Positions 1-51,967 of a stretch of DNA of 51,967 nt are shown here, piece after piece (the first letter of the stretch is position 1; every line of letters starts with the position of its first letter). The DNA lies in NCBI GenBank assembly GCA_018266765.1, contig JAFDZU010000008.1, positions 1-51,967 of the forward strand, written 5' to 3'. The notes under the pieces were generated by a model. That model worked only from the letters and a program-made list of their open reading frames with translations. It did not search any database and was not told the origin of the DNA. The DNA comes from Bacteroidota bacterium (GTDB lineage Bacteria; Bacteroidota; Ignavibacteria; Kapaibacteriales; UBA961). Made by a program: the position numbers and the translations under genes.

Positions 1-38
1 TTTTTCAACCAAATAGGTACATAGGTTACATAGATTGA

Positions 39-69
39 AGCCCGCGAGTTTGTTGTGGGCTTTTTTTTT
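39..69 (+). terminator. Rho-independent terminator of an upstream gene
   Basis: A 7-bp stem (39-45 with 55-61, one G-T wobble) closes a 9-nt loop and runs into a T-tract at 61-69. It would end a plus-strand transcript whose gene lies left of the window. Confidence 0.75.
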
Positions 70-136
70 ATTCAATTACCGTTGGGTTTAGCGCATGGAA
101 GAATGGAATTAATTGATATATTCCTACAAACTGTGC

Positions 137-156
137 GCTCCTGAAGGAGCTATATG
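137..156 (+). repeat. Small hairpin with GAGCTATAT tail
   Basis: GCTCC (137-141) pairs with GGAGC (146-150) around a TGAA loop. It is followed by TATATG. The string GAGCTATAT recurs near 49007, next to other hairpins, so this may be one copy of a dispersed intergenic repeat. Its ATG at 154 opens a longer reading of the kinase ORF, but lying inside a repeat makes that start doubtful. Confidence 0.4.
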
Positions 157-212
157 CTTCGTTCTTTTCAACTCATTTATTATTTTTACACTACATTGTA
201 TTTCATGTTTGT

Positions 213-220
213 TAATTTTG
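213..220 (+). promoter_or_regulatory. Possible -7 box for the histidine kinase
   Basis: TAATTTTG fits the Bacteroidota -7 consensus TAnnTTTG. No good -33 TTTG lies at the usual distance. If it is used, transcription starts after the ATGs at 154 and 223, which favours translation from 271. Confidence 0.3.
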
Positions 221-270
221 GCATGAAAATTCAAGAATACAACGAAAACTTACACATAACATCAATCGTA

Positions 271-1656
271 ATGCAAAAAAAAACTAAAGATTCAGCAGAG
301 AATCCACCTAAAGAAAATGATTTAGGATTCCTACCCGGTGCAGGGCAATTCGCACAAACACAAGAAGAGTATATTCGTACTCTCGAAGTCGCATTACAAT
401 TGCTTCAGCGTGAAGTAGAAAACTTACGTCAGCAACGTCGAGGCAATGATACTAAAGATTTAATATCTACTACAACTCTCTCAAACGAACAGACAATTAG
501 CACTCTTCATACTGCAACTACTGCTCAAGATATTATACTGGGATTGCAAAAGCATCTCGAAGAACAATTGAGTATTCGTGATTGCAGAATTTATACGTTC
601 AGTTCTCTTCAAATACTCATGCCGGTTGGTGATACACCCGAAAGCAAAGGCGGCTCTTTAGGACAGATTATCAAGCATTTAGATGAACAAGGAATAATTA
701 CTTGGGTAATGGAACAGCGAGATGCTCGTATTATACCGAATATAAGCGAAGCCGCACGAGCTGACGAGGTTAATATTATCCTTGTGCCTCTCTTTCTCCG
801 CAATGCTCCGGTTGGAATCTTCATTGCAGGTACTCCGAAAAGTTCTGATATGTTTAGTTCGGAAGATTTTTCGATATTACTTGGTGCAACCGAAGCGGCG
901 ATGATGGCATTGGATAATATTCGCAGTGCTGATGAAATCAAGCGAATGAATCAACGGCTTGGGGTATTAAATAAACAAATGCTTCAATCATCGAAACTTG
1001 CTTCGATTGGTGAACTTGCCGGGAGCGTTGCCCATGAAGTGAATAATCCCCTTCAAATATTGCTTGCACATCTTCAACTTCTCGAATCAGGTGTGGGAAA
1101 TTCGGAACGTCGTATCGAAATTATCAAACAACAAGTTCATAGAATAAGTGATATAACACGTCGACTATTGGATTTTGCTCGCAATACTCCCACCGAATCA
1201 AACACCGAAAAGGTAGAACTCAATTTTGTTATTAATGAAGTATTGTTTTTTATCAATTCACAATTGAATCGAGATGGAATTCAAGTTTATCAAGAATGTG
1301 AAGAGCCATCTCCGGTGATTTTAGCCGCCAAAACACAAATTGAACAAGCCCTTCTTAATCTACTATTGAATGCTCGCGATGCTATGCCCGAAGGTGGAAC
1401 GATTACAATTACAAGTTATACGGCAAACAATAAATCATACATAACAATAGCCGATACAGGAATGGGAATTCCCGAAGAAAACATGGAAACGATATTCGAA
1501 CCATTTTACTCCACCAAACTGCGCGGTAAAGGAACAGGTTTGGGACTTTCGATTGTTCGGACAATTATTCAGCAGTTTCGTGGTGAAATTGTAGTTTCAT
1601 CTCAAGAAGGAAAAGGAACTACATTCAAATTGGCATTCCCATTGATGACTATCTAA
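271..1656 (+). CDS. Soluble GAF-domain sensor histidine kinase (NtrB-like)
   Basis: The product is an orphan cytoplasmic histidine kinase of about 461 residues. In order it has a short coiled coil, a GAF-like region (about residues 85-225), a HisKA dimerisation domain with the H-box around His255 (SVAHEVNNPLQ), and a HATPase domain with N-box NLLLNARDA, G1 DTGMGIPEEN and G2 GKGTGLGLSIV. The kinase class resembles NtrB/AtoS. The ORF is open from 154, but its first 39 residues overlap a hairpin repeat, and a -7-like box lies at 213, so I place the start at ATG 271; ATG 223 is an alternative. No response regulator adjoins it. The only sigma-54 activator in the window (44536-45750) lacks a receiver domain, so the partner is unknown. 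Confidence 0.85.
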   Translation: MQKKTKDSAENPPKENDLGFLPGAGQFAQTQEEYIRTLEVALQLLQREVENLRQQRRGNDTKDLISTTTLSNEQTISTLHTATTAQDIILGLQKHLEEQLSIRDCRIYTFSSLQILMPVGDTPESKGGSLGQIIKHLDEQGIITWVMEQRDARIIPNISEAARADEVNIILVPLFLRNAPVGIFIAGTPKSSDMFSSEDFSILLGATEAAMMALDNIRSADEIKRMNQRLGVLNKQMLQSSKLASIGELAGSVAHEVNNPLQILLAHLQLLESGVGNSERRIEIIKQQVHRISDITRRLLDFARNTPTESNTEKVELNFVINEVLFFINSQLNRDGIQVYQECEEPSPVILAAKTQIEQALLNLLLNARDAMPEGGTITITSYTANNKSYITIADTGMGIPEENMETIFEPFYSTKLRGKGTGLGLSIVRTIIQQFRGEIVVSSQEGKGTTFKLAFPLMTI

Positions 1657-1712
1657 AACAGGACGTTTTTTTAGGTCATTTTTTTGAATTAAACTATTTG
1701 CAGGACGCACAA

Positions 1713-3350
1713 ATGAAACCTCTATTTATTCTATTATGGATAGCACTTTCTTCGGTCTCACATCTATTTGCATCTGAGAATACAATCGAACGAGTTGTTA
1801 TTTCTCCTAAGCGAGTAACGTTCTACTGCTCAGCCCAACCCAATGGATTTACCTCCGAGCTTTCACCCGATAAACGTAAAATCATTTTATCATTTAAAAA
1901 TTACGCGGCACTCGAAAGTGTACGACAAACTCAAGGGCGAAAGTCTGTGGAAGATGTGTATATTCAGCAGACGGGAAAAGACCTAAAGGCATACATTCAA
2001 CTTGCTGACAGGAAAGGTTTTACGGTTGTTCCTACATTCTATTCAAAGGCAATAATAATTGATATTTTTACATGGGATTCCTTATCGCCGAATGATGATA
2101 ATTATCGTGCGGCATTGCTTGGTTGTGAGCATGGAATTACACCCATAGCCGAACAAAACATAGCTAAAGCGGCTGATGGTGGTAATGCAGATGCTATGGT
2201 TCTTAAAGGAATTTCTACTCTCAAAACAGGAAATACAGACAATGCAGCACAAATTCTCAATCGTGCTATCGAACTTAAAACAACTCTTCCAGATGCATTC
2301 GCCGCACTTGCCCAAATTGCACGTATTCAGAACAAACCAAACATTGCAAAACGCTTCCAAGAAGAATTTTCGGAGAGAAGTGGAGTGCGGTCAATAATAG
2401 ACATACCTGTTGAATATCAGCCGCCATCAGATTCAAATTCAAGCGAACCAATTTCTATCGCTCAACAGTTTAGTCAATCTGTTTTTGATGATTCACTTCA
2501 AACTTCAATTATCGCAGATACGACAAAAATCAGTAAGAAAGTTGTTAGTGATACTACAAGGTTTGCTTCGCTCTTTCAAACTTCTTCGTCAAAACCATCG
2601 GATAAATCATCTTCGCAATCATCAATGCTTGATGATTGGATGAAAACAAGTATTATGGCAACAATAGGTTTTGCTGTTACCGCTTCTTTTTATCTTGCAT
2701 GGCTTTATTTCCGATGGAGAAAATCAAAACTTAATGCATTAATAGCGGCTTCTCCAGCGCAAAAACTTGATGAGAATTTTCAAACTGCACTTTCCGGAGA
2801 AACAATCGAAGAACCGGCGTGGGTAAATGCTGCTACTCCTATTAAAGCGGCTTCTCTTTATAAACAAGGTTCACTTATTAACATGGAAATTAATGAAGAT
2901 TATGAAGAGCACCCTAAGCAAGAAGAATTACCTTTAGCTGCAAAACCTGACGAAATTATCGAACCTCTTGCTTGGGAAAAAGAATTAGATGATGAGCAAA
3001 TGAGTTGGAATGAACCTCCTCTCGGGGAAATGAAAAGTGAAGTATCTGAATCTGTTGTAGTACCGATGATGAACGGATACTTCCCTCCCGGCGAAGTCGA
3101 ACTGGCACTTCATCTTCAACAAGAACACATGCGTCAGAAATCATCTGCTTTACATTCGATTGTAATCGGAGATATACCGAAACACTCATATGAATTATCA
3201 AAGATTGCAAAGAAGTTTGGTGTAGAAAAGAATTCACTTGAAGTTAAAAGAACTCTTGCTTCATTAGAGCAAGACTCTGGGGCTATGAAGGATTTACTTG
3301 TTAAGTTTTCGGGTATAATTAATAAGCAAGCATCCGCACTTCAGATGTAG
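1713..3350 (+). CDS. Exported single-TM protein with TPR region
   Basis: This protein of about 545 residues has a signal peptide (MKPLFILLWIALSS...), an N-terminal beta-rich region, a TPR-like helical segment (about 159-222), a Ser/Thr-rich linker, one strong transmembrane helix at about 313-333, and a roughly 200-residue acidic cytoplasmic tail. The layout recalls FimV-type peptidoglycan/TPR proteins, but I see no LysM domain and would not name a function. The start at 1713 puts the signal peptide at the N-terminus; an in-frame start at 1698 adds five residues. It follows the kinase by 56 bp and ends 1 bp from the convergent permease gene with no visible terminator. Confidence 0.7.
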   Translation: MKPLFILLWIALSSVSHLFASENTIERVVISPKRVTFYCSAQPNGFTSELSPDKRKIILSFKNYAALESVRQTQGRKSVEDVYIQQTGKDLKAYIQLADRKGFTVVPTFYSKAIIIDIFTWDSLSPNDDNYRAALLGCEHGITPIAEQNIAKAADGGNADAMVLKGISTLKTGNTDNAAQILNRAIELKTTLPDAFAALAQIARIQNKPNIAKRFQEEFSERSGVRSIIDIPVEYQPPSDSNSSEPISIAQQFSQSVFDDSLQTSIIADTTKISKKVVSDTTRFASLFQTSSSKPSDKSSSQSSMLDDWMKTSIMATIGFAVTASFYLAWLYFRWRKSKLNALIAASPAQKLDENFQTALSGETIEEPAWVNAATPIKAASLYKQGSLINMEINEDYEEHPKQEELPLAAKPDEIIEPLAWEKELDDEQMSWNEPPLGEMKSEVSESVVVPMMNGYFPPGEVELALHLQQEHMRQKSSALHSIVIGDIPKHSYELSKIAKKFGVEKNSLEVKRTLASLEQDSGAMKDLLVKFSGIINKQASALQM

Positions 3351-3351
3351 T

Positions 3352-4707
3352 TTATTGTGGTTTAGTGGTGTTATTGGTTTGGTCTTTTGGTTTTCTTTTG
3401 AATAATTGAAGAATTCCAAAACTTTCATTTGTCATACGATACGTGAGGATAAGCCCTAATCCACCAAGAATGATGTTTCCAAGCCACATTCCTAAAGCGG
3501 GACTTATTACTGCTCTATCTGCAAGTTTTTCCCCACCGATTAAACATGCCCAATAGAGTACATAAAAGCCAAGTGATATTGCGGCACTCACACCAAAATT
3601 TCCTCGTTTGGATAATACTCCAAGCGGACAACCAATAAATACAAAAACGAAACACGCAAATGGAATTGAATACTTTTTATCAATTTCAACAGAATACTTC
3701 CTTACTTGTGAATCATATTCACCACGTTGAAAACTTTGGGATTCAACAGTAGCTCGATAAATAGAAATTCTATTTTCAATGTTTTCCATGATGCTTTTTC
3801 GCGATATTTCTTTTTTATTAGAATCTTTGATAGCAATATAATTTAGGTGACGAATTGTTTGTTCTTTGAATACACTGTCTAATTTTTTGGAATTGCTGTC
3901 TGCAACACTTACGACTGCTTCCATATCACGAATACGCATTTCACGATCACCACGTGAGAAAACCTTATCATCCGAACGGGAAAAGGCAAAATCTCGTGCA
4001 TCTATGGAAATTTGATGTTTTACAAACGTAATTTTCCGAAAATCTGTTGTATTTGGACGAAAGAACTGATGAATTTCACCATTATAAAGTACGACAATCA
4101 ATTTAGAAAAATCCTGTGAAAACGAAATTTCACCTGTTTCGGCTGATACAACGTTCATTTGATTTTGACGAAGGTTATCATAAATCGTAACGCCTTTTAA
4201 TGCTCGAGATACTGAATCAACTTGCCGTGCAAGGATTGTATAACCTTCCAATTGTGTTGAAAATTGTCCTGCTTCAATTGCAAACGTTGGTTTTTTACGT
4301 TGAATATCCTGCATGAGGATTTTGAAACGGTGATTAGAATCCGGAAGAATATCGTCATTGAAGCGATACATGGCGTAGAACATTCCTAAACCTAATAATA
4401 CAACCGGTAACATCATCCGCACTAATCCCCCACCACTCGCTTTAATGATGGTTATTTCTTGTGCAGATGACATTCCGCCAAATGCCATAAGTGTAGAAAA
4501 TAGAACTCCCATTGGAACAGCAAGAACAACCATCCACGCTAAACTAAGTCCAATAACTTGAAGAATGACGATTGATTCTAATCCTTTTCCCACGAGTTTA
4601 TCAAGATTATTCATCAAGAATTGCATCAGAAACAGAAACATGACGGTGAGAGTTCCAAACAGGAATGGCCCAATATGAAACCTAAGAATATAACGCGCAA
4701 GTATCAT
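3352..4707 (-). CDS. LptF/LptG-family LPS transport permease
   Basis: This 451-residue inner-membrane protein belongs to the YjgP/YjgQ family, which with LptB extracts lipopolysaccharide and passes it to the periplasmic bridge. The first three TM helices lie in residues 12-125, including the typical stretches LAVPMGVLFSTLMAFG and SSAQEITIIKASG. A roughly 200-residue periplasmic jellyroll-type domain follows, then three C-terminal TM helices (IPFACFVFVFIGCPLG onward). The family's two paralogues, LptF and LptG, cannot be told apart here and only one copy is present. It lies 12 bp downstream of the vWA-OmpA lipoprotein gene on the same strand, so the two are probably co-transcribed. Confidence 0.88.
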   Translation of the reverse strand: MILARYILRFHIGPFLFGTLTVMFLFLMQFLMNNLDKLVGKGLESIVILQVIGLSLAWMVVLAVPMGVLFSTLMAFGGMSSAQEITIIKASGGGLVRMMLPVVLLGLGMFYAMYRFNDDILPDSNHRFKILMQDIQRKKPTFAIEAGQFSTQLEGYTILARQVDSVSRALKGVTIYDNLRQNQMNVVSAETGEISFSQDFSKLIVVLYNGEIHQFFRPNTTDFRKITFVKHQISIDARDFAFSRSDDKVFSRGDREMRIRDMEAVVSVADSNSKKLDSVFKEQTIRHLNYIAIKDSNKKEISRKSIMENIENRISIYRATVESQSFQRGEYDSQVRKYSVEIDKKYSIPFACFVFVFIGCPLGVLSKRGNFGVSAAISLGFYVLYWACLIGGEKLADRAVISPALGMWLGNIILGGLGLILTYRMTNESFGILQLFKRKPKDQTNNTTKPQ

Positions 4708-4719
4708 TGTGAGAATTGG

Positions 4720-6162
4720 TTATTGCCGCAATACTTTAAATTGTGTTCGTCTGTTTTTGGAACGGTTTTCTTCAGAATCATTTGGGACGAGCGGGTCGGT
4801 CATTCCGTATCCGTGTGGACGAAGGCGTTTGGATTCAATTCCTCTTTTTAATAATTCTTGTGTTACACTATTTGCCCTTGCTTCTGAAAGTTTTTGGTTG
4901 AATTCCTCTGTACCAATGTTGTCTGTATGCCCTTGAACTTCAAGCCAAATTCGTGGATATCGTTGTAATAATTCAGTCAGTTCGTCGAAACGAATCATTG
5001 ATTCGGGTCGTAGATTTGCAGAATTAAAGTCGAATATAATTTTAGCAGTAAATTGGTCATCTACTTTGAAGTCGCCCGGAATCAAAGGTGCAGTGTCATA
5101 GACTCCATTTGCAACAAGTGAATCTTCGCGATTGGGTATATTCATTTCTATTGCAACTTTATGGAGTCCATAAAATTCGGGTGGTTTATAGGATATAAGA
5201 TAATAGTTTCTTAAACTACGGTAAATATCCATAAAGATATTAATTAACTCCTGCTTGGAACTTGCTCTGTAAAATTTACCGCCAGTGTAATCTGAAAGAA
5301 TTCGTAGTGGTTTTTCGTTTATATATCCAAATCCTACTGTAAAAATATGAATATCATTATTCTGGGCTGAATCAATTAGTTGTTTTGTTCTGGATGTAGA
5401 ATAATTATCCTCTCCATCTGAAAAGAGTACAAGTACCCGAGGTGTTGATGGTGGAATGTCTTTAAATTGTTGCATGGATTTCAGAACAGCATCATTCATT
5501 GCTGAATACAGTCCAAACCCATTTTTTATGGTTGTGCGAAAGGTTGAAAGTATCATGGTTTTGTCTTGCCACAAGGGAACTTTTAGAGTATAATCGCGAT
5601 TAAAACTTGCTATACCTATGTAATCTTGGGGTTGTTTTAGTGAAATAAACAACTCAGTACCTTCATTTATTGCATCTAACACACCTGTCATCGAACCTGA
5701 GTAATCTATATTGAGCATAACAGCATACGGAATAGAATCTTTATCACCAAACTCCCTAACTGTAAAATTCTCGATTGGAAGTTTATTTTTACTGAGTGTT
5801 TCATGAATACTTTTCCAATATCGTAAGTCTTCGCAATAAGGTGGTGCCATGTTTGTGACAATATTGCCGGTTGAATCATAAACTCTGGTGATAATTTTTA
5901 TTTCTTTTGGATATTTATTAGTCTCTATTCTTTGAATTTCAATTGCGAGCTTTGAAACATCTATATCGGTTATTGGTTTGGTTGAAGAAAGAACGAGTTG
6001 TTTTTTATCATTAATTGGGCGGGAATCTTTGCTTAAATCATAATCTTTTGAATGGTTTTGAGTACTACTGCATGTGATGAGTGACAGTGAAAGCACAATG
6101 AGGAATAAGTTTAATATTAATTTCGAGATGACTATATACCATTCAATTGTTTTACGATACAT
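4720..6162 (-). CDS. Lipoprotein with vWA and OmpA-like domains
   Basis: This is a 480-residue envelope protein. An unusually long N-terminal leader ends in lipobox LITC (Cys31). A von Willebrand A domain follows, with the metal-site motif DYSGS at residues 153-157 and the FSDGED motif, over about 145-335. The C-terminal OmpA domain (about 365-480) contains the peptidoglycan-binding signature GHTDNIGTEEFN and the closing NRRTQFKV. It should be anchored in a membrane, grip peptidoglycan and bind a protein ligand through its MIDAS site. It is 12 bp upstream of the LptF/LptG gene. An envelope-scaffold role linked to LPS export is only inference from that pairing. Confidence 0.85.
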   Translation of the reverse strand: MYRKTIEWYIVISKLILNLFLIVLSLSLITCSSTQNHSKDYDLSKDSRPINDKKQLVLSSTKPITDIDVSKLAIEIQRIETNKYPKEIKIITRVYDSTGNIVTNMAPPYCEDLRYWKSIHETLSKNKLPIENFTVREFGDKDSIPYAVMLNIDYSGSMTGVLDAINEGTELFISLKQPQDYIGIASFNRDYTLKVPLWQDKTMILSTFRTTIKNGFGLYSAMNDAVLKSMQQFKDIPPSTPRVLVLFSDGEDNYSTSRTKQLIDSAQNNDIHIFTVGFGYINEKPLRILSDYTGGKFYRASSKQELINIFMDIYRSLRNYYLISYKPPEFYGLHKVAIEMNIPNREDSLVANGVYDTAPLIPGDFKVDDQFTAKIIFDFNSANLRPESMIRFDELTELLQRYPRIWLEVQGHTDNIGTEEFNQKLSEARANSVTQELLKRGIESKRLRPHGYGMTDPLVPNDSEENRSKNRRTQFKVLRQ

Positions 6163-6275
6163 ATAGTTATGGGTATAAAAAGAATAATTGAAAACTCTTT
6201 ACGGTACATTTTAAGTATAAGTGTAACTTTGGACGAATGAAAAGAAATTATCTTTTTGGTACGGTAGAATAATAC

Positions 6276-6725
6276 TCAACGGGTAAGTATTAATTCTTTT
6301 TCAGAGTGAGAAGGTTTATCGATACTATCTGCTTTACAAACATCTCCACAACAACGAGCTATTTTTTCACGAAGGATTAATTTTTCTTCGGGTGAAAGTT
6401 GCTCTACATGCTTTGGAATTTTACAGTCGATTATTTCGGTTTGTTGATCGGTTTTAGTGTTTAATGCTTGTTTATTTCTAGGAATAATTTCATTTTCACA
6501 ATCCGAAGATTCATCACAAGCAAATGCAACCGCAGAATATCCAACATACCCAATAGCAACAATTCCAAATGCTTCGAGAAATGTAATCTCATTAAATGAT
6601 GAATTTGGATGTAGAAAATGATTCCACGAATACCAAACAACAGCGGAAAGCAAAAAAAGAAGCCCGCCAATTGGTATTAAATACATAATTGCGCGGGCTG
6701 AAATATTTTGAATGCGGTAAAGCAT
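6276..6725 (-). CDS. Small two-TM protein with Cys-rich tail, paired with ECF sigma factor
   Basis: This 149-residue protein has two transmembrane helices (about 14-36 and 48-68) separated by a short aromatic loop (WYSWNHF), then a soluble tail. All six cysteines lie after TM2: CDESSDC, IDCK and RCCGDVC. It follows the sigma-factor gene by 13 bp on the same strand. Small membrane proteins with a W-W-N loop often follow ECF sigma genes in Bacteroidota-type genomes, and some may act on the sigma factor. The Cys-rich tail suggests metal or redox sensing, which is inference. I do not recognise a named family. Confidence 0.65.
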   Translation of the reverse strand: MLYRIQNISARAIMYLIPIGGLLFLLSAVVWYSWNHFLHPNSSFNEITFLEAFGIVAIGYVGYSAVAFACDESSDCENEIIPRNKQALNTKTDQQTEIIDCKIPKHVEQLSPEEKLILREKIARCCGDVCKADSIDKPSHSEKELILTR

Positions 6726-6738
6726 AGTCGGAATTGAA

Positions 6739-7296
6739 TTAGTTCACATAGAGAGAATTATAAAGTTCCTTGAGATGCTTTCGCAGGTGCAAAACTGCAT
6801 AGCGTTTTCGGGCAAGAAGCGTGTTAATATTCACACCCGTCTCTTCGGACATCTCTCTAAACGAAATACCTTCAAATTCATTTTTAACAAAAACTTCACG
6901 CTGTTCAGCAGGAATTTCTGCAAGTCCTTCTAAGACAGATTCCCATATAGTCTTACTGATTAATTCTGTTTCAGGATTATGTGTCAAATCTCCAATAAAA
7001 TTTTCGTAAGAATCCATACCGTCGTCTATTTGACTTTGGGTTTGCATATCAGAGAAATTTTCTGCTCGTTTTTTCCGATACGAATCTATAATTCTATTTC
7101 TAACAGATGTAAATACCCAAGAAGCCAAGTTTTCAATCGGTTTTTGTACCGTCGCTGAAGCCGCTAATACATTTGCAAAAACATCTTGCAATATATCTTC
7201 TGCTTCTTCCTGACTACGAACTCTTTGACGTATAAATCCAAGAAATTTTTTGCGGTCAGTACGAAATAGGTTCTCGATTTGCAATGCTAATTCCAT
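6739..7296 (-). CDS. ECF-type RNA polymerase sigma factor
   Basis: This sigma-70 family factor of about 185 residues has region 2 (FLGFIRQRVRSQEEAEDILQ, then NLASWVFTSVRNRIIDSYRK) and region 4 (LAEIPAEQREVFVKNEFEGI with helix-turn-helix SFREMSEETGVNINTLLARK). I chose ATG 7296 because its upstream sequence AAGGAGACTTATACG is a good ribosome-binding site and the protein then begins where ECF factors usually begin. The ORF continues upstream to an ATG at 7380, also preceded by AAGGAA, which would add 28 residues with no sigma homology. The next gene encodes the Cys-rich membrane protein, a candidate regulator. Confidence 0.85.
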   Translation of the reverse strand: MELALQIENLFRTDRKKFLGFIRQRVRSQEEAEDILQDVFANVLAASATVQKPIENLASWVFTSVRNRIIDSYRKKRAENFSDMQTQSQIDDGMDSYENFIGDLTHNPETELISKTIWESVLEGLAEIPAEQREVFVKNEFEGISFREMSEETGVNINTLLARKRYAVLHLRKHLKELYNSLYVN

Positions 7297-7924
7297 CGTA
7301 TAAGTCTCCTTGATAAAAGGTACATGTAAATAACTACTTACTTGTGTGGCTACTTGCCCAATATTACTCAGATTTTGCATAATGCTTCCTTATAAAAGAA
7401 ATTGATACAAACTATTAAACAATTTATAGTTCTACTAAATTTACAATTCAAACATTTAGCTTGAATCTGCACTATTTAGAAATTAAACTTGTATCAAAAA
7501 ATCATGCTTTGGACATTTATATTATGGTTAAAAACTATAACTAAGACACACATTGTAAGCGATTGGTTACATAGTCCTCTCTTTTAATTCTTAAATTAAT
7601 TGTTTTTCTGACAGTAAAATTACGAAAATAGTTCTGACATAGATGTCATCTTGTCATTTTTTAGCATAATTTAACTACTATAACCATATAATGGTAAATC
7701 TATGCCAATTTTTTTTTCACACAAATCTCTATATTTTAGAATAATTTATAATTAGTTTCTAACCGATGTATAACCATTATTTCTCTTTTATACAGCATCA
7801 TACTGAATATATAATATAGAATGATTCTGAAGTCTTATTTGAAGAATGAGAATATTTTGGTAATTTGCTTCTAATTCCATAAAATATGACTATATTTTTT
7901 AAACTCTAAATTCAAAGGTTTATC
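7297..7924. other. AT-rich divergent intergenic region
   Basis: About 630 bp separate the sigma-factor gene from the acyl-CoA dehydrogenase gene. No ORF or RNA gene is convincing. Visible elements are a 6-2-6 palindrome TGACATAGATGTCA (7635-7648) and three copies of TAACCAT (7524-7530 inverted; 7681-7687; 7771-7777). The leader from 7297 to 7380 could be coding if the sigma factor starts upstream. Confidence 0.5.
7635..7648. promoter_or_regulatory. Palindromic operator-like site
   Basis: TGACAT-AG-ATGTCA is a perfect 6-bp inverted repeat in the divergent gap. It suits a dimeric regulator, but no regulator is assigned. Confidence 0.3.
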
Positions 7925-9088
7925 ATGTCAGATACAAACTCAACTTTCAATTTTACATTATCTGAAGAATTACATTCTATTCAAGATCTTGCACGCAGTT
8001 TTGCCGACAATGAAATACGTCCAATAGCATCTCAATTCGACGAATCACAAGAATTTCCACATGAGATTTTTGCAAAGTTGGGAGAACTTGGTTTGCTCGG
8101 AGTATTAATTCCAACAGAATATGATGGTTCAGGTTTGGGATACCAAGAATATGCAGTGATTGTAGAAGAAATTGCTCGCGCTTGTCCAGCTATTGCATTA
8201 GGTGTAGCGGCACATAATGGATTATGTACAAATCATATATTTCGATTTGGGGGTGAAGAAATCAGACAAAAATATATCCCAACACTTGCTACAGGCAAGA
8301 CAATGGGAGCTTGGGGCTTAACCGAACCAAGTGCTGGTTCTGATGCTGGCGGTACTCGTACTACGGCTATTTTAGATGGTGAATGTTATATTCTTAACGG
8401 CTCAAAAAATTTCATTACTCATGGAAATGTTGGTGATATTGCACTAATAATGGCTGTTACAGACAAAACTAAGGGTAAACGCGGAATTTCAGCTTTTGCT
8501 ATTGACAAATCAATGACGGGCTTCTATGGCTCAAAAAAAGAAAACAAACTAGGAATGAGATGTAGCGATACGGCTTCCCTTACCTTTGATAATGTTCGTG
8601 TTCCTAAGAGTCATTTGATAGGCAAAGAAGGAGAAGGTTTTTTGCAGGCATTACAGATTTTAGATGGAGGACGAATTTCAATTGCGGCTTTAAGCGTGGG
8701 AACAGCTCAAGCAGCTTTAGATACAAGTTTGAAGTATGCTAATGAACGTAAGCAATTTGGTAAACAATTGCTTGATTTTCAAGGGATTCAATTCAAATTA
8801 GCAAAAATGTCAATGGATATCGAAGCTGCTAGATTGCTTACTTATAAAGCGGCTTGGATGAAAGACCGAGGAGAAAATATTACTCTTGTAGCCGCACAAG
8901 CAAAACTTTTTGCAAGTGAAATTGCAGTTCGTGCATGTGAAGAAGCTGTGCAAATTCATGGAGGTTACGGATACATCAAAGAATATCCTGTTGAAAAACT
9001 ATATCGTGATGTAAAACTATTAACAATCGGTGAAGGAACAAGTGAGGTTCAAAAAATGGTTATTGCGAGAAATTTGTTAAATAATTAA
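7925..9088 (+). CDS. Acyl-CoA dehydrogenase
   Basis: This 387-residue FAD enzyme oxidises acyl-CoA to trans-2-enoyl-CoA in beta-oxidation or branched-chain catabolism and passes electrons to ETF. Evidence is the full-length family fold: N-terminal helical domain, the LTEPSAGSDAGGTRT flavin/substrate segment at about 135-150, the RKQFGKQL region, and the C-terminal signature YRDVKLLTIGEGTSEVQ, where Glu370 is the expected catalytic base of short/medium-chain members. The chain-length preference cannot be read from sequence. The gene stands alone; a promoter for the next gene overlaps its 3' end. Confidence 0.95.
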   Translation: MSDTNSTFNFTLSEELHSIQDLARSFADNEIRPIASQFDESQEFPHEIFAKLGELGLLGVLIPTEYDGSGLGYQEYAVIVEEIARACPAIALGVAAHNGLCTNHIFRFGGEEIRQKYIPTLATGKTMGAWGLTEPSAGSDAGGTRTTAILDGECYILNGSKNFITHGNVGDIALIMAVTDKTKGKRGISAFAIDKSMTGFYGSKKENKLGMRCSDTASLTFDNVRVPKSHLIGKEGEGFLQALQILDGGRISIAALSVGTAQAALDTSLKYANERKQFGKQLLDFQGIQFKLAKMSMDIEAARLLTYKAAWMKDRGENITLVAAQAKLFASEIAVRACEEAVQIHGGYGYIKEYPVEKLYRDVKLLTIGEGTSEVQKMVIARNLLNN

Positions 9089-9107
9089 ACGAACCATTTT
9101 ATTTTTG
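9073..9107 (+). promoter_or_regulatory. Bacteroidota-type promoter for the cation-efflux gene
   Basis: TTTG (9073-9076), 23-bp spacer, TATTTTTG (9100-9107). The same spacing and -7 box occur at 42384-42418. The start codon at 9125 is 18 bp downstream, so the leader would be very short. Confidence 0.55.
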
Positions 9108-9124
9108 CACCGAAATTTCACATA

Positions 9125-10114
9125 ATGTTTCGTTTCAATTCTTCGACAATAAAAAACTTAAGAAGTTGGTTTGACCCAAATTCCCCTGTTTTCTTGCCAA
9201 TGCTTTCGATGCTCATGAGTATATTTATTGCATTGGCAGGGATTCCACTTGGCTCAATTCAACATTCATTGGCAGTTGAAACTAACGGATTTATTGCCGC
9301 TGTTGATGTCTTGAATGCCGCACTACTCATCACTGCAATCAATAGAAGCATCAGACGTGCTGATTTTAATTTCAACTATGGATATGGTAAATATGAGAGT
9401 TTAGCAATTCTGACAAGTGCAATGCTTTTGACGATTGTGTCAGGATATATTCTCATTAAATCATTAGATTCTTTGGGTGAAGAATCTACAGTAGATAATT
9501 ATTGGATATTGGGTTGCTTTTCTTTTATTTCTTTAGCTATGATGGTTGCAATGCAACGTCAACAAAAGAAAAAAGCAAAGATTTTTAATCTTCCAATGTT
9601 GCATTATGATGCAGACCTCTGGAAAGCAGATATTTTCACAGAGGTTGGAGTGATGATAAATATCATTATCGGCAGTATGTTACATTACAATGGCGCATTA
9701 ACGGTTGCAAAATATGTAGATTCATTAACATCAATAGGGTTACTGTTTGTAGCACTTCGTCCCTGCTATAAATATGGACGAGAAGCATTTAACCAACTCC
9801 TAGACCGCACTCTATCGGAAGATATTCAGATGGAACTTCTTACAGTAATTGCAGAAAACATTGACTCTTTTTGCGAATTTAAAAGTATTCATACGCGACA
9901 ATCAGGTAAAGATTTATTTATTGAAATGGATTTGGTGATGCCATTTGATTATACTCTCGAAGATAATTTTATCGTTGAAAAGAAAATGCGAGAAGCTGTG
10001 GCTCTAAAATACCCAACGTCAATTTTTAGAGTTTATGCAACGCCGTGTCCACGAGATTGTATTAAGGATAACAAATGTTTTTGTCCGGTAAAATTACACA
10101 ATCCTGTTCTATAA
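9125..10114 (+). CDS. Cation diffusion facilitator-like transporter with altered metal site
   Basis: This 329-residue protein has about six membrane helices followed by a cytoplasmic domain. The CDF-family pattern is visible in NYGYGKYESLAIL after TM2 and in the C-terminal segment FKSIHTRQSGKDLFIEMDL. The ligand positions are unusual. In TM2 the expected D-x3/4-D or H-x3-D reads NGFIAAVD, and in TM5 the expected HxxxD reads DADLWKAD, so His ligands are missing. The C-terminal tail has four cysteines (CPRDC, CFC). Substrate cannot be assigned; zinc or iron export is the family norm. It has its own promoter and ends at a terminator shared with paaA. Confidence 0.75.
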   Translation: MFRFNSSTIKNLRSWFDPNSPVFLPMLSMLMSIFIALAGIPLGSIQHSLAVETNGFIAAVDVLNAALLITAINRSIRRADFNFNYGYGKYESLAILTSAMLLTIVSGYILIKSLDSLGEESTVDNYWILGCFSFISLAMMVAMQRQQKKKAKIFNLPMLHYDADLWKADIFTEVGVMINIIIGSMLHYNGALTVAKYVDSLTSIGLLFVALRPCYKYGREAFNQLLDRTLSEDIQMELLTVIAENIDSFCEFKSIHTRQSGKDLFIEMDLVMPFDYTLEDNFIVEKKMREAVALKYPTSIFRVYATPCPRDCIKDNKCFCPVKLHNPVL

Positions 10115-10131
10115 TTTATAATAAAACAAAA

Positions 10132-10165
10132 TCAGCCCTTTCAATTTAAGTAATGAAAGGGCTGA
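10132..10165 (-). terminator. Terminator between convergent CDF and paaA genes
   Basis: A perfect 12-bp stem (TCAGCCCTTTCA with TGAAAGGGCTGA) closes a 10-nt loop. The T-rich side follows on the minus strand, so it mainly ends paaA transcripts, but it may work both ways. Confidence 0.75.
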
Positions 10166-10188
10166 ATACTGTATGAACCAAAATAACT

Positions 10189-11175
10189 CTATGACAATGG
10201 AACTGTATATTTTGCAGATGGTTGATTCAGTGCGGCTCGAACCCATCTTCCGTCCTCTTCAGCTCGACGGCGAACTGCAATTCGTTCTTTGTTACAAGGT
10301 CCGTCACCATTAATTACCCTAAAAAATTCAGCCCAATCAGGGTCAGAATATTCCCATTTTTTAGTTTCGGGATCTTTTCTAAGTCCTTCATCAGGAATAG
10401 TTAATCCTAATTCTAATATTTTGGGAACATATTGATTAAAAAACTGCTGACGCATATCGTCATTACTTGCCATCTTTACTTTCCATTTCATCAATATTTC
10501 ACCATGAACAGAAGCAACATCCGGTGGACCAAAAAAGTGCATAATTGGTCGCCACCAACGGTTTAACGCATCTTGAACTTCTGCTCTTTGTGTTTCTGTA
10601 CCGGTAGCAAGCGTTACTACATTATCATATCCATAGCGTAGGTGGAATGATTCTTCCATACAAATCCGTTCCAAAGCTCGGCAATATGGTCCATAACTTC
10701 CACGTGAATTTGTGACTTGATTTATTATAGCAGAAGCATCAATCAACCATGCAATTATCGCAGTATCAGCCCAAGTTGGAGCCGGATAATTAAATACATT
10801 TGAATATTTTGATTTACCTAAAATGAGGTCGTTTATCATTTGTTCACGAGGTTTTCCAAGAGTTTCTGCCGCATTGTAAAGTAGTTGGCAATGCCCGCTT
10901 TCGTCTTGAACTTTCGCCATTAACGCCATTTTACGTTTAAAACCAGGTGCACGAGTTATCCAAGTTCCTTCGGGCAATGCACCGATAATTTCTGAATGCG
11001 CATGTTGTTCAATCATACGTATTAATTGACGACGATATTCTTTAGGCATCCAATCATTTGGTTCAATTTTTTCACCTCGTTCGATTTTTGCCTCAAACTC
11101 GGCAAGTAGAATTGCATCTTCTCCTTCAAGAGGATCTTTTGATGATTTATCTATTATACTGATATTTCCGTACAT
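10189..11175 (-). CDS. paaA: Phenylacetyl-CoA epoxidase catalytic subunit PaaA
   Basis: The 328-residue product matches the di-iron oxygenase subunit that epoxidises the ring of phenylacetyl-CoA. Carboxylate/His ligands are visible in [17 protein letters not shown] and [11 protein letters not shown]. The C-terminal segment on [17 protein letters not shown] is typical of PaaA. The start has a clear ribosome-binding site (AAAGGAGAAG). PaaA normally works with PaaB, PaaC and the reductase PaaE, usually in one operon; none is within this window. It is 24 bp downstream of an HmuY-like lipoprotein gene instead, so it is an isolated copy here and its activity depends on genes elsewhere. Confidence 0.93.
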
Positions 11176-11199
11176 CGAGCTTCTCCTTTAAAATTTTAC

Positions 11200-11865
11200 T
11201 TACTTCAACGTTTTGGTATTACTTTTTACATAGTTAAATGAATAATATCCTACAACAGATGCAGATGTTGGAGGCACCGGTTTACCTTGATACAAACTTG
11301 ATAGTTGCATTTTAACGTATTTACCACCTTTTGTTTGAATCATTAATGTTTTAGATGGATTTGTGCTTACAGTTCTGCTCGCACCATCGTAAATAAAGAA
11401 AGCGTTAGGGCCGCCAAGCTGATTTGAAATTATTCGTGTGGATACTGTTGAATCGTCTGAACGAAACTTAGAATCTTCACCTGCATATGAAACTGTTGCA
11501 AAAGTACTGTCGAGAACATATCCTTTTGTTTTTCCGGTTGGGTTACCTACGTTTGGAGAATTAAGGAAAATTGGTCCCGAACTTGTAAATATTTTTACAA
11601 AATTATTTATACCTGCGGGAGTTGTATCATTAGCAATAAATCTAAATTTAATATCCCAAGCATCAGTATTAGCTTGAGTTGCAGGAATTACTGTTTCTGT
11701 GTCAAAAGAAAAATACAACCAACCTGCTGTTGAATCCGGTAATTGATTGTCCTTAATCGAGGTTACATATACAGTTGGTGCAACTGTATCATCACCTTTA
11801 CACCCACCCCAAAAACCCGAAGTTGTAACAACCAGTATCACAAGAAATATTTGTAATTTTTTCAT
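11200..11865 (-). CDS. HmuY-like lipoprotein
   Basis: This 221-residue lipoprotein has lipobox FWGGC near residue 22. The rest resembles the HmuY family, surface lipoproteins of Bacteroidota that take up haem: AWDIKFR near residue 68 and the C-terminal sequence TKGGKYVKMQLSSLYQGKP with a closing YYSFNY. Haem binding in HmuY uses two histidines in Porphyromonas; I see none clearly placed here, so the ligand may differ. No TonB-dependent receptor adjoins it. It is upstream of paaA, 24 bp apart on the same strand, and the two are likely co-transcribed. Confidence 0.72.
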   Translation of the reverse strand: MKKLQIFLVILVVTTSGFWGGCKGDDTVAPTVYVTSIKDNQLPDSTAGWLYFSFDTETVIPATQANTDAWDIKFRFIANDTTPAGINNFVKIFTSSGPIFLNSPNVGNPTGKTKGYVLDSTFATVSYAGEDSKFRSDDSTVSTRIISNQLGGPNAFFIYDGASRTVSTNPSKTLMIQTKGGKYVKMQLSSLYQGKPVPPTSASVVGYYSFNYVKSNTKTLK

Positions 11866-11931
11866 CGAAAAACCTTTATAAGATAATTAATAATATTGGT
11901 GTAGAGTTGCGTTAATCGCACATATACACTA

Positions 11932-11939
11932 CAAAAATA
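11932..11939 (-). promoter_or_regulatory. -7 box for the hmuY-like/paaA operon
   Basis: On the minus strand this reads TATTTTTG, identical to the -7 boxes at 9100, 42411 and 47135. No clear -33 TTTG at the usual distance. It lies about 65 bp upstream of the start codon. Confidence 0.4.
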
Positions 11940-12062
11940 CTATTTATCACTTACGTAATAAAGAAGTTTTCATTGTGGTCATTTTCCTCCATAAAAAATT
12001 CTCGTTCACTTCTTTCGTCCAAGTTTTTACAATTCAATCTTTTCCAATGTTAAAAATTAATT

Positions 12063-15000
12063 ATGCGACAATTTCTATCATTACTCTTGCTCTTTGTAAT
12101 AATTACTACTACAGTTTATGCAACTTCGGATAATTATACTTCACAATGGAAAACAGTAGAAGAACATCTCGAAAAGCAACGACCAAAATCCGCATTAGAA
12201 ATTGTAGAAAGCATCTATAAAAAAGCTAGAAAAGAACGGAATGAAGAGCAAATTATCAAATCGGCAAGTTATCGGATAGGACTTTCTGCTCAATTAACCG
12301 AAAACAGCGAACTCGAATTAGTACGTGAACTAAAGCAAGAAATATCAAACACTTCGTCGCCGCTTTCACTGTCAGTATATACTTCTCTTCTTGGCGAGGT
12401 TTATTGGAATTATTACTTACATAATAGCTGGAAATTCTCTCAACGAACCAAAACTCAAGAATCTAAAACTGACGATTATCGAACTTGGGATTCTAAAACA
12501 CTCCGTGATACAGCCCGATTCTATTATTTTACTTCAATTTCTAATCCATTAATTCTCAGAAATTCATTAGTTAAAGATTTTAGCGAACTTTTTACAAAAT
12601 ATAAAGGATATGATTCATACCGCCCTACTTTGTTTGATATTCTTTCGCATAGAACGATTGATTTTTTGCAACAAAGCCAAACATTTACCACACAAGCAAC
12701 AACTGAACTTACTGATTTATCTGCTCTTGCTGAGCTTGATGGATTTATAAATGATACCTCTTTAGATACAATTCAAAAAGAAAAATCAGCGTTAGAACAA
12801 GGCAATAACAATATAACGATTCTCAAACTATTCAGAGAGCTTCTCAAGTTTCATCGAACAAACAAGCAATCGGACGCGCTCATTGATGCCGATATTCTCC
12901 GTTTACAATTTGCAGAATCTGTTACTGCACATGAAGATAAAGATTCGATGTATGTCGCTTCATTAACTCAACTTGCTAATAAATTTTCTGAATTTCCAAG
13001 TTCAACCAACGCATCGTATCTGATTGCACAAGGCGAATTTAACAAACAACATTACTCCGAAGCCATGGAACTGTGCAAACGTACAATTCAAAAATTCCCT
13101 ACTTCTCGAGGAGGTATAAATTGTAAATCTTTGCAAAGTCAAATTCTTCAAAAAGAACTTTCCGTTTCTGTCGAAAAAACGCATTTACCAAACACCCAAT
13201 TTATTAGTACGGTAACCTCACGAAACATATTGAAACTCTATTTCCGCATTGTCAAAACTGACAACTCTTCTCTCTTAAGAAAACAAAGATCTTATCTATA
13301 CGAAGAGGATTACCAAAAAACGAAAATAAAAAAACTGTTGGAATTTCCACTAATTCAAAAGTGGGAGCAAACCTTACCTGTAAGTTCAGATTACCTATTA
13401 CATACAGTCGATATAATTTCCCCTAAACTTCCTCTTGGAGAATATGCACTGCTTGTGAGTCCAAACGAAAATTTTTCATTTGATAGTAATTCTATAGCAT
13501 TTACTTCATTTACAGTTACTCGGTTTTCACTGCAAAGTCAAACTTTAAAAGACGGAAGCATGACGTTTTATGTACTTGATGCACAATCAGGCGAACCAAT
13601 TTCTGGTGTAACAGCTAAAATTACTTCTGTGAAATACGATTACAACACGAGAAACACCACAGAAACTCTCGAATCCACTAATACAACAGACAAACAAGGA
13701 ACATTTTTACTCAAAGCTCACTCTTTAATTGAAAAGAGTTTTAGAATTGACTTAACTCTTGGTAACGATTATTATTCTACAGATGCAGAATTCTATCAAT
13801 ATGATCGAATGCCCGAGCAAGACAAAAAGCTAACTCTATTATTTACTGACAGACAATTGTATCGTCCGGGGCAAACTATTTATTTCAAAGGAATTATCTA
13901 TAAAAACAACAATGAACAAGCCATCAATGAAGTTGTGAAAAATGAAAAAACAACAGTTTATTTTACGAATACAAATTCAAAAGAAGTTGCAAAAATTGAA
14001 CTTCAAACCAATGATTTTGGTTCATTTTCAGGTTCGTTTATTGCACCAAACAATGGGCTTACGGGGAGAATGACTATTCGTAATGAATCAGGAAATCAGA
14101 CCATTAGGGTTGAGGAATATAAACGTCCGAAATTTGAAGTAGTTTTTAATTCTGTTAAAGGGAATATCGAACTTGGCAAACAAATAACAGCAACCGGAAA
14201 AGCAATAGGATTTGCTGGAGCAAATATTGGTGGTGCAACTGTTCAATATCACGTAACTCGTACAGTCCGTTACCCATACTATCGTTTCGGATACCCACAG
14301 CAAAATAGTCAAGGCAAAGAGATTACTCATGGAACGACTGAAACAAATTCACTCGGAGAATTCTCGGTAGAATTTAATGCAATACCAGATAAAAGCATAA
14401 ATAGAAAGAGTTTACCCGTTTTTTCATATTCAATTACAGCAGATATAACTGATATAAATGGCGAAACTCATAGTTCACAAACTGTAGTTTCAGCAGGATA
14501 TATTTCTCTTGAATTGGGTTTAAGAATTGGGACTAAAACTGCATTCACTGCGAATAAAATGTTTTTAAATGACAATGATATTGAAACATTTCATATTCCT
14601 GATTTTGTAGAAAACCTTCAACATAATATTATTATTACTTCAAACAATATCAATAATTCTGCGATACCTGCAAACGGAACTCTTTTAATTCAAGAACTTA
14701 AACAACATGAACGCAAAGAAATAATTAGAACAAGGCATTTACCTCCAACTGATCAATATTTAGTTTCAAAGGAAGAGTATATTTCTGCTTTTCCGTATGA
14801 CAGCTATAAACAAGATAATATTCCAAGCACTTGGAGCGTTGGTTCTACCGTGGAATCTAAAGAATTTACAATTGATTCATCAGGAACTCTAACCACAGGA
14901 ACTAATAAGAAACTATCGCCCGGAATGTATAGAGTAACTATTTCATCCATAGATATTTCCGGTGAAAAAGTTGAAGTTGTTCGTAACATAATACTTTACG

Positions 15001-18000
15001 ATTCTAATTCTGTAAAACCGCCTGTTCAATTTGCAGTCAGTTATATTCCACTTAAAATCAACTGCCAGCCCGGAGAAAACGCCACGTTCAACTATGGTAC
15101 AAGTTTCAAATCTGCATCGGTATATTATCAATTAGAATATCGCGGTGAGATTATCGAACAAAAGCGTTTAGAGTTTTCTAATGAAATTAGGCGTTTTACA
15201 ATTCCGATAATAGAAAAATATCGAGGTGGAATTTCTACTCACTTTACGTTAGTACATGATGGCAGAATGTACACAACAACTGCTGATATACGTGTTCCTT
15301 GGAACAATAAAAACTTAAAAATTGAAACAGCAACCTTCCGTGATAAATTGTCTCCGGGAGAAAAAGAACAATGGCAACTAACAATTAAAAACAATGAAGG
15401 AAACACACCAATTGCCGAAATGATAGCACGATTTTATGATGCTTCACTCGATGCAATTACTCCGAATGATTGGCAACATTTCTCTTGGAATAACTTTTTT
15501 TCTTCTTTGAGAACAAGTGATAATTCTTTTAGAACCAATATGACAGAACTATTTATGAATAAATGGAATACATATTTGGAGATGCAAGGAATATATTATA
15601 ATCGTCTCAACCTTGACATTATAAGTAATTCATTGGGTTATAGATATCGTAATTCTATAAGTTTAGCAGATGCGAGTATGGCTAAAGAATCAATAGGTGG
15701 AGATTTAACCGATGATTATCCGAATCCTCAAATTGCAGAAGGTGCCGCAAAAACAAATCGCATTTACGATAGTGCTGTTACAACACAAGGAGCTCGATCA
15801 AATAAATCTGTTATAAGGGTAGATGGTTTGGATGTAAGCGATCAATTTGACAATGCTTTATCTAATAGTTCAAATACTTCGGGTGAAGGACTTACTTCAG
15901 TAAAAACACGTTCAAACTTCAATGAAACTGCATTTTTCTTTCCACAGATGATGACCGATTCTAATGGTTCTATAATTTTAAACTTTACTATTCCTGAGGC
16001 ACTCACGCGTTGGAAAATGACTGCATTTGCTCATACTCCCGACATGCAAACCGGAGAATTAGTACGAACTGTTGTTACTCAAAAAGACTTAATGATTGAA
16101 CCAAATATGCCACGCTTTCTTCGAGCAGGTGATACAATTTTACTTCCGGTAAAAATCACTAATCTTACAACCGGAACTCTAACCGGAGAAACCGAACTCA
16201 CGTTATTTGACGCTTATACAATGAAACCCGTGAATGCTAAGTTTGGGCTTACTAAAAAACAATCTCGTCAAGAATTTACAGTTTCCGGTACATCGGCTGT
16301 AAGTGCTACTTGGCAAGTAGTTATTCCTGAATCATTTCAAGCAGTTGTCTATAAAATAGTTGCAAAATCTGGAAGTTATTCGGATGGTGAAGAAGCTCCA
16401 ATTCCTATTTTACCCAATCGAATGATGGTAACAGAAACACTTCCACTTTGGATTAATAATTCATCGGGCACTAAAACAAACAAGTCATTTGAATTTACAA
16501 AACTTAAAGAATCAAATAAGTCTAATACTCTTCGCAATCATAAACTTACTCTCGAAATGACGAACAATCCGGCTTGGTATGCAATTCAAGCACTTCCATT
16601 GCTTATGGAATTTCCTCATGAATGCAGTGAACAAACGTTTAATAGATATTATGCTAATAGTATTGCATTTTATTTAGTTAATTCAAAACCAAAAATCAAA
16701 CAAGTTTTTGACAAATGGAAAGAATGTCCTGATGCACTTTCATCAAATTTAGAAAAAAACCAAGAACTAAAATCACTATTATTAACTGAAACTCCTTGGG
16801 TGATGGAAGGACAAAATGAGACTGAACGTAAAAAAAGAGTAGCTCTGTTATTTGACCTCAATCGAATAGCAAACGAACAACAGCGTTCAATCGAAAAATT
16901 ACAAACATTACAACAACCAAGTGGCGGATTCGGTTGGTTCGGCGGAATGAACGAAAGTAGCTTTATTACCAATTACATACTTGCCGGTTTCGGACATTTG
17001 AAAAGTATGAATATTCATGATGAAAATCCACTTATAAATAGAATAATTTCAAGTGCATTACGCTTCTCTGACTTAAAGATGAATGAAGAATATTTACGAA
17101 TTAAATCACAAAAAAACTTTTCTAAAAATAAAGATTATTGTGATAATTCAATAATTCAATATTTGTATGCTCGCAGTTATTTTCCTGAGAAAAATATTGA
17201 CAAACAATACACAGAAGCATATAATTTTTGGATGGAACAAGTAGATAAATTCTGGACGAAACAAGGACTGATGAGCCAAGCTATGATTGCACTAACATTA
17301 CTACGCACAGGAGAAAAACCAGCTGCAAAAGAGATTATAGCTTCGATAAATGAACGAGCAATTTATAATGAAGAACTCGGAATGTATTGGAAAGAAAATG
17401 AAGCCGGTTGGATGTGGTATTCAGCACCAATTGAAACTCAAGCTCTGCTTATAGAAGCATTTGACGAAGTAATAAACGACAGTAAATCTGTTGAACTTAT
17501 GAAATTATGGCTTTTGAAACAAAAACAAGTTCAGGATTGGAAAACGACTAAAGCAACTGCCGAAGCGTGTTTTGCTCTTCTGCGGCGCGGTACAGATTTT
17601 CTTGAATCTGACGAACAAGTTTCAATAACTCTTGGAGGTAAAAAACTTGATATTGATAAACTCGACGAAACTAAGCCCGAGGCAGGAACTGGATACTTCA
17701 AAACATCATGGAACAACAGTGAAATAACTCCGAATATGGGAGAAGTTGAACTTTCAAAATCCCAAAAAGGTATTGCTTGGGGTGGAGTTTACTGGCAATA
17801 TTACGAACAACTCGATAAAATAACTCAACATACTTCCCCACTCTCACTTGTTAGTAAATTATTTCGAAGAACAACAACAAATAATGGATATGAATTAACA
17901 GAAATTACTTCCAAAACACCATTAAAAGTTGGCGATGTACTTATTATTAAACTTGATATTTCCACTGACCGCGATATGGAATTTATACATTTAAAAGATA

Positions 18001-18260
18001 TGCGTGGCGCAGGGTTTGAGCAATTAGCTCAACTATCAGAATATAAATGGCAAGATGGTTTGGGTTATTATCAGTCGCCTCGTGATGCTTCGATGAATTT
18101 CTTTATAGGGTGGATGTCCAAAGGTATTTATAGCTTAGAATATCCTCTGAGAGTAACACATGAGGGTACTTTTTCGACCGGAATTTCAACAATTCAATCT
18201 ATGTATGCCCCTGAATTTTCAAGTAATTCTGCAGGTAAAACAATTAATGTCGGAAAATAA
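12063..18260 (+). CDS. Alpha-2-macroglobulin family protein
   Basis: This 2065-residue exported protein has a signal peptide (cleavage after about VYA, residues 20-22) and no lipobox, so it is likely periplasmic. It is a bacterial alpha-2-macroglobulin, a protease-trapping protein that covalently captures invading proteases. An N-terminal helical/TPR-like region (about 20-390) precedes macroglobulin-type beta domains. The bait-region neighbour is FNETAFFFPQMMTD (about 1288). The thioester motif is intact as CSEQ at Cys1521, followed by the alpha-helical thioester domain and receptor-type C-terminus. A segment at about 1210-1280 looks like a TonB-receptor plug (IRVDGLDVSDQF). Family members often pair with PbpC; here the next gene is a dacB. 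Confidence 0.9.
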   Translation: MRQFLSLLLLFVIITTTVYATSDNYTSQWKTVEEHLEKQRPKSALEIVESIYKKARKERNEEQIIKSASYRIGLSAQLTENSELELVRELKQEISNTSSPLSLSVYTSLLGEVYWNYYLHNSWKFSQRTKTQESKTDDYRTWDSKTLRDTARFYYFTSISNPLILRNSLVKDFSELFTKYKGYDSYRPTLFDILSHRTIDFLQQSQTFTTQATTELTDLSALAELDGFINDTSLDTIQKEKSALEQGNNNITILKLFRELLKFHRTNKQSDALIDADILRLQFAESVTAHEDKDSMYVASLTQLANKFSEFPSSTNASYLIAQGEFNKQHYSEAMELCKRTIQKFPTSRGGINCKSLQSQILQKELSVSVEKTHLPNTQFISTVTSRNILKLYFRIVKTDNSSLLRKQRSYLYEEDYQKTKIKKLLEFPLIQKWEQTLPVSSDYLLHTVDIISPKLPLGEYALLVSPNENFSFDSNSIAFTSFTVTRFSLQSQTLKDGSMTFYVLDAQSGEPISGVTAKITSVKYDYNTRNTTETLESTNTTDKQGTFLLKAHSLIEKSFRIDLTLGNDYYSTDAEFYQYDRMPEQDKKLTLLFTDRQLYRPGQTIYFKGIIYKNNNEQAINEVVKNEKTTVYFTNTNSKEVAKIELQTNDFGSFSGSFIAPNNGLTGRMTIRNESGNQTIRVEEYKRPKFEVVFNSVKGNIELGKQITATGKAIGFAGANIGGATVQYHVTRTVRYPYYRFGYPQQNSQGKEITHGTTETNSLGEFSVEFNAIPDKSINRKSLPVFSYSITADITDINGETHSSQTVVSAGYISLELGLRIGTKTAFTANKMFLNDNDIETFHIPDFVENLQHNIIITSNNINNSAIPANGTLLIQELKQHERKEIIRTRHLPPTDQYLVSKEEYISAFPYDSYKQDNIPSTWSVGSTVESKEFTIDSSGTLTTGTNKKLSPGMYRVTISSIDISGEKVEVVRNIILYDSNSVKPPVQFAVSYIPLKINCQPGENATFNYGTSFKSASVYYQLEYRGEIIEQKRLEFSNEIRRFTIPIIEKYRGGISTHFTLVHDGRMYTTTADIRVPWNNKNLKIETATFRDKLSPGEKEQWQLTIKNNEGNTPIAEMIARFYDASLDAITPNDWQHFSWNNFFSSLRTSDNSFRTNMTELFMNKWNTYLEMQGIYYNRLNLDIISNSLGYRYRNSISLADASMAKESIGGDLTDDYPNPQIAEGAAKTNRIYDSAVTTQGARSNKSVIRVDGLDVSDQFDNALSNSSNTSGEGLTSVKTRSNFNETAFFFPQMMTDSNGSIILNFTIPEALTRWKMTAFAHTPDMQTGELVRTVVTQKDLMIEPNMPRFLRAGDTILLPVKITNLTTGTLTGETELTLFDAYTMKPVNAKFGLTKKQSRQEFTVSGTSAVSATWQVVIPESFQAVVYKIVAKSGSYSDGEEAPIPILPNRMMVTETLPLWINNSSGTKTNKSFEFTKLKESNKSNTLRNHKLTLEMTNNPAWYAIQALPLLMEFPHECSEQTFNRYYANSIAFYLVNSKPKIKQVFDKWKECPDALSSNLEKNQELKSLLLTETPWVMEGQNETERKKRVALLFDLNRIANEQQRSIEKLQTLQQPSGGFGWFGGMNESSFITNYILAGFGHLKSMNIHDENPLINRIISSALRFSDLKMNEEYLRIKSQKNFSKNKDYCDNSIIQYLYARSYFPEKNIDKQYTEAYNFWMEQVDKFWTKQGLMSQAMIALTLLRTGEKPAAKEIIASINERAIYNEELGMYWKENEAGWMWYSAPIETQALLIEAFDEVINDSKSVELMKLWLLKQKQVQDWKTTKATAEACFALLRRGTDFLESDEQVSITLGGKKLDIDKLDETKPEAGTGYFKTSWNNSEITPNMGEVELSKSQKGIAWGGVYWQYYEQLDKITQHTSPLSLVSKLFRRTTTNNGYELTEITSKTPLKVGDVLIIKLDISTDRDMEFIHLKDMRGAGFEQLAQLSEYKWQDGLGYYQSPRDASMNFFIGWMSKGIYSLEYPLRVTHEGTFSTGISTIQSMYAPEFSSNSAGKTINVGK

Positions 18261-18273
18261 TTTTCGAGATAGT

Positions 18274-18306
18274 TTTGCATCATTGATAGTTTTAACTGTA
18301 ATTTTG
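18274..18306 (+). promoter_or_regulatory. Promoter for dacB-ruvC-nudix
   Basis: TTTG (18274-18277), 21-bp spacer, TAATTTTG (18299-18306), matching TTTG/TAnnTTTG. It gives a leader of about 80 nt that contains the hairpin at 18328-18347. Confidence 0.5.
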
Positions 18307-18327
18307 CAATGACAATCTTATCCTTTT

Positions 18328-18347
18328 CGACGAATTGCAGCTCGTCG
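18328..18347 (+). other. Leader hairpin upstream of dacB
   Basis: CGACGA and TCGTCG form a 6-bp stem around an 8-nt loop. There is no T-tract directly after it, so it is a leader structure rather than a clear terminator. Confidence 0.35.
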
Positions 18348-18393
18348 GACAGAGTTCTATCCCACCTTTTTTGATTACATACGGAGGAAAAGT

Positions 18394-20154
18394 ATGCTGA
18401 ATTTTACTCGGCACGTTGTTATTTTACTATTAATAAGTGTTTTTTCATGCAATTCACAATCAGATTCGAATCAGAAGATTCAATCAACTGTTTCTGAGCC
18501 ACCACAAACACAATACACCAAAAGTGATAGTACAGCAGCTATTTCTATTCTACAATCAAGGTTACAGCAAATAATCACTAATTCTAAACTTAATAAATCA
18601 AAGTACTCGCTTATGGTGTATTCTATGGATGCACATAAAACGTATTTTGAAAAGAATCCTTATTCTGCTTTAACTCCAGCTTCAACTACAAAATTATTTT
18701 CTACTTTTGCGGCCTTTGTTACTTTAGGTGGGAATTATGGAGTCCCGACAACTGTTTATTCAGATGCACCAATTCAAAATGGAATTATCAATGGTAATCT
18801 TTATCTTGTGGGTCATGGTGATGCACTGTTAAACACAACGGATATTGAGGAACTAGCCGACCAAATAACTAAACTTGGTGTAAAAAAAATCACTGGAAAA
18901 ATTTATGGAGACGGCACTTACTTTGATAATTTAACCGAACGCCATATTTACAGTGGAGACCATGAAGTTGTAGAGTCAATGCCTCCAATAACTGCTCTTG
19001 GAATTAATCGAAACACGGTAACAGTAATGGTAAGTCCAGGTAATCCACCTAATGTTCAAACGATTCCACCATCAGATGCTTTTACTATAAATAGTTCAAC
19101 TCAAACTCGTTCTGTAATTCCTAAAGTACCAACTCCTAAACAATCCATTAAGAATAAACGACCTAAAAAAACGATTATTAAACGAAAATCAACACCTGGG
19201 AAACCGGTAAAAAAGAAATCTTCAAAATCTAAACGACATTCTTCACTTGAAAATTCTCAATATGACCCTGAGCAAGATATTCATAATTTAGGGGACGCTC
19301 CTCCGGCTCCAAAAGGTGGAAAGAAACGCTCGAAGAGTACATCAAAAGGTGCGGCTTGTATTGTCAGCTCTCAAACTATTGCAACAGGAGAACAGATTTT
19401 TTCAGTAAGAGGGTCAGTTCCACGCGGTGGACTTTATACTCGATATTTTGTCATTAACAGGCCGGAACTTGCAGCAGCGGGAACACTTCGTAATCGCCTT
19501 GAATCAGGTGGAGTTTATGTCGTTGGAGGAATTGCTGTACAGGCAAAACCAACGTCAGCACAACAAATTGCAGAATTCAAACGTCCGATTGCGGAAATCA
19601 TTAGTTACCTTAATAAAAATAGTGATAATTACCTTGCTGAGCATATATTTAAAATGATCGGTGCGGCAGCGGGAGGACAAACCCAAACTGCTAAAAAATC
19701 AGTCGAAGTAATCACTCAAGCACTTGAAAAAGAAGGAATATCTACGGAAGGTTTATGTATCAATGACGGTTCGGGTTTGTGTCGTCGCAATCTATTTTCG
19801 GCAAATACAGAAGTTGGATTATTAAGTAGAGCTTCAGAACTTCCTTTTTTTATGGAATTTGAATCATCTCTTTCACTTGCAGGAGTAGATGGAACGCTTA
19901 GAAAACGAATGAAAGGAACTCCTGCTGAACGAAACCTTCATGGTAAAACAGGTACATTACGTAATACAAGTGCTCTTGCCGGGTACGTTAATACACGAGA
20001 TAATGAGAGACTTTCATTTGCGTTTATTTTTAATGGTGGTAGTGTTGGTCTTTATAAATCAACTGAGAATGAACTCGGTGCTTGTTTAGCTGATTTTAGT
20101 TTAACTGATGCTCTCAAAGAAGTTACTTCACGTTCTAACAGTTTAAAAAAATAA
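18394..20154 (+). CDS. dacB: D-alanyl-D-alanine carboxypeptidase/endopeptidase (PBP4 family)
   Basis: This 586-residue class-C penicillin-binding protein trims or cuts peptidoglycan peptides in the periplasm. Catalytic motifs are STTK (Ser97-Lys100), SDN (410-412) and KTG (518-520). The N-terminus has a lipobox-like VFSC, so it is probably a lipoprotein. A strong ribosome-binding site (GGAGGAAAAGT) fixes the start. An 80-residue insertion at about 239-318, between SxxK and SxN, is very rich in Lys, Ser and Pro (KKKSSKSKRHSS, KKRSKSTSK) and is not part of the usual family core. It heads a probable operon with ruvC and the NUDIX gene. Confidence 0.92.
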   Translation: MLNFTRHVVILLLISVFSCNSQSDSNQKIQSTVSEPPQTQYTKSDSTAAISILQSRLQQIITNSKLNKSKYSLMVYSMDAHKTYFEKNPYSALTPASTTKLFSTFAAFVTLGGNYGVPTTVYSDAPIQNGIINGNLYLVGHGDALLNTTDIEELADQITKLGVKKITGKIYGDGTYFDNLTERHIYSGDHEVVESMPPITALGINRNTVTVMVSPGNPPNVQTIPPSDAFTINSSTQTRSVIPKVPTPKQSIKNKRPKKTIIKRKSTPGKPVKKKSSKSKRHSSLENSQYDPEQDIHNLGDAPPAPKGGKKRSKSTSKGAACIVSSQTIATGEQIFSVRGSVPRGGLYTRYFVINRPELAAAGTLRNRLESGGVYVVGGIAVQAKPTSAQQIAEFKRPIAEIISYLNKNSDNYLAEHIFKMIGAAAGGQTQTAKKSVEVITQALEKEGISTEGLCINDGSGLCRRNLFSANTEVGLLSRASELPFFMEFESSLSLAGVDGTLRKRMKGTPAERNLHGKTGTLRNTSALAGYVNTRDNERLSFAFIFNGGSVGLYKSTENELGACLADFSLTDALKEVTSRSNSLKK

Positions 20155-20166
20155 TTTACATCCGCT

Positions 20167-20709
20167 ATGAGAATATTAGGAATTGACCCTGGAAGTATCG
20201 TTTGCGGTTATGGTGTAGTAGAAACAATTAATAAAAAAATTACACTTATTGAATATGGTGTGGTAGAAGCAAAAAAACAACATTCTGAACTACCACGAAG
20301 ATTAGAAGCAATTTTTAATAGAATTGGAAGTGTGATAGACCGTTCTCTTCCCGATGAAACTGCAATTGAATCTGTATTTTTTGCAAAAAACGCACAATCA
20401 CTTGCCAAGCTCTCTCATGCACGTGCCGCAGGAATGTTAGCCGCCACACTTAAACAACTTCCTGTGAATGAATACTCAGCCAAAGAAGTAAAACGTGCTG
20501 TTACCGGTAATGGGAATGCCAGTAAAGAACAAGTCCAATTTATGGTAAAAACAATGCTTGGAATCGAAGAAACACCGGATTTTTTTGATGCTACAGATGC
20601 ACTTGCTGTTGCTATTTGCCATGCACTTAAATCAAATACACCTCGCTCACGAGCAAAATCATGGAAACAATTTGTCGAACAAAACCCTGATAAAATTTCG
20701 AGAAAATAA
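20167..20709 (+). CDS. ruvC: Holliday junction resolvase RuvC
   Basis: This 180-residue endonuclease cuts four-way junctions with RuvAB during recombination. The family's acidic active site is visible: Asp7 in ILGIDPGS, the Glu in AIESVFFAKN, and the two aspartates of FDATDALAVAICHA. Length and the motif GNGNASKEQVQ are typical. It starts 12 bp after dacB and is likely translated from the same mRNA. ruvA and ruvB are not in the window. Confidence 0.96.
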   Translation: MRILGIDPGSIVCGYGVVETINKKITLIEYGVVEAKKQHSELPRRLEAIFNRIGSVIDRSLPDETAIESVFFAKNAQSLAKLSHARAAGMLAATLKQLPVNEYSAKEVKRAVTGNGNASKEQVQFMVKTMLGIEETPDFFDATDALAVAICHALKSNTPRSRAKSWKQFVEQNPDKISRK

Positions 20710-20738
20710 ACTATTAACAACGTAATTACAAATTAATT

Positions 20739-21401
20739 ATGAATAAACCATTTAATCAGTTTATTGAATTTCTTAATCATAGAATTTCACTTCCTCTTCC
20801 GGGTGTTGAAGCACAAGCTGAAATGATGCCCGAAGTTACCGGATTAAGATATCACCCATTGAAAGAACCACCAGTTCATGCCAAAAAAAGTGCTGTTTTG
20901 TGTCTGTTCACTCCTTCCGATTCATTTCAAACAGAAATACTTTTAACTTTAAGGAGCGATTCAATTAAAACTCATAAAGGTCAAATTTGTTTTCCGGGTG
21001 GACGATGTGAACAACATGAATCTCCGCATGAAACTGCACTTCGTGAAACGTTTGAAGAAGTTGGAATTTCCCCTGAAACAATTACAGTACTTGGTTCACT
21101 AACAAAATTATACGTTCCACCTTCCAATTCATTGATATTTCCTGTGATTGGATTTTGTCAACAACGTCCTTCTAACTTTCAATTACAAAAAGAAGAAGTT
21201 CAAGAAGCATTTTTTACCGAGCTTGACTTACTTACCAATAAAAGCAATATAAAAACAACACAAATACAAAGAGATGGGAATATCATCAATACACCGTATT
21301 TTAATGTACATCCAACGACAAAATTATGGGGTGCAACTGCTATGATTTTGGGTGAAGTGTGTAGTTTGTACAGAGAATTTAATAACTCTAACTTATTATA
21401 A
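20739..21401 (+). CDS. NUDIX hydrolase, CoA pyrophosphatase type
   Basis: The 220-residue product carries a perfect Nudix box: GX5EX7REUXEEXGU, from GGRCEQHE to EEVGI. Immediately before it is KGQICFPGG, the sequence characteristic of the NudL/YeaB/PCD1 group that cleaves coenzyme A and its derivatives. It should bind Mg or Mn through the Nudix glutamates. It is 29 bp behind ruvC, at the end of the dacB-ruvC operon. Substrate assignment rests on the upstream motif alone. Confidence 0.88.
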   Translation: MNKPFNQFIEFLNHRISLPLPGVEAQAEMMPEVTGLRYHPLKEPPVHAKKSAVLCLFTPSDSFQTEILLTLRSDSIKTHKGQICFPGGRCEQHESPHETALRETFEEVGISPETITVLGSLTKLYVPPSNSLIFPVIGFCQQRPSNFQLQKEEVQEAFFTELDLLTNKSNIKTTQIQRDGNIINTPYFNVHPTTKLWGATAMILGEVCSLYREFNNSNLL

Positions 21402-21429
21402 ATCTTCTATTTTGTTTTGTTTTAGAAAT

Positions 21430-21450
21430 AATCTATTTTGTAAATAGATT
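21430..21450. other. Inverted repeat after the NUDIX gene
   Basis: AATCTATTT-TGT-AAATAGATT is a perfect 9-bp inverted repeat. It lacks a following T-tract, so it may be a weak terminator or an operator before pdxJ. Confidence 0.35.
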
Positions 21451-21566
21451 GAATATAATACTATAGTTTATAATTAAGGATTTATATAATTGTATTATTT
21501 ACCACATAATTCTCATTCATTTGTTATATTGCAAGCAAATTATCTTCTTTTTCTGGATTTTACCTT

Positions 21567-22283
21567 ATGACAAAACTCGCAGTCAATATTGACCACATAG
21601 CAACTCTTAGAGAAGCACGCGGAGGAACTTCGCCTGAACCAATTACAGGTGCATTGCTTGCCGAACTTGCCGGTGCATCCGGTATTGTATGTCATTTACG
21701 AGAAGACCGTCGTCATATAAATGAACGGGATGTTCGGATGCTTCGCGAAACAATTACAACAAAATTGGATTTGGAAATGTCGGCAACTGAAGAAATAATT
21801 TCGATTGCTTTGGAAATTTTGCCTGAATTAGTAACATTTGTACCTGAAAAAAGAGAAGAACTTACTACCGAAGGCGGTCTGAATGTCGTTGATAATGTTC
21901 ATTATTACACAAATGCTACCGGAATTATGCATGACCATGATATTCAAGTAAGCTTTTTTATTGAACCATCAGAAGAACAGATTGATGCAGTAATAAAAAC
22001 AGGTGGTGATATAGTAGAATTTCATACGGGTTATTATGCAAATTCAATAACAGCGGCTTCGAGAGAAAGCGAACTCCAAAGACTGTATGTCGCTTCGGAA
22101 ATGGCTTCTGAAGCTGGTTTAAAAGTAACGGCAGGTCATGGCTTGGACTATCATAATGTTCGGGATATTTGCTTAATTCCTCAAATGGAAGAAATAAGTA
22201 TTGGTCATGCAATAATAGCACGGTCAGTTTTTGTTGGAATTGATAAAGCAGTTCGTCAAATGATAGATGCTATGCGTGGATAA
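21567..22283 (+). CDS. pdxJ: Pyridoxine 5'-phosphate synthase
   Basis: This 238-residue TIM-barrel enzyme joins 1-deoxy-xylulose 5-phosphate with 3-amino-2-oxopropyl phosphate to make pyridoxine 5'-phosphate. Recognised from the N-terminus KLAVNIDHIATLREARGG, the segment VCHLREDRRHI, the catalytic Glu in LVTFVPEKREELTTEGGLNV, and the C-terminal GHGLDYHNV and ISIGHAIIARSVF. Length is standard. It stands alone after a 165-bp gap. pdxA is not in the window. Confidence 0.96.
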   Translation: MTKLAVNIDHIATLREARGGTSPEPITGALLAELAGASGIVCHLREDRRHINERDVRMLRETITTKLDLEMSATEEIISIALEILPELVTFVPEKREELTTEGGLNVVDNVHYYTNATGIMHDHDIQVSFFIEPSEEQIDAVIKTGGDIVEFHTGYYANSITAASRESELQRLYVASEMASEAGLKVTAGHGLDYHNVRDICLIPQMEEISIGHAIIARSVFVGIDKAVRQMIDAMRG

Positions 22284-22306
22284 TGAGATAATAAGCAAAC
22301 TTATCG

Positions 22307-22314
22307 TATTTTTG
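22307..22314 (+). promoter_or_regulatory. -7 box for dus-tilS-hpt
   Basis: TATTTTTG lies 59 bp before the dus start. No TTTG at the -33 position, so it is a partial match. Confidence 0.35.
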
Positions 22315-22372
22315 TAGCGCAACAATCATTTGAACATCGCATTTAGACAATAGAATTTTTCATCGGACTTCA

Positions 22373-23392
22373 ATGGCAACTCTGACAATCGGTAAAACTA
22401 CAGTTGAGAACGGAATTCTTCTTGCACCATTAGAAGATGTAACTGAACTTCCATTTCGAGTTATAAGTAAACGACTTGGAGCGGATATAGTTTATACAGA
22501 ATTTATATCTTCAGATGGTTTGGTTCATGATGCGCGTCGTTCACTTGAAAAATTACAACTTGCAGATGAAGAACGTCCGGTTGCAATTCAGATATTTGGT
22601 GGTGACATCGAAGTTATGAAAGAAGCGGCACTTATGGCTGAATCAGCCGGGCCTGATTTTTTAGATATCAATTGTGGCTGTTGGGTGAAAAATGTAGTAG
22701 CACGTAATTCCGGCGCAGCTTTACTAAAAGATATTCCTGCAATGGCAGCAATGACAAAAGCCCTTGTAGATACCGTAAAATTGCCTGTTACTGTCAAAAC
22801 ACGACTTGGATGGGATAAAAACAATATTGTAATAGTTGATGTTGCAAAACAACTTGAGCAGGCAGGTGCATCTGCCCTAACAGTCCATTGTCGCACGCGG
22901 GATATGGGACACCAAGGCAACGCAGATTGGTCTTGGATTCCAAAAATAAAAGAAGCTGTATCAATACCTATAATATTAAATGGTGATGTAACGGCAGTAG
23001 AACATGTGAAAGAAGCATTTGAAACAACAGGATGTGATGCTGTGATGATAGGACGTGGAGCGATTGGAAATCCATTCATTTTTCGCAGAGCTAAATTATA
23101 TTTAGCGACAGGAGTAATTCCTCCAGAACCATGTGCAGAAGAAAGGGTTACTATTCTGCTTCAACATCTACAACTTTCAATAAATCATAAACCAGAACGA
23201 CGGGCAATTCTAGAATTTAGGAAGTTTTATGGCGGATATTTACGAGGATTATATAATTCCGCTCCTGTAAAACAAGATATCCAACAACTGTTATCTTTTC
23301 CAGAAATAGAAGATCGATTGCACCGTTATCTCGAATTTTTAGCAGAACGAATGGATGTTTTAGAGCATCCTACCGAAGACGCAACAACATAA
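22373..23392 (+). CDS. dus: tRNA-dihydrouridine synthase
   Basis: This 339-residue flavoenzyme reduces uridine to dihydrouridine in the tRNA D-loop. FMN-barrel features include LLAPLEDVTELPFRVISKRL, IQIFGGD, VKTRLGWD and the phosphate-binding VMIGRGAIGNPF. The catalytic cysteine is in NCGCWVKNVV; most relatives read NxGCPxxKV, so the Pro after Cys is Trp here. It most resembles the DusB group. It starts the run dus-tilS-hpt with an 18-bp gap to tilS, so two tRNA-modification genes share a transcript. Confidence 0.93.
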   Translation: MATLTIGKTTVENGILLAPLEDVTELPFRVISKRLGADIVYTEFISSDGLVHDARRSLEKLQLADEERPVAIQIFGGDIEVMKEAALMAESAGPDFLDINCGCWVKNVVARNSGAALLKDIPAMAAMTKALVDTVKLPVTVKTRLGWDKNNIVIVDVAKQLEQAGASALTVHCRTRDMGHQGNADWSWIPKIKEAVSIPIILNGDVTAVEHVKEAFETTGCDAVMIGRGAIGNPFIFRRAKLYLATGVIPPEPCAEERVTILLQHLQLSINHKPERRAILEFRKFYGGYLRGLYNSAPVKQDIQQLLSFPEIEDRLHRYLEFLAERMDVLEHPTEDATT

Positions 23393-23410
23393 TTTAGAGG
23401 ATGAATAAGA

Positions 23411-26400
23411 GTGAAACGAACAAAAAAACAGTCCACATTAGATGTGGAAGCAACACCTATTGAACCACCAAAATCGGTACATAAGAAACGAAAGACAATA
23501 CCTAAACCATTATCAAAGAATTCTATAATTCAAAAGGATGACAGTAATTTTGTTGTTGTAAATGATAAAGCTATTCTTGAACAAGAAGCAAAAGTTGAGA
23601 AGAAAAAGCAGTCTAAAAATGTTAAAAAAGTTGAAGAAAATTCTAAAATTGCACAAACAATATCTTCAAAGAAAAAGATTGTTATTACTAAAACCAATTC
23701 TATTCCAAATAAAGTTGTTATTCCTATAGTCGAAAAAAACAATCCTTTATTAAAACCTACTCCAACTTTACCAAAGATTTCTAAAATTGAAAAACCTGTC
23801 ATATTAGAAACTACTGTCACTAATCACTCTAAATCTTCAATTGAAAGAAAAACTGACATAGCACAAAAACCTAAGTCAGCTTCTTCAAACAGAAGAAAAA
23901 AATCTAAAGAAAATTCTAATCTTAAAAAGAATAAAGAGATTAGTAATTCATCTTTACAAAATAAATCAAATGTTGAAATTAAACCACAATTGGTTCAACA
24001 GCAAAAATCTAATGAATCACCTGCACTAATTAATTCTGAAGAAGTGAATAAAATTCGTCTTCAAGAAATAGAGCAACGATATGGTGGTGAGCAATTCCGA
24101 AAGAAGAATAGAAAACCTATAACTATTAAACCAGTTATAGTTTCTGAAATAAAAACTGTTGAACCAATAGAAAACAACTCTCATATATTGATAGTAGGTA
24201 ATCCTAATCCAAATGTTGAAGAAGTTTCATATAATCAAAATGAGACGAATGAACTTGATGAACCTAAATTAAGTTATTGGCAACAAAGAAGACTTCAAAA
24301 AAAATTAAAACAAAAGTTACAAAAAGATTCAGAATATACTAAGCAAGATGAACTTATAAATTCTGAAAAAAGTTCTGTTGCAACAATTGAATCTAATGAA
24401 GTCATTTATTCAACTAACAAAGTAGAAAAGCCACTTTCTGATGACGACATAGCTCAAAAAGTTAATAATTCAAGTAAGCAAATAGAAAAAAATGAAAAAA
24501 GTGACCTCACTTCAGAAAGCGAACCTCCAGTATTAAGCTATTGGCAACAAAGAAGATTAAACAAAAAAGCAAAACTGCTGCAAATTCGCGAACAACAAAA
24601 TTCAATTAGTTCAATTGATAATGCTACAACTATTGTCTCAGAAAAAAGTATTCAAGAACCTGAACCTCAATCTATCGGTTTACAGAATAATGCTGACAAT
24701 CAATTAACCGAAAAATTAAGTTTTAAAATAGAATCACAAGTAGTTACCGAAGAGGAAGTAAAGGATATTGCTTCGACATCTTCATTAGAGGAATCACCAA
24801 AATTGAGCTACTGGCAACAACGAAGATTGCAAAGAAAACAAAAGAAACAACAACTACAAAATCTAGAAGTTGTTCCTTCTATTGAAGAAAACGATACATC
24901 AATTAAGTCAGAAGTTCCAATCGTAACTATAATCCAATCTAAAACATCAACAATTGAGTTAAATCAAAACAATGCTCCTAATCTTGCTGAAACCCCAGAA
25001 ACAGTTGAAGCAGAACCACGCAAGCTAAGTTATTGGCAACAAAAAAGATTACAAAAAAAACTCAAACAGCAGCAGGAATTAGAACTTAAATTAGCGACTC
25101 AAGATACTGAAAGCAAACCAGAAGAAGCAAGTATAATAGTTCCACCTAAAAGGATTTTACCGTTTCCTCCTGAGAAGGCAATACTCAAGAACGAAAACAA
25201 TCAATTACCCAAAACAAAGAATCATGTTTCAACTGAAATTACTTCCAAACAATTACCTGAGAAACAGGAAGATACAATAGTTGTAAAAGAAAAGAAAATT
25301 TTACCTGTTCCTCCCGATAAATTAAGACAACCTAAGCCTGAAAAATCCAATGAAACCGCTGTTAAAAAGAAATTACCGGTTCCGGCTGATAAACTTTTAC
25401 CTGTAAAAACAGAACAACCATTATCAATAACAGAAAAGAAAATTTTACCTGTTCCGGCACATAAAGTATTACCTATACAGGAAAAAAGAATTCTTCCTAC
25501 GTATGAAAAAATTGATTTAACAAAAATTGATTCTCAGCATGTAAAATCACAGAAAAAAAATCAAAAACCACAATTTCCGAAACGTCCAAAACCTCCATTA
25601 CCAACATTACCCGAAGAATTATTTTCCATTGTTCAGAAGGTTGAAGAATATATAATTAATGAACTTAATGTCCATTCTGACTCAACTATATTATTAGGAG
25701 TTAGCGGCGGAGTAGATTCTATTGCAATGCTTGATATTATGGCGTATATTTCATTAGAACATAATTTTTCAATTCATGTAGCACATTGCAATCACCAATT
25801 ACGGGGTAATGAATCTATGGAAGATGAAAAATTAGTAAGAAGAACAGCTTCTCAATATGGGTTTCACTTCCATCATACGATGCTAAAAGTAGAAGAATTT
25901 GCAGTCAAACATAAGGTCAGTACCGAACATGCCGCACGTACACTCCGGTATCAATTCTTTGAAAAAATGGCAAAAACTACGCAAGCAGATTTAGTGGCTA
26001 CGGCACATACAGCGGATGATTCAGCAGAAACATTCTTACTTAATTTATTGAGAGGGACTGGACTTACGGGCTTAGCAGGAATTCCGGCACGAAGAGAATT
26101 AACTAGAAAAATTAGTATTATCAGGCCAATGCTTACTCTTACTAAAGAAGATTTAATTCATTATGCAACAATCCGAAAATTGTACTGGAGAGAAGATGGT
26201 AGTAATTCTTCACTCATGTATAAACGCAATAAAATTAGACTAAAACTACTTCCAACACTAAAGGAACAGTTTTCACCGGCAATTATTGAAATTCTAAATA
26301 GAACTGCCCGACTTATACATGGAGCAGATAAACTTATTACAGAAAAAGTTGAGAAGCTAATTCCAAAATTGATTAGAAGTTTAGATAAATCTACTGTTGC

Positions 26401-27025
26401 TCTTTCAATCCCCTATTTCGATTCAGTTGATGATTTTCTAAAAGGTGAGATTCTTCAGAAAATATTAATTGATAAATTTCAGTCTCAAACTGTTTCAATG
26501 AATACAATTGATAGAATTATTGCACTTTCACAAAGTTCACTTGGTTCGATTTGCGATATAACACCTACAATCACATCTACTCGTGACCGAAATGAAATCG
26601 TCATTCAAAGAAAAGAAATTTCAAAGGAAATAAATTATACTATTGGAAAAGTTTCTGACCTTAAAACAGAACAATTTGAGATTAAGCTGAAAGAAATTCC
26701 ACGCAAAGATGTTCAATTTACTGAAGATCCTAATCGTGAATTTTTTGATGCCGATTTACTTCCACTATGGCTTACAATACGCCATTGGAACCATGGAGAT
26801 CGTATTCAGCCACTTGGAATGTCGGGTTCAATGACAGTCGGTGATTATCTCACAAATCAAAAAATTTCATTTATTGAACGAAGCAAATGTTTAGTTTTAT
26901 GTGCCGGCTCAGAAGTAGTTTGGATTTGTTCTTTAAGGGCAAGTGATAAATTCAAAGTAACAGCAACCACTAAAAGAGTTATTTCTGCAGAATATATTCC
27001 AATTTCTACACAAAACATCAAATAA
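23411..27025 (+). CDS. tilS: tRNA(Ile)-lysidine synthetase with a giant repeat-rich N-terminal extension
   Basis: The C-terminal 460 residues are a complete TilS, which converts the wobble cytidine of tRNA-Ile(CAU) to lysidine. The ATP PP-loop is SGGVDS at 765-770, followed by HCNHQLRG, AHTADDSAETFLLNLLRG and RKLYWREDGSN, and a TilS C-terminal domain (IRHWNHGDRIQPLGMSG). Ahead of it lie about 740 Lys/Gln/Glu/Ser-rich, probably disordered residues. They hold four copies of LSYWQQ(R/K)RL (starting at 287, 375, 465 and 539) and five of K(K/R)xLPxPxxK (about 580-700). No Met or Cys occurs between the start and residue 773. The start is GTG at 23411; hpt follows 4 bp downstream. Confidence 0.92.
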   Translation: MKRTKKQSTLDVEATPIEPPKSVHKKRKTIPKPLSKNSIIQKDDSNFVVVNDKAILEQEAKVEKKKQSKNVKKVEENSKIAQTISSKKKIVITKTNSIPNKVVIPIVEKNNPLLKPTPTLPKISKIEKPVILETTVTNHSKSSIERKTDIAQKPKSASSNRRKKSKENSNLKKNKEISNSSLQNKSNVEIKPQLVQQQKSNESPALINSEEVNKIRLQEIEQRYGGEQFRKKNRKPITIKPVIVSEIKTVEPIENNSHILIVGNPNPNVEEVSYNQNETNELDEPKLSYWQQRRLQKKLKQKLQKDSEYTKQDELINSEKSSVATIESNEVIYSTNKVEKPLSDDDIAQKVNNSSKQIEKNEKSDLTSESEPPVLSYWQQRRLNKKAKLLQIREQQNSISSIDNATTIVSEKSIQEPEPQSIGLQNNADNQLTEKLSFKIESQVVTEEEVKDIASTSSLEESPKLSYWQQRRLQRKQKKQQLQNLEVVPSIEENDTSIKSEVPIVTIIQSKTSTIELNQNNAPNLAETPETVEAEPRKLSYWQQKRLQKKLKQQQELELKLATQDTESKPEEASIIVPPKRILPFPPEKAILKNENNQLPKTKNHVSTEITSKQLPEKQEDTIVVKEKKILPVPPDKLRQPKPEKSNETAVKKKLPVPADKLLPVKTEQPLSITEKKILPVPAHKVLPIQEKRILPTYEKIDLTKIDSQHVKSQKKNQKPQFPKRPKPPLPTLPEELFSIVQKVEEYIINELNVHSDSTILLGVSGGVDSIAMLDIMAYISLEHNFSIHVAHCNHQLRGNESMEDEKLVRRTASQYGFHFHHTMLKVEEFAVKHKVSTEHAARTLRYQFFEKMAKTTQADLVATAHTADDSAETFLLNLLRGTGLTGLAGIPARRELTRKISIIRPMLTLTKEDLIHYATIRKLYWREDGSNSSLMYKRNKIRLKLLPTLKEQFSPAIIEILNRTARLIHGADKLITEKVEKLIPKLIRSLDKSTVALSIPYFDSVDDFLKGEILQKILIDKFQSQTVSMNTIDRIIALSQSSLGSICDITPTITSTRDRNEIVIQRKEISKEINYTIGKVSDLKTEQFEIKLKEIPRKDVQFTEDPNREFFDADLLPLWLTIRHWNHGDRIQPLGMSGSMTVGDYLTNQKISFIERSKCLVLCAGSEVVWICSLRASDKFKVTATTKRVISAEYIPISTQNIK

Positions 27026-27029
27026 TACA

Positions 27030-27557
27030 ATGCAGATTCACGATAAAAATTTTGAAATTTTCATTACCGCAGATGAAATTCAATCTACTATTAAAAAGCT
27101 GGCCGGATTAATAAATCTTGATTATTCCGATAAAGAGTTAGTACTCGTGATTATCCTAAAAGGTGCTTTTATTTTTGCGGCTGATTTAGTTCGTTCATTG
27201 AATTTCCAAAGTCAAATTGAATTATTATCAGCTAAAAGTTATGGAAAAGAAATAACATCTTCAGGTAATGTTGAAATATCTTTACCGAATTTAAATATTA
27301 AAGGAAAGCATGTACTTATCATTGAAGATATTGTTGATACAGGACTTACCCTATCATCTGTAAAATCTGCATTGAACAAATTTGGACCGCTTTCAATCGA
27401 GATTACGACCCTTATTTCAAAACCTGCAATGCGAAAAATAGAAATAGATGTTAAATATATCGGTATTGAAATTCCACCAGTGTTTATTGTCGGATTTGGA
27501 TTAGATTATGCTGAGCATGGTCGAAATTTACCGGATATTTATGCAATCACATCTTAA
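27030..27557 (+). CDS. hpt: Hypoxanthine phosphoribosyltransferase
   Basis: This 175-residue purine-salvage enzyme makes IMP/GMP from hypoxanthine/guanine and PRPP. The PRPP-binding signature is VLIIEDIVDTGLTL, with the upstream ILKGAFIFAADL loop and the C-terminal VGFGLDYAEHGRNLPDIY. Length is typical. It begins 4 bp after tilS, reproducing the widespread tilS-hpt gene order (ftsH, the usual third member, does not follow). Confidence 0.95.
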   Translation: MQIHDKNFEIFITADEIQSTIKKLAGLINLDYSDKELVLVIILKGAFIFAADLVRSLNFQSQIELLSAKSYGKEITSSGNVEISLPNLNIKGKHVLIIEDIVDTGLTLSSVKSALNKFGPLSIEITTLISKPAMRKIEIDVKYIGIEIPPVFIVGFGLDYAEHGRNLPDIYAITS

Positions 27558-27712
27558 GATTTAGGAGTATTTTGTTATCATTTTTGTCTAACAATATTAA
27601 ATTGAAGTATTCCACTTTAACCTACTTTTTTATTTATTTTAGTTAGTAATGAATTAATATTGATAATAATCTATGTACAAAACGTGAGAATTTCATAAAT
27701 TTGTTGTAAATT

Positions 27713-28282
27713 TTGGTAAATAATAAAGAAAATTTTGCAATAAAATCAGAATTCAGTAAAACAGTAGTTGTGAATAAGAAACAATCCCCCAAATTATACT
27801 ATTCGATTAGCGAACTCAGTCAGATAATTGACGAAGAACAATATGTGCTTCGGTATTGGGAACGTGAATTTGCTGAAATAAAACCGCGCAAAAACCGTGC
27901 AGGTAATCGTGCTTACACTTCCTCAGACATAGCAATAATCCAACTAATTAGAAGATTATTACGAGAGGAACGTCTAACTATTCAAAAAGCTAAAGATAAA
28001 CTTAAAACGATTAATTTAAGTTTGATTGAAGGATATAATCCTCCAATAATTGAATCTGATTCTGATTTAACTGATGATAGTGTCAAAGGTTCGGTCGAAC
28101 CGAGAAATCCTGAAAAACGGGTGAAAGCTATTAATGATTTAGATGGGTTAATGCCTGCATTAGATTCAAAATCTACTCAAATTAAAATCAGACCATCAGG
28201 TATGGTTTCTCTAAGAAGGAAGGATGTCCTTGAATTATGTAGCTTATTAAAAGATATGGCAAACTTAATTCAGTATATGTAA
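27713..28282 (+). CDS. MerR-family transcriptional regulator
   Basis: This 189-residue product has an N-terminal MerR winged helix-turn-helix (about 28-100): YYSISELSQIIDEEQYVLRY, then WEREF, NRAGNRAYTSSDIAII and LLREERLTIQKAKDKL. The remainder is a short linker and C-terminal helix with no recognisable effector domain. The ORF has no ATG. TTG at 27713 is the first usable start after an in-frame TAA at 27707, and GTG at 27770 would begin just before the DNA-binding domain. A TAnnTTTG-like TAAATTTG lies at 27696-27703. This architecture is common in the FCB group; the targets are unknown. Confidence 0.82.
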   Translation: MVNNKENFAIKSEFSKTVVVNKKQSPKLYYSISELSQIIDEEQYVLRYWEREFAEIKPRKNRAGNRAYTSSDIAIIQLIRRLLREERLTIQKAKDKLKTINLSLIEGYNPPIIESDSDLTDDSVKGSVEPRNPEKRVKAINDLDGLMPALDSKSTQIKIRPSGMVSLRRKDVLELCSLLKDMANLIQYM

Positions 28283-28351
28283 GTTTATGATTAATATAGC
28301 AATTTTATGATTAACTCGTATTTTTATAATTATTTAATGAGGTAACAATAT

Positions 28352-29359
28352 ATGAAACTTCTTCGTTGGCAAGGCATCATTTGTATGTTGGTAATTGCAC
28401 AAGCAGTATCAGGAATTCTGCAAGCACAGCAACGCACGTACGAGATGAAGATTGTCGGTAAACATTCCGATGAGGTATTGGGTGTATTCGTTAATCCGGC
28501 GGATACAAAATTTGCTACTTGTAGCTTGGATGAGACGATTAAATTATGGAGTTTACCTGAAGGCAAAGAACTTAAAACCTTGACCGGTCATCTCGGACAA
28601 GTGAATAATGTAGCATTTTCTGCAAATGGTAAAATGCTTGCAAGTGCTAGTAGTGACCGTACTGTTCGTGTTTGGGATGTAGAATCCGCTAAACAAAAAT
28701 ATGTCTTAAATGGTCATACTGCAGAAGTTATCGGAGTTTACTTCAGTCCTGATATGAATGGAGATTTTTTAGCAAGTACAAGTTTTGACCAAACTGTAAA
28801 ACTTTGGGATACAAAATTGCAAAGTGAAGTTAAAACATTACGTGGTCATTCTATGCAAGCTAATAACGTTGCCTATAGTTATGATGGGAAATATTTAGCT
28901 TCTTGTAGTGATGACAGAACTATAAAAATATGGTCTACTGATATTTCTACGAAAGAACCATTAATGACGTTAAGTGGACATAATGCACATGTACTTACAG
29001 CTTTGTATAGCTTTGATTCTAAACTCCTTGTTTCTGCTGACCAAGATGGAGTAATTAAAGTTTGGTCAATGCCTTCAGGTGAACTTGTAAGAACGATTAA
29101 TGCGCATACAGATTTAATTCAAGACGTCTCGTTTGCCGCAGACAATCAAACTCTTGTAAGCGCAAGTTTAGATAAATCTGTTAAGTTATGGAATGTCAGT
29201 ACCGGTGAAAATCTTATGACAATGGATGCAGGAGTTGAAGTTTGGTCTGTAGATATTACTAGTAATGCCCACATTATTGTACTTGCATGTGCAGATGGTA
29301 CTGTAAGATTACTTACTGAAATAGGAAAAAATAAAATACCTAAAAGAGGAGGAAAATAA
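28352..29359 (+). CDS. Exported WD40 beta-propeller protein
   Basis: This 335-residue protein has a signal peptide ending near LQAQ (about residue 26) and about seven WD40 repeats filling the rest. Typical blades are LASASSDRTVRVWDV, LASTSFDQTVKLWDT, LASCSDDRTIKIWST and LVSASLDKSVKLWNV. It should form a single closed propeller, a protein-binding scaffold, in the periplasm or on the surface. It is 2 bp upstream of an OmpA-like gene, so the two are co-translated and may work together. Start has GAGGT at an acceptable distance. Confidence 0.9.
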   Translation: MKLLRWQGIICMLVIAQAVSGILQAQQRTYEMKIVGKHSDEVLGVFVNPADTKFATCSLDETIKLWSLPEGKELKTLTGHLGQVNNVAFSANGKMLASASSDRTVRVWDVESAKQKYVLNGHTAEVIGVYFSPDMNGDFLASTSFDQTVKLWDTKLQSEVKTLRGHSMQANNVAYSYDGKYLASCSDDRTIKIWSTDISTKEPLMTLSGHNAHVLTALYSFDSKLLVSADQDGVIKVWSMPSGELVRTINAHTDLIQDVSFAADNQTLVSASLDKSVKLWNVSTGENLMTMDAGVEVWSVDITSNAHIIVLACADGTVRLLTEIGKNKIPKRGGK

Positions 29360-29361
29360 TT

Positions 29362-30093
29362 ATGAAAAAATTCCAAAAAGCTTTTATAAATCTAATAGGC
29401 ATTTTAAGCTTAATGCTAATAAATGAATTTACACCTCAAGTAACAAATGCACAAGTTGGTACAGTAATAACTGTTGCCGGCAGTGTATTAGATGAAGTTA
29501 CAAGAAACCCTGTCACAGTTAATGTAGTATTTAGTGATGAGTCAGGAACTCGTGCCGCCTCGTCACGCAGCAATTCAAAAGATGGTTCTTATTTAGTTAC
29601 AGGATTGAAACCTGGTAAAAAATACAAAGTTCGATTAGAACAATCTGAATTTTTTCAAGCTGAATATGAGATTCAACTTCCCAATTCTTCTAAATATGCA
29701 GAAGTATCTCGCGACTTTTTAGTAAAACCACTTGTTAAAGGAACACGTATACCTTCACGACTTGCTCCATTCGAACTTAAAAAATCGAAATTACGTGTTG
29801 GTGCAAATGAGATATTAGATGATTTTAAACGTACGTTAACAATCAATCCTAATGTTAATATCGAAATTCAATGCTATCCAGATATGGATGGAGATAAAGC
29901 TGAAAATGCAAAACTCACTCAAGAACGGTGTAATTCTTTAAGGGACTATTTCGTAAAAAGCGGTGTTTCTGACAAACGAATCAGTTTGAAACCATCTGAG
30001 AATGTAGATAATATCAATCCCCCACCGATTCGTAAAGCGGCTAAAGGAAAACGTTATATCGGCTCAACTTATTTCGTTGTTACGAAGTTTTAA
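29362..30093 (+). CDS. Exported protein with carboxypeptidase-regulatory and OmpA-like domains
   Basis: This 243-residue protein has a signal peptide (to about TNAQ, residue 31), an Ig-like carboxypeptidase-regulatory domain (about 38-120, GSVLDEVTRNPVTVNV) and a C-terminal region resembling a degenerate OmpA peptidoglycan-binding domain (about 130-243; FELKKSKLRVGANEILDDF and AKLTQERCNSLRDYFVKSGV). The usual GHTD motif is replaced by QCYPDMDGD, so peptidoglycan binding may be altered. It directly follows the WD40 gene (2-bp gap) and ends before a strong terminator. Confidence 0.8.
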   Translation: MKKFQKAFINLIGILSLMLINEFTPQVTNAQVGTVITVAGSVLDEVTRNPVTVNVVFSDESGTRAASSRSNSKDGSYLVTGLKPGKKYKVRLEQSEFFQAEYEIQLPNSSKYAEVSRDFLVKPLVKGTRIPSRLAPFELKKSKLRVGANEILDDFKRTLTINPNVNIEIQCYPDMDGDKAENAKLTQERCNSLRDYFVKSGVSDKRISLKPSENVDNINPPPIRKAAKGKRYIGSTYFVVTKF

Positions 30094-30116
30094 TCGGTTG
30101 ATTCATATAGTTTAAT

Positions 30117-30148
30117 AAAAAAGGAACGATTTATTCGTTCCTTTTTTT
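30117..30148 (+). terminator. Bidirectional terminator
   Basis: A 13-bp stem (AAAAAAGGAACGA with TCGTTCCTTTTTT) with a 5-nt loop sits between convergent genes. A-run and T-run flank it, so it can end transcripts from both sides. Confidence 0.88.
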
Positions 30149-30168
30149 ATGTTCCAGAAGCTTGAGTG

Positions 30169-32655
30169 TTATTCTTGAATAATCATAGTAGTGCATTTTA
30201 CAGTTAATGATTGAAGAAGAGGTGGAAGTTCACGTTCAATTTGTTCAGCTGTTTGATTTGAATCATAACATCCCGTTAAAACTCGATAGAATTTACGACC
30301 GCTGAGTTCAATAAATGGAATAACCCTAATATTATTGAATTTCTTGCTTATTATTTCTGTCTGCAATCCGATAGCTTCTTCTTCCGATGGAAATGTATGA
30401 AATAAAATAGAGTAACAATGACTTGATTCTTCACGAATTTCGGTTGATTGAATTGGTTTACCTATTATTTTCGGTTTTGGTAAATCAATTGTATCTTTTT
30501 TAGGTTTATTCGTACTATCAGATGTGAATGAAATTATTTGGTTGTCGAAACAGTTAGTTCCACAAATTACTGTTGTTGAACTAGGTAGAGGAATTTTGCC
30601 ACTTATGGTTTTGAGATTATCATCTTCGGCAATAATTCTAACATTTACAGAGCGCTGTTGTCCATAAGAAGCAGAGTGTTCTAATGAAATCGCTTTGCCG
30701 ATAGCAACAACATTAATCGCACCTTTTCGATGACGTAACGCATTATATTCCGGTAAATTAAGTTGCCATAAGGTATCGAGCATCGAAGCTGTATAATATG
30801 CTCTCAAATCACTAAGCATTTGGTTACCTCCTGCACCTGATTTCGAAAATGGAGTTCCATTACTAAGTAATCCATTCGATATATATTGCTTAGATTCAAT
30901 ATTTTGTAATTTTACAAAACTCGTTTTAAGATTGATATCACGACCGGTATAAATACAACGATTATCAATTGAACGTGGGTCTGTCCATCCGACAACTTCT
31001 ACTGTGATAGGTTTATGTGATTGAATTGCTCGTTGTACGCAGGGCTGTTTTAGTGCAATTTCCATATTTTCTATAAACTTAGAAACAGCTGAATCTACTT
31101 TTTGTGCATATTCAGCACCATGTTGCTTTGCTTCGTTTAAATCTGCACAAAGTCCGTAGGGGCGGGTAACTTCAACAGTAGGTTCTGTATAATTCAATTG
31201 ATAATGATAGAGATCGTTATTTTTACAAGGTAACTCAGGTTTTATTGTTTCTACAATTTTACATTCGGGGTTCGGGAAAATTGAACCGCAAAGTGTGAAG
31301 TTTTGATATTTTAAAGTTGTCGGACACCAATACGCAGAGACAAAAAATTGAACGTTAACAATTGGGAAATCTTGACGACAACCTGTTGTAAAATAGGTAG
31401 CTGTATCCCAAATTATTAAAGTATGATTGAGTCGAGCGTGGCATGATCTATCAAATAATAAAGTATCTTTAGAGGATATTTGTTTTTCGGGATTTTTCTC
31501 CTTTGCAGATACTACAACTGACCTAAATCGTTGGTCAAAAGCTGGTTCTTGCGTTATTGCTCTTGGTATAATAAATGACGCAATCCCTAAGTTATCAGAG
31601 TTTTGAGTTGTTTTTTTTAGTGTTCCATCTACAGCATAAACGGATGTTGATTGTGGTTCAGTAATATCTTCATATTCACCTCCAACAGTTGCTCGTTTCG
31701 TTCGTAATAAGACAGTAATTTGAAGAGTATCAGCTGGTTGAAACATATGATTTTGATATATGTCAAAGTCTTTCGTCTGATAAGAATCAGTTTTGTTTGA
31801 AGTAAATAAGAACCATTCTCCTCCCGGAGAGAAAAGTGGATGCCCTTCGTCACTACCAACTTTATTAACACCTTTCATATCAAAAGGTTTAGGAATTCCT
31901 ATCGGTTTGCCGGAAGATTTATCTAACTCAACACGCCAAATATCATAATCACCACTACGGTTTGTTGCATAATATAAATATCCATCACCATTTACAAATG
32001 GTGTTTGCTCAGAGTATTCTGTACTATTGATTCCATCCAAAGCTTGAGGTGTGCTCCAACCTGATGAAGTTTTGGTTGAAACGAATATATCAGTCAGTCT
32101 TCTTCCGGGCGAGTTTCTATCCGATGAAAAATAAAGAAAATTACCATCAGTTGATAATGTCGGTGTATCATCCCAATAATCTGAATTTACAGAGTCAAGT
32201 CGATTAACAGCCCATTCTCCACTTGGTGAACATTGAATCTCATATAAATCATTACCTGTGCTTTTTCCATTAGACATTAATCGATTAGAAACCATTATTC
32301 CATAGTTTCCATCACATTGGGAGAAAACCGGACAGCCATTTAATTGAACTTGAGAATTTTTGGAAAGATTAGAGGGTTGGTTTAATGGTTGTGGTGCTTC
32401 TGTAAATTCCCCAATACCTTTTGCGTTCACGGTTGCTATCAATATTTTTTTAGAACGATGTAATTCAGATTCTTGTCCACGTGAACTTGTAATCCATAAT
32501 TCAGTTTTTGTTTTTAAAGTTCTGAATGCAATTGCATAATCATCAGCATTAGAATTAACTGACTTGTAAGGTATGGGTTGTGCCGAAATTGATTGGGCAG
32601 TTATCAAAATGATACTATTTGTAAGCAGACTATAAAAACATAGATTCCATTTCAT
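30169..32655 (-). CDS. Envelope protein with PD40, OmpA-like and SPOR domains
   Basis: This 828-residue exported protein has a signal peptide to about ISAQ. PD40/TolB-type propeller repeats follow: DTPTLSTDGNFLYFSSDRNS, TPFVNGDGYLYYATNRSGDY and GHPLFSPGGEWFLFTSN (about 150-300). Next come a Cys-containing linker, an OmpA-like domain with an insertion (ITVEVVGWTDPRS to YGQQRSVNVRI, about 520-680) and a C-terminal SPOR domain (about 745-828; CYSILFHTFPSEEEA). It carries two predicted peptidoglycan-binding modules and a propeller, as in cell-envelope scaffolds of Bacteroidota. It is last in a three-gene minus-strand operon with a lipoprotein and a beta-barrel. Confidence 0.85.
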   Translation of the reverse strand: MKWNLCFYSLLTNSIILITAQSISAQPIPYKSVNSNADDYAIAFRTLKTKTELWITSSRGQESELHRSKKILIATVNAKGIGEFTEAPQPLNQPSNLSKNSQVQLNGCPVFSQCDGNYGIMVSNRLMSNGKSTGNDLYEIQCSPSGEWAVNRLDSVNSDYWDDTPTLSTDGNFLYFSSDRNSPGRRLTDIFVSTKTSSGWSTPQALDGINSTEYSEQTPFVNGDGYLYYATNRSGDYDIWRVELDKSSGKPIGIPKPFDMKGVNKVGSDEGHPLFSPGGEWFLFTSNKTDSYQTKDFDIYQNHMFQPADTLQITVLLRTKRATVGGEYEDITEPQSTSVYAVDGTLKKTTQNSDNLGIASFIIPRAITQEPAFDQRFRSVVVSAKEKNPEKQISSKDTLLFDRSCHARLNHTLIIWDTATYFTTGCRQDFPIVNVQFFVSAYWCPTTLKYQNFTLCGSIFPNPECKIVETIKPELPCKNNDLYHYQLNYTEPTVEVTRPYGLCADLNEAKQHGAEYAQKVDSAVSKFIENMEIALKQPCVQRAIQSHKPITVEVVGWTDPRSIDNRCIYTGRDINLKTSFVKLQNIESKQYISNGLLSNGTPFSKSGAGGNQMLSDLRAYYTASMLDTLWQLNLPEYNALRHRKGAINVVAIGKAISLEHSASYGQQRSVNVRIIAEDDNLKTISGKIPLPSSTTVICGTNCFDNQIISFTSDSTNKPKKDTIDLPKPKIIGKPIQSTEIREESSHCYSILFHTFPSEEEAIGLQTEIISKKFNNIRVIPFIELSGRKFYRVLTGCYDSNQTAEQIERELPPLLQSLTVKCTTMIIQE

Positions 32656-32714
32656 AATTTATCCTACTAAAAGCAAAACTCAATGAAAAATCGATAGTTA
32701 TACTGAAAAAATAT

Positions 32715-34754
32715 TTACAATGGATAACAAATTTGCATACAAACAGTAGGAACTCCCCCACCGCTTTGTGTGTCATTGCGAATATCTACAATCCAGATTA
32801 TACCACAAAATTGTCTACCGTCAGTGTAATTTAACGTAAAAGAAATGACATCCCACAATTTAACATTGACGGGAGCGATTGGAGTTGAAGCATCACAATC
32901 ATTAACATATTTACCCCCAAAACTACAAGCTGTCTCGCCTGCGAATGCACTTGGATGAGAATCAACTACTTTCCAATGAGCATAATCTGAATTTAAAATA
33001 GCTGTAAGTGCCCCAACATTAATATTATCTATAAAAATATCCCTATCGGTTACGATAGCAGGATTGTTTTTATAAGTAATGATATTATTTGACCTATCCA
33101 TCTGTATAACTTCAAACCATTTACCAAGCGGTTCCGACCATTTGTGCATACATTGATAGAGTGAATAATTACATGCTGTATCGGCAACTCCTTTAATTGT
33201 GTACAGTTGATTTTTACAACCACTTAAAGTTAACTGACTGCTAAAGTTAATTATTCCTGGTTTTGTTCCTCGTGTACCATTCCATACATCACTTGCCTTT
33301 GGTAAAAATTTAACAGTGAAACTATCAGATTTTCCTGCCCGAATTTTTAAATTACTTGGCGAAACTTCAAAGAGAATCGAATTAAATGTCGCTGAGATAT
33401 CAACATCACATTTTCCGGTATTTTTAATTTTTATTCTTCTAGCATTAGATGATAAATCTACATCAACACAATTACGAAGTGTATCGAGCAATTTTTTAGC
33501 TGGAGAAATAAAAAGTGAAGAACCAATTGTATCAATTTCACATGAGGACTGTCCTCCTAATCCATGAAATCGAATAATTAAATCATCAGTACACTGTTTT
33601 GTAGTTCCGTCTGAATTAATAATTTTTATAGAGTATCGAACATCAATATCATAAGTAATTGGTTGTGTGGGACTAAAGCGAACTTCAAGTTTTCCAAATG
33701 AAGAACCTGGTGCAATTCTTAATTTTGTAGGTAATCCATTATTCGCTGATAGAATTTCAAAATTTGTTGATGTAACAGGAGTTACTAAGTTAAATTCAAG
33801 GTCACATCCTGTTGCACGATTATCATTTTTATACCCTATAGGTATCTCGACTGTGGAATCATTTCCAATACAGACCTCTACTTTAGTGTTAGTATCCAAA
33901 GGGAAATGTATCGGTTTGAGAGAAGTTGGGCATTCACAATCTTCTTTTCTGCGAATTTCGGTAGTTAACGAAAATGAACACGTAAGACATGATGGATTAG
34001 TTGGAGTTGATGCACCAATTGTTTCAGTAAACTGATTTTTAGAAACTTGTGCATCCACTTTTGGAGTGAAATAGTAACAGATTTGAAAATTTGAGCCATT
34101 CGGTATTGTTATTGGAGAAGTCACTATAGTTCCATTAACTCTCACTTTTACCGTAACAAATTGTGCAGATACAGTCAAAGGAAAGAGAGTAAGGGTTTCA
34201 TTTGTTGAATTTACATATATTGGAGTGCAGGAGGAATCTATAATTTTATCAGGAAATTCACAAAGTAATGTAATTGGTGAACAAGAAAGAGTTCCACATT
34301 TTGAAATGATTACTTGACGAGTTAGTGCTATATCAATAGATGCATTTCGGCAAATTCTAATAGTATCTAAACGAAAATCTCCATTTTTTTGGATTCCTTT
34401 ATAGTCGAGTCCTGCAATCCCTGGAGGTATATCTGTCCGAATTACGACAAAAGCGCTATCATAAGCTACAGGAACTGGAATAGTAGCAGCAAATTCACCG
34501 TCATTTCCTGACTTTGACATAGGTGTAAATAATTCATTCTTTGATTTTAATATCGCCCACTGAACTGACGTACCACTAAGTGGTTGCCCTGATTGGTCTT
34601 GTACTCTAACAGTCACATCAAATCCATTACCGACAATTAGATTTGAAGGTTCTGTAGGTTGTTGACAACCGAGACAATTAACAAGGAATAAGAATAAGCA
34701 TAAAATGTTTATTCTTGTACTTAACTGTTTGATGGTATTCAAAGAAAAAAACAT
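32715..34754 (-). CDS. Large lipoprotein with Ig-like domains
   Basis: This 679-residue protein has a hydrophobic leader ending in NCLGCQQP, a probable lipobox. A carboxypeptidase-regulatory/Ig-like domain (about 45-130) is followed by several cysteine-containing beta domains. These resemble the ASH/HYDIN-type repeats that Bacteroidota lipoproteins often carry (RIKIKNTGKCDVDISATF, then DSFTVKFLP at about 440-480). I do not recognise a catalytic domain. It sits between the barrel gene (62 bp upstream) and the PD40-SPOR gene (59 bp downstream), so a structural role in the same outer-membrane assembly is likely but inferred. Confidence 0.75.
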   Translation of the reverse strand: MFFSLNTIKQLSTRINILCLFLFLVNCLGCQQPTEPSNLIVGNGFDVTVRVQDQSGQPLSGTSVQWAILKSKNELFTPMSKSGNDGEFAATIPVPVAYDSAFVVIRTDIPPGIAGLDYKGIQKNGDFRLDTIRICRNASIDIALTRQVIISKCGTLSCSPITLLCEFPDKIIDSSCTPIYVNSTNETLTLFPLTVSAQFVTVKVRVNGTIVTSPITIPNGSNFQICYYFTPKVDAQVSKNQFTETIGASTPTNPSCLTCSFSLTTEIRRKEDCECPTSLKPIHFPLDTNTKVEVCIGNDSTVEIPIGYKNDNRATGCDLEFNLVTPVTSTNFEILSANNGLPTKLRIAPGSSFGKLEVRFSPTQPITYDIDVRYSIKIINSDGTTKQCTDDLIIRFHGLGGQSSCEIDTIGSSLFISPAKKLLDTLRNCVDVDLSSNARRIKIKNTGKCDVDISATFNSILFEVSPSNLKIRAGKSDSFTVKFLPKASDVWNGTRGTKPGIINFSSQLTLSGCKNQLYTIKGVADTACNYSLYQCMHKWSEPLGKWFEVIQMDRSNNIITYKNNPAIVTDRDIFIDNINVGALTAILNSDYAHWKVVDSHPSAFAGETACSFGGKYVNDCDASTPIAPVNVKLWDVISFTLNYTDGRQFCGIIWIVDIRNDTQSGGGVPTVCMQICYPL

Positions 34755-34816
34755 TTTATACTCCGATAATATATTTTAATATAAGCATTTGTGAAATAGT
34801 CAGTTAATTGCTGATG

Positions 34817-35911
34817 TTACCAATCAAAGCGTAAACCAAGTTTGAGAATTATACTATGAACTTTATTAGTATTGACAACGAAATATTCGTCAGGATTAAC
34901 TGTAGATTGTGGTGGACAGGTAAGACAAGGAGTTCTCAAATTCAATCTCATATATCTATAACCTAGTGAAGCAGTAAATATGTTTCCAAAGGGAAGTCCT
35001 AATCCGACACCGAGCATAAATTGATTGTAATCATCAGGATTAATTGATGGATTTGCACCTGAGCCATCAAATTTTCCATTAAATATCAGTCCACCTTCTA
35101 CGTAAATAAAAGGACGTAATTTATCTTGCACAACACTAAGTTTACGATAATAATAGACAGTAGAATCAACATCAGAGGAAGTTTGAACTTCTTTGAAATC
35201 GGAGTTTGGCTGGAGCGGTGAATCTCCAGATTTACCAAATTGACAAGGGCTTGGTGTAAATTCATACTTACTTTCAGTTCTTGCTTCTCCAAACAGACTA
35301 TATCTCAAATGTGCCAACACAGGGAACCGCATTCTTCCACTTTCAAGAAACAAACCACCTCCCAAAGCAAGAGAAAGTTTTTTTCCAAGAAGTGAACCAA
35401 ACGGTGCAACTAATACTTCACCACCATAAAAGATGCTTCCAAAACCTATTTTTCTATTAGATTCATCACTTCCACCATACCCCAAATTTCCTGTTAATTC
35501 TAAGTAACTTGATGGAATCTCTGCTGTTGTATTCGAAGAAATAAACTCACGTGCAGGTAAAATAGGGACTGTAAAAGGATTTCCATCCAATGCTAAACTT
35601 CCTGTAGTGATAAATTCAACTTGATGAGCCATCACAACAGTATCAGCGCATGATTTTCCTTGTAGATACCGTAATCGCAGAGCTTGTTTTTGGGTGCCAT
35701 TTACTTCAATCATTTCCCTTTTGATTGACACACAATTGGGTAATATTGTTTTATCTCGAAACTGAATATCCATGATTGTATCTCGGATATTTTTTGTTCC
35801 CGGTAAAATACAATCAGCGCATTTGCTTTTAGGTTGTTGTCCGAATAATTGTCCGGTAACACCAAGAGGAAAAACTAAACTAATGAAAACAATAAGTAGT
35901 TTTAGATACAT
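34817..35911 (-). CDS. Outer-membrane beta-barrel protein
   Basis: The mature protein of about 364 residues starts at MYLKLLIVFISLVF; the ORF extends 12 codons further upstream. A signal peptide ends near VTGQ. An N-terminal Cys-containing region (CADCILPGT) precedes alternating amphipathic strands from about residue 130: YLELTGNLGYGG, LSLALGGGLFLES, LRPFIYVEGGLIF, FMLGVGLGLPFG and FTASLGYRYMRL. It ends in LGLRFDW, a terminal aromatic as expected for BAM-inserted barrels. It heads the operon and probably supplies the outer-membrane element. Confidence 0.8.
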   Translation of the reverse strand: MYLKLLIVFISLVFPLGVTGQLFGQQPKSKCADCILPGTKNIRDTIMDIQFRDKTILPNCVSIKREMIEVNGTQKQALRLRYLQGKSCADTVVMAHQVEFITTGSLALDGNPFTVPILPAREFISSNTTAEIPSSYLELTGNLGYGGSDESNRKIGFGSIFYGGEVLVAPFGSLLGKKLSLALGGGLFLESGRMRFPVLAHLRYSLFGEARTESKYEFTPSPCQFGKSGDSPLQPNSDFKEVQTSSDVDSTVYYYRKLSVVQDKLRPFIYVEGGLIFNGKFDGSGANPSINPDDYNQFMLGVGLGLPFGNIFTASLGYRYMRLNLRTPCLTCPPQSTVNPDEYFVVNTNKVHSIILKLGLRFDW

Positions 35912-35960
35912 ATAAATTTTCGTTTTAAATAATTGAACACGCTGCAAAAATTTCTATTTG

Positions 35961-35968
35961 CAAAAATA
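35961..35968 (-). promoter_or_regulatory. -7 box for the envelope operon
   Basis: Minus-strand TATTTTTG lies about 50 bp upstream of the barrel start codon. No clear -33 element. Confidence 0.4.
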
Positions 35969-36085
35969 GTAAATTATTGATGTTGTTGTATTCATAAATG
36001 AAAATAAATTATAGTTTAAATATATTCATTTAGCGTGATAATAATAAATAATATAAACAACTAATTTCTAAAAGAGCTTTAACGC

Positions 36086-36121
36086 AAAAAGCGAACTACA
36101 GAAACCCGTAATTCGCTTTTA
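36086..36121 (-). terminator. Terminator of the desaturase gene
   Basis: AAAAGCGAA (36087-36095) pairs with TTCGCTTTT (36112-36120), extended by TAC/GTA inside. It is downstream of the desaturase stop on the minus strand. Confidence 0.7.
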
Positions 36122-36143
36122 TTATTAGTTATCAAATTTAATT

Positions 36144-36998
36144 CTATTTCACCGCTTTTTCAGCCAACACTTTTTCCGGGACACGATAAACATTTCTAAC
36201 AATATGGAGAGCTTCAAGGAGTCGAATAAGATAACCTGAAAAATCTATCTGCCACCAACGCATTCCATGAAATGCAGAACGCGGGAAAGCATGATGATTA
36301 TTATGCCATCCTTCACCCATTGCAAGTATCCCAATGAGAAAATTATTTCTGCTTTCATCTGTAGTATTGAATAAACGACCACCGAAAATATGACAGATAG
36401 AATTTACACTCCAAGTAACATGCAAAGTAAAAAACAATCGCACAAACCCACCCCAAAGCACACCTGTCCAACCACCTACAAAATAGCAAGCAACAAATCC
36501 GAGCAGTGTCCATAAGAAAAATGTATTGTTCATAAAAACAATTAGTTTATCTTGATAAAACTTCTTTCCAAATGTTTGGCGTGCTTGTTCTACTTCCTGA
36601 GGAGTTGTAGAAAATATCCAACCAAAATGGGAATGTAACCATCCTTTCACTGTTGGGCTATGTGGATCTTCGTGATCATCAGTAAACGCATGATGTTTTA
36701 GATGAATACTTGCCCAGTTGATTGCCGGACCTTGCATTGTCATTGAGCCAAGCATTAGGAATATGAACTTGACAACAGGATTCGTTTGGAAACTTTGGTG
36801 GACTAACATTCTATGATAACCAACCGTAACCCCCAACTCGGTAATGACATACATTACGGCAAATATTATGATGTCTCGCCATGAAATCATGCCCTCAAAT
36901 ATTGCTAAATATCCAGCTAATAATGTTCCTGCGGTGGGAAGAACGATGAGAAGCAAAAAATACAGTGGTACATGGCTCCACGTGAAGATTCTCTTCAT
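36144..36998 (-). CDS. Acyl-CoA/acyl-lipid delta-9-type fatty acid desaturase
   Basis: This membrane di-iron desaturase of about 284 residues introduces a double bond into acyl chains. The three histidine boxes are HRMLVH, HLKHH and HNNHHAF. Four or more TM helices flank them, as in the stearoyl-CoA desaturase family. MKRIFTWSHVP at 36998 is the likely start; the ORF reaches 37025, but the extra residues are atypical. The gene is divergent from glmS. A minus-strand TATATTTG (37042-37049) fits a -7 box, and it ends at the hairpin at 36086-36121. Confidence 0.92.
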   Translation of the reverse strand: MKRIFTWSHVPLYFLLLIVLPTAGTLLAGYLAIFEGMISWRDIIIFAVMYVITELGVTVGYHRMLVHQSFQTNPVVKFIFLMLGSMTMQGPAINWASIHLKHHAFTDDHEDPHSPTVKGWLHSHFGWIFSTTPQEVEQARQTFGKKFYQDKLIVFMNNTFFLWTLLGFVACYFVGGWTGVLWGGFVRLFFTLHVTWSVNSICHIFGGRLFNTTDESRNNFLIGILAMGEGWHNNHHAFPRSAFHGMRWWQIDFSGYLIRLLEALHIVRNVYRVPEKVLAEKAVK

Positions 36999-37041
36999 TA
37001 AAATTACTCCATAAAAATAATACAAACATTGAACTCGAATA

Positions 37042-37049
37042 CAAATATA
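37042..37049 (-). promoter_or_regulatory. -7 box for the desaturase gene
   Basis: Minus-strand TATATTTG fits TAnnTTTG, about 45 bp before ATG 36998, in the divergent region with glmS. No good -33 element. Confidence 0.35.
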
Positions 37050-37121
37050 CTGAATCCTTATCCAAGAAAAAGCATAATGCTACGTCATTCACACAACTTT
37101 CAAAATATTCTTGGGAAAACT

Positions 37122-38954
37122 ATGTGTGGAATTGTTGGATATATTGGTTCTAAACCGGCTTGTACAATTATTATGAACGGACTAAAACGTTTAGAATATA
37201 GAGGTTATGATTCGGCTGGAATTGCCACAATTGAAAATGGAATATTAGTTATTTCTAAACGTGCCGGAAAAGTAGCTGATTTAGAAAAAATTATTAATCC
37301 AACGGAACTAACTTCGACAATTGGTATCGGTCACACACGCTGGGCTACTCATGGCGAACCGAATGATATTAATGCTCACCCACATTCAGATTTCAGTGGA
37401 AATATCACTATTATCCATAATGGAATAATTGAAAATTATCTTGCAATTAAGAAAAAGCTACTATTAGATGGCTATTCTTTCAAATCCGAAACCGATTCTG
37501 AGGTTTTAGCTGTATTTATTGGTGATTTATATAAACGGACAAAAGATTTAGAAAAAGCTGTTCGACTTGCATTAACAGAAATAGACGGAACCTTTGGTTT
37601 GGTTGTAATGTCAGTATATGAACCAAATACTCTCATAGCCGCACGACGTGGAAGTCCAATTGTGTTTGGTATCGGAGAAGATGAATATATTATTGCATCT
37701 GATGCATCTGCAATAATCCAACACACCCGTCAAGTTATTTACTTGGAAGACAATGAAATGGTTGTAATTAACAGAGAAGGTTATACCACCAAAACTATTG
37801 ATAATCAGACCACAAACGGTGAAATTCACGAACTTGAATTTGATCTTAAAAGCATAGAAAAAGGTGGATTTGAACATTTTATGCTTAAAGAAATTTACGA
37901 ACAACCCTCTACATTTAGAGATGCTATTAGAGGACGATTATTAATTGAAGAAGGAAACGTGAAACTTGGTGGTTTACGAGTTGTAGCCGATAAATTAAGA
38001 AATGCTAAACGTTTGATAATTATCGGCTGTGGCACATCTTGGCATTCAGGTTTAGTAGGCGAATATATGATAGAACGCCTTGCTCAAATTCCTGTAGAAG
38101 TTGAATATGCTTCTGAATTTCGTTATCGCTCCCCTATAATTTATCCCGACGATGTTGTAATTGCAATATCTCAGTCTGGTGAAACTGCTGATACATATGC
38201 CGCACTTCGAGAAGCCAAACTTAAAGGCGCAACGGTTCTTGGAATTGTCAATGTTGTGGGAAGCAGCATTGCCCGTGAAACAGATGCCGGAGTTTATTCT
38301 CATGCAGGCCCTGAAATAGGTGTTGCTTCTACAAAAGCATTCACATCACAACTTGCTGTTTTATCGTTACTTGCCTTGTATTTAGGTCGGCTAAAAAATG
38401 TCTCAAGTATCGAAGGTAAACGTCTTGCAGAAGCAATTTCTGCAATCCCCGAAAAAATTCAATATATACTTGACCATTCTGACTCAATTAAAGCAATAGC
38501 AAAAGAATATGCTCATGCCCAAAATTTTCTGTATCTTGGACGAGGATATAATTTTCCTGTCGCACTCGAAGGTGCATTAAAACTCAAAGAAATAAGTTAT
38601 ATTCATGCAGAAGGTTACCCTGCGGCTGAGATGAAACATGGCCCTATTGCCTTGATTGATGACAATATGCCTGTTGTATTTATAGCGACAAAAGATGATG
38701 TTTATGATAAAATACTATCTGGAATTGAAGAAGTTCGTGCACGTAAAGGAAAAGTTATTGCAATTGCAAGCGAAGGTGATACTCAAATTTCAAAAGTTGC
38801 AAGTCATGTAATTTACGTTCCGAATACATTGCCGATGCTCATGCCGATTTTATCGGTAATTCCTTTACAACTTCTTTCCTATTATACTGCTGTTGAACGT
38901 GGTTGCAATGTTGATATGCCAAGAAACTTAGCAAAAAGTGTTACTGTAGAATAA
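37122..38954 (+). CDS. glmS: Glucosamine-fructose-6-phosphate aminotransferase
   Basis: This enzyme of about 610 residues makes glucosamine 6-phosphate from fructose 6-phosphate and glutamine, the first step to UDP-GlcNAc for peptidoglycan and LPS. The start must be ATG 37122, because the N-terminal Cys of MCGIVGYIG becomes the catalytic nucleophile after Met removal; the ORF runs 31 codons further up. The glutaminase domain (GHTRWATHGEPN) is followed by two SIS domains (GCGTSWHSG, SQSGETADT, then LGRGYNFPVALEGALKLKE) and the conserved terminus MPRNLAKSVTVE. I do not see the glmS ribozyme core in the short leader. Confidence 0.96.
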   Translation: MCGIVGYIGSKPACTIIMNGLKRLEYRGYDSAGIATIENGILVISKRAGKVADLEKIINPTELTSTIGIGHTRWATHGEPNDINAHPHSDFSGNITIIHNGIIENYLAIKKKLLLDGYSFKSETDSEVLAVFIGDLYKRTKDLEKAVRLALTEIDGTFGLVVMSVYEPNTLIAARRGSPIVFGIGEDEYIIASDASAIIQHTRQVIYLEDNEMVVINREGYTTKTIDNQTTNGEIHELEFDLKSIEKGGFEHFMLKEIYEQPSTFRDAIRGRLLIEEGNVKLGGLRVVADKLRNAKRLIIIGCGTSWHSGLVGEYMIERLAQIPVEVEYASEFRYRSPIIYPDDVVIAISQSGETADTYAALREAKLKGATVLGIVNVVGSSIARETDAGVYSHAGPEIGVASTKAFTSQLAVLSLLALYLGRLKNVSSIEGKRLAEAISAIPEKIQYILDHSDSIKAIAKEYAHAQNFLYLGRGYNFPVALEGALKLKEISYIHAEGYPAAEMKHGPIALIDDNMPVVFIATKDDVYDKILSGIEEVRARKGKVIAIASEGDTQISKVASHVIYVPNTLPMLMPILSVIPLQLLSYYTAVERGCNVDMPRNLAKSVTVE

Positions 38955-38989
38955 ATCAAATTATTTTTAAACTTAAATTCAAGTAATAA

Positions 38990-40228
38990 ATGATAAATAC
39001 TCTTCATGACTTAGATTTGTATGGAAGTTTGGTTCTAACTCGTGTGGACTTCAATGTTCCAATGGATGAAAATGGTAAGATTACAGACGATACACGAATT
39101 AGAGAATCAATTCCAACTATCAAATATATTATTGACAACCGTGGAATTCCTGTTATTATCTCACATTTAGGAAGACCTAATGGGAAAGTAAATATGAAAT
39201 ATTCACTTGCACCTGTTGCTAAACGGCTTGAAGAGCTGATGGGCGAACCTGTTCATTTTGCTACAGATTGCATTGGTGCTGGGGCAGAAGATGTTGTTCA
39301 TCAACGTCATTTTGGTGAAATTGCATTGCTTGAAAATCTTCGTTTCCATCCGGAGGAAGAAGCAAATGATCCTGAGTTTGCCGCGAGAATTGCAGAATTA
39401 GGTGAACTTTACATCAATGATGCTTTTGGAACTTGTCATCGTGCCCATGCTTCAACAGTAGAACTTGCAAATATTTATGTAACTGAAAAAGCAGTCGGTT
39501 TTTTGCTCGAAAAAGAACTAAAATACCTTGGGGAAGCACTCGAAAACCCTGAACGTCCTTTTGTTGCTATACTTGGTGGTTCGAAAGTTTCCGGTAAAAT
39601 TGATGTTATTCGACAATTACTTACAAAATGTGATACAATACTCATTGGTGGTGGAATGATGTTCACATTTTACAAAGCAATGGGATTAGAAATCGGCAAT
39701 AGTTTAATTGAAGAAGACCGTGTCTCACTTGCGGCTGAACTTATTGCCGAAGCAAAACAATTGGGCGTAACGTTATTATTACCAACTGATGTAGTTGTAG
39801 CTGATTCATTTTCTAATGATGCAACTTTTAAAACAGTTTCTATTGAAAGAATCGAAGCAGGTTGGATTGGAATGGATATTGGTGAAAAAACTTGCGAACA
39901 ATTTAATTCTATTATAACCTCAGCAAAAACAGTCGTTTGGAATGGCCCGATGGGTGTATTTGAAATGCCTAATTTTGAAAGTGGAACCCGGTCGGTAGCA
40001 AAAGCTATGGTGAGAGCAACTGAAGCGGGAGCGATAACTATCATTGGAGGTGGAGATTCGGCGGCAGCAATCCATAAATTTAATTTAGAGAAACAAGTAT
40101 CACATGTTTCAACTGGTGGTGGGGCTTCACTTGAATTTCTAGAAGGTAAAATCTTACCCGGAGTAAAAGCACTTGAAGTATTGACCAGAAGTACGTATTC
40201 ATTCAGTAATAATTTAGACAATGAGTAG
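38990..40228 (+). CDS. pgk: Phosphoglycerate kinase
   Basis: This 412-residue glycolytic enzyme transfers phosphate from 1,3-bisphosphoglycerate to ADP. It is recognised by RVDFNVPMDE, SHLGRPNG, LLENLRFHPEEE, NDAFGTCHRAHAST, ILGGSKVSGKI, WNGPMGVFE and GGGDSAAAI; the usual LGGAKVxDKI appears here as GGSKVSGKI. Length is typical. Its last codons overlap the rhomboid start by 8 bp, so the two are translationally coupled. The gene follows glmS by 35 bp. Confidence 0.96.
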   Translation: MINTLHDLDLYGSLVLTRVDFNVPMDENGKITDDTRIRESIPTIKYIIDNRGIPVIISHLGRPNGKVNMKYSLAPVAKRLEELMGEPVHFATDCIGAGAEDVVHQRHFGEIALLENLRFHPEEEANDPEFAARIAELGELYINDAFGTCHRAHASTVELANIYVTEKAVGFLLEKELKYLGEALENPERPFVAILGGSKVSGKIDVIRQLLTKCDTILIGGGMMFTFYKAMGLEIGNSLIEEDRVSLAAELIAEAKQLGVTLLLPTDVVVADSFSNDATFKTVSIERIEAGWIGMDIGEKTCEQFNSIITSAKTVVWNGPMGVFEMPNFESGTRSVAKAMVRATEAGAITIIGGGDSAAAIHKFNLEKQVSHVSTGGGASLEFLEGKILPGVKALEVLTRSTYSFSNNLDNE

Positions 40229-41159
40229 TTACGATCGCGACTATAATAGACCACAACGTGGAGGATTTTCTTTTTTTCCACCGGTTTTAAAATCACTATT
40301 GATTATCAATGTTTTGATTTTTTTAATCCAAGTTTTCTTCTTTGAAGGGTTTTCACTAGGAGGAGTATCCTTAGACAAAATTGTATCACAATATTTCGCA
40401 CTTCAACCGATTCAATCAGAAAATTTCTTTCCATGGCAACTTATCACTTATCAATTCATGCATGGCGGATTATCTCATATTTTCTTTAACCTGTTTGCTT
40501 TATGGATGTTTGGTGCAGATTTGGAAAATTTATGGGGGTCAAAAAGATTCTTAGTTTTTTATCTATTGTGTGGAGTTGGAGCTGGATTAGTACAACTCGC
40601 GGTACAATATGTTCCCGGAGTTGGAGCATATCCAACCGTTGGTGCTTCAGGAGCAATTTTTGGAATTCTCCTTGCATTTGGTCTGACGTTCCCTGATCGT
40701 CCTATTATTATGTTTCCAATTTTCTTCCCGATTCCTGCTAAATACTTCGTAATGATTTATGCAGCAATAAATCTATTTTCAGGTTTGACCAATGCAAATG
40801 ATGGTGTTGCTCATTTTGCACATCTGGGTGGTGCTTTATTTGGATTTATACTCGTAAAATTTGGCGACCAACTTCGTATTTTTGAGTATGTAGATAAATT
40901 TATTAATATTTTTTCTCCTACTAAAGTTGAGAGTTTCCATTCACGACCACAATCCCCTCTACGGCATATAGAAGTTCATCCCATTTCTCCTACTCCAACA
41001 CATACTACAGGACGTGGCTCTGGATTTTATTATAATGGACAAGAAATTCCACAGAGACAAATTGATTTAATATTAGATAAAATTTCATCAAAAGGTTTTC
41101 AGAGTTTAACCGATGAAGAAAAGAAGATGCTTTATGATATCAATAAAAAATCTGAATAA
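40221..41159 (+). CDS. Rhomboid family intramembrane serine protease
   Basis: This 312-residue membrane protease has six TM helices. The catalytic Ser143 is in GASGAIFG, and the catalytic His is probably His201 in AHFAHLGGALFG. The substrate-loop element HGGLSHIFFNLFALWMFG is typical. After a Pro/Ser linker the last 45 residues (YYNGQEIPQRQIDLILDK...LTDEEKKML) form a short helical tail seen on Bacteroidota rhomboids. It overlaps pgk by 8 bp. Substrates are unknown. Confidence 0.92.
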   Translation: MSSYDRDYNRPQRGGFSFFPPVLKSLLIINVLIFLIQVFFFEGFSLGGVSLDKIVSQYFALQPIQSENFFPWQLITYQFMHGGLSHIFFNLFALWMFGADLENLWGSKRFLVFYLLCGVGAGLVQLAVQYVPGVGAYPTVGASGAIFGILLAFGLTFPDRPIIMFPIFFPIPAKYFVMIYAAINLFSGLTNANDGVAHFAHLGGALFGFILVKFGDQLRIFEYVDKFINIFSPTKVESFHSRPQSPLRHIEVHPISPTPTHTTGRGSGFYYNGQEIPQRQIDLILDKISSKGFQSLTDEEKKMLYDINKKSE

Positions 41160-41220
41160 TGTATCTCTAATTTTTTCTTGCAAACATATTCTTTAACAAT
41201 CTAATATACATCAAATAACA

Positions 41221-42363
41221 ATGTCAGAATTTCCTCTTTCCGTCCTTCAACATCCTCACGAACAACCATATACAGTTAAGCCATTCCGTAGAAGAATCAG
41301 CCGACAAGTGATGGTTGGGAATGTGCCGGTTGGTGGTAACGCACCTGTCAGCGTGCAAACGATGACCAAAACAAAAACAGCTGATGTTGCCGCAACTGTC
41401 GCCCAAATACTTCGTTGTGAAGAAGCCGGTGTTGATATTGTTCGTGTAACCGTTAATGATTGGGATGCCGCCGAGGCAATGGCAGAAATTGTCAGGCAAT
41501 CAAGGATTCCAATAGTTGCTGATATTCATTTCAATCATGTATTTGCTCTTAAAGCTATTGAAGCAGGAGTTGCTAAAGTACGAATTAATCCGGGAAATAT
41601 CGGCCCTCGTGAACGAATTAAACAAGTGCTTGATGCCGCTAAAGAACGTGGCACTCCAATTCGTATCGGTGTTAATTCGGGTTCTCTCGAAGCAGATATT
41701 CTCGAAAAGCATGGTTATCCTACTGCAGAGGCATTATTTGAAAGTGCGATGAGACATGCAGAAATATCAGCAGATTTTGGTGTTCATAATGTTATAATCT
41801 CAGTAAAATCTACTGATGTTCGACTGATGATTGAAGCATATCGAATGCTTGCTGAAAAAACTGACTTCCCTCTTCATCTCGGTGTTACGGAAGCTGGAAC
41901 AGCTCGTGTAGGAACTATCAAATCAGCGGTCGGTATAGGAACTCTGCTTGCTGAAGGTATTGGGGATACAATTCGAGTATCTCTTACTGACGAACCCGAA
42001 AAAGAAGTAGAAGTAGGTAAGGAAATTTTGCGTTCACTTGGACTTGCACAAAGAACTGTCGAAATAATCGCTTGTCCTACGTGTGGTCGCTTAGAAGTTG
42101 ATTTATTTAAGATAACAAACGAACTCGAAGAGTCACTCAAAGGTGTCAAGAAACCTGTAAAAATTGCATTACTTGGTTGTGTTGTAAATGGTCCGGGTGA
42201 GGCAAGTGAAGCTGATATAGGAATAGCCGCAGGAAAAGGTGTTGGTATTCTTTACAGAAAGGGTATTGTTGTTCGCAGAGTTAAAGAATCCGAAATAGTT
42301 CAGGCAGTTGTAGATGAAGTAATGGCTTTTCAACCGGTAGAAGAAACAGCAGAAATTCTATAA
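41221..42363 (+). CDS. ispG: 4-hydroxy-3-methylbut-2-en-1-yl diphosphate synthase
   Basis: This 380-residue [4Fe-4S] enzyme of the MEP isoprenoid pathway converts MEcPP to HMBPP. Cluster cysteines are Cys285 and Cys288 (ACPTCGR) and Cys320 (LLGCVVNGPGE), with Glu327 as the fourth ligand. The TIM-barrel segments QTMTKTKTADV, VRVTVNDW, ADIHFNHVFAL and RINPGNIG are standard. The length fits the short bacterial form without the plant insertion. It stands 61 bp after the rhomboid gene. Confidence 0.97.
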   Translation: MSEFPLSVLQHPHEQPYTVKPFRRRISRQVMVGNVPVGGNAPVSVQTMTKTKTADVAATVAQILRCEEAGVDIVRVTVNDWDAAEAMAEIVRQSRIPIVADIHFNHVFALKAIEAGVAKVRINPGNIGPRERIKQVLDAAKERGTPIRIGVNSGSLEADILEKHGYPTAEALFESAMRHAEISADFGVHNVIISVKSTDVRLMIEAYRMLAEKTDFPLHLGVTEAGTARVGTIKSAVGIGTLLAEGIGDTIRVSLTDEPEKEVEVGKEILRSLGLAQRTVEIIACPTCGRLEVDLFKITNELEESLKGVKKPVKIALLGCVVNGPGEASEADIGIAAGKGVGILYRKGIVVRRVKESEIVQAVVDEVMAFQPVEETAEIL

Positions 42364-42383
42364 TTTTAATGTTTCAAAAATAA

Positions 42384-42418
42384 TTTGAATGTTAAAATAA
42401 AAATTGTTTGTATTTTTG
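42384..42418 (+). promoter_or_regulatory. Promoter of a small RNA
   Basis: TTTG (42384-42387), 23-bp spacer, TATTTTTG (42411-42418). Transcription should begin near 42424, immediately before a structured element and not before any plus-strand gene. Confidence 0.55.
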
Positions 42419-42423
42419 TGCAG

Positions 42424-42506
42424 AGTTGAGCGGTAATCTCTCCCCTGAGAGTCGCGCCAAGACGCTCAAGCTCGATATGATTTGGTAAATCATGTCGGGC
42501 TTTTTT
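42424..42506 (+). ncRNA. Candidate structured small RNA
   Basis: About 83 nt run from the predicted start to an intrinsic terminator. TTGAGCG (42426-42432) pairs with CGCTCAA (42463-42469), enclosing a hairpin CTCTC-CCCT-GAGAG (42438-42451) and a single-stranded TCGCGCCAAGA. Next is a 15-bp stem (42469-42483 with 42487-42501, loop GGT) and a T-run. The region lies between the convergent genes ispG and rodA, so it is not a leader. I do not recognise it as tmRNA, 6S, SRP RNA or a riboswitch. Confidence 0.6.
42469..42506 (+). terminator. Intrinsic terminator of the small RNA
   Basis: The 15-bp stem has two G-T wobbles, a 3-nt loop and six Ts after it. Only the plus strand has a T-tract. It could also end ispG read-through. 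Confidence 0.85.
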
Positions 42507-42531
42507 ATTTTATAGAGGGCTTTTAGGGCTT

Positions 42532-43806
42532 TTACCTGATAACTTTACTCTGGCGCACTCGATATGCATTAAGAAGTAATCCAATACAAGTAAAATTAAC
42601 AACAAGTGAAGAACCACCCGCACTTAAAAAAGGCAAAGGAATTCCCATTACAGGAAATACACCTATCGCCATTCCGATATTTACAAGTGAATGAAATAAC
42701 ATCAATGTTGCAACCCCTATACTTGTGACAGCTGAGAACTTATTTCTCGCTAAAGTAGCAATGTTTATTGCCCTAAAAATGACCATTCCCAAGAGTCCGA
42801 TAACCATCACTCCACCTATGAAACCAAATTCTTCCGTTGGTACACAAAAAATAAAATCAGTCCATTGTTTTGGAATATATCTCAGTTGAGTTTGGGTTCC
42901 GTGCATAAATCCTTTCCCGGAAAATCCTCCACTCCCTACTGCCATCACTGACTGAATTACATTATATCCTCTCCCGAGTGGGTCGGATTCAGGATTTAAG
43001 AACGATTGGATTCTATCCTTTTGGTGAGGTTTCAATACATCATAAACATAACTTGCGGAGAAGCCGATTCCTATGAAAATCCCTACAGCAACTGTAGTAA
43101 TAATAATTCCTCTCCGAAATGTAATTGCCCATAGAGAAAATATTCCGGCAGTTACGTAAAACCATGTTTTGTTTATAAATGCAAAAATTACAGTTAGCGG
43201 TGCGGCAACAATTATAAACATGAGAAACAAATCAACTCCAGCCCATAACATAACCCCCAATAATAACGCAATGAATACAGAAGCAGACCCGAAATCCGGC
43301 TCTAACATAATCAAAGCAATAGGTAAAGCTACAATGGCAAATGATGTTACTAAATCTCTCACTGTACGTAAATCAACACCTTTCCGTGAGATAAATTCAG
43401 CTAATGCTAATAATGTTCCAATCTTTGCAAGCTCAGAGGGCTGAAATCCAATAGATCCAAGATAAAGCCAACTTTTCGAGCCATATACTGTTTTACCGAC
43501 GACAATCACAGCGACAAGAAGTAATATAGTTATTCCATAAATCCCATAAGAACTTAAAGATATCCATCGTTCTGGCATAAATGCTAAACTTATCATTAGC
43601 ACAAAGCCAAATACAGTATATTGAAGTTGTTTGATAAAATAAGGACTCATTTTACCATCAAATGTAGATGTAGCACTATAAATTGATATTAATCCAAGTG
43701 CAACCAACATAGCGGCGGTAAGAAATAATGACCAATCAAAAAGCTCAATAAAAGGTCGTTTTCCTGTTGTATATTCTACAGTATCATCGAAAGTAAGATG
43801 TTGCAT
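42532..43806 (-). CDS. rodA: Peptidoglycan glycosyltransferase RodA (SEDS family)
   Basis: This 424-residue membrane enzyme polymerises lipid II into glycan strands for side-wall growth. It has about ten TM helices. SEDS signatures are GSKSWLYLGSIGFQPSELAKI, ALPIALIMLEPDFGSA, FIFCVPTEEFGFIGG and MGIPLPFLSAGGSSL. It matches RodA rather than FtsW by the short N-terminus and the position of the PTEEFGF motif. It is 13 bp downstream of the histidine phosphatase gene. The usual neighbours mreBCD and mrdA are not present. Confidence 0.93.
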   Translation of the reverse strand: MQHLTFDDTVEYTTGKRPFIELFDWSLFLTAAMLVALGLISIYSATSTFDGKMSPYFIKQLQYTVFGFVLMISLAFMPERWISLSSYGIYGITILLLVAVIVVGKTVYGSKSWLYLGSIGFQPSELAKIGTLLALAEFISRKGVDLRTVRDLVTSFAIVALPIALIMLEPDFGSASVFIALLLGVMLWAGVDLFLMFIIVAAPLTVIFAFINKTWFYVTAGIFSLWAITFRRGIIITTVAVGIFIGIGFSASYVYDVLKPHQKDRIQSFLNPESDPLGRGYNVIQSVMAVGSGGFSGKGFMHGTQTQLRYIPKQWTDFIFCVPTEEFGFIGGVMVIGLLGMVIFRAINIATLARNKFSAVTSIGVATLMLFHSLVNIGMAIGVFPVMGIPLPFLSAGGSSLVVNFTCIGLLLNAYRVRQSKVIR

Positions 43807-43819
43807 TTGGATTTATAAC

Positions 43820-44386
43820 TTAAATTCTATTGATAAAATCTACACCGATAGTGCCTTCTTCTATTTTGATTTTGCTCACACTACCGTATGCTATTCTGAT
43901 ATCAAAAGAACGTTCAAATGGAATAGCAAGGACATACATCAAAATACATCGAATTACGCTTGCATGGGTTACGATAACGACGGTTTTATGGTTTTTGGCA
44001 GTAATTTCATCGAAGAATTCTATTGATCGTGTAAATAAATCAGTATAAGATTCGCCATTAGGGCATTTCGTTGTTACTGCATTACGCATCCATTCATCGA
44101 GGGCTGTTTGGTCAATTTGTTCCCACCGTTTTAATTCCCAATCTCCAAAGTTTAAGTCTAAAATACGATTATCGGATTGTGATGGACGGCGACTTAAGTA
44201 TTCTGCGAGCTGAACGCAACGACGTACAGGTGAAGCCAGAAACACAGCATTATGTCTATCGGGAATAAGTTTCGCAGTATCACTTGCCTCTTGTAAAAAC
44301 GTTGAAGCAAGGTGAACTTCCGATTGCCCATAGCAGATTGATTTGTCAGCATTGAGAGAAGTATGACGCACTAAATAAATATCCAC
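43820..44386 (-). CDS. Histidine phosphatase family protein (CobC-like)
   Basis: This 188-residue phosphoglycerate-mutase-like phosphatase has the catalytic motif VRHT near residue 7, the second Arg in LASPVRRCVQLAE, and the second His in VIVTHASVIRCI. The N-terminal ICYGQSEVHL is characteristic of the CobC subgroup, alpha-ribazole phosphatases of cobalamin synthesis, where the family sequence has CYGQ-D. No cobalamin genes are nearby, so the substrate is uncertain. It precedes rodA by 13 bp on the same strand. Confidence 0.85.
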   Translation of the reverse strand: MDIYLVRHTSLNADKSICYGQSEVHLASTFLQEASDTAKLIPDRHNAVFLASPVRRCVQLAEYLSRRPSQSDNRILDLNFGDWELKRWEQIDQTALDEWMRNAVTTKCPNGESYTDLFTRSIEFFDEITAKNHKTVVIVTHASVIRCILMYVLAIPFERSFDIRIAYGSVSKIKIEEGTIGVDFINRI

Positions 44387-44535
44387 GCAAGTAACTCAAT
44401 TCCAGAAGTAAAGAATATTTCTATATGTTATAATGGCAAATTACCATTTTTTCCACAAAATCCACAGTTAAGAGATTCTAATCATCACAGAGTTTATAGT
44501 TGATTTTTTTATGTTTTATTTAAAGTTTGAACTGC

Positions 44536-45750
44536 TTAGTATAATTCCGTGAGTTTATAATCAATCAATTTTCGATATAAAGTTCGTTCACTGATTCCCA
44601 AAGTTTTGGAGGCCATTCTTCGATTACCTTCAAATCGCTTTAGAGCAGAAATGATTAATCTACGCTCCATTTCATCGAGACGATAGTCTTCATCTTGTAG
44701 ATTGTCATAGTCTTTTTCAACTGCATTAGCAACGGTAACAGGAACAGTAAACTGTTCTGACCGCATTTCATTAATTTGCTCTAATATTACGGCAATTCCT
44801 CGTTTTATTTCAGCCACTTCATTCCGAACTTCTAGGAGTGATCGCATAATTAAATCACTTTCACTGCGTTCATCCCTTCGAAGTGGCGGTTCGGTAACAT
44901 GGACAATTGCGCTTTTTGAATTATAGGATTCTTCTTCGTAAGAAGGTAATGTCGGTGGAATATACTTTCGTAATAACTCAGGAGTTATATAACTTCCATT
45001 TTCAAGCGTTACAAGTGTTTCGACAAAATTTCTCAATTCTCGTATATTCCCGCGCCATGGTAAATTTTCTAAAATTAAAAGTGCTTCATCTGAAATTCCA
45101 TCAAATTCAATATCAATCTTTGTACAAACTTTTGAAGCAAAGAATTCAACAAGTATTCCAATATCCTCGGGGTGTTTTCTAAGCGGCGGAAGCACAATTT
45201 GAACAGAATTCAGTCGAAAAAAAAGATCTTCTCGAAAATTTCCTTGACGAACTTCATATTCTAAATCTCGATTAGTAGCGGCAATAATCCGAACATCAAC
45301 ATGTTGCATCTCAGATGAACCAACTCGTGTGAATTCACCGCTTTCCAATACCCTCAAGAGTTTAACTTGTGTACCTATCGGCATTTCACCAATTTCATCC
45401 AAAAAAATAGTCCCTCGGTCTGCTGATTCAAAAAAACCTTTACGCTGTTCTATCGCACCGGTAAACGCTCCTTTTTCATGTCCAAATAGTTCAGATTCAA
45501 GTAAAGTTTCAGGAATTGCTCCACAATTAACGCTAACAAACGGATGTTTTCTTCGTTTACTAAGTCCGTGGATTGCATGAGCAAATACTTCCTTTCCTGT
45601 TCCGGTTTCACCTGTTATAAGTGTTGTTAAATCCGTTGGGGCTACCTGTACAAGCCGTTGAATCGGTATTATCATCGCGGCTGATGATGCAACTATACCG
45701 TACCGTAGTTGAAGAAGGTGGAGGATATTTTGGTCGTCGGTTGTACTCAT
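44536..45750 (-). CDS. Sigma-54-dependent transcriptional activator without receiver domain
   Basis: This 404-residue AAA+ activator has no receiver or GAF domain; it begins almost at once with the ATPase. Walker A is GETGTGKE, the sigma-54 contact loop is GAFTGA, Walker B is [12 protein letters not shown], and [11 protein letters not shown] and [15 protein letters not shown] follow. A linker of about 100 residues leads to a Fis-type helix-turn-helix ([17 protein letters not shown]) at the C-terminus. Control must come from elsewhere, perhaps through the linker or another protein. No sigma-54 promoter was recognised in the window. Confidence 0.93.
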
Positions 45751-45815
45751 TATATAGTTTTATTCCTTTAAGATTATCTATTTATGTTATCGAAATTCTC
45801 TTTAAATAATATTTC

Positions 45816-46490
45816 TTACTTTCCTTCTGCTTTCATTTTTTTCCATTCTGTCCATCCCCCAAAATATATAAACAAACGCTTGAATCCAAAATTTGCAAGT
45901 TGTTCACAAATTTCATGACTTAACGGACATTCTGGGCCGCCGGAACAATAGGCAACGATACGCTTATCGCGTGGAAGTCCAATAATTTCAGGAATATGCT
46001 TTTGGAAATCTTCGGGGAAAATGTGAATCGCACCCGGAATATGCCCTGCATTCCATTCATCATCATTTCGTGCATCAATAAACAGAACGTCTTTATCTTC
46101 GAGCAAACGTAATACTTGCGAATATGTTACAGAAGCAGGTTTCGGCTTTTCAGAAGAAGAATTTGGAGTTTCTTTTACAGATGGACTTTCTACTTTAGCA
46201 ATCGGTGGAGCATTCGTTTTGACTTTACTTGTAGTATCCTTAGTCATGGGTGTCTTAACTGAAGGTTGAGGTGTTTGCTCCAATGGTTTCGAAGTTTCTA
46301 TAGTTGGTTGCTGAGTCGAACTGCTTGCCGAAGGTGCAAACAACTGCGAATCATCAGCTTGAACTAATACTTGTTCTTCACGAAGAAGGGGTATTTTCTT
46401 TGGTGAAGCACATTGATTATATCCAATACCCAAACAAACCGAAATAATAATGATGACAACTATCTCACGAAGTAACGATGAATTATTCAT
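45816..46490 (-). CDS. Membrane-anchored rhodanese
   Basis: This 224-residue protein has an N-terminal membrane anchor (IVVIIIISVCLGIGY), a Pro/Ser/Thr/Lys-rich linker (about 40-115) and a C-terminal rhodanese domain (about 118-220). Characteristic elements are FIDARNDDEWNAGHIPGAIH and the active-site loop AYCSGGPECPLS, with Cys at the nucleophile position and a second Cys in the loop. It ends in YFGGWTEWKK. It should transfer sulfane sulfur or act in thiol redox outside the cytoplasm; the substrate is unknown. Confidence 0.88.
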   Translation of the reverse strand: MNNSSLLREIVVIIIISVCLGIGYNQCASPKKIPLLREEQVLVQADDSQLFAPSASSSTQQPTIETSKPLEQTPQPSVKTPMTKDTTSKVKTNAPPIAKVESPSVKETPNSSSEKPKPASVTYSQVLRLLEDKDVLFIDARNDDEWNAGHIPGAIHIFPEDFQKHIPEIIGLPRDKRIVAYCSGGPECPLSHEICEQLANFGFKRLFIYFGGWTEWKKMKAEGK

Positions 46491-46525
46491 ATTTATAAAT
46501 TATTAATACGAAAGAATGAACTACA

Positions 46526-46948
46526 TCAAAAGTTCTTTAAAAGCTGTAAATATTGATATGCTTGATTGACTTCGATAATTTTAGATTGTGCGTGTTTTTG
46601 CTCAACTTCAGAAGCGTTCATCACTCTGTCGGGATGATAGAGCATTACTTTTTTTTTATACGCAGATTTTATTTCTTGAACCGTTGCATTTTTTGTTATT
46701 CCGAGAATCTCCGTTGCCTTCGATGATGTCATTGAGTTGTTATGTTTACGAGGAGGCGGAGCTTGTTGTTGTTGTTTTGATTGCTGTTTTGGAGGAACGT
46801 TTTGTTTCTTCGGAGTTGTCAATTCATCAATAATTCGTTTGAGTTCTTCTGTTTCTGAATTAATTATTCTCTCGGCTGACGAAGTATCTGCCGAATCTTG
46901 AAGATATGTTTTAGCAAGCTGTGATATTCTATTCCAAATTTGTCCCAT
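46526..46948 (-). CDS. J-domain co-chaperone
   Basis: This protein of about 140 residues, starting at MGQIWNRISQ (the ORF continues 11 codons upstream), has an N-terminal helix, a Gln/Pro-rich low-complexity linker (QQSKQQQQAPPP) and a C-terminal J-domain (about 75-140). The J-domain contains ILGITKNATVQEIKSAYKKK and the HPD motif in YHPDRV, needed to stimulate DnaK ATPase. It lacks the zinc finger and C-terminal domains of DnaJ. It follows the divergent glyS promoter and precedes the rhodanese gene. Confidence 0.88.
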   Translation of the reverse strand: MGQIWNRISQLAKTYLQDSADTSSAERIINSETEELKRIIDELTTPKKQNVPPKQQSKQQQQAPPPRKHNNSMTSSKATEILGITKNATVQEIKSAYKKKVMLYHPDRVMNASEVEQKHAQSKIIEVNQAYQYLQLLKNF

Positions 46949-46991
46949 GAGTATCAATTCATAACAAAAACAATATAACAATAATGTACTG

Positions 46992-47022
46992 CAAAAATAC
47001 GCCCGTTGGAATTGATAACAAT
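46992..47022 (-). promoter_or_regulatory. Promoter of the J-domain gene
   Basis: Minus strand: TTG within 47019-47022, 19-bp spacer, TATTTTTG (46992-46999). It is divergent from the glyS promoter. Confidence 0.4.
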
Positions 47023-47109
47023 AAACAAAATATTTACACTTGTTTTTATTAAATTTAGCGGATTTGATTGCAATTCTATGGCTATTGGACGTATTGAGAG
47101 CAAATTCCT

Positions 47110-47142
47110 TTTGTGTGAATTGCTCAATGAACGCTATTTTTG
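47110..47142 (+). promoter_or_regulatory. Promoter of glyS
   Basis: TTTG (47110-47113), 21-bp spacer, TATTTTTG (47135-47142). A hairpin-like repeat GAGCAAATTC/GAATTGCTC (about 47098-47125) overlaps the -33 box and could be an operator. Confidence 0.55.
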
Positions 47143-47187
47143 TGAAATAATTATCTAAAACTTTTTCATTACTACGAAAGAATCAAC

Positions 47188-48609
47188 ATGGCTGTTACAG
47201 TAGATGCCCTTTTATCTTTATCAAAACGACGCGGATTTGTGTTTCAATCATCAGAAATTTACGGAGGACTAAATGGATGCTGGGATTACGGTCCTCTTGG
47301 CGTGGAATTACTCCGAAACATTAAAGATGCATGGTGGAAAGCCATGACCTACCGCGAAAATATCGAAGGAATTGACGCTTCAATCCTAATGCACCCCAGA
47401 ACATGGGAAGCGAGCGGACACTTAGCACAATTCTCCGACCCAATGATTGATAATAAATCCAGTAAAGCACGATACCGTGCTGATACTCTCATCGAAGAAC
47501 ACATTGCAAAGCTACAAAAAAAAGGAAAAACTGACCAAGCTGATGCTATTCAAAAAAAACTTGACCTTTGCCAAGAACCTAAAGATTATCACACTATTAT
47601 TATCGATGAAGAAATAACCGATCCTGTCTCTGGAACTAAAGAATGGACGGATGTTCGTTATTTTAATCTTATGTTTAAAACGTTTGTTGGCCCCGTTGAA
47701 ACAGACAGCAATACTGTTTATCTTCGCCCGGAAACTGCACAAGGTATTTTTGTTAATTTCAAGAATGTGATGGAATCTTCACGTCAAAAACCACCGTTTG
47801 GTATTGCTCAAATCGGTAAATCATTCAGAAATGAAATTAACACAAAGAACTTTTTGTTTCGTACTCGTGAATTTGAGCAAATGGAAATGCAATACTTCAT
47901 CGAACCCGGAACAGAAGCAGAACAATTTGAATATTGGCGCGAGCAACGATGGAATTGGTTTCTTCAGTATGGAATGAAACCCGAAGTTCTACGACTGAAA
48001 CCTCACGAAAAATTAGCTCATTATGCGGCGGCGGCAGTTGATATTGAATATCTCTTCCCTTTTGGTTGGGGGGAAATTGAAGGAATTCACTCTCGTACTG
48101 ATTATGATTTGAAACAACATCAGGAATTCTCCGGCAAAAAGCTCGAATATGTCAATACTGCTAACGGCGAACGATTCGTTCCGTATGTTATCGAAACTGC
48201 GGCCGGTGCTTCTCGCTCTTTTATGGCGTTTTTGTGTAATGCGTATGATGAAGAAGAAGTAGAAGGTGAAAACGGTAAAACTGAAAAGCGTGTTGTCTTG
48301 CGTTTCCATCCGAAACTTGCACCGGTCAAAGCCGCTATCTTTCCACTCACCAATAAAGACGGACTTCCCGAAAAAGCACAGCCCTTGTATCAAGATTTGT
48401 TGAATAGTTTTAGAGTTCAGTATGATGTTTCGGGGTCAATCGGCAAACGCTACCGTCGGCAAGATGAAATCGGAACGCCTTTCTGCATTACAATAGATAA
48501 TGACTCCTTGAATGATAATGCAGCTACGATTCGCGCTCGTGATACCATGCTTCAAGAACGTATTCCGATGGAAAACATCAAATCATATTTGCTTGATAAA
48601 TTAGGGTGA
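47188..48609 (+). CDS. glyS: Glycyl-tRNA synthetase (single-chain, eukaryote-like type)
   Basis: This 473-residue class-II enzyme charges tRNA-Gly. The N-terminus LLSLSKRRGFVFQSSEIYGG, the WDYGPLGVELLRNIK segment and motif 2 (IGKSFRNEINTKNFLFRTRE) identify the homodimeric form, not the bacterial alpha/beta form. The C-terminal anticodon-binding domain includes VSGSIGKRYRRQDEIGTPF. The gene marks the end of the conserved core; repeats and secreted genes follow at once. Confidence 0.96.
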   Translation: MAVTVDALLSLSKRRGFVFQSSEIYGGLNGCWDYGPLGVELLRNIKDAWWKAMTYRENIEGIDASILMHPRTWEASGHLAQFSDPMIDNKSSKARYRADTLIEEHIAKLQKKGKTDQADAIQKKLDLCQEPKDYHTIIIDEEITDPVSGTKEWTDVRYFNLMFKTFVGPVETDSNTVYLRPETAQGIFVNFKNVMESSRQKPPFGIAQIGKSFRNEINTKNFLFRTREFEQMEMQYFIEPGTEAEQFEYWREQRWNWFLQYGMKPEVLRLKPHEKLAHYAAAAVDIEYLFPFGWGEIEGIHSRTDYDLKQHQEFSGKKLEYVNTANGERFVPYVIETAAGASRSFMAFLCNAYDEEEVEGENGKTEKRVVLRFHPKLAPVKAAIFPLTNKDGLPEKAQPLYQDLLNSFRVQYDVSGSIGKRYRRQDEIGTPFCITIDNDSLNDNAATIRARDTMLQERIPMENIKSYLLDKLG

Positions 48610-48632
48610 TGTGAACGGCGAGAGTATATGGG

Positions 48633-48658
48633 GGTCGGTTGTAACAAACCGACCAGAC
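48633..48658 (+). repeat. Hairpin repeat copy 1 (TCGGTTGTAACA...ACCAGAC)
   Basis: GGTCGGTT (48633-48640) and AACCGACC (48647-48654) form a perfect 8-bp stem with loop GTAACA, then AGAC. It recurs as a variant at 48972-48996, each time between a gene end and a small accessory gene. Confidence 0.6.
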
Positions 48659-48694
48659 GTGAATATTGAAACAGTTTTAAAATTAGGAGCAATT

Positions 48695-48874
48695 ATGAAA
48701 AACGAAAAAGGAATAGCATTAGGTGCAGCATTTGGTGTTGCTATTGGAAGTGCAATTGGTGTTCTTACAGATAATTTAAGTCTATGGATTAGTTTGGGAA
48801 TAGCGATTGGTGTAGGAATTGGTATATCCTTCAGTCAAAAACAGAAAAAAGACTCTAACCTTAAGAACGAATGA
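48695..48874 (+). CDS. Small glycine-zipper membrane protein
   Basis: This 59-residue peptide is MKNEKGIALGAAFGVAIG..., with two short hydrophobic, Gly/Ala-rich helices (about 6-25 and 29-46; GxxxG spacing as in GIAIGVGIGIS) and a charged C-terminus (QKQKKDSNLKNE). The start at 48695 has a good site (AGGAGCAATT), and the longer ORF upstream lies in a hairpin repeat. It is probably an inner-membrane peptide. Function is unknown. Confidence 0.6.
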   Translation: MKNEKGIALGAAFGVAIGSAIGVLTDNLSLWISLGIAIGVGIGISFSQKQKKDSNLKNE

Positions 48875-48919
48875 TTAATTACAGTTGGCAATATTGCGTA
48901 TAAAACATTCACGTCAAGT

Positions 48920-48934
48920 CGGTTATTATAACCG
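48920..48934. other. Inverted repeat after the small membrane gene
   Basis: CGGTTAT-T-ATAACCG is a perfect 7-bp inverted repeat in the gap between the glycine-zipper gene and the next gene. There is no T-tract. Confidence 0.35.
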
Positions 48935-48971
48935 CCTTTAAACACTACTCCCAATAAATAAATATGTAGAA

Positions 48972-48996
48972 GATCGGTTGTAACACCCAACCAGAC
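48972..48996 (+). repeat. Hairpin repeat copy 2
   Basis: GATCGGTTGTAACACCCAAC followed by CAGAC shares TCGGTTGTAACA and ACCAGAC with copy 1. The stem is shortened to GGTTG/CAACC. It is upstream of the transglutaminase-like gene. Confidence 0.55.
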
Positions 48997-49005
48997 AGGA
49001 AAATA

Positions 49006-49059
49006 GAGCTATATTTGCTAACAAAGTTTCAATTAGTGGCATAAAGCCACCTGAAATTG
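49006..49059 (+). repeat. GAGCTATAT element with hairpin
   Basis: GAGCTATAT (49006-49014) matches the element near 148. It is followed by CAATT-A-GTGGC-ATAAA-GCCAC-CTGA-AATTG, a two-part stem at 49030-49059. No gene lies in this gap. Confidence 0.4.
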
Positions 49060-49147
49060 GGTAGATTGGAGCCATTTTATGGCACATATAAATAAGTTGT
49101 GCGTCATGCTAAAAAACAATACCTTCGACAACGGAAAAAGTAAGACA

Positions 49148-50305
49148 ATGAAAAAATTACTTTCAATATTAACTTTAACGACCTTGACTGCGGCAGGGGC
49201 GACAGTTCTTTACATCGGGACAAGTATTTCAGGACAACCGAATTCAGACCCTAAAACTTTAATTGCATCTTCACAGACAATTATTCCAGAAGAACAGCAA
49301 TTAACGACTTTACTAACCGATACGATTAAGCAGCAAACAATATCAACTGAAAATTCGGATTGCTTTACTTACGAATGTGCTTATCAGCAATATGTAGACA
49401 TGCTTGAAGGACGAAAACCCGTTGACTTCAAAAGAGCGGTTTTTATTTATGAGAACACCTATTTAAAAGGAACTTTAAACTATAATGAGTTTTCAAACTA
49501 TTTCACACAGACAGCTTCTCAACTCAAGGACTACATAAATAAAAAAGGAATCGCTGGCTACAAAACGGCTGGACAATATGCAATTTTCAGTTTCATGTAT
49601 GAACCCTCATACCTAAACAACAATCAAGTTTTCAAATACGACTTTAATGATTTCATGGGCGATAAGGATTGGACAAATATGTTCGTTACTAAAGTTATGA
49701 AAACAAAAATGGGTAACTGTCATGGATTGCCTTATTACTATAAAATTCTTGCAAACGAACTAAATGCAGAAGCATATTTAGCAATTGCTCCCAATCACAT
49801 GTATATAAAGCATATTGACGAAAAAGGAAAGTGGGTTAATATAGAGCTTACTAACGGACACGTTTCTTCAGATGCTTGGATGATTTCATCAATGGGCATT
49901 TCATCAGAAGCAATAAAGAAAGGAATATACATGGACGCATTGACTGAAAAACAATCAGTAGCACTCTGCTTGTGGGATATGGCTATGGGTTATCAAAAAG
50001 ATAACGGATATGATGATTTTGTTCTTAAATGTTGTAATGCTGTCATTAAGCATTATCCAACAAGTATTACAGCCTTAATGACAAAGCAAAACTGTATATC
50101 GCTCATCGGAAAAAAGCAGCAGGAAGAAGCAAAGAAAAAAGGTGTAAAATCAACTCCTGAAATGGAGAAAACACATAAGGAATATGTTGCACTAAACAAA
50201 CAAATTGAAGACCTTGGTTATAGAGAAATGCCTCAAGAGCAATATGAACAATGGATTAAATCTGTTGAAGATGAAAAACAAAAAACCACAAGTAATAACA
50301 AATAA
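49148..50305 (+). CDS. Secreted transglutaminase-like cysteine protein
   Basis: This protein of about 385 residues begins at MKKLLSILTL with a signal peptide or N-terminal TM segment. The longer ORF from 49079 overlaps repeat DNA. Residues 185-240 have the transglutaminase/papain-like pattern: Cys191 in GNCHGLPYYYKILANEL, His217 in APNHMYIKH and an acidic residue, Glu233, in WVNIELTNG where most relatives have Asp. The C-terminal 100 residues are helical and charged. It may be a protease, amidase or transglutaminase of the envelope. It is 10 bp upstream of the RHS-tip gene and probably co-transcribed. Confidence 0.7.
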   Translation: MKKLLSILTLTTLTAAGATVLYIGTSISGQPNSDPKTLIASSQTIIPEEQQLTTLLTDTIKQQTISTENSDCFTYECAYQQYVDMLEGRKPVDFKRAVFIYENTYLKGTLNYNEFSNYFTQTASQLKDYINKKGIAGYKTAGQYAIFSFMYEPSYLNNNQVFKYDFNDFMGDKDWTNMFVTKVMKTKMGNCHGLPYYYKILANELNAEAYLAIAPNHMYIKHIDEKGKWVNIELTNGHVSSDAWMISSMGISSEAIKKGIYMDALTEKQSVALCLWDMAMGYQKDNGYDDFVLKCCNAVIKHYPTSITALMTKQNCISLIGKKQQEEAKKKGVKSTPEMEKTHKEYVALNKQIEDLGYREMPQEQYEQWIKSVEDEKQKTTSNNK

Positions 50306-50315
50306 AATAAGCAAT

Positions 50316-51425
50316 ATGAAAAAGGCAATAATATTTATGACATTATGTTTTGGCTTCGCCAAAATTCATGCTCAAAATGATAATCCTTATTCTGTTTTCG
50401 GTTATCAAGGTAAAGTACTGAAAACAGAAGAAGAAATTAGTGGTAAGCAGTATCTTTTTTTGAATACAAATGATACAACACAACAATTGAAGACAATTGC
50501 ATTTAATACAAAAACAAGGCTGATTGAGTATATTGACCATAACGATAAAATATATAAAACAGACAGTTTGTTGCCAACCTTTGTATTGAGGTTTTTAAGT
50601 ACAGACCCACATGCAAAGAATTATCCTGGTATGAGTCCTTATAATTTTGTTGGTAACATGCCTATTAGAGCTGTTGACCCTGATGGTAGAGACATTTATA
50701 TTTTGTTTTATACAAGCGGTCATACAGACCCTGCCGATAATGAAATGTTTAGAGCATCTGCATTAACAAGAAAAGTTGACATTGAGCGAAGCAAAGGATT
50801 TGACAAAACAAAGGATGTCGTTGTTATGCTTCAAGTTCAAGATATGGCTTCAATTCAAAAACAAGTAAATAATGTTGTGAAAACATTAAGCCCTCAATAT
50901 GGACAAACTCAAGAATTCAGTATTTGGTCACATGCAGCAAATGATGGACCCACAGGAACTTTGCCGACAAGTTCAAATGCAGTTGATGGAAAGCAAATGT
51001 CTCCCGAAGGTTGGGGAAAAATAGATTTTAATTGGAAAAATAATGGAACTGGTACAAATGCAAATTTTTTCGGTTGCAATACTGGAAATGAATCGGGATG
51101 GATTTTTAAAGACCCTTCATTTGCCCAAACTGTTTCAGGGCTTCAAAATTTTTCAAATGTTACTGTTGCAGGTCAGCCAACATCAGCATTTCCCTCTAAA
51201 TTTACAAATTATAGACAAAATTCCGAAAATGGACCAGGTAATTTTATTAACTCAGAAACTAATGATATGATATATTTTCAAAGAACATATTTAGTTGCCG
51301 GTGAACATAGTTATGGTGGTTTAAATTCTGCTGCTAGTCAGAATGTTGCTCATCCGATGCAACTTAATGTAAATGGGCAGACAACAGGAACTGGTTTTCA
51401 AACTGGAACAACTAAAAAACCATGA
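50316..51425 (+). CDS. Secreted RHS-tip protein with caspase-like C-terminal domain
   Basis: This protein of about 369 residues starts at ATG 50316 with a signal peptide (to about KIHAQ). The longer ORF from 50205 lies inside the previous gene. Residues 93-126 are an RHS-repeat-associated core end: DPHAKNYPGMSPYNFVGNMP to DPDGRD at 121-126. RHS shell repeats are absent. Residues 127-369 are the variable tip. They have a His/Cys pair in a caspase-type arrangement: His206 in FSIWSHAANDGPTG and Cys254 in NANFFGCNTGNESG, followed by FAQTVSGLQNFSNVTVAG. That pattern matches clan CD peptidases (caspase, gingipain, DUF4347). The peptidase call is inference. The next gene overlaps its stop. Confidence 0.75.
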   Translation: MKKAIIFMTLCFGFAKIHAQNDNPYSVFGYQGKVLKTEEEISGKQYLFLNTNDTTQQLKTIAFNTKTRLIEYIDHNDKIYKTDSLLPTFVLRFLSTDPHAKNYPGMSPYNFVGNMPIRAVDPDGRDIYILFYTSGHTDPADNEMFRASALTRKVDIERSKGFDKTKDVVVMLQVQDMASIQKQVNNVVKTLSPQYGQTQEFSIWSHAANDGPTGTLPTSSNAVDGKQMSPEGWGKIDFNWKNNGTGTNANFFGCNTGNESGWIFKDPSFAQTVSGLQNFSNVTVAGQPTSAFPSKFTNYRQNSENGPGNFINSETNDMIYFQRTYLVAGEHSYGGLNSAASQNVAHPMQLNVNGQTTGTGFQTGTTKKP

Positions 51426-51766
51426 AGCTTAAAAAGAAAATTATCATAGCAGTTGCTGTTTCATTTTTAAGTTTTCTAATTTATTGGAATAGGTTGTTTT
51501 TTCTAATTCTGTTTAGTAATGCCAAATGTTATTTTACACCTGTAGACTACAATTATGTTATAGCAAGAGAGTGGTTAAGTGAGAGTGGTGGTGTAATAAT
51601 CTTTAATGCTAAAAATGAAACATTGAAAAATGATACTGTTTTTAGACAAGACATCCCTTATTGCAGAATACTTCGCTTAAATAAGCAATTAAATGAAATC
51701 ACTGTTTACTCATTTGACAAGAAAAAAAATATCACATACACTTCGACTGAGGAGTTTCGGAAATAA
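51422..51766 (+). CDS. Small membrane-anchored protein, candidate immunity protein
   Basis: This 114-residue protein has one N-terminal transmembrane helix (about 6-30) and an 80-residue domain outside the membrane with no recognised family. Its ATG overlaps the stop of the RHS-tip gene (ATGA), so the two are translationally coupled. Polymorphic toxins usually have the immunity gene immediately downstream, and a membrane-tethered domain would suit a toxin acting in the periplasm. This role is inferred from position only. Confidence 0.6.
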   Translation: MKLKKKIIIAVAVSFLSFLIYWNRLFFLILFSNAKCYFTPVDYNYVIAREWLSESGGVIIFNAKNETLKNDTVFRQDIPYCRILRLNKQLNEITVYSFDKKKNITYTSTEEFRK

Positions 51767-51777
51767 AGTAAGCACGA

Positions 51778-51915
51778 ACGCACAACACGGGTTTTGCGTC
51801 AGGCGGGGTGACGTGCAAACTTGGAGCTTTGTGCTTCTATTCAAGTCCAGTGCTGGTTGACAGTTTTGTGCTCCGAAACCCGCCCGAACGCAAAGCCCGA
51901 AAACGTTATGTGCCA
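51778..51915 (+). repeat. attC-like imperfect palindrome
   Basis: The left arm CGCACAACACGGGTTTTGCG, then TCAGGCGGGG, pairs imperfectly with the right arm at 51875-51915 (CGAAACCCGCCCGAACGCAA, then AGCCCGAAAACGTTATGTGC). An inner GGAGC (51823-51827)/GCTCC (51870-51874) pair is also present. The arms end in GCACAAC (51780-51786) and GTTATGTGC, similar to integron attC core sites (RYYYAAC and GTTRRRY), though both deviate. Size (~135 bp) fits attC. The minus-strand ORF here is a by-product of the palindrome. Confidence 0.55.
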
Positions 51916-51936
51916 CTTTAAGACGACCACAGCAAA

Positions 51937-51967
51937 ATGATAATGCCATCTGACAAAGAGTATACAC
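51937..51967 (+). CDS. Start of a possible next gene (truncated by window end)
   Basis: ATG at 51937 opens MIMPSDKEYT and runs off the window; a second ATG is at 51943. It lies 22 bp beyond the attC-like palindrome, where the next cassette gene would be expected. Too short to identify. Confidence 0.35.
   Translation, partial: MIMPSDKEYT

Follow-up and report, generated by a model that had tools for sequence, protein, structure and literature searches.

The tilS gene of this genome (G000) encodes a 1204-aa protein in which a motif-complete enzyme follows an N-terminal extension of 742 residues. We interpret the extension, at a confidence that we would call even, as a disordered, net-cationic tether that would grip RNA. 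Coordinates refer to the window, that is, the whole 51,967-nt stretch of DNA analysed, and the features are as follows.

22373..23392, +, dus, tRNA-dihydrouridine synthase, 18 nt upstream of tilS, a conserved neighbour
23396..23400, +, AGAGG, read from the sequence as a putative Shine-Dalgarno-like element, 10 nt 5' of the GTG
23411..27025, +, tilS, 1204 aa, GTG start, stop codon included (open reading frame and translation)
23411..25636, +, N-terminal extension, residues 1-742, no Met or Cys, largely disordered by prediction, net charge about +37
23411..24034, +, Lys-rich leader, residues 1-208, net +27
24035..24082, +, conserved block containing RLQEIEQRYGG, residues 209-224, helical by prediction, common to the congener G002
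24269..24382, +, motif helix 1, LSYWQQRRLQKKLKQKLQ.., residues 287-324
24533..24610, +, motif helix 2, LSYWQQRRLNKKAK.., residues 375-400
24803..24868, +, motif helix 3, LSYWQQRRLQRKQKK.., residues 465-486
25025..25108, +, motif helix 4, LSYWQQKRLQKKLKQQQELELK.., residues 539-566
25142..25525, +, LPxPxxK repeats, residues 578-705, four clear copies plus a degenerate one
25637..27022, +, TilS enzyme part, residues 743-1204 (domain matches)
25688..26239, +, PP-loop ATP_bind_3 / TIGR02432 domain, residues 760-943 (profile matches)
26771..26977, +, TilS_C domain, residues 1121-1189 (profile matches)
27030..27557, +, phosphoribosyltransferase (hpt-like by sequence), 4 nt 3' of tilS, a separate gene and conserved neighbour

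TIGR02432 matched residues 760-948 at 182.1 bits against a curated cut-off of 93.6 bits, PF01171 (ATP_bind_3) matched with an E-value of 7.6e-50, and the SGGVDS loop lies at residues 765-770. The C-terminal substrate-binding domain was recovered by both PF11734 (29.3 bits; cut-off 22) and TIGR02433 (21.2 bits; cut-off 20.2). By these profiles the protein is a motif-complete TilS, predicted to form lysidine at C34 of tRNA-Ile(CAU), and as a single-copy gene it is the sole match in its genome. An in-frame TGA at 23402 is followed two codons later by the GTG start, and the tilS frame of G002 likewise begins with GTG shortly past dus. The gene order dus-tilS-hpt is present in many relatives and mostly kept across the order.

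An earlier note on this DNA had described an in-frame TilS extension of about 740 residues that lacks Met and Cys, and this description held. The 742 residues occupy one open frame whose architecture recurs in G002; the other five frames contain 23-95 stops over the same 742 codons, and the codon-position GC of the extension is similar to that of the enzyme part. Met first appears at residue 773 and Cys at residue 793. Ahead of the enzyme, Trp occurs solely in the four LSYWQQ(R/K)RL motifs (positions 290, 378, 468 and 542), and the motif starts given previously (287, 375, 465 and 539) are all exact. Of five reported LPxP repeats, four are clear (583, 631, 655 and 679) and the fifth is the degenerate KRILPTYEK; G002 has about eight LPxPxxK copies. 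The reported lack of an internal ATG can be sharpened, in that no ATG, GTG, TTG or CTG occurs from codon 473 to ATG-773. Since ATG-773 sits past the catalytic SGGVDS loop, translation from any canonical start that yields active enzyme would include at least about 270 residues of the tail.

As a background proteome we used 1322 ORFs from a 1.78-Mb sample covering 48% of the genome. Just one of these had a longer Met- and Cys-free run than tilS, a low-complexity 2445-aa protein that starts like a secreted one. The Met-free state is not conserved, as the G002 tail contains a few Met, and Cys is missing from most, not all, of the relatives' TilS tails. We attribute the Met-free state to a composition of the disorder type.

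To describe the motif region we used AlphaFold2 without an alignment on a 467-residue chain. Helices were predicted at residues 289-324, 377-400, 467-486 and 541-566, each starting within one or two residues of the motif Ser, with pLDDT blocks reaching 92-95 and cores above 90. The pLDDT was below 50 at 276 of the 467 residues, and the leader was modelled as largely disordered with two weaker helices. Net charge alternates along the chain, with linkers of -5, -5, -8 and -5 and helices of +4, +5, +5 and +3, which bears out for all four copies the reported acidic stretch before and basic helix after each LSYWQQ. The same arrangement was found in every motif instance inspected (15/15, from nine genomes); it recurs in G002 (four copies), in five species of genus g2 (EEKLSRKERRLREWKERKKLKRLQ and close variants), and in G005 and G044.

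The wording LSYWQQ is confined, among 123 genomes of the order, to this genus (G000 and G002); a DNA-pattern search of the same genomes gave three further matches, on contigs other than the TilS contig. Sister genera have one related basic helix of other wording, or none. A search of the genome found the motif in no other of its proteins, and phmmer and profile searches of the PDB with the motif and its profile returned no convincing match, LysRS included.

Comparison with G002, whose TilS frame spans 1355 codons, indicates which parts of the tail are kept. All four motifs are present in identical order, the core LSYWQQ(R/K)RL is invariant in the eight copies of the two species, and copy-specific residues are shared (among them RRLN of copy 2 and KRLQ of copy 4). 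In the alignment the motifs are 70% identical and the linkers 24%, with 52% for the LPxP region, 33% for the leader and 74% for the enzyme; conservation extends to the block RLxEIEQRYGG and the junction QFPKRPKPPLP. About 47% of the identical motif residues are written with different codons in the two species, indicating that the protein itself is kept as the linkers drift. On this comparative evidence the four helical motifs are retained by motif-level purifying selection. The other congener, G001 (92% complete), gave a weak 324-aa PP-loop match (L070, contig C83, 5588-6304) and no full TilS, which is probably an assembly gap.

The extension had been presented as a feature of this protein; it is found on TilS in many relatives and is a trait of the lineage rather than a peculiarity of one gene. 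Open frames were read by hand, a tail being counted where the frame could fit one of about 100 aa. Of the 111 genomes scored in the order, about half had long N-terminal tails: each genome of f1, f4, f7, f9 and f10 that gave a full TilS match, f8 with a single exception, and roughly 20 of 46 f3 genomes, about half of that family being without. Essentially no f2, f5 or f6 genome has one, and the sister orders of the class likewise lack them. A scan of named relatives gave two TilS matches only, both distant. To place the phylum, its members were searched for the FMO protein (PF02327), and 24 of 99, belonging to families f26, f28 and f41, have it; the phylum therefore contains green sulfur bacteria, and the genome probably belongs to the Bacteroidota/Chlorobiota group or close to it.

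Tail length varies between about 100 and 890 residues, and the greater part of the sequence is not conserved. They fall into K-rich, R/D-rich and Q-rich classes of mostly unrelated wording, Lys-rich in AT-rich genomes and built of DDRRDERR-type or AKKPAAK/QNKQ repeats elsewhere. Hydrophobic content is 5-28% in tails versus 33-40% in the enzyme. Of the 35 tails that reach 100 aa or more, 34 are positive in net charge, and the sign is the same in all seven families; the count is not a probability because the sequences are related. Judged from these sequences, the trait conserved across the order is positive charge and disorder, not sequence. In the enzyme tree long-tailed TilS group together without resolving a single origin (7 label changes), and three labelled rows are spurious. 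The apparent 100-155-aa tails of G023, G037 and G063 were rejected as upstream non-coding frame, being rich in Cys, Trp and Arg and without an early start.

Near-perfect short tandem repeats (DDRRDERR, QNKQQP and KKPAAKTTTA) occur in the TilS tails L039, L043, L048 and L053 (genomes G029, G022, G036 and G021, respectively), and such repeats suggest fast repeat expansion within tilS.

Taken as a tether, the tail would work as follows. Lys-rich stretches and the four Ser-capped basic helices would bind tRNA, and probably other RNA too, in a non-specific manner, and the acidic linkers may preserve solubility and adjust how tightly the chain binds. The tail could thereby enrich tRNA-Ile(CAU) around the PP-loop active site and retain TilS where tRNA is. 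Because charge and disorder are conserved order-wide, gripping of RNA or tRNA is favoured over one specific protein partner. The earlier proposal of a multivalent binding platform accordingly survives in its repeated acidic-linker and basic-helix design, with helices under selection, and is less favoured in its appeal to a particular protein. The tether is further supported by the sign of the charge in 34 of 35 tails despite mostly unrelated sequences, by motifs 70% identical to G002 against 24% for linkers, and by the synonymous change (about 47%) at identical motif residues. Four confidently predicted helices, the acidic lead in all 15 instances, the uniqueness of the motif within the genome and the charged disordered tails on other RNA-acting proteins of the genome point the same way.

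Other observations run against the tether. Simple RNA gripping would not require residues as specific as the Trp, Tyr and Gln of the motif, and many TilS function tail-less, those of about half of f3 included. The N-terminal extensions of class IIb aminoacyl-tRNA synthetases have the consensus K...K(K/R)..K. Its strict form occurs in none of the four helices and a relaxed form in helix 3 only, with no tail enrichment over shuffles (p 0.18); together with the lack of a convincing PDB match by sequence, this weighs against the tether.

Tails of this general kind are not restricted to TilS in this genome. An RsmI-like methyltransferase (L120:18210-19724, - strand, contig C40) has a C-terminal tail of about 260 residues made of repeated PPFKKFDDDRRGSG-type and PPFKKFDDDRRGSGEGGDRR units, and long open frames on RsmI-like proteins recur among relatives. 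An RsuA/RluB-like pseudouridine synthase (L099:16784-18139, - strand, contig C19) begins with about 165 disordered residues rich in Gly, Asn, Arg and Tyr. A protein with three S1-domain stretches (L169:16442-18334, + strand, contig C12), probably ribosomal protein S1, has disordered ends, acidic at the N-terminus and rich in Arg and Asp at the C-terminus. Within the window, a D-Ala-D-Ala carboxypeptidase (S13; 18394-20151, + strand) has a Lys-rich insert near residues 250-315 (KRPKKTIIKRKSTPGKPVKKKSSKSK). The lineage decorates several RNA-acting enzymes, and TilS is the most extreme of those seen.

Several other functions were weighed. The tail might be a condensate scaffold, its blocks of opposite charge and the one Trp/Tyr pair per basic helix letting TilS phase-separate with RNA and so regulate or concentrate tRNA maturation. 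The layout does resemble stickers and spacers (helices +3 to +5, linkers -5 to -8), and the Rho of Bacteroides thetaiotaomicron, BtRho, provides a precedent (PMC13269538). We consider this unlikely, as condensation is not visible in sequence, sister genera have a single motif helix or none, and the Rho of this genome is itself tail-less, its open frame being 453 aa long.

Only slightly less probable is that the LSYWQQRRL helix is a four-copy short linear motif docking a putative protein partner, such as another enzyme acting on tRNA or a protein of the ribosome, and that RNA gripping comes second. The invariance of the core in eight copies of two species, the retention of copy-specific flanks and the Tyr-Trp at the helix start, which suggests a binding surface, are what such a motif would look like. 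The restriction of the exact motif to one genus among the 123 genomes of the order, and the different wording of the basic helices in sister genera, argue against it.

A broader proposal, which we hold to be less likely still, gives the TilS of the order a scaffolding role besides catalysis. Its disordered, four-helix tail would organise an RNA-dependent assembly of tRNA, Dus, TilS and perhaps ribosomal proteins, and the tails of the RsmI-like methyltransferase, the pseudouridine synthase and the S1 protein would belong to the same physical network.

Slightly less credible again is a non-adaptive origin, a low-complexity expansion tolerated ahead of an essential enzyme. Lengths from about 100 to 890 residues, the mostly unconserved sequence and the tail-less half of f3 fit such drift. 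Purifying selection on the motifs, the charge sign kept in 34 of 35 tails and the retention of a tail in nearly all members of six families do not. That a separate small gene or a misassembly was wrongly joined to tilS, a reading for which we found no supporting point, is rejected as exceedingly improbable given the single open frame, the absence of a canonical start between codons 473 and 773, the same architecture in an independent congener and the long fused frames of dozens of relatives; the extension is not an artefact.

The TilS tails illustrate clearly how charge and disorder can be conserved without sequence, and they suggest a conserved RNA-gripping device on an otherwise textbook enzyme. 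We found no published description of the extension in the open-licence literature searched, and one may exist elsewhere.

Compared with the bacterial three-domain TilS, the enzyme has the same PP-loop domain, SGGVDS loop, TilS_C domain, single copy and dus/hpt flanks, and differs in its 742-residue disordered N-terminal extension; TilS open frames in sister orders are about 450-520 aa long. TilS-HprT fusions occur in some Firmicutes. There, too, TilS is joined to further sequence, and hpt adjoins tilS here; in this genome, however, hpt is a separate downstream gene and the added part is N-terminal and disordered. Plasmodium TilS also has an N-terminal extension, of 180 residues, predicted to be a bipartite transit peptide to the apicoplast (PMC12069591), a role not expected in a bacterium.

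Condensation of BtRho depends on RNA and is driven by a disordered, KE-rich subdomain (PMC13269538). The TilS tail shares with it alternating Lys/Glu-rich charged blocks and the character of a lineage-specific charged disordered segment with short conserved charged motifs on a conserved RNA enzyme. The enzyme is a different one, and a 301-residue region inside Rho contrasts with a 742-residue N-terminal tail on TilS. The Rho of this genome (contig C37:5804-7060) is without the disordered insertion, unlike Bacteroides Rho.

The nearest mechanistic parallels are eukaryotic. In human LysRS the N-terminal domain is disordered, binds RNA non-specifically and becomes helical upon binding (PMC6213541), and the Lys-rich extension of yeast AspRS touches the anticodon stem and raises charging efficiency (PMC9976931). 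As in these, the TilS extension is N-terminal, basic, disordered and, by model, able to form helix, on an enzyme handling the anticodon region. In contrast, it is much longer, has four Trp-containing repeats and belongs to a bacterial modification enzyme rather than a synthetase. Neither phmmer nor a profile search of the PDB found similarity to the solved LysRS or AspRS extensions; lacking both this sequence link and the class IIb consensus, the likeness is one of mechanism and not of membership. Cationic disordered tRNA-capture extensions are known as a habit of eukaryotic aminoacyl-tRNA synthetases, and a bacterial order in which many members attach tails of this sort to a tRNA-modifying enzyme, some of them as much as twice its size, would offer a natural test series for tail function, from no tail through a plain basic tail and one helix to four helices.
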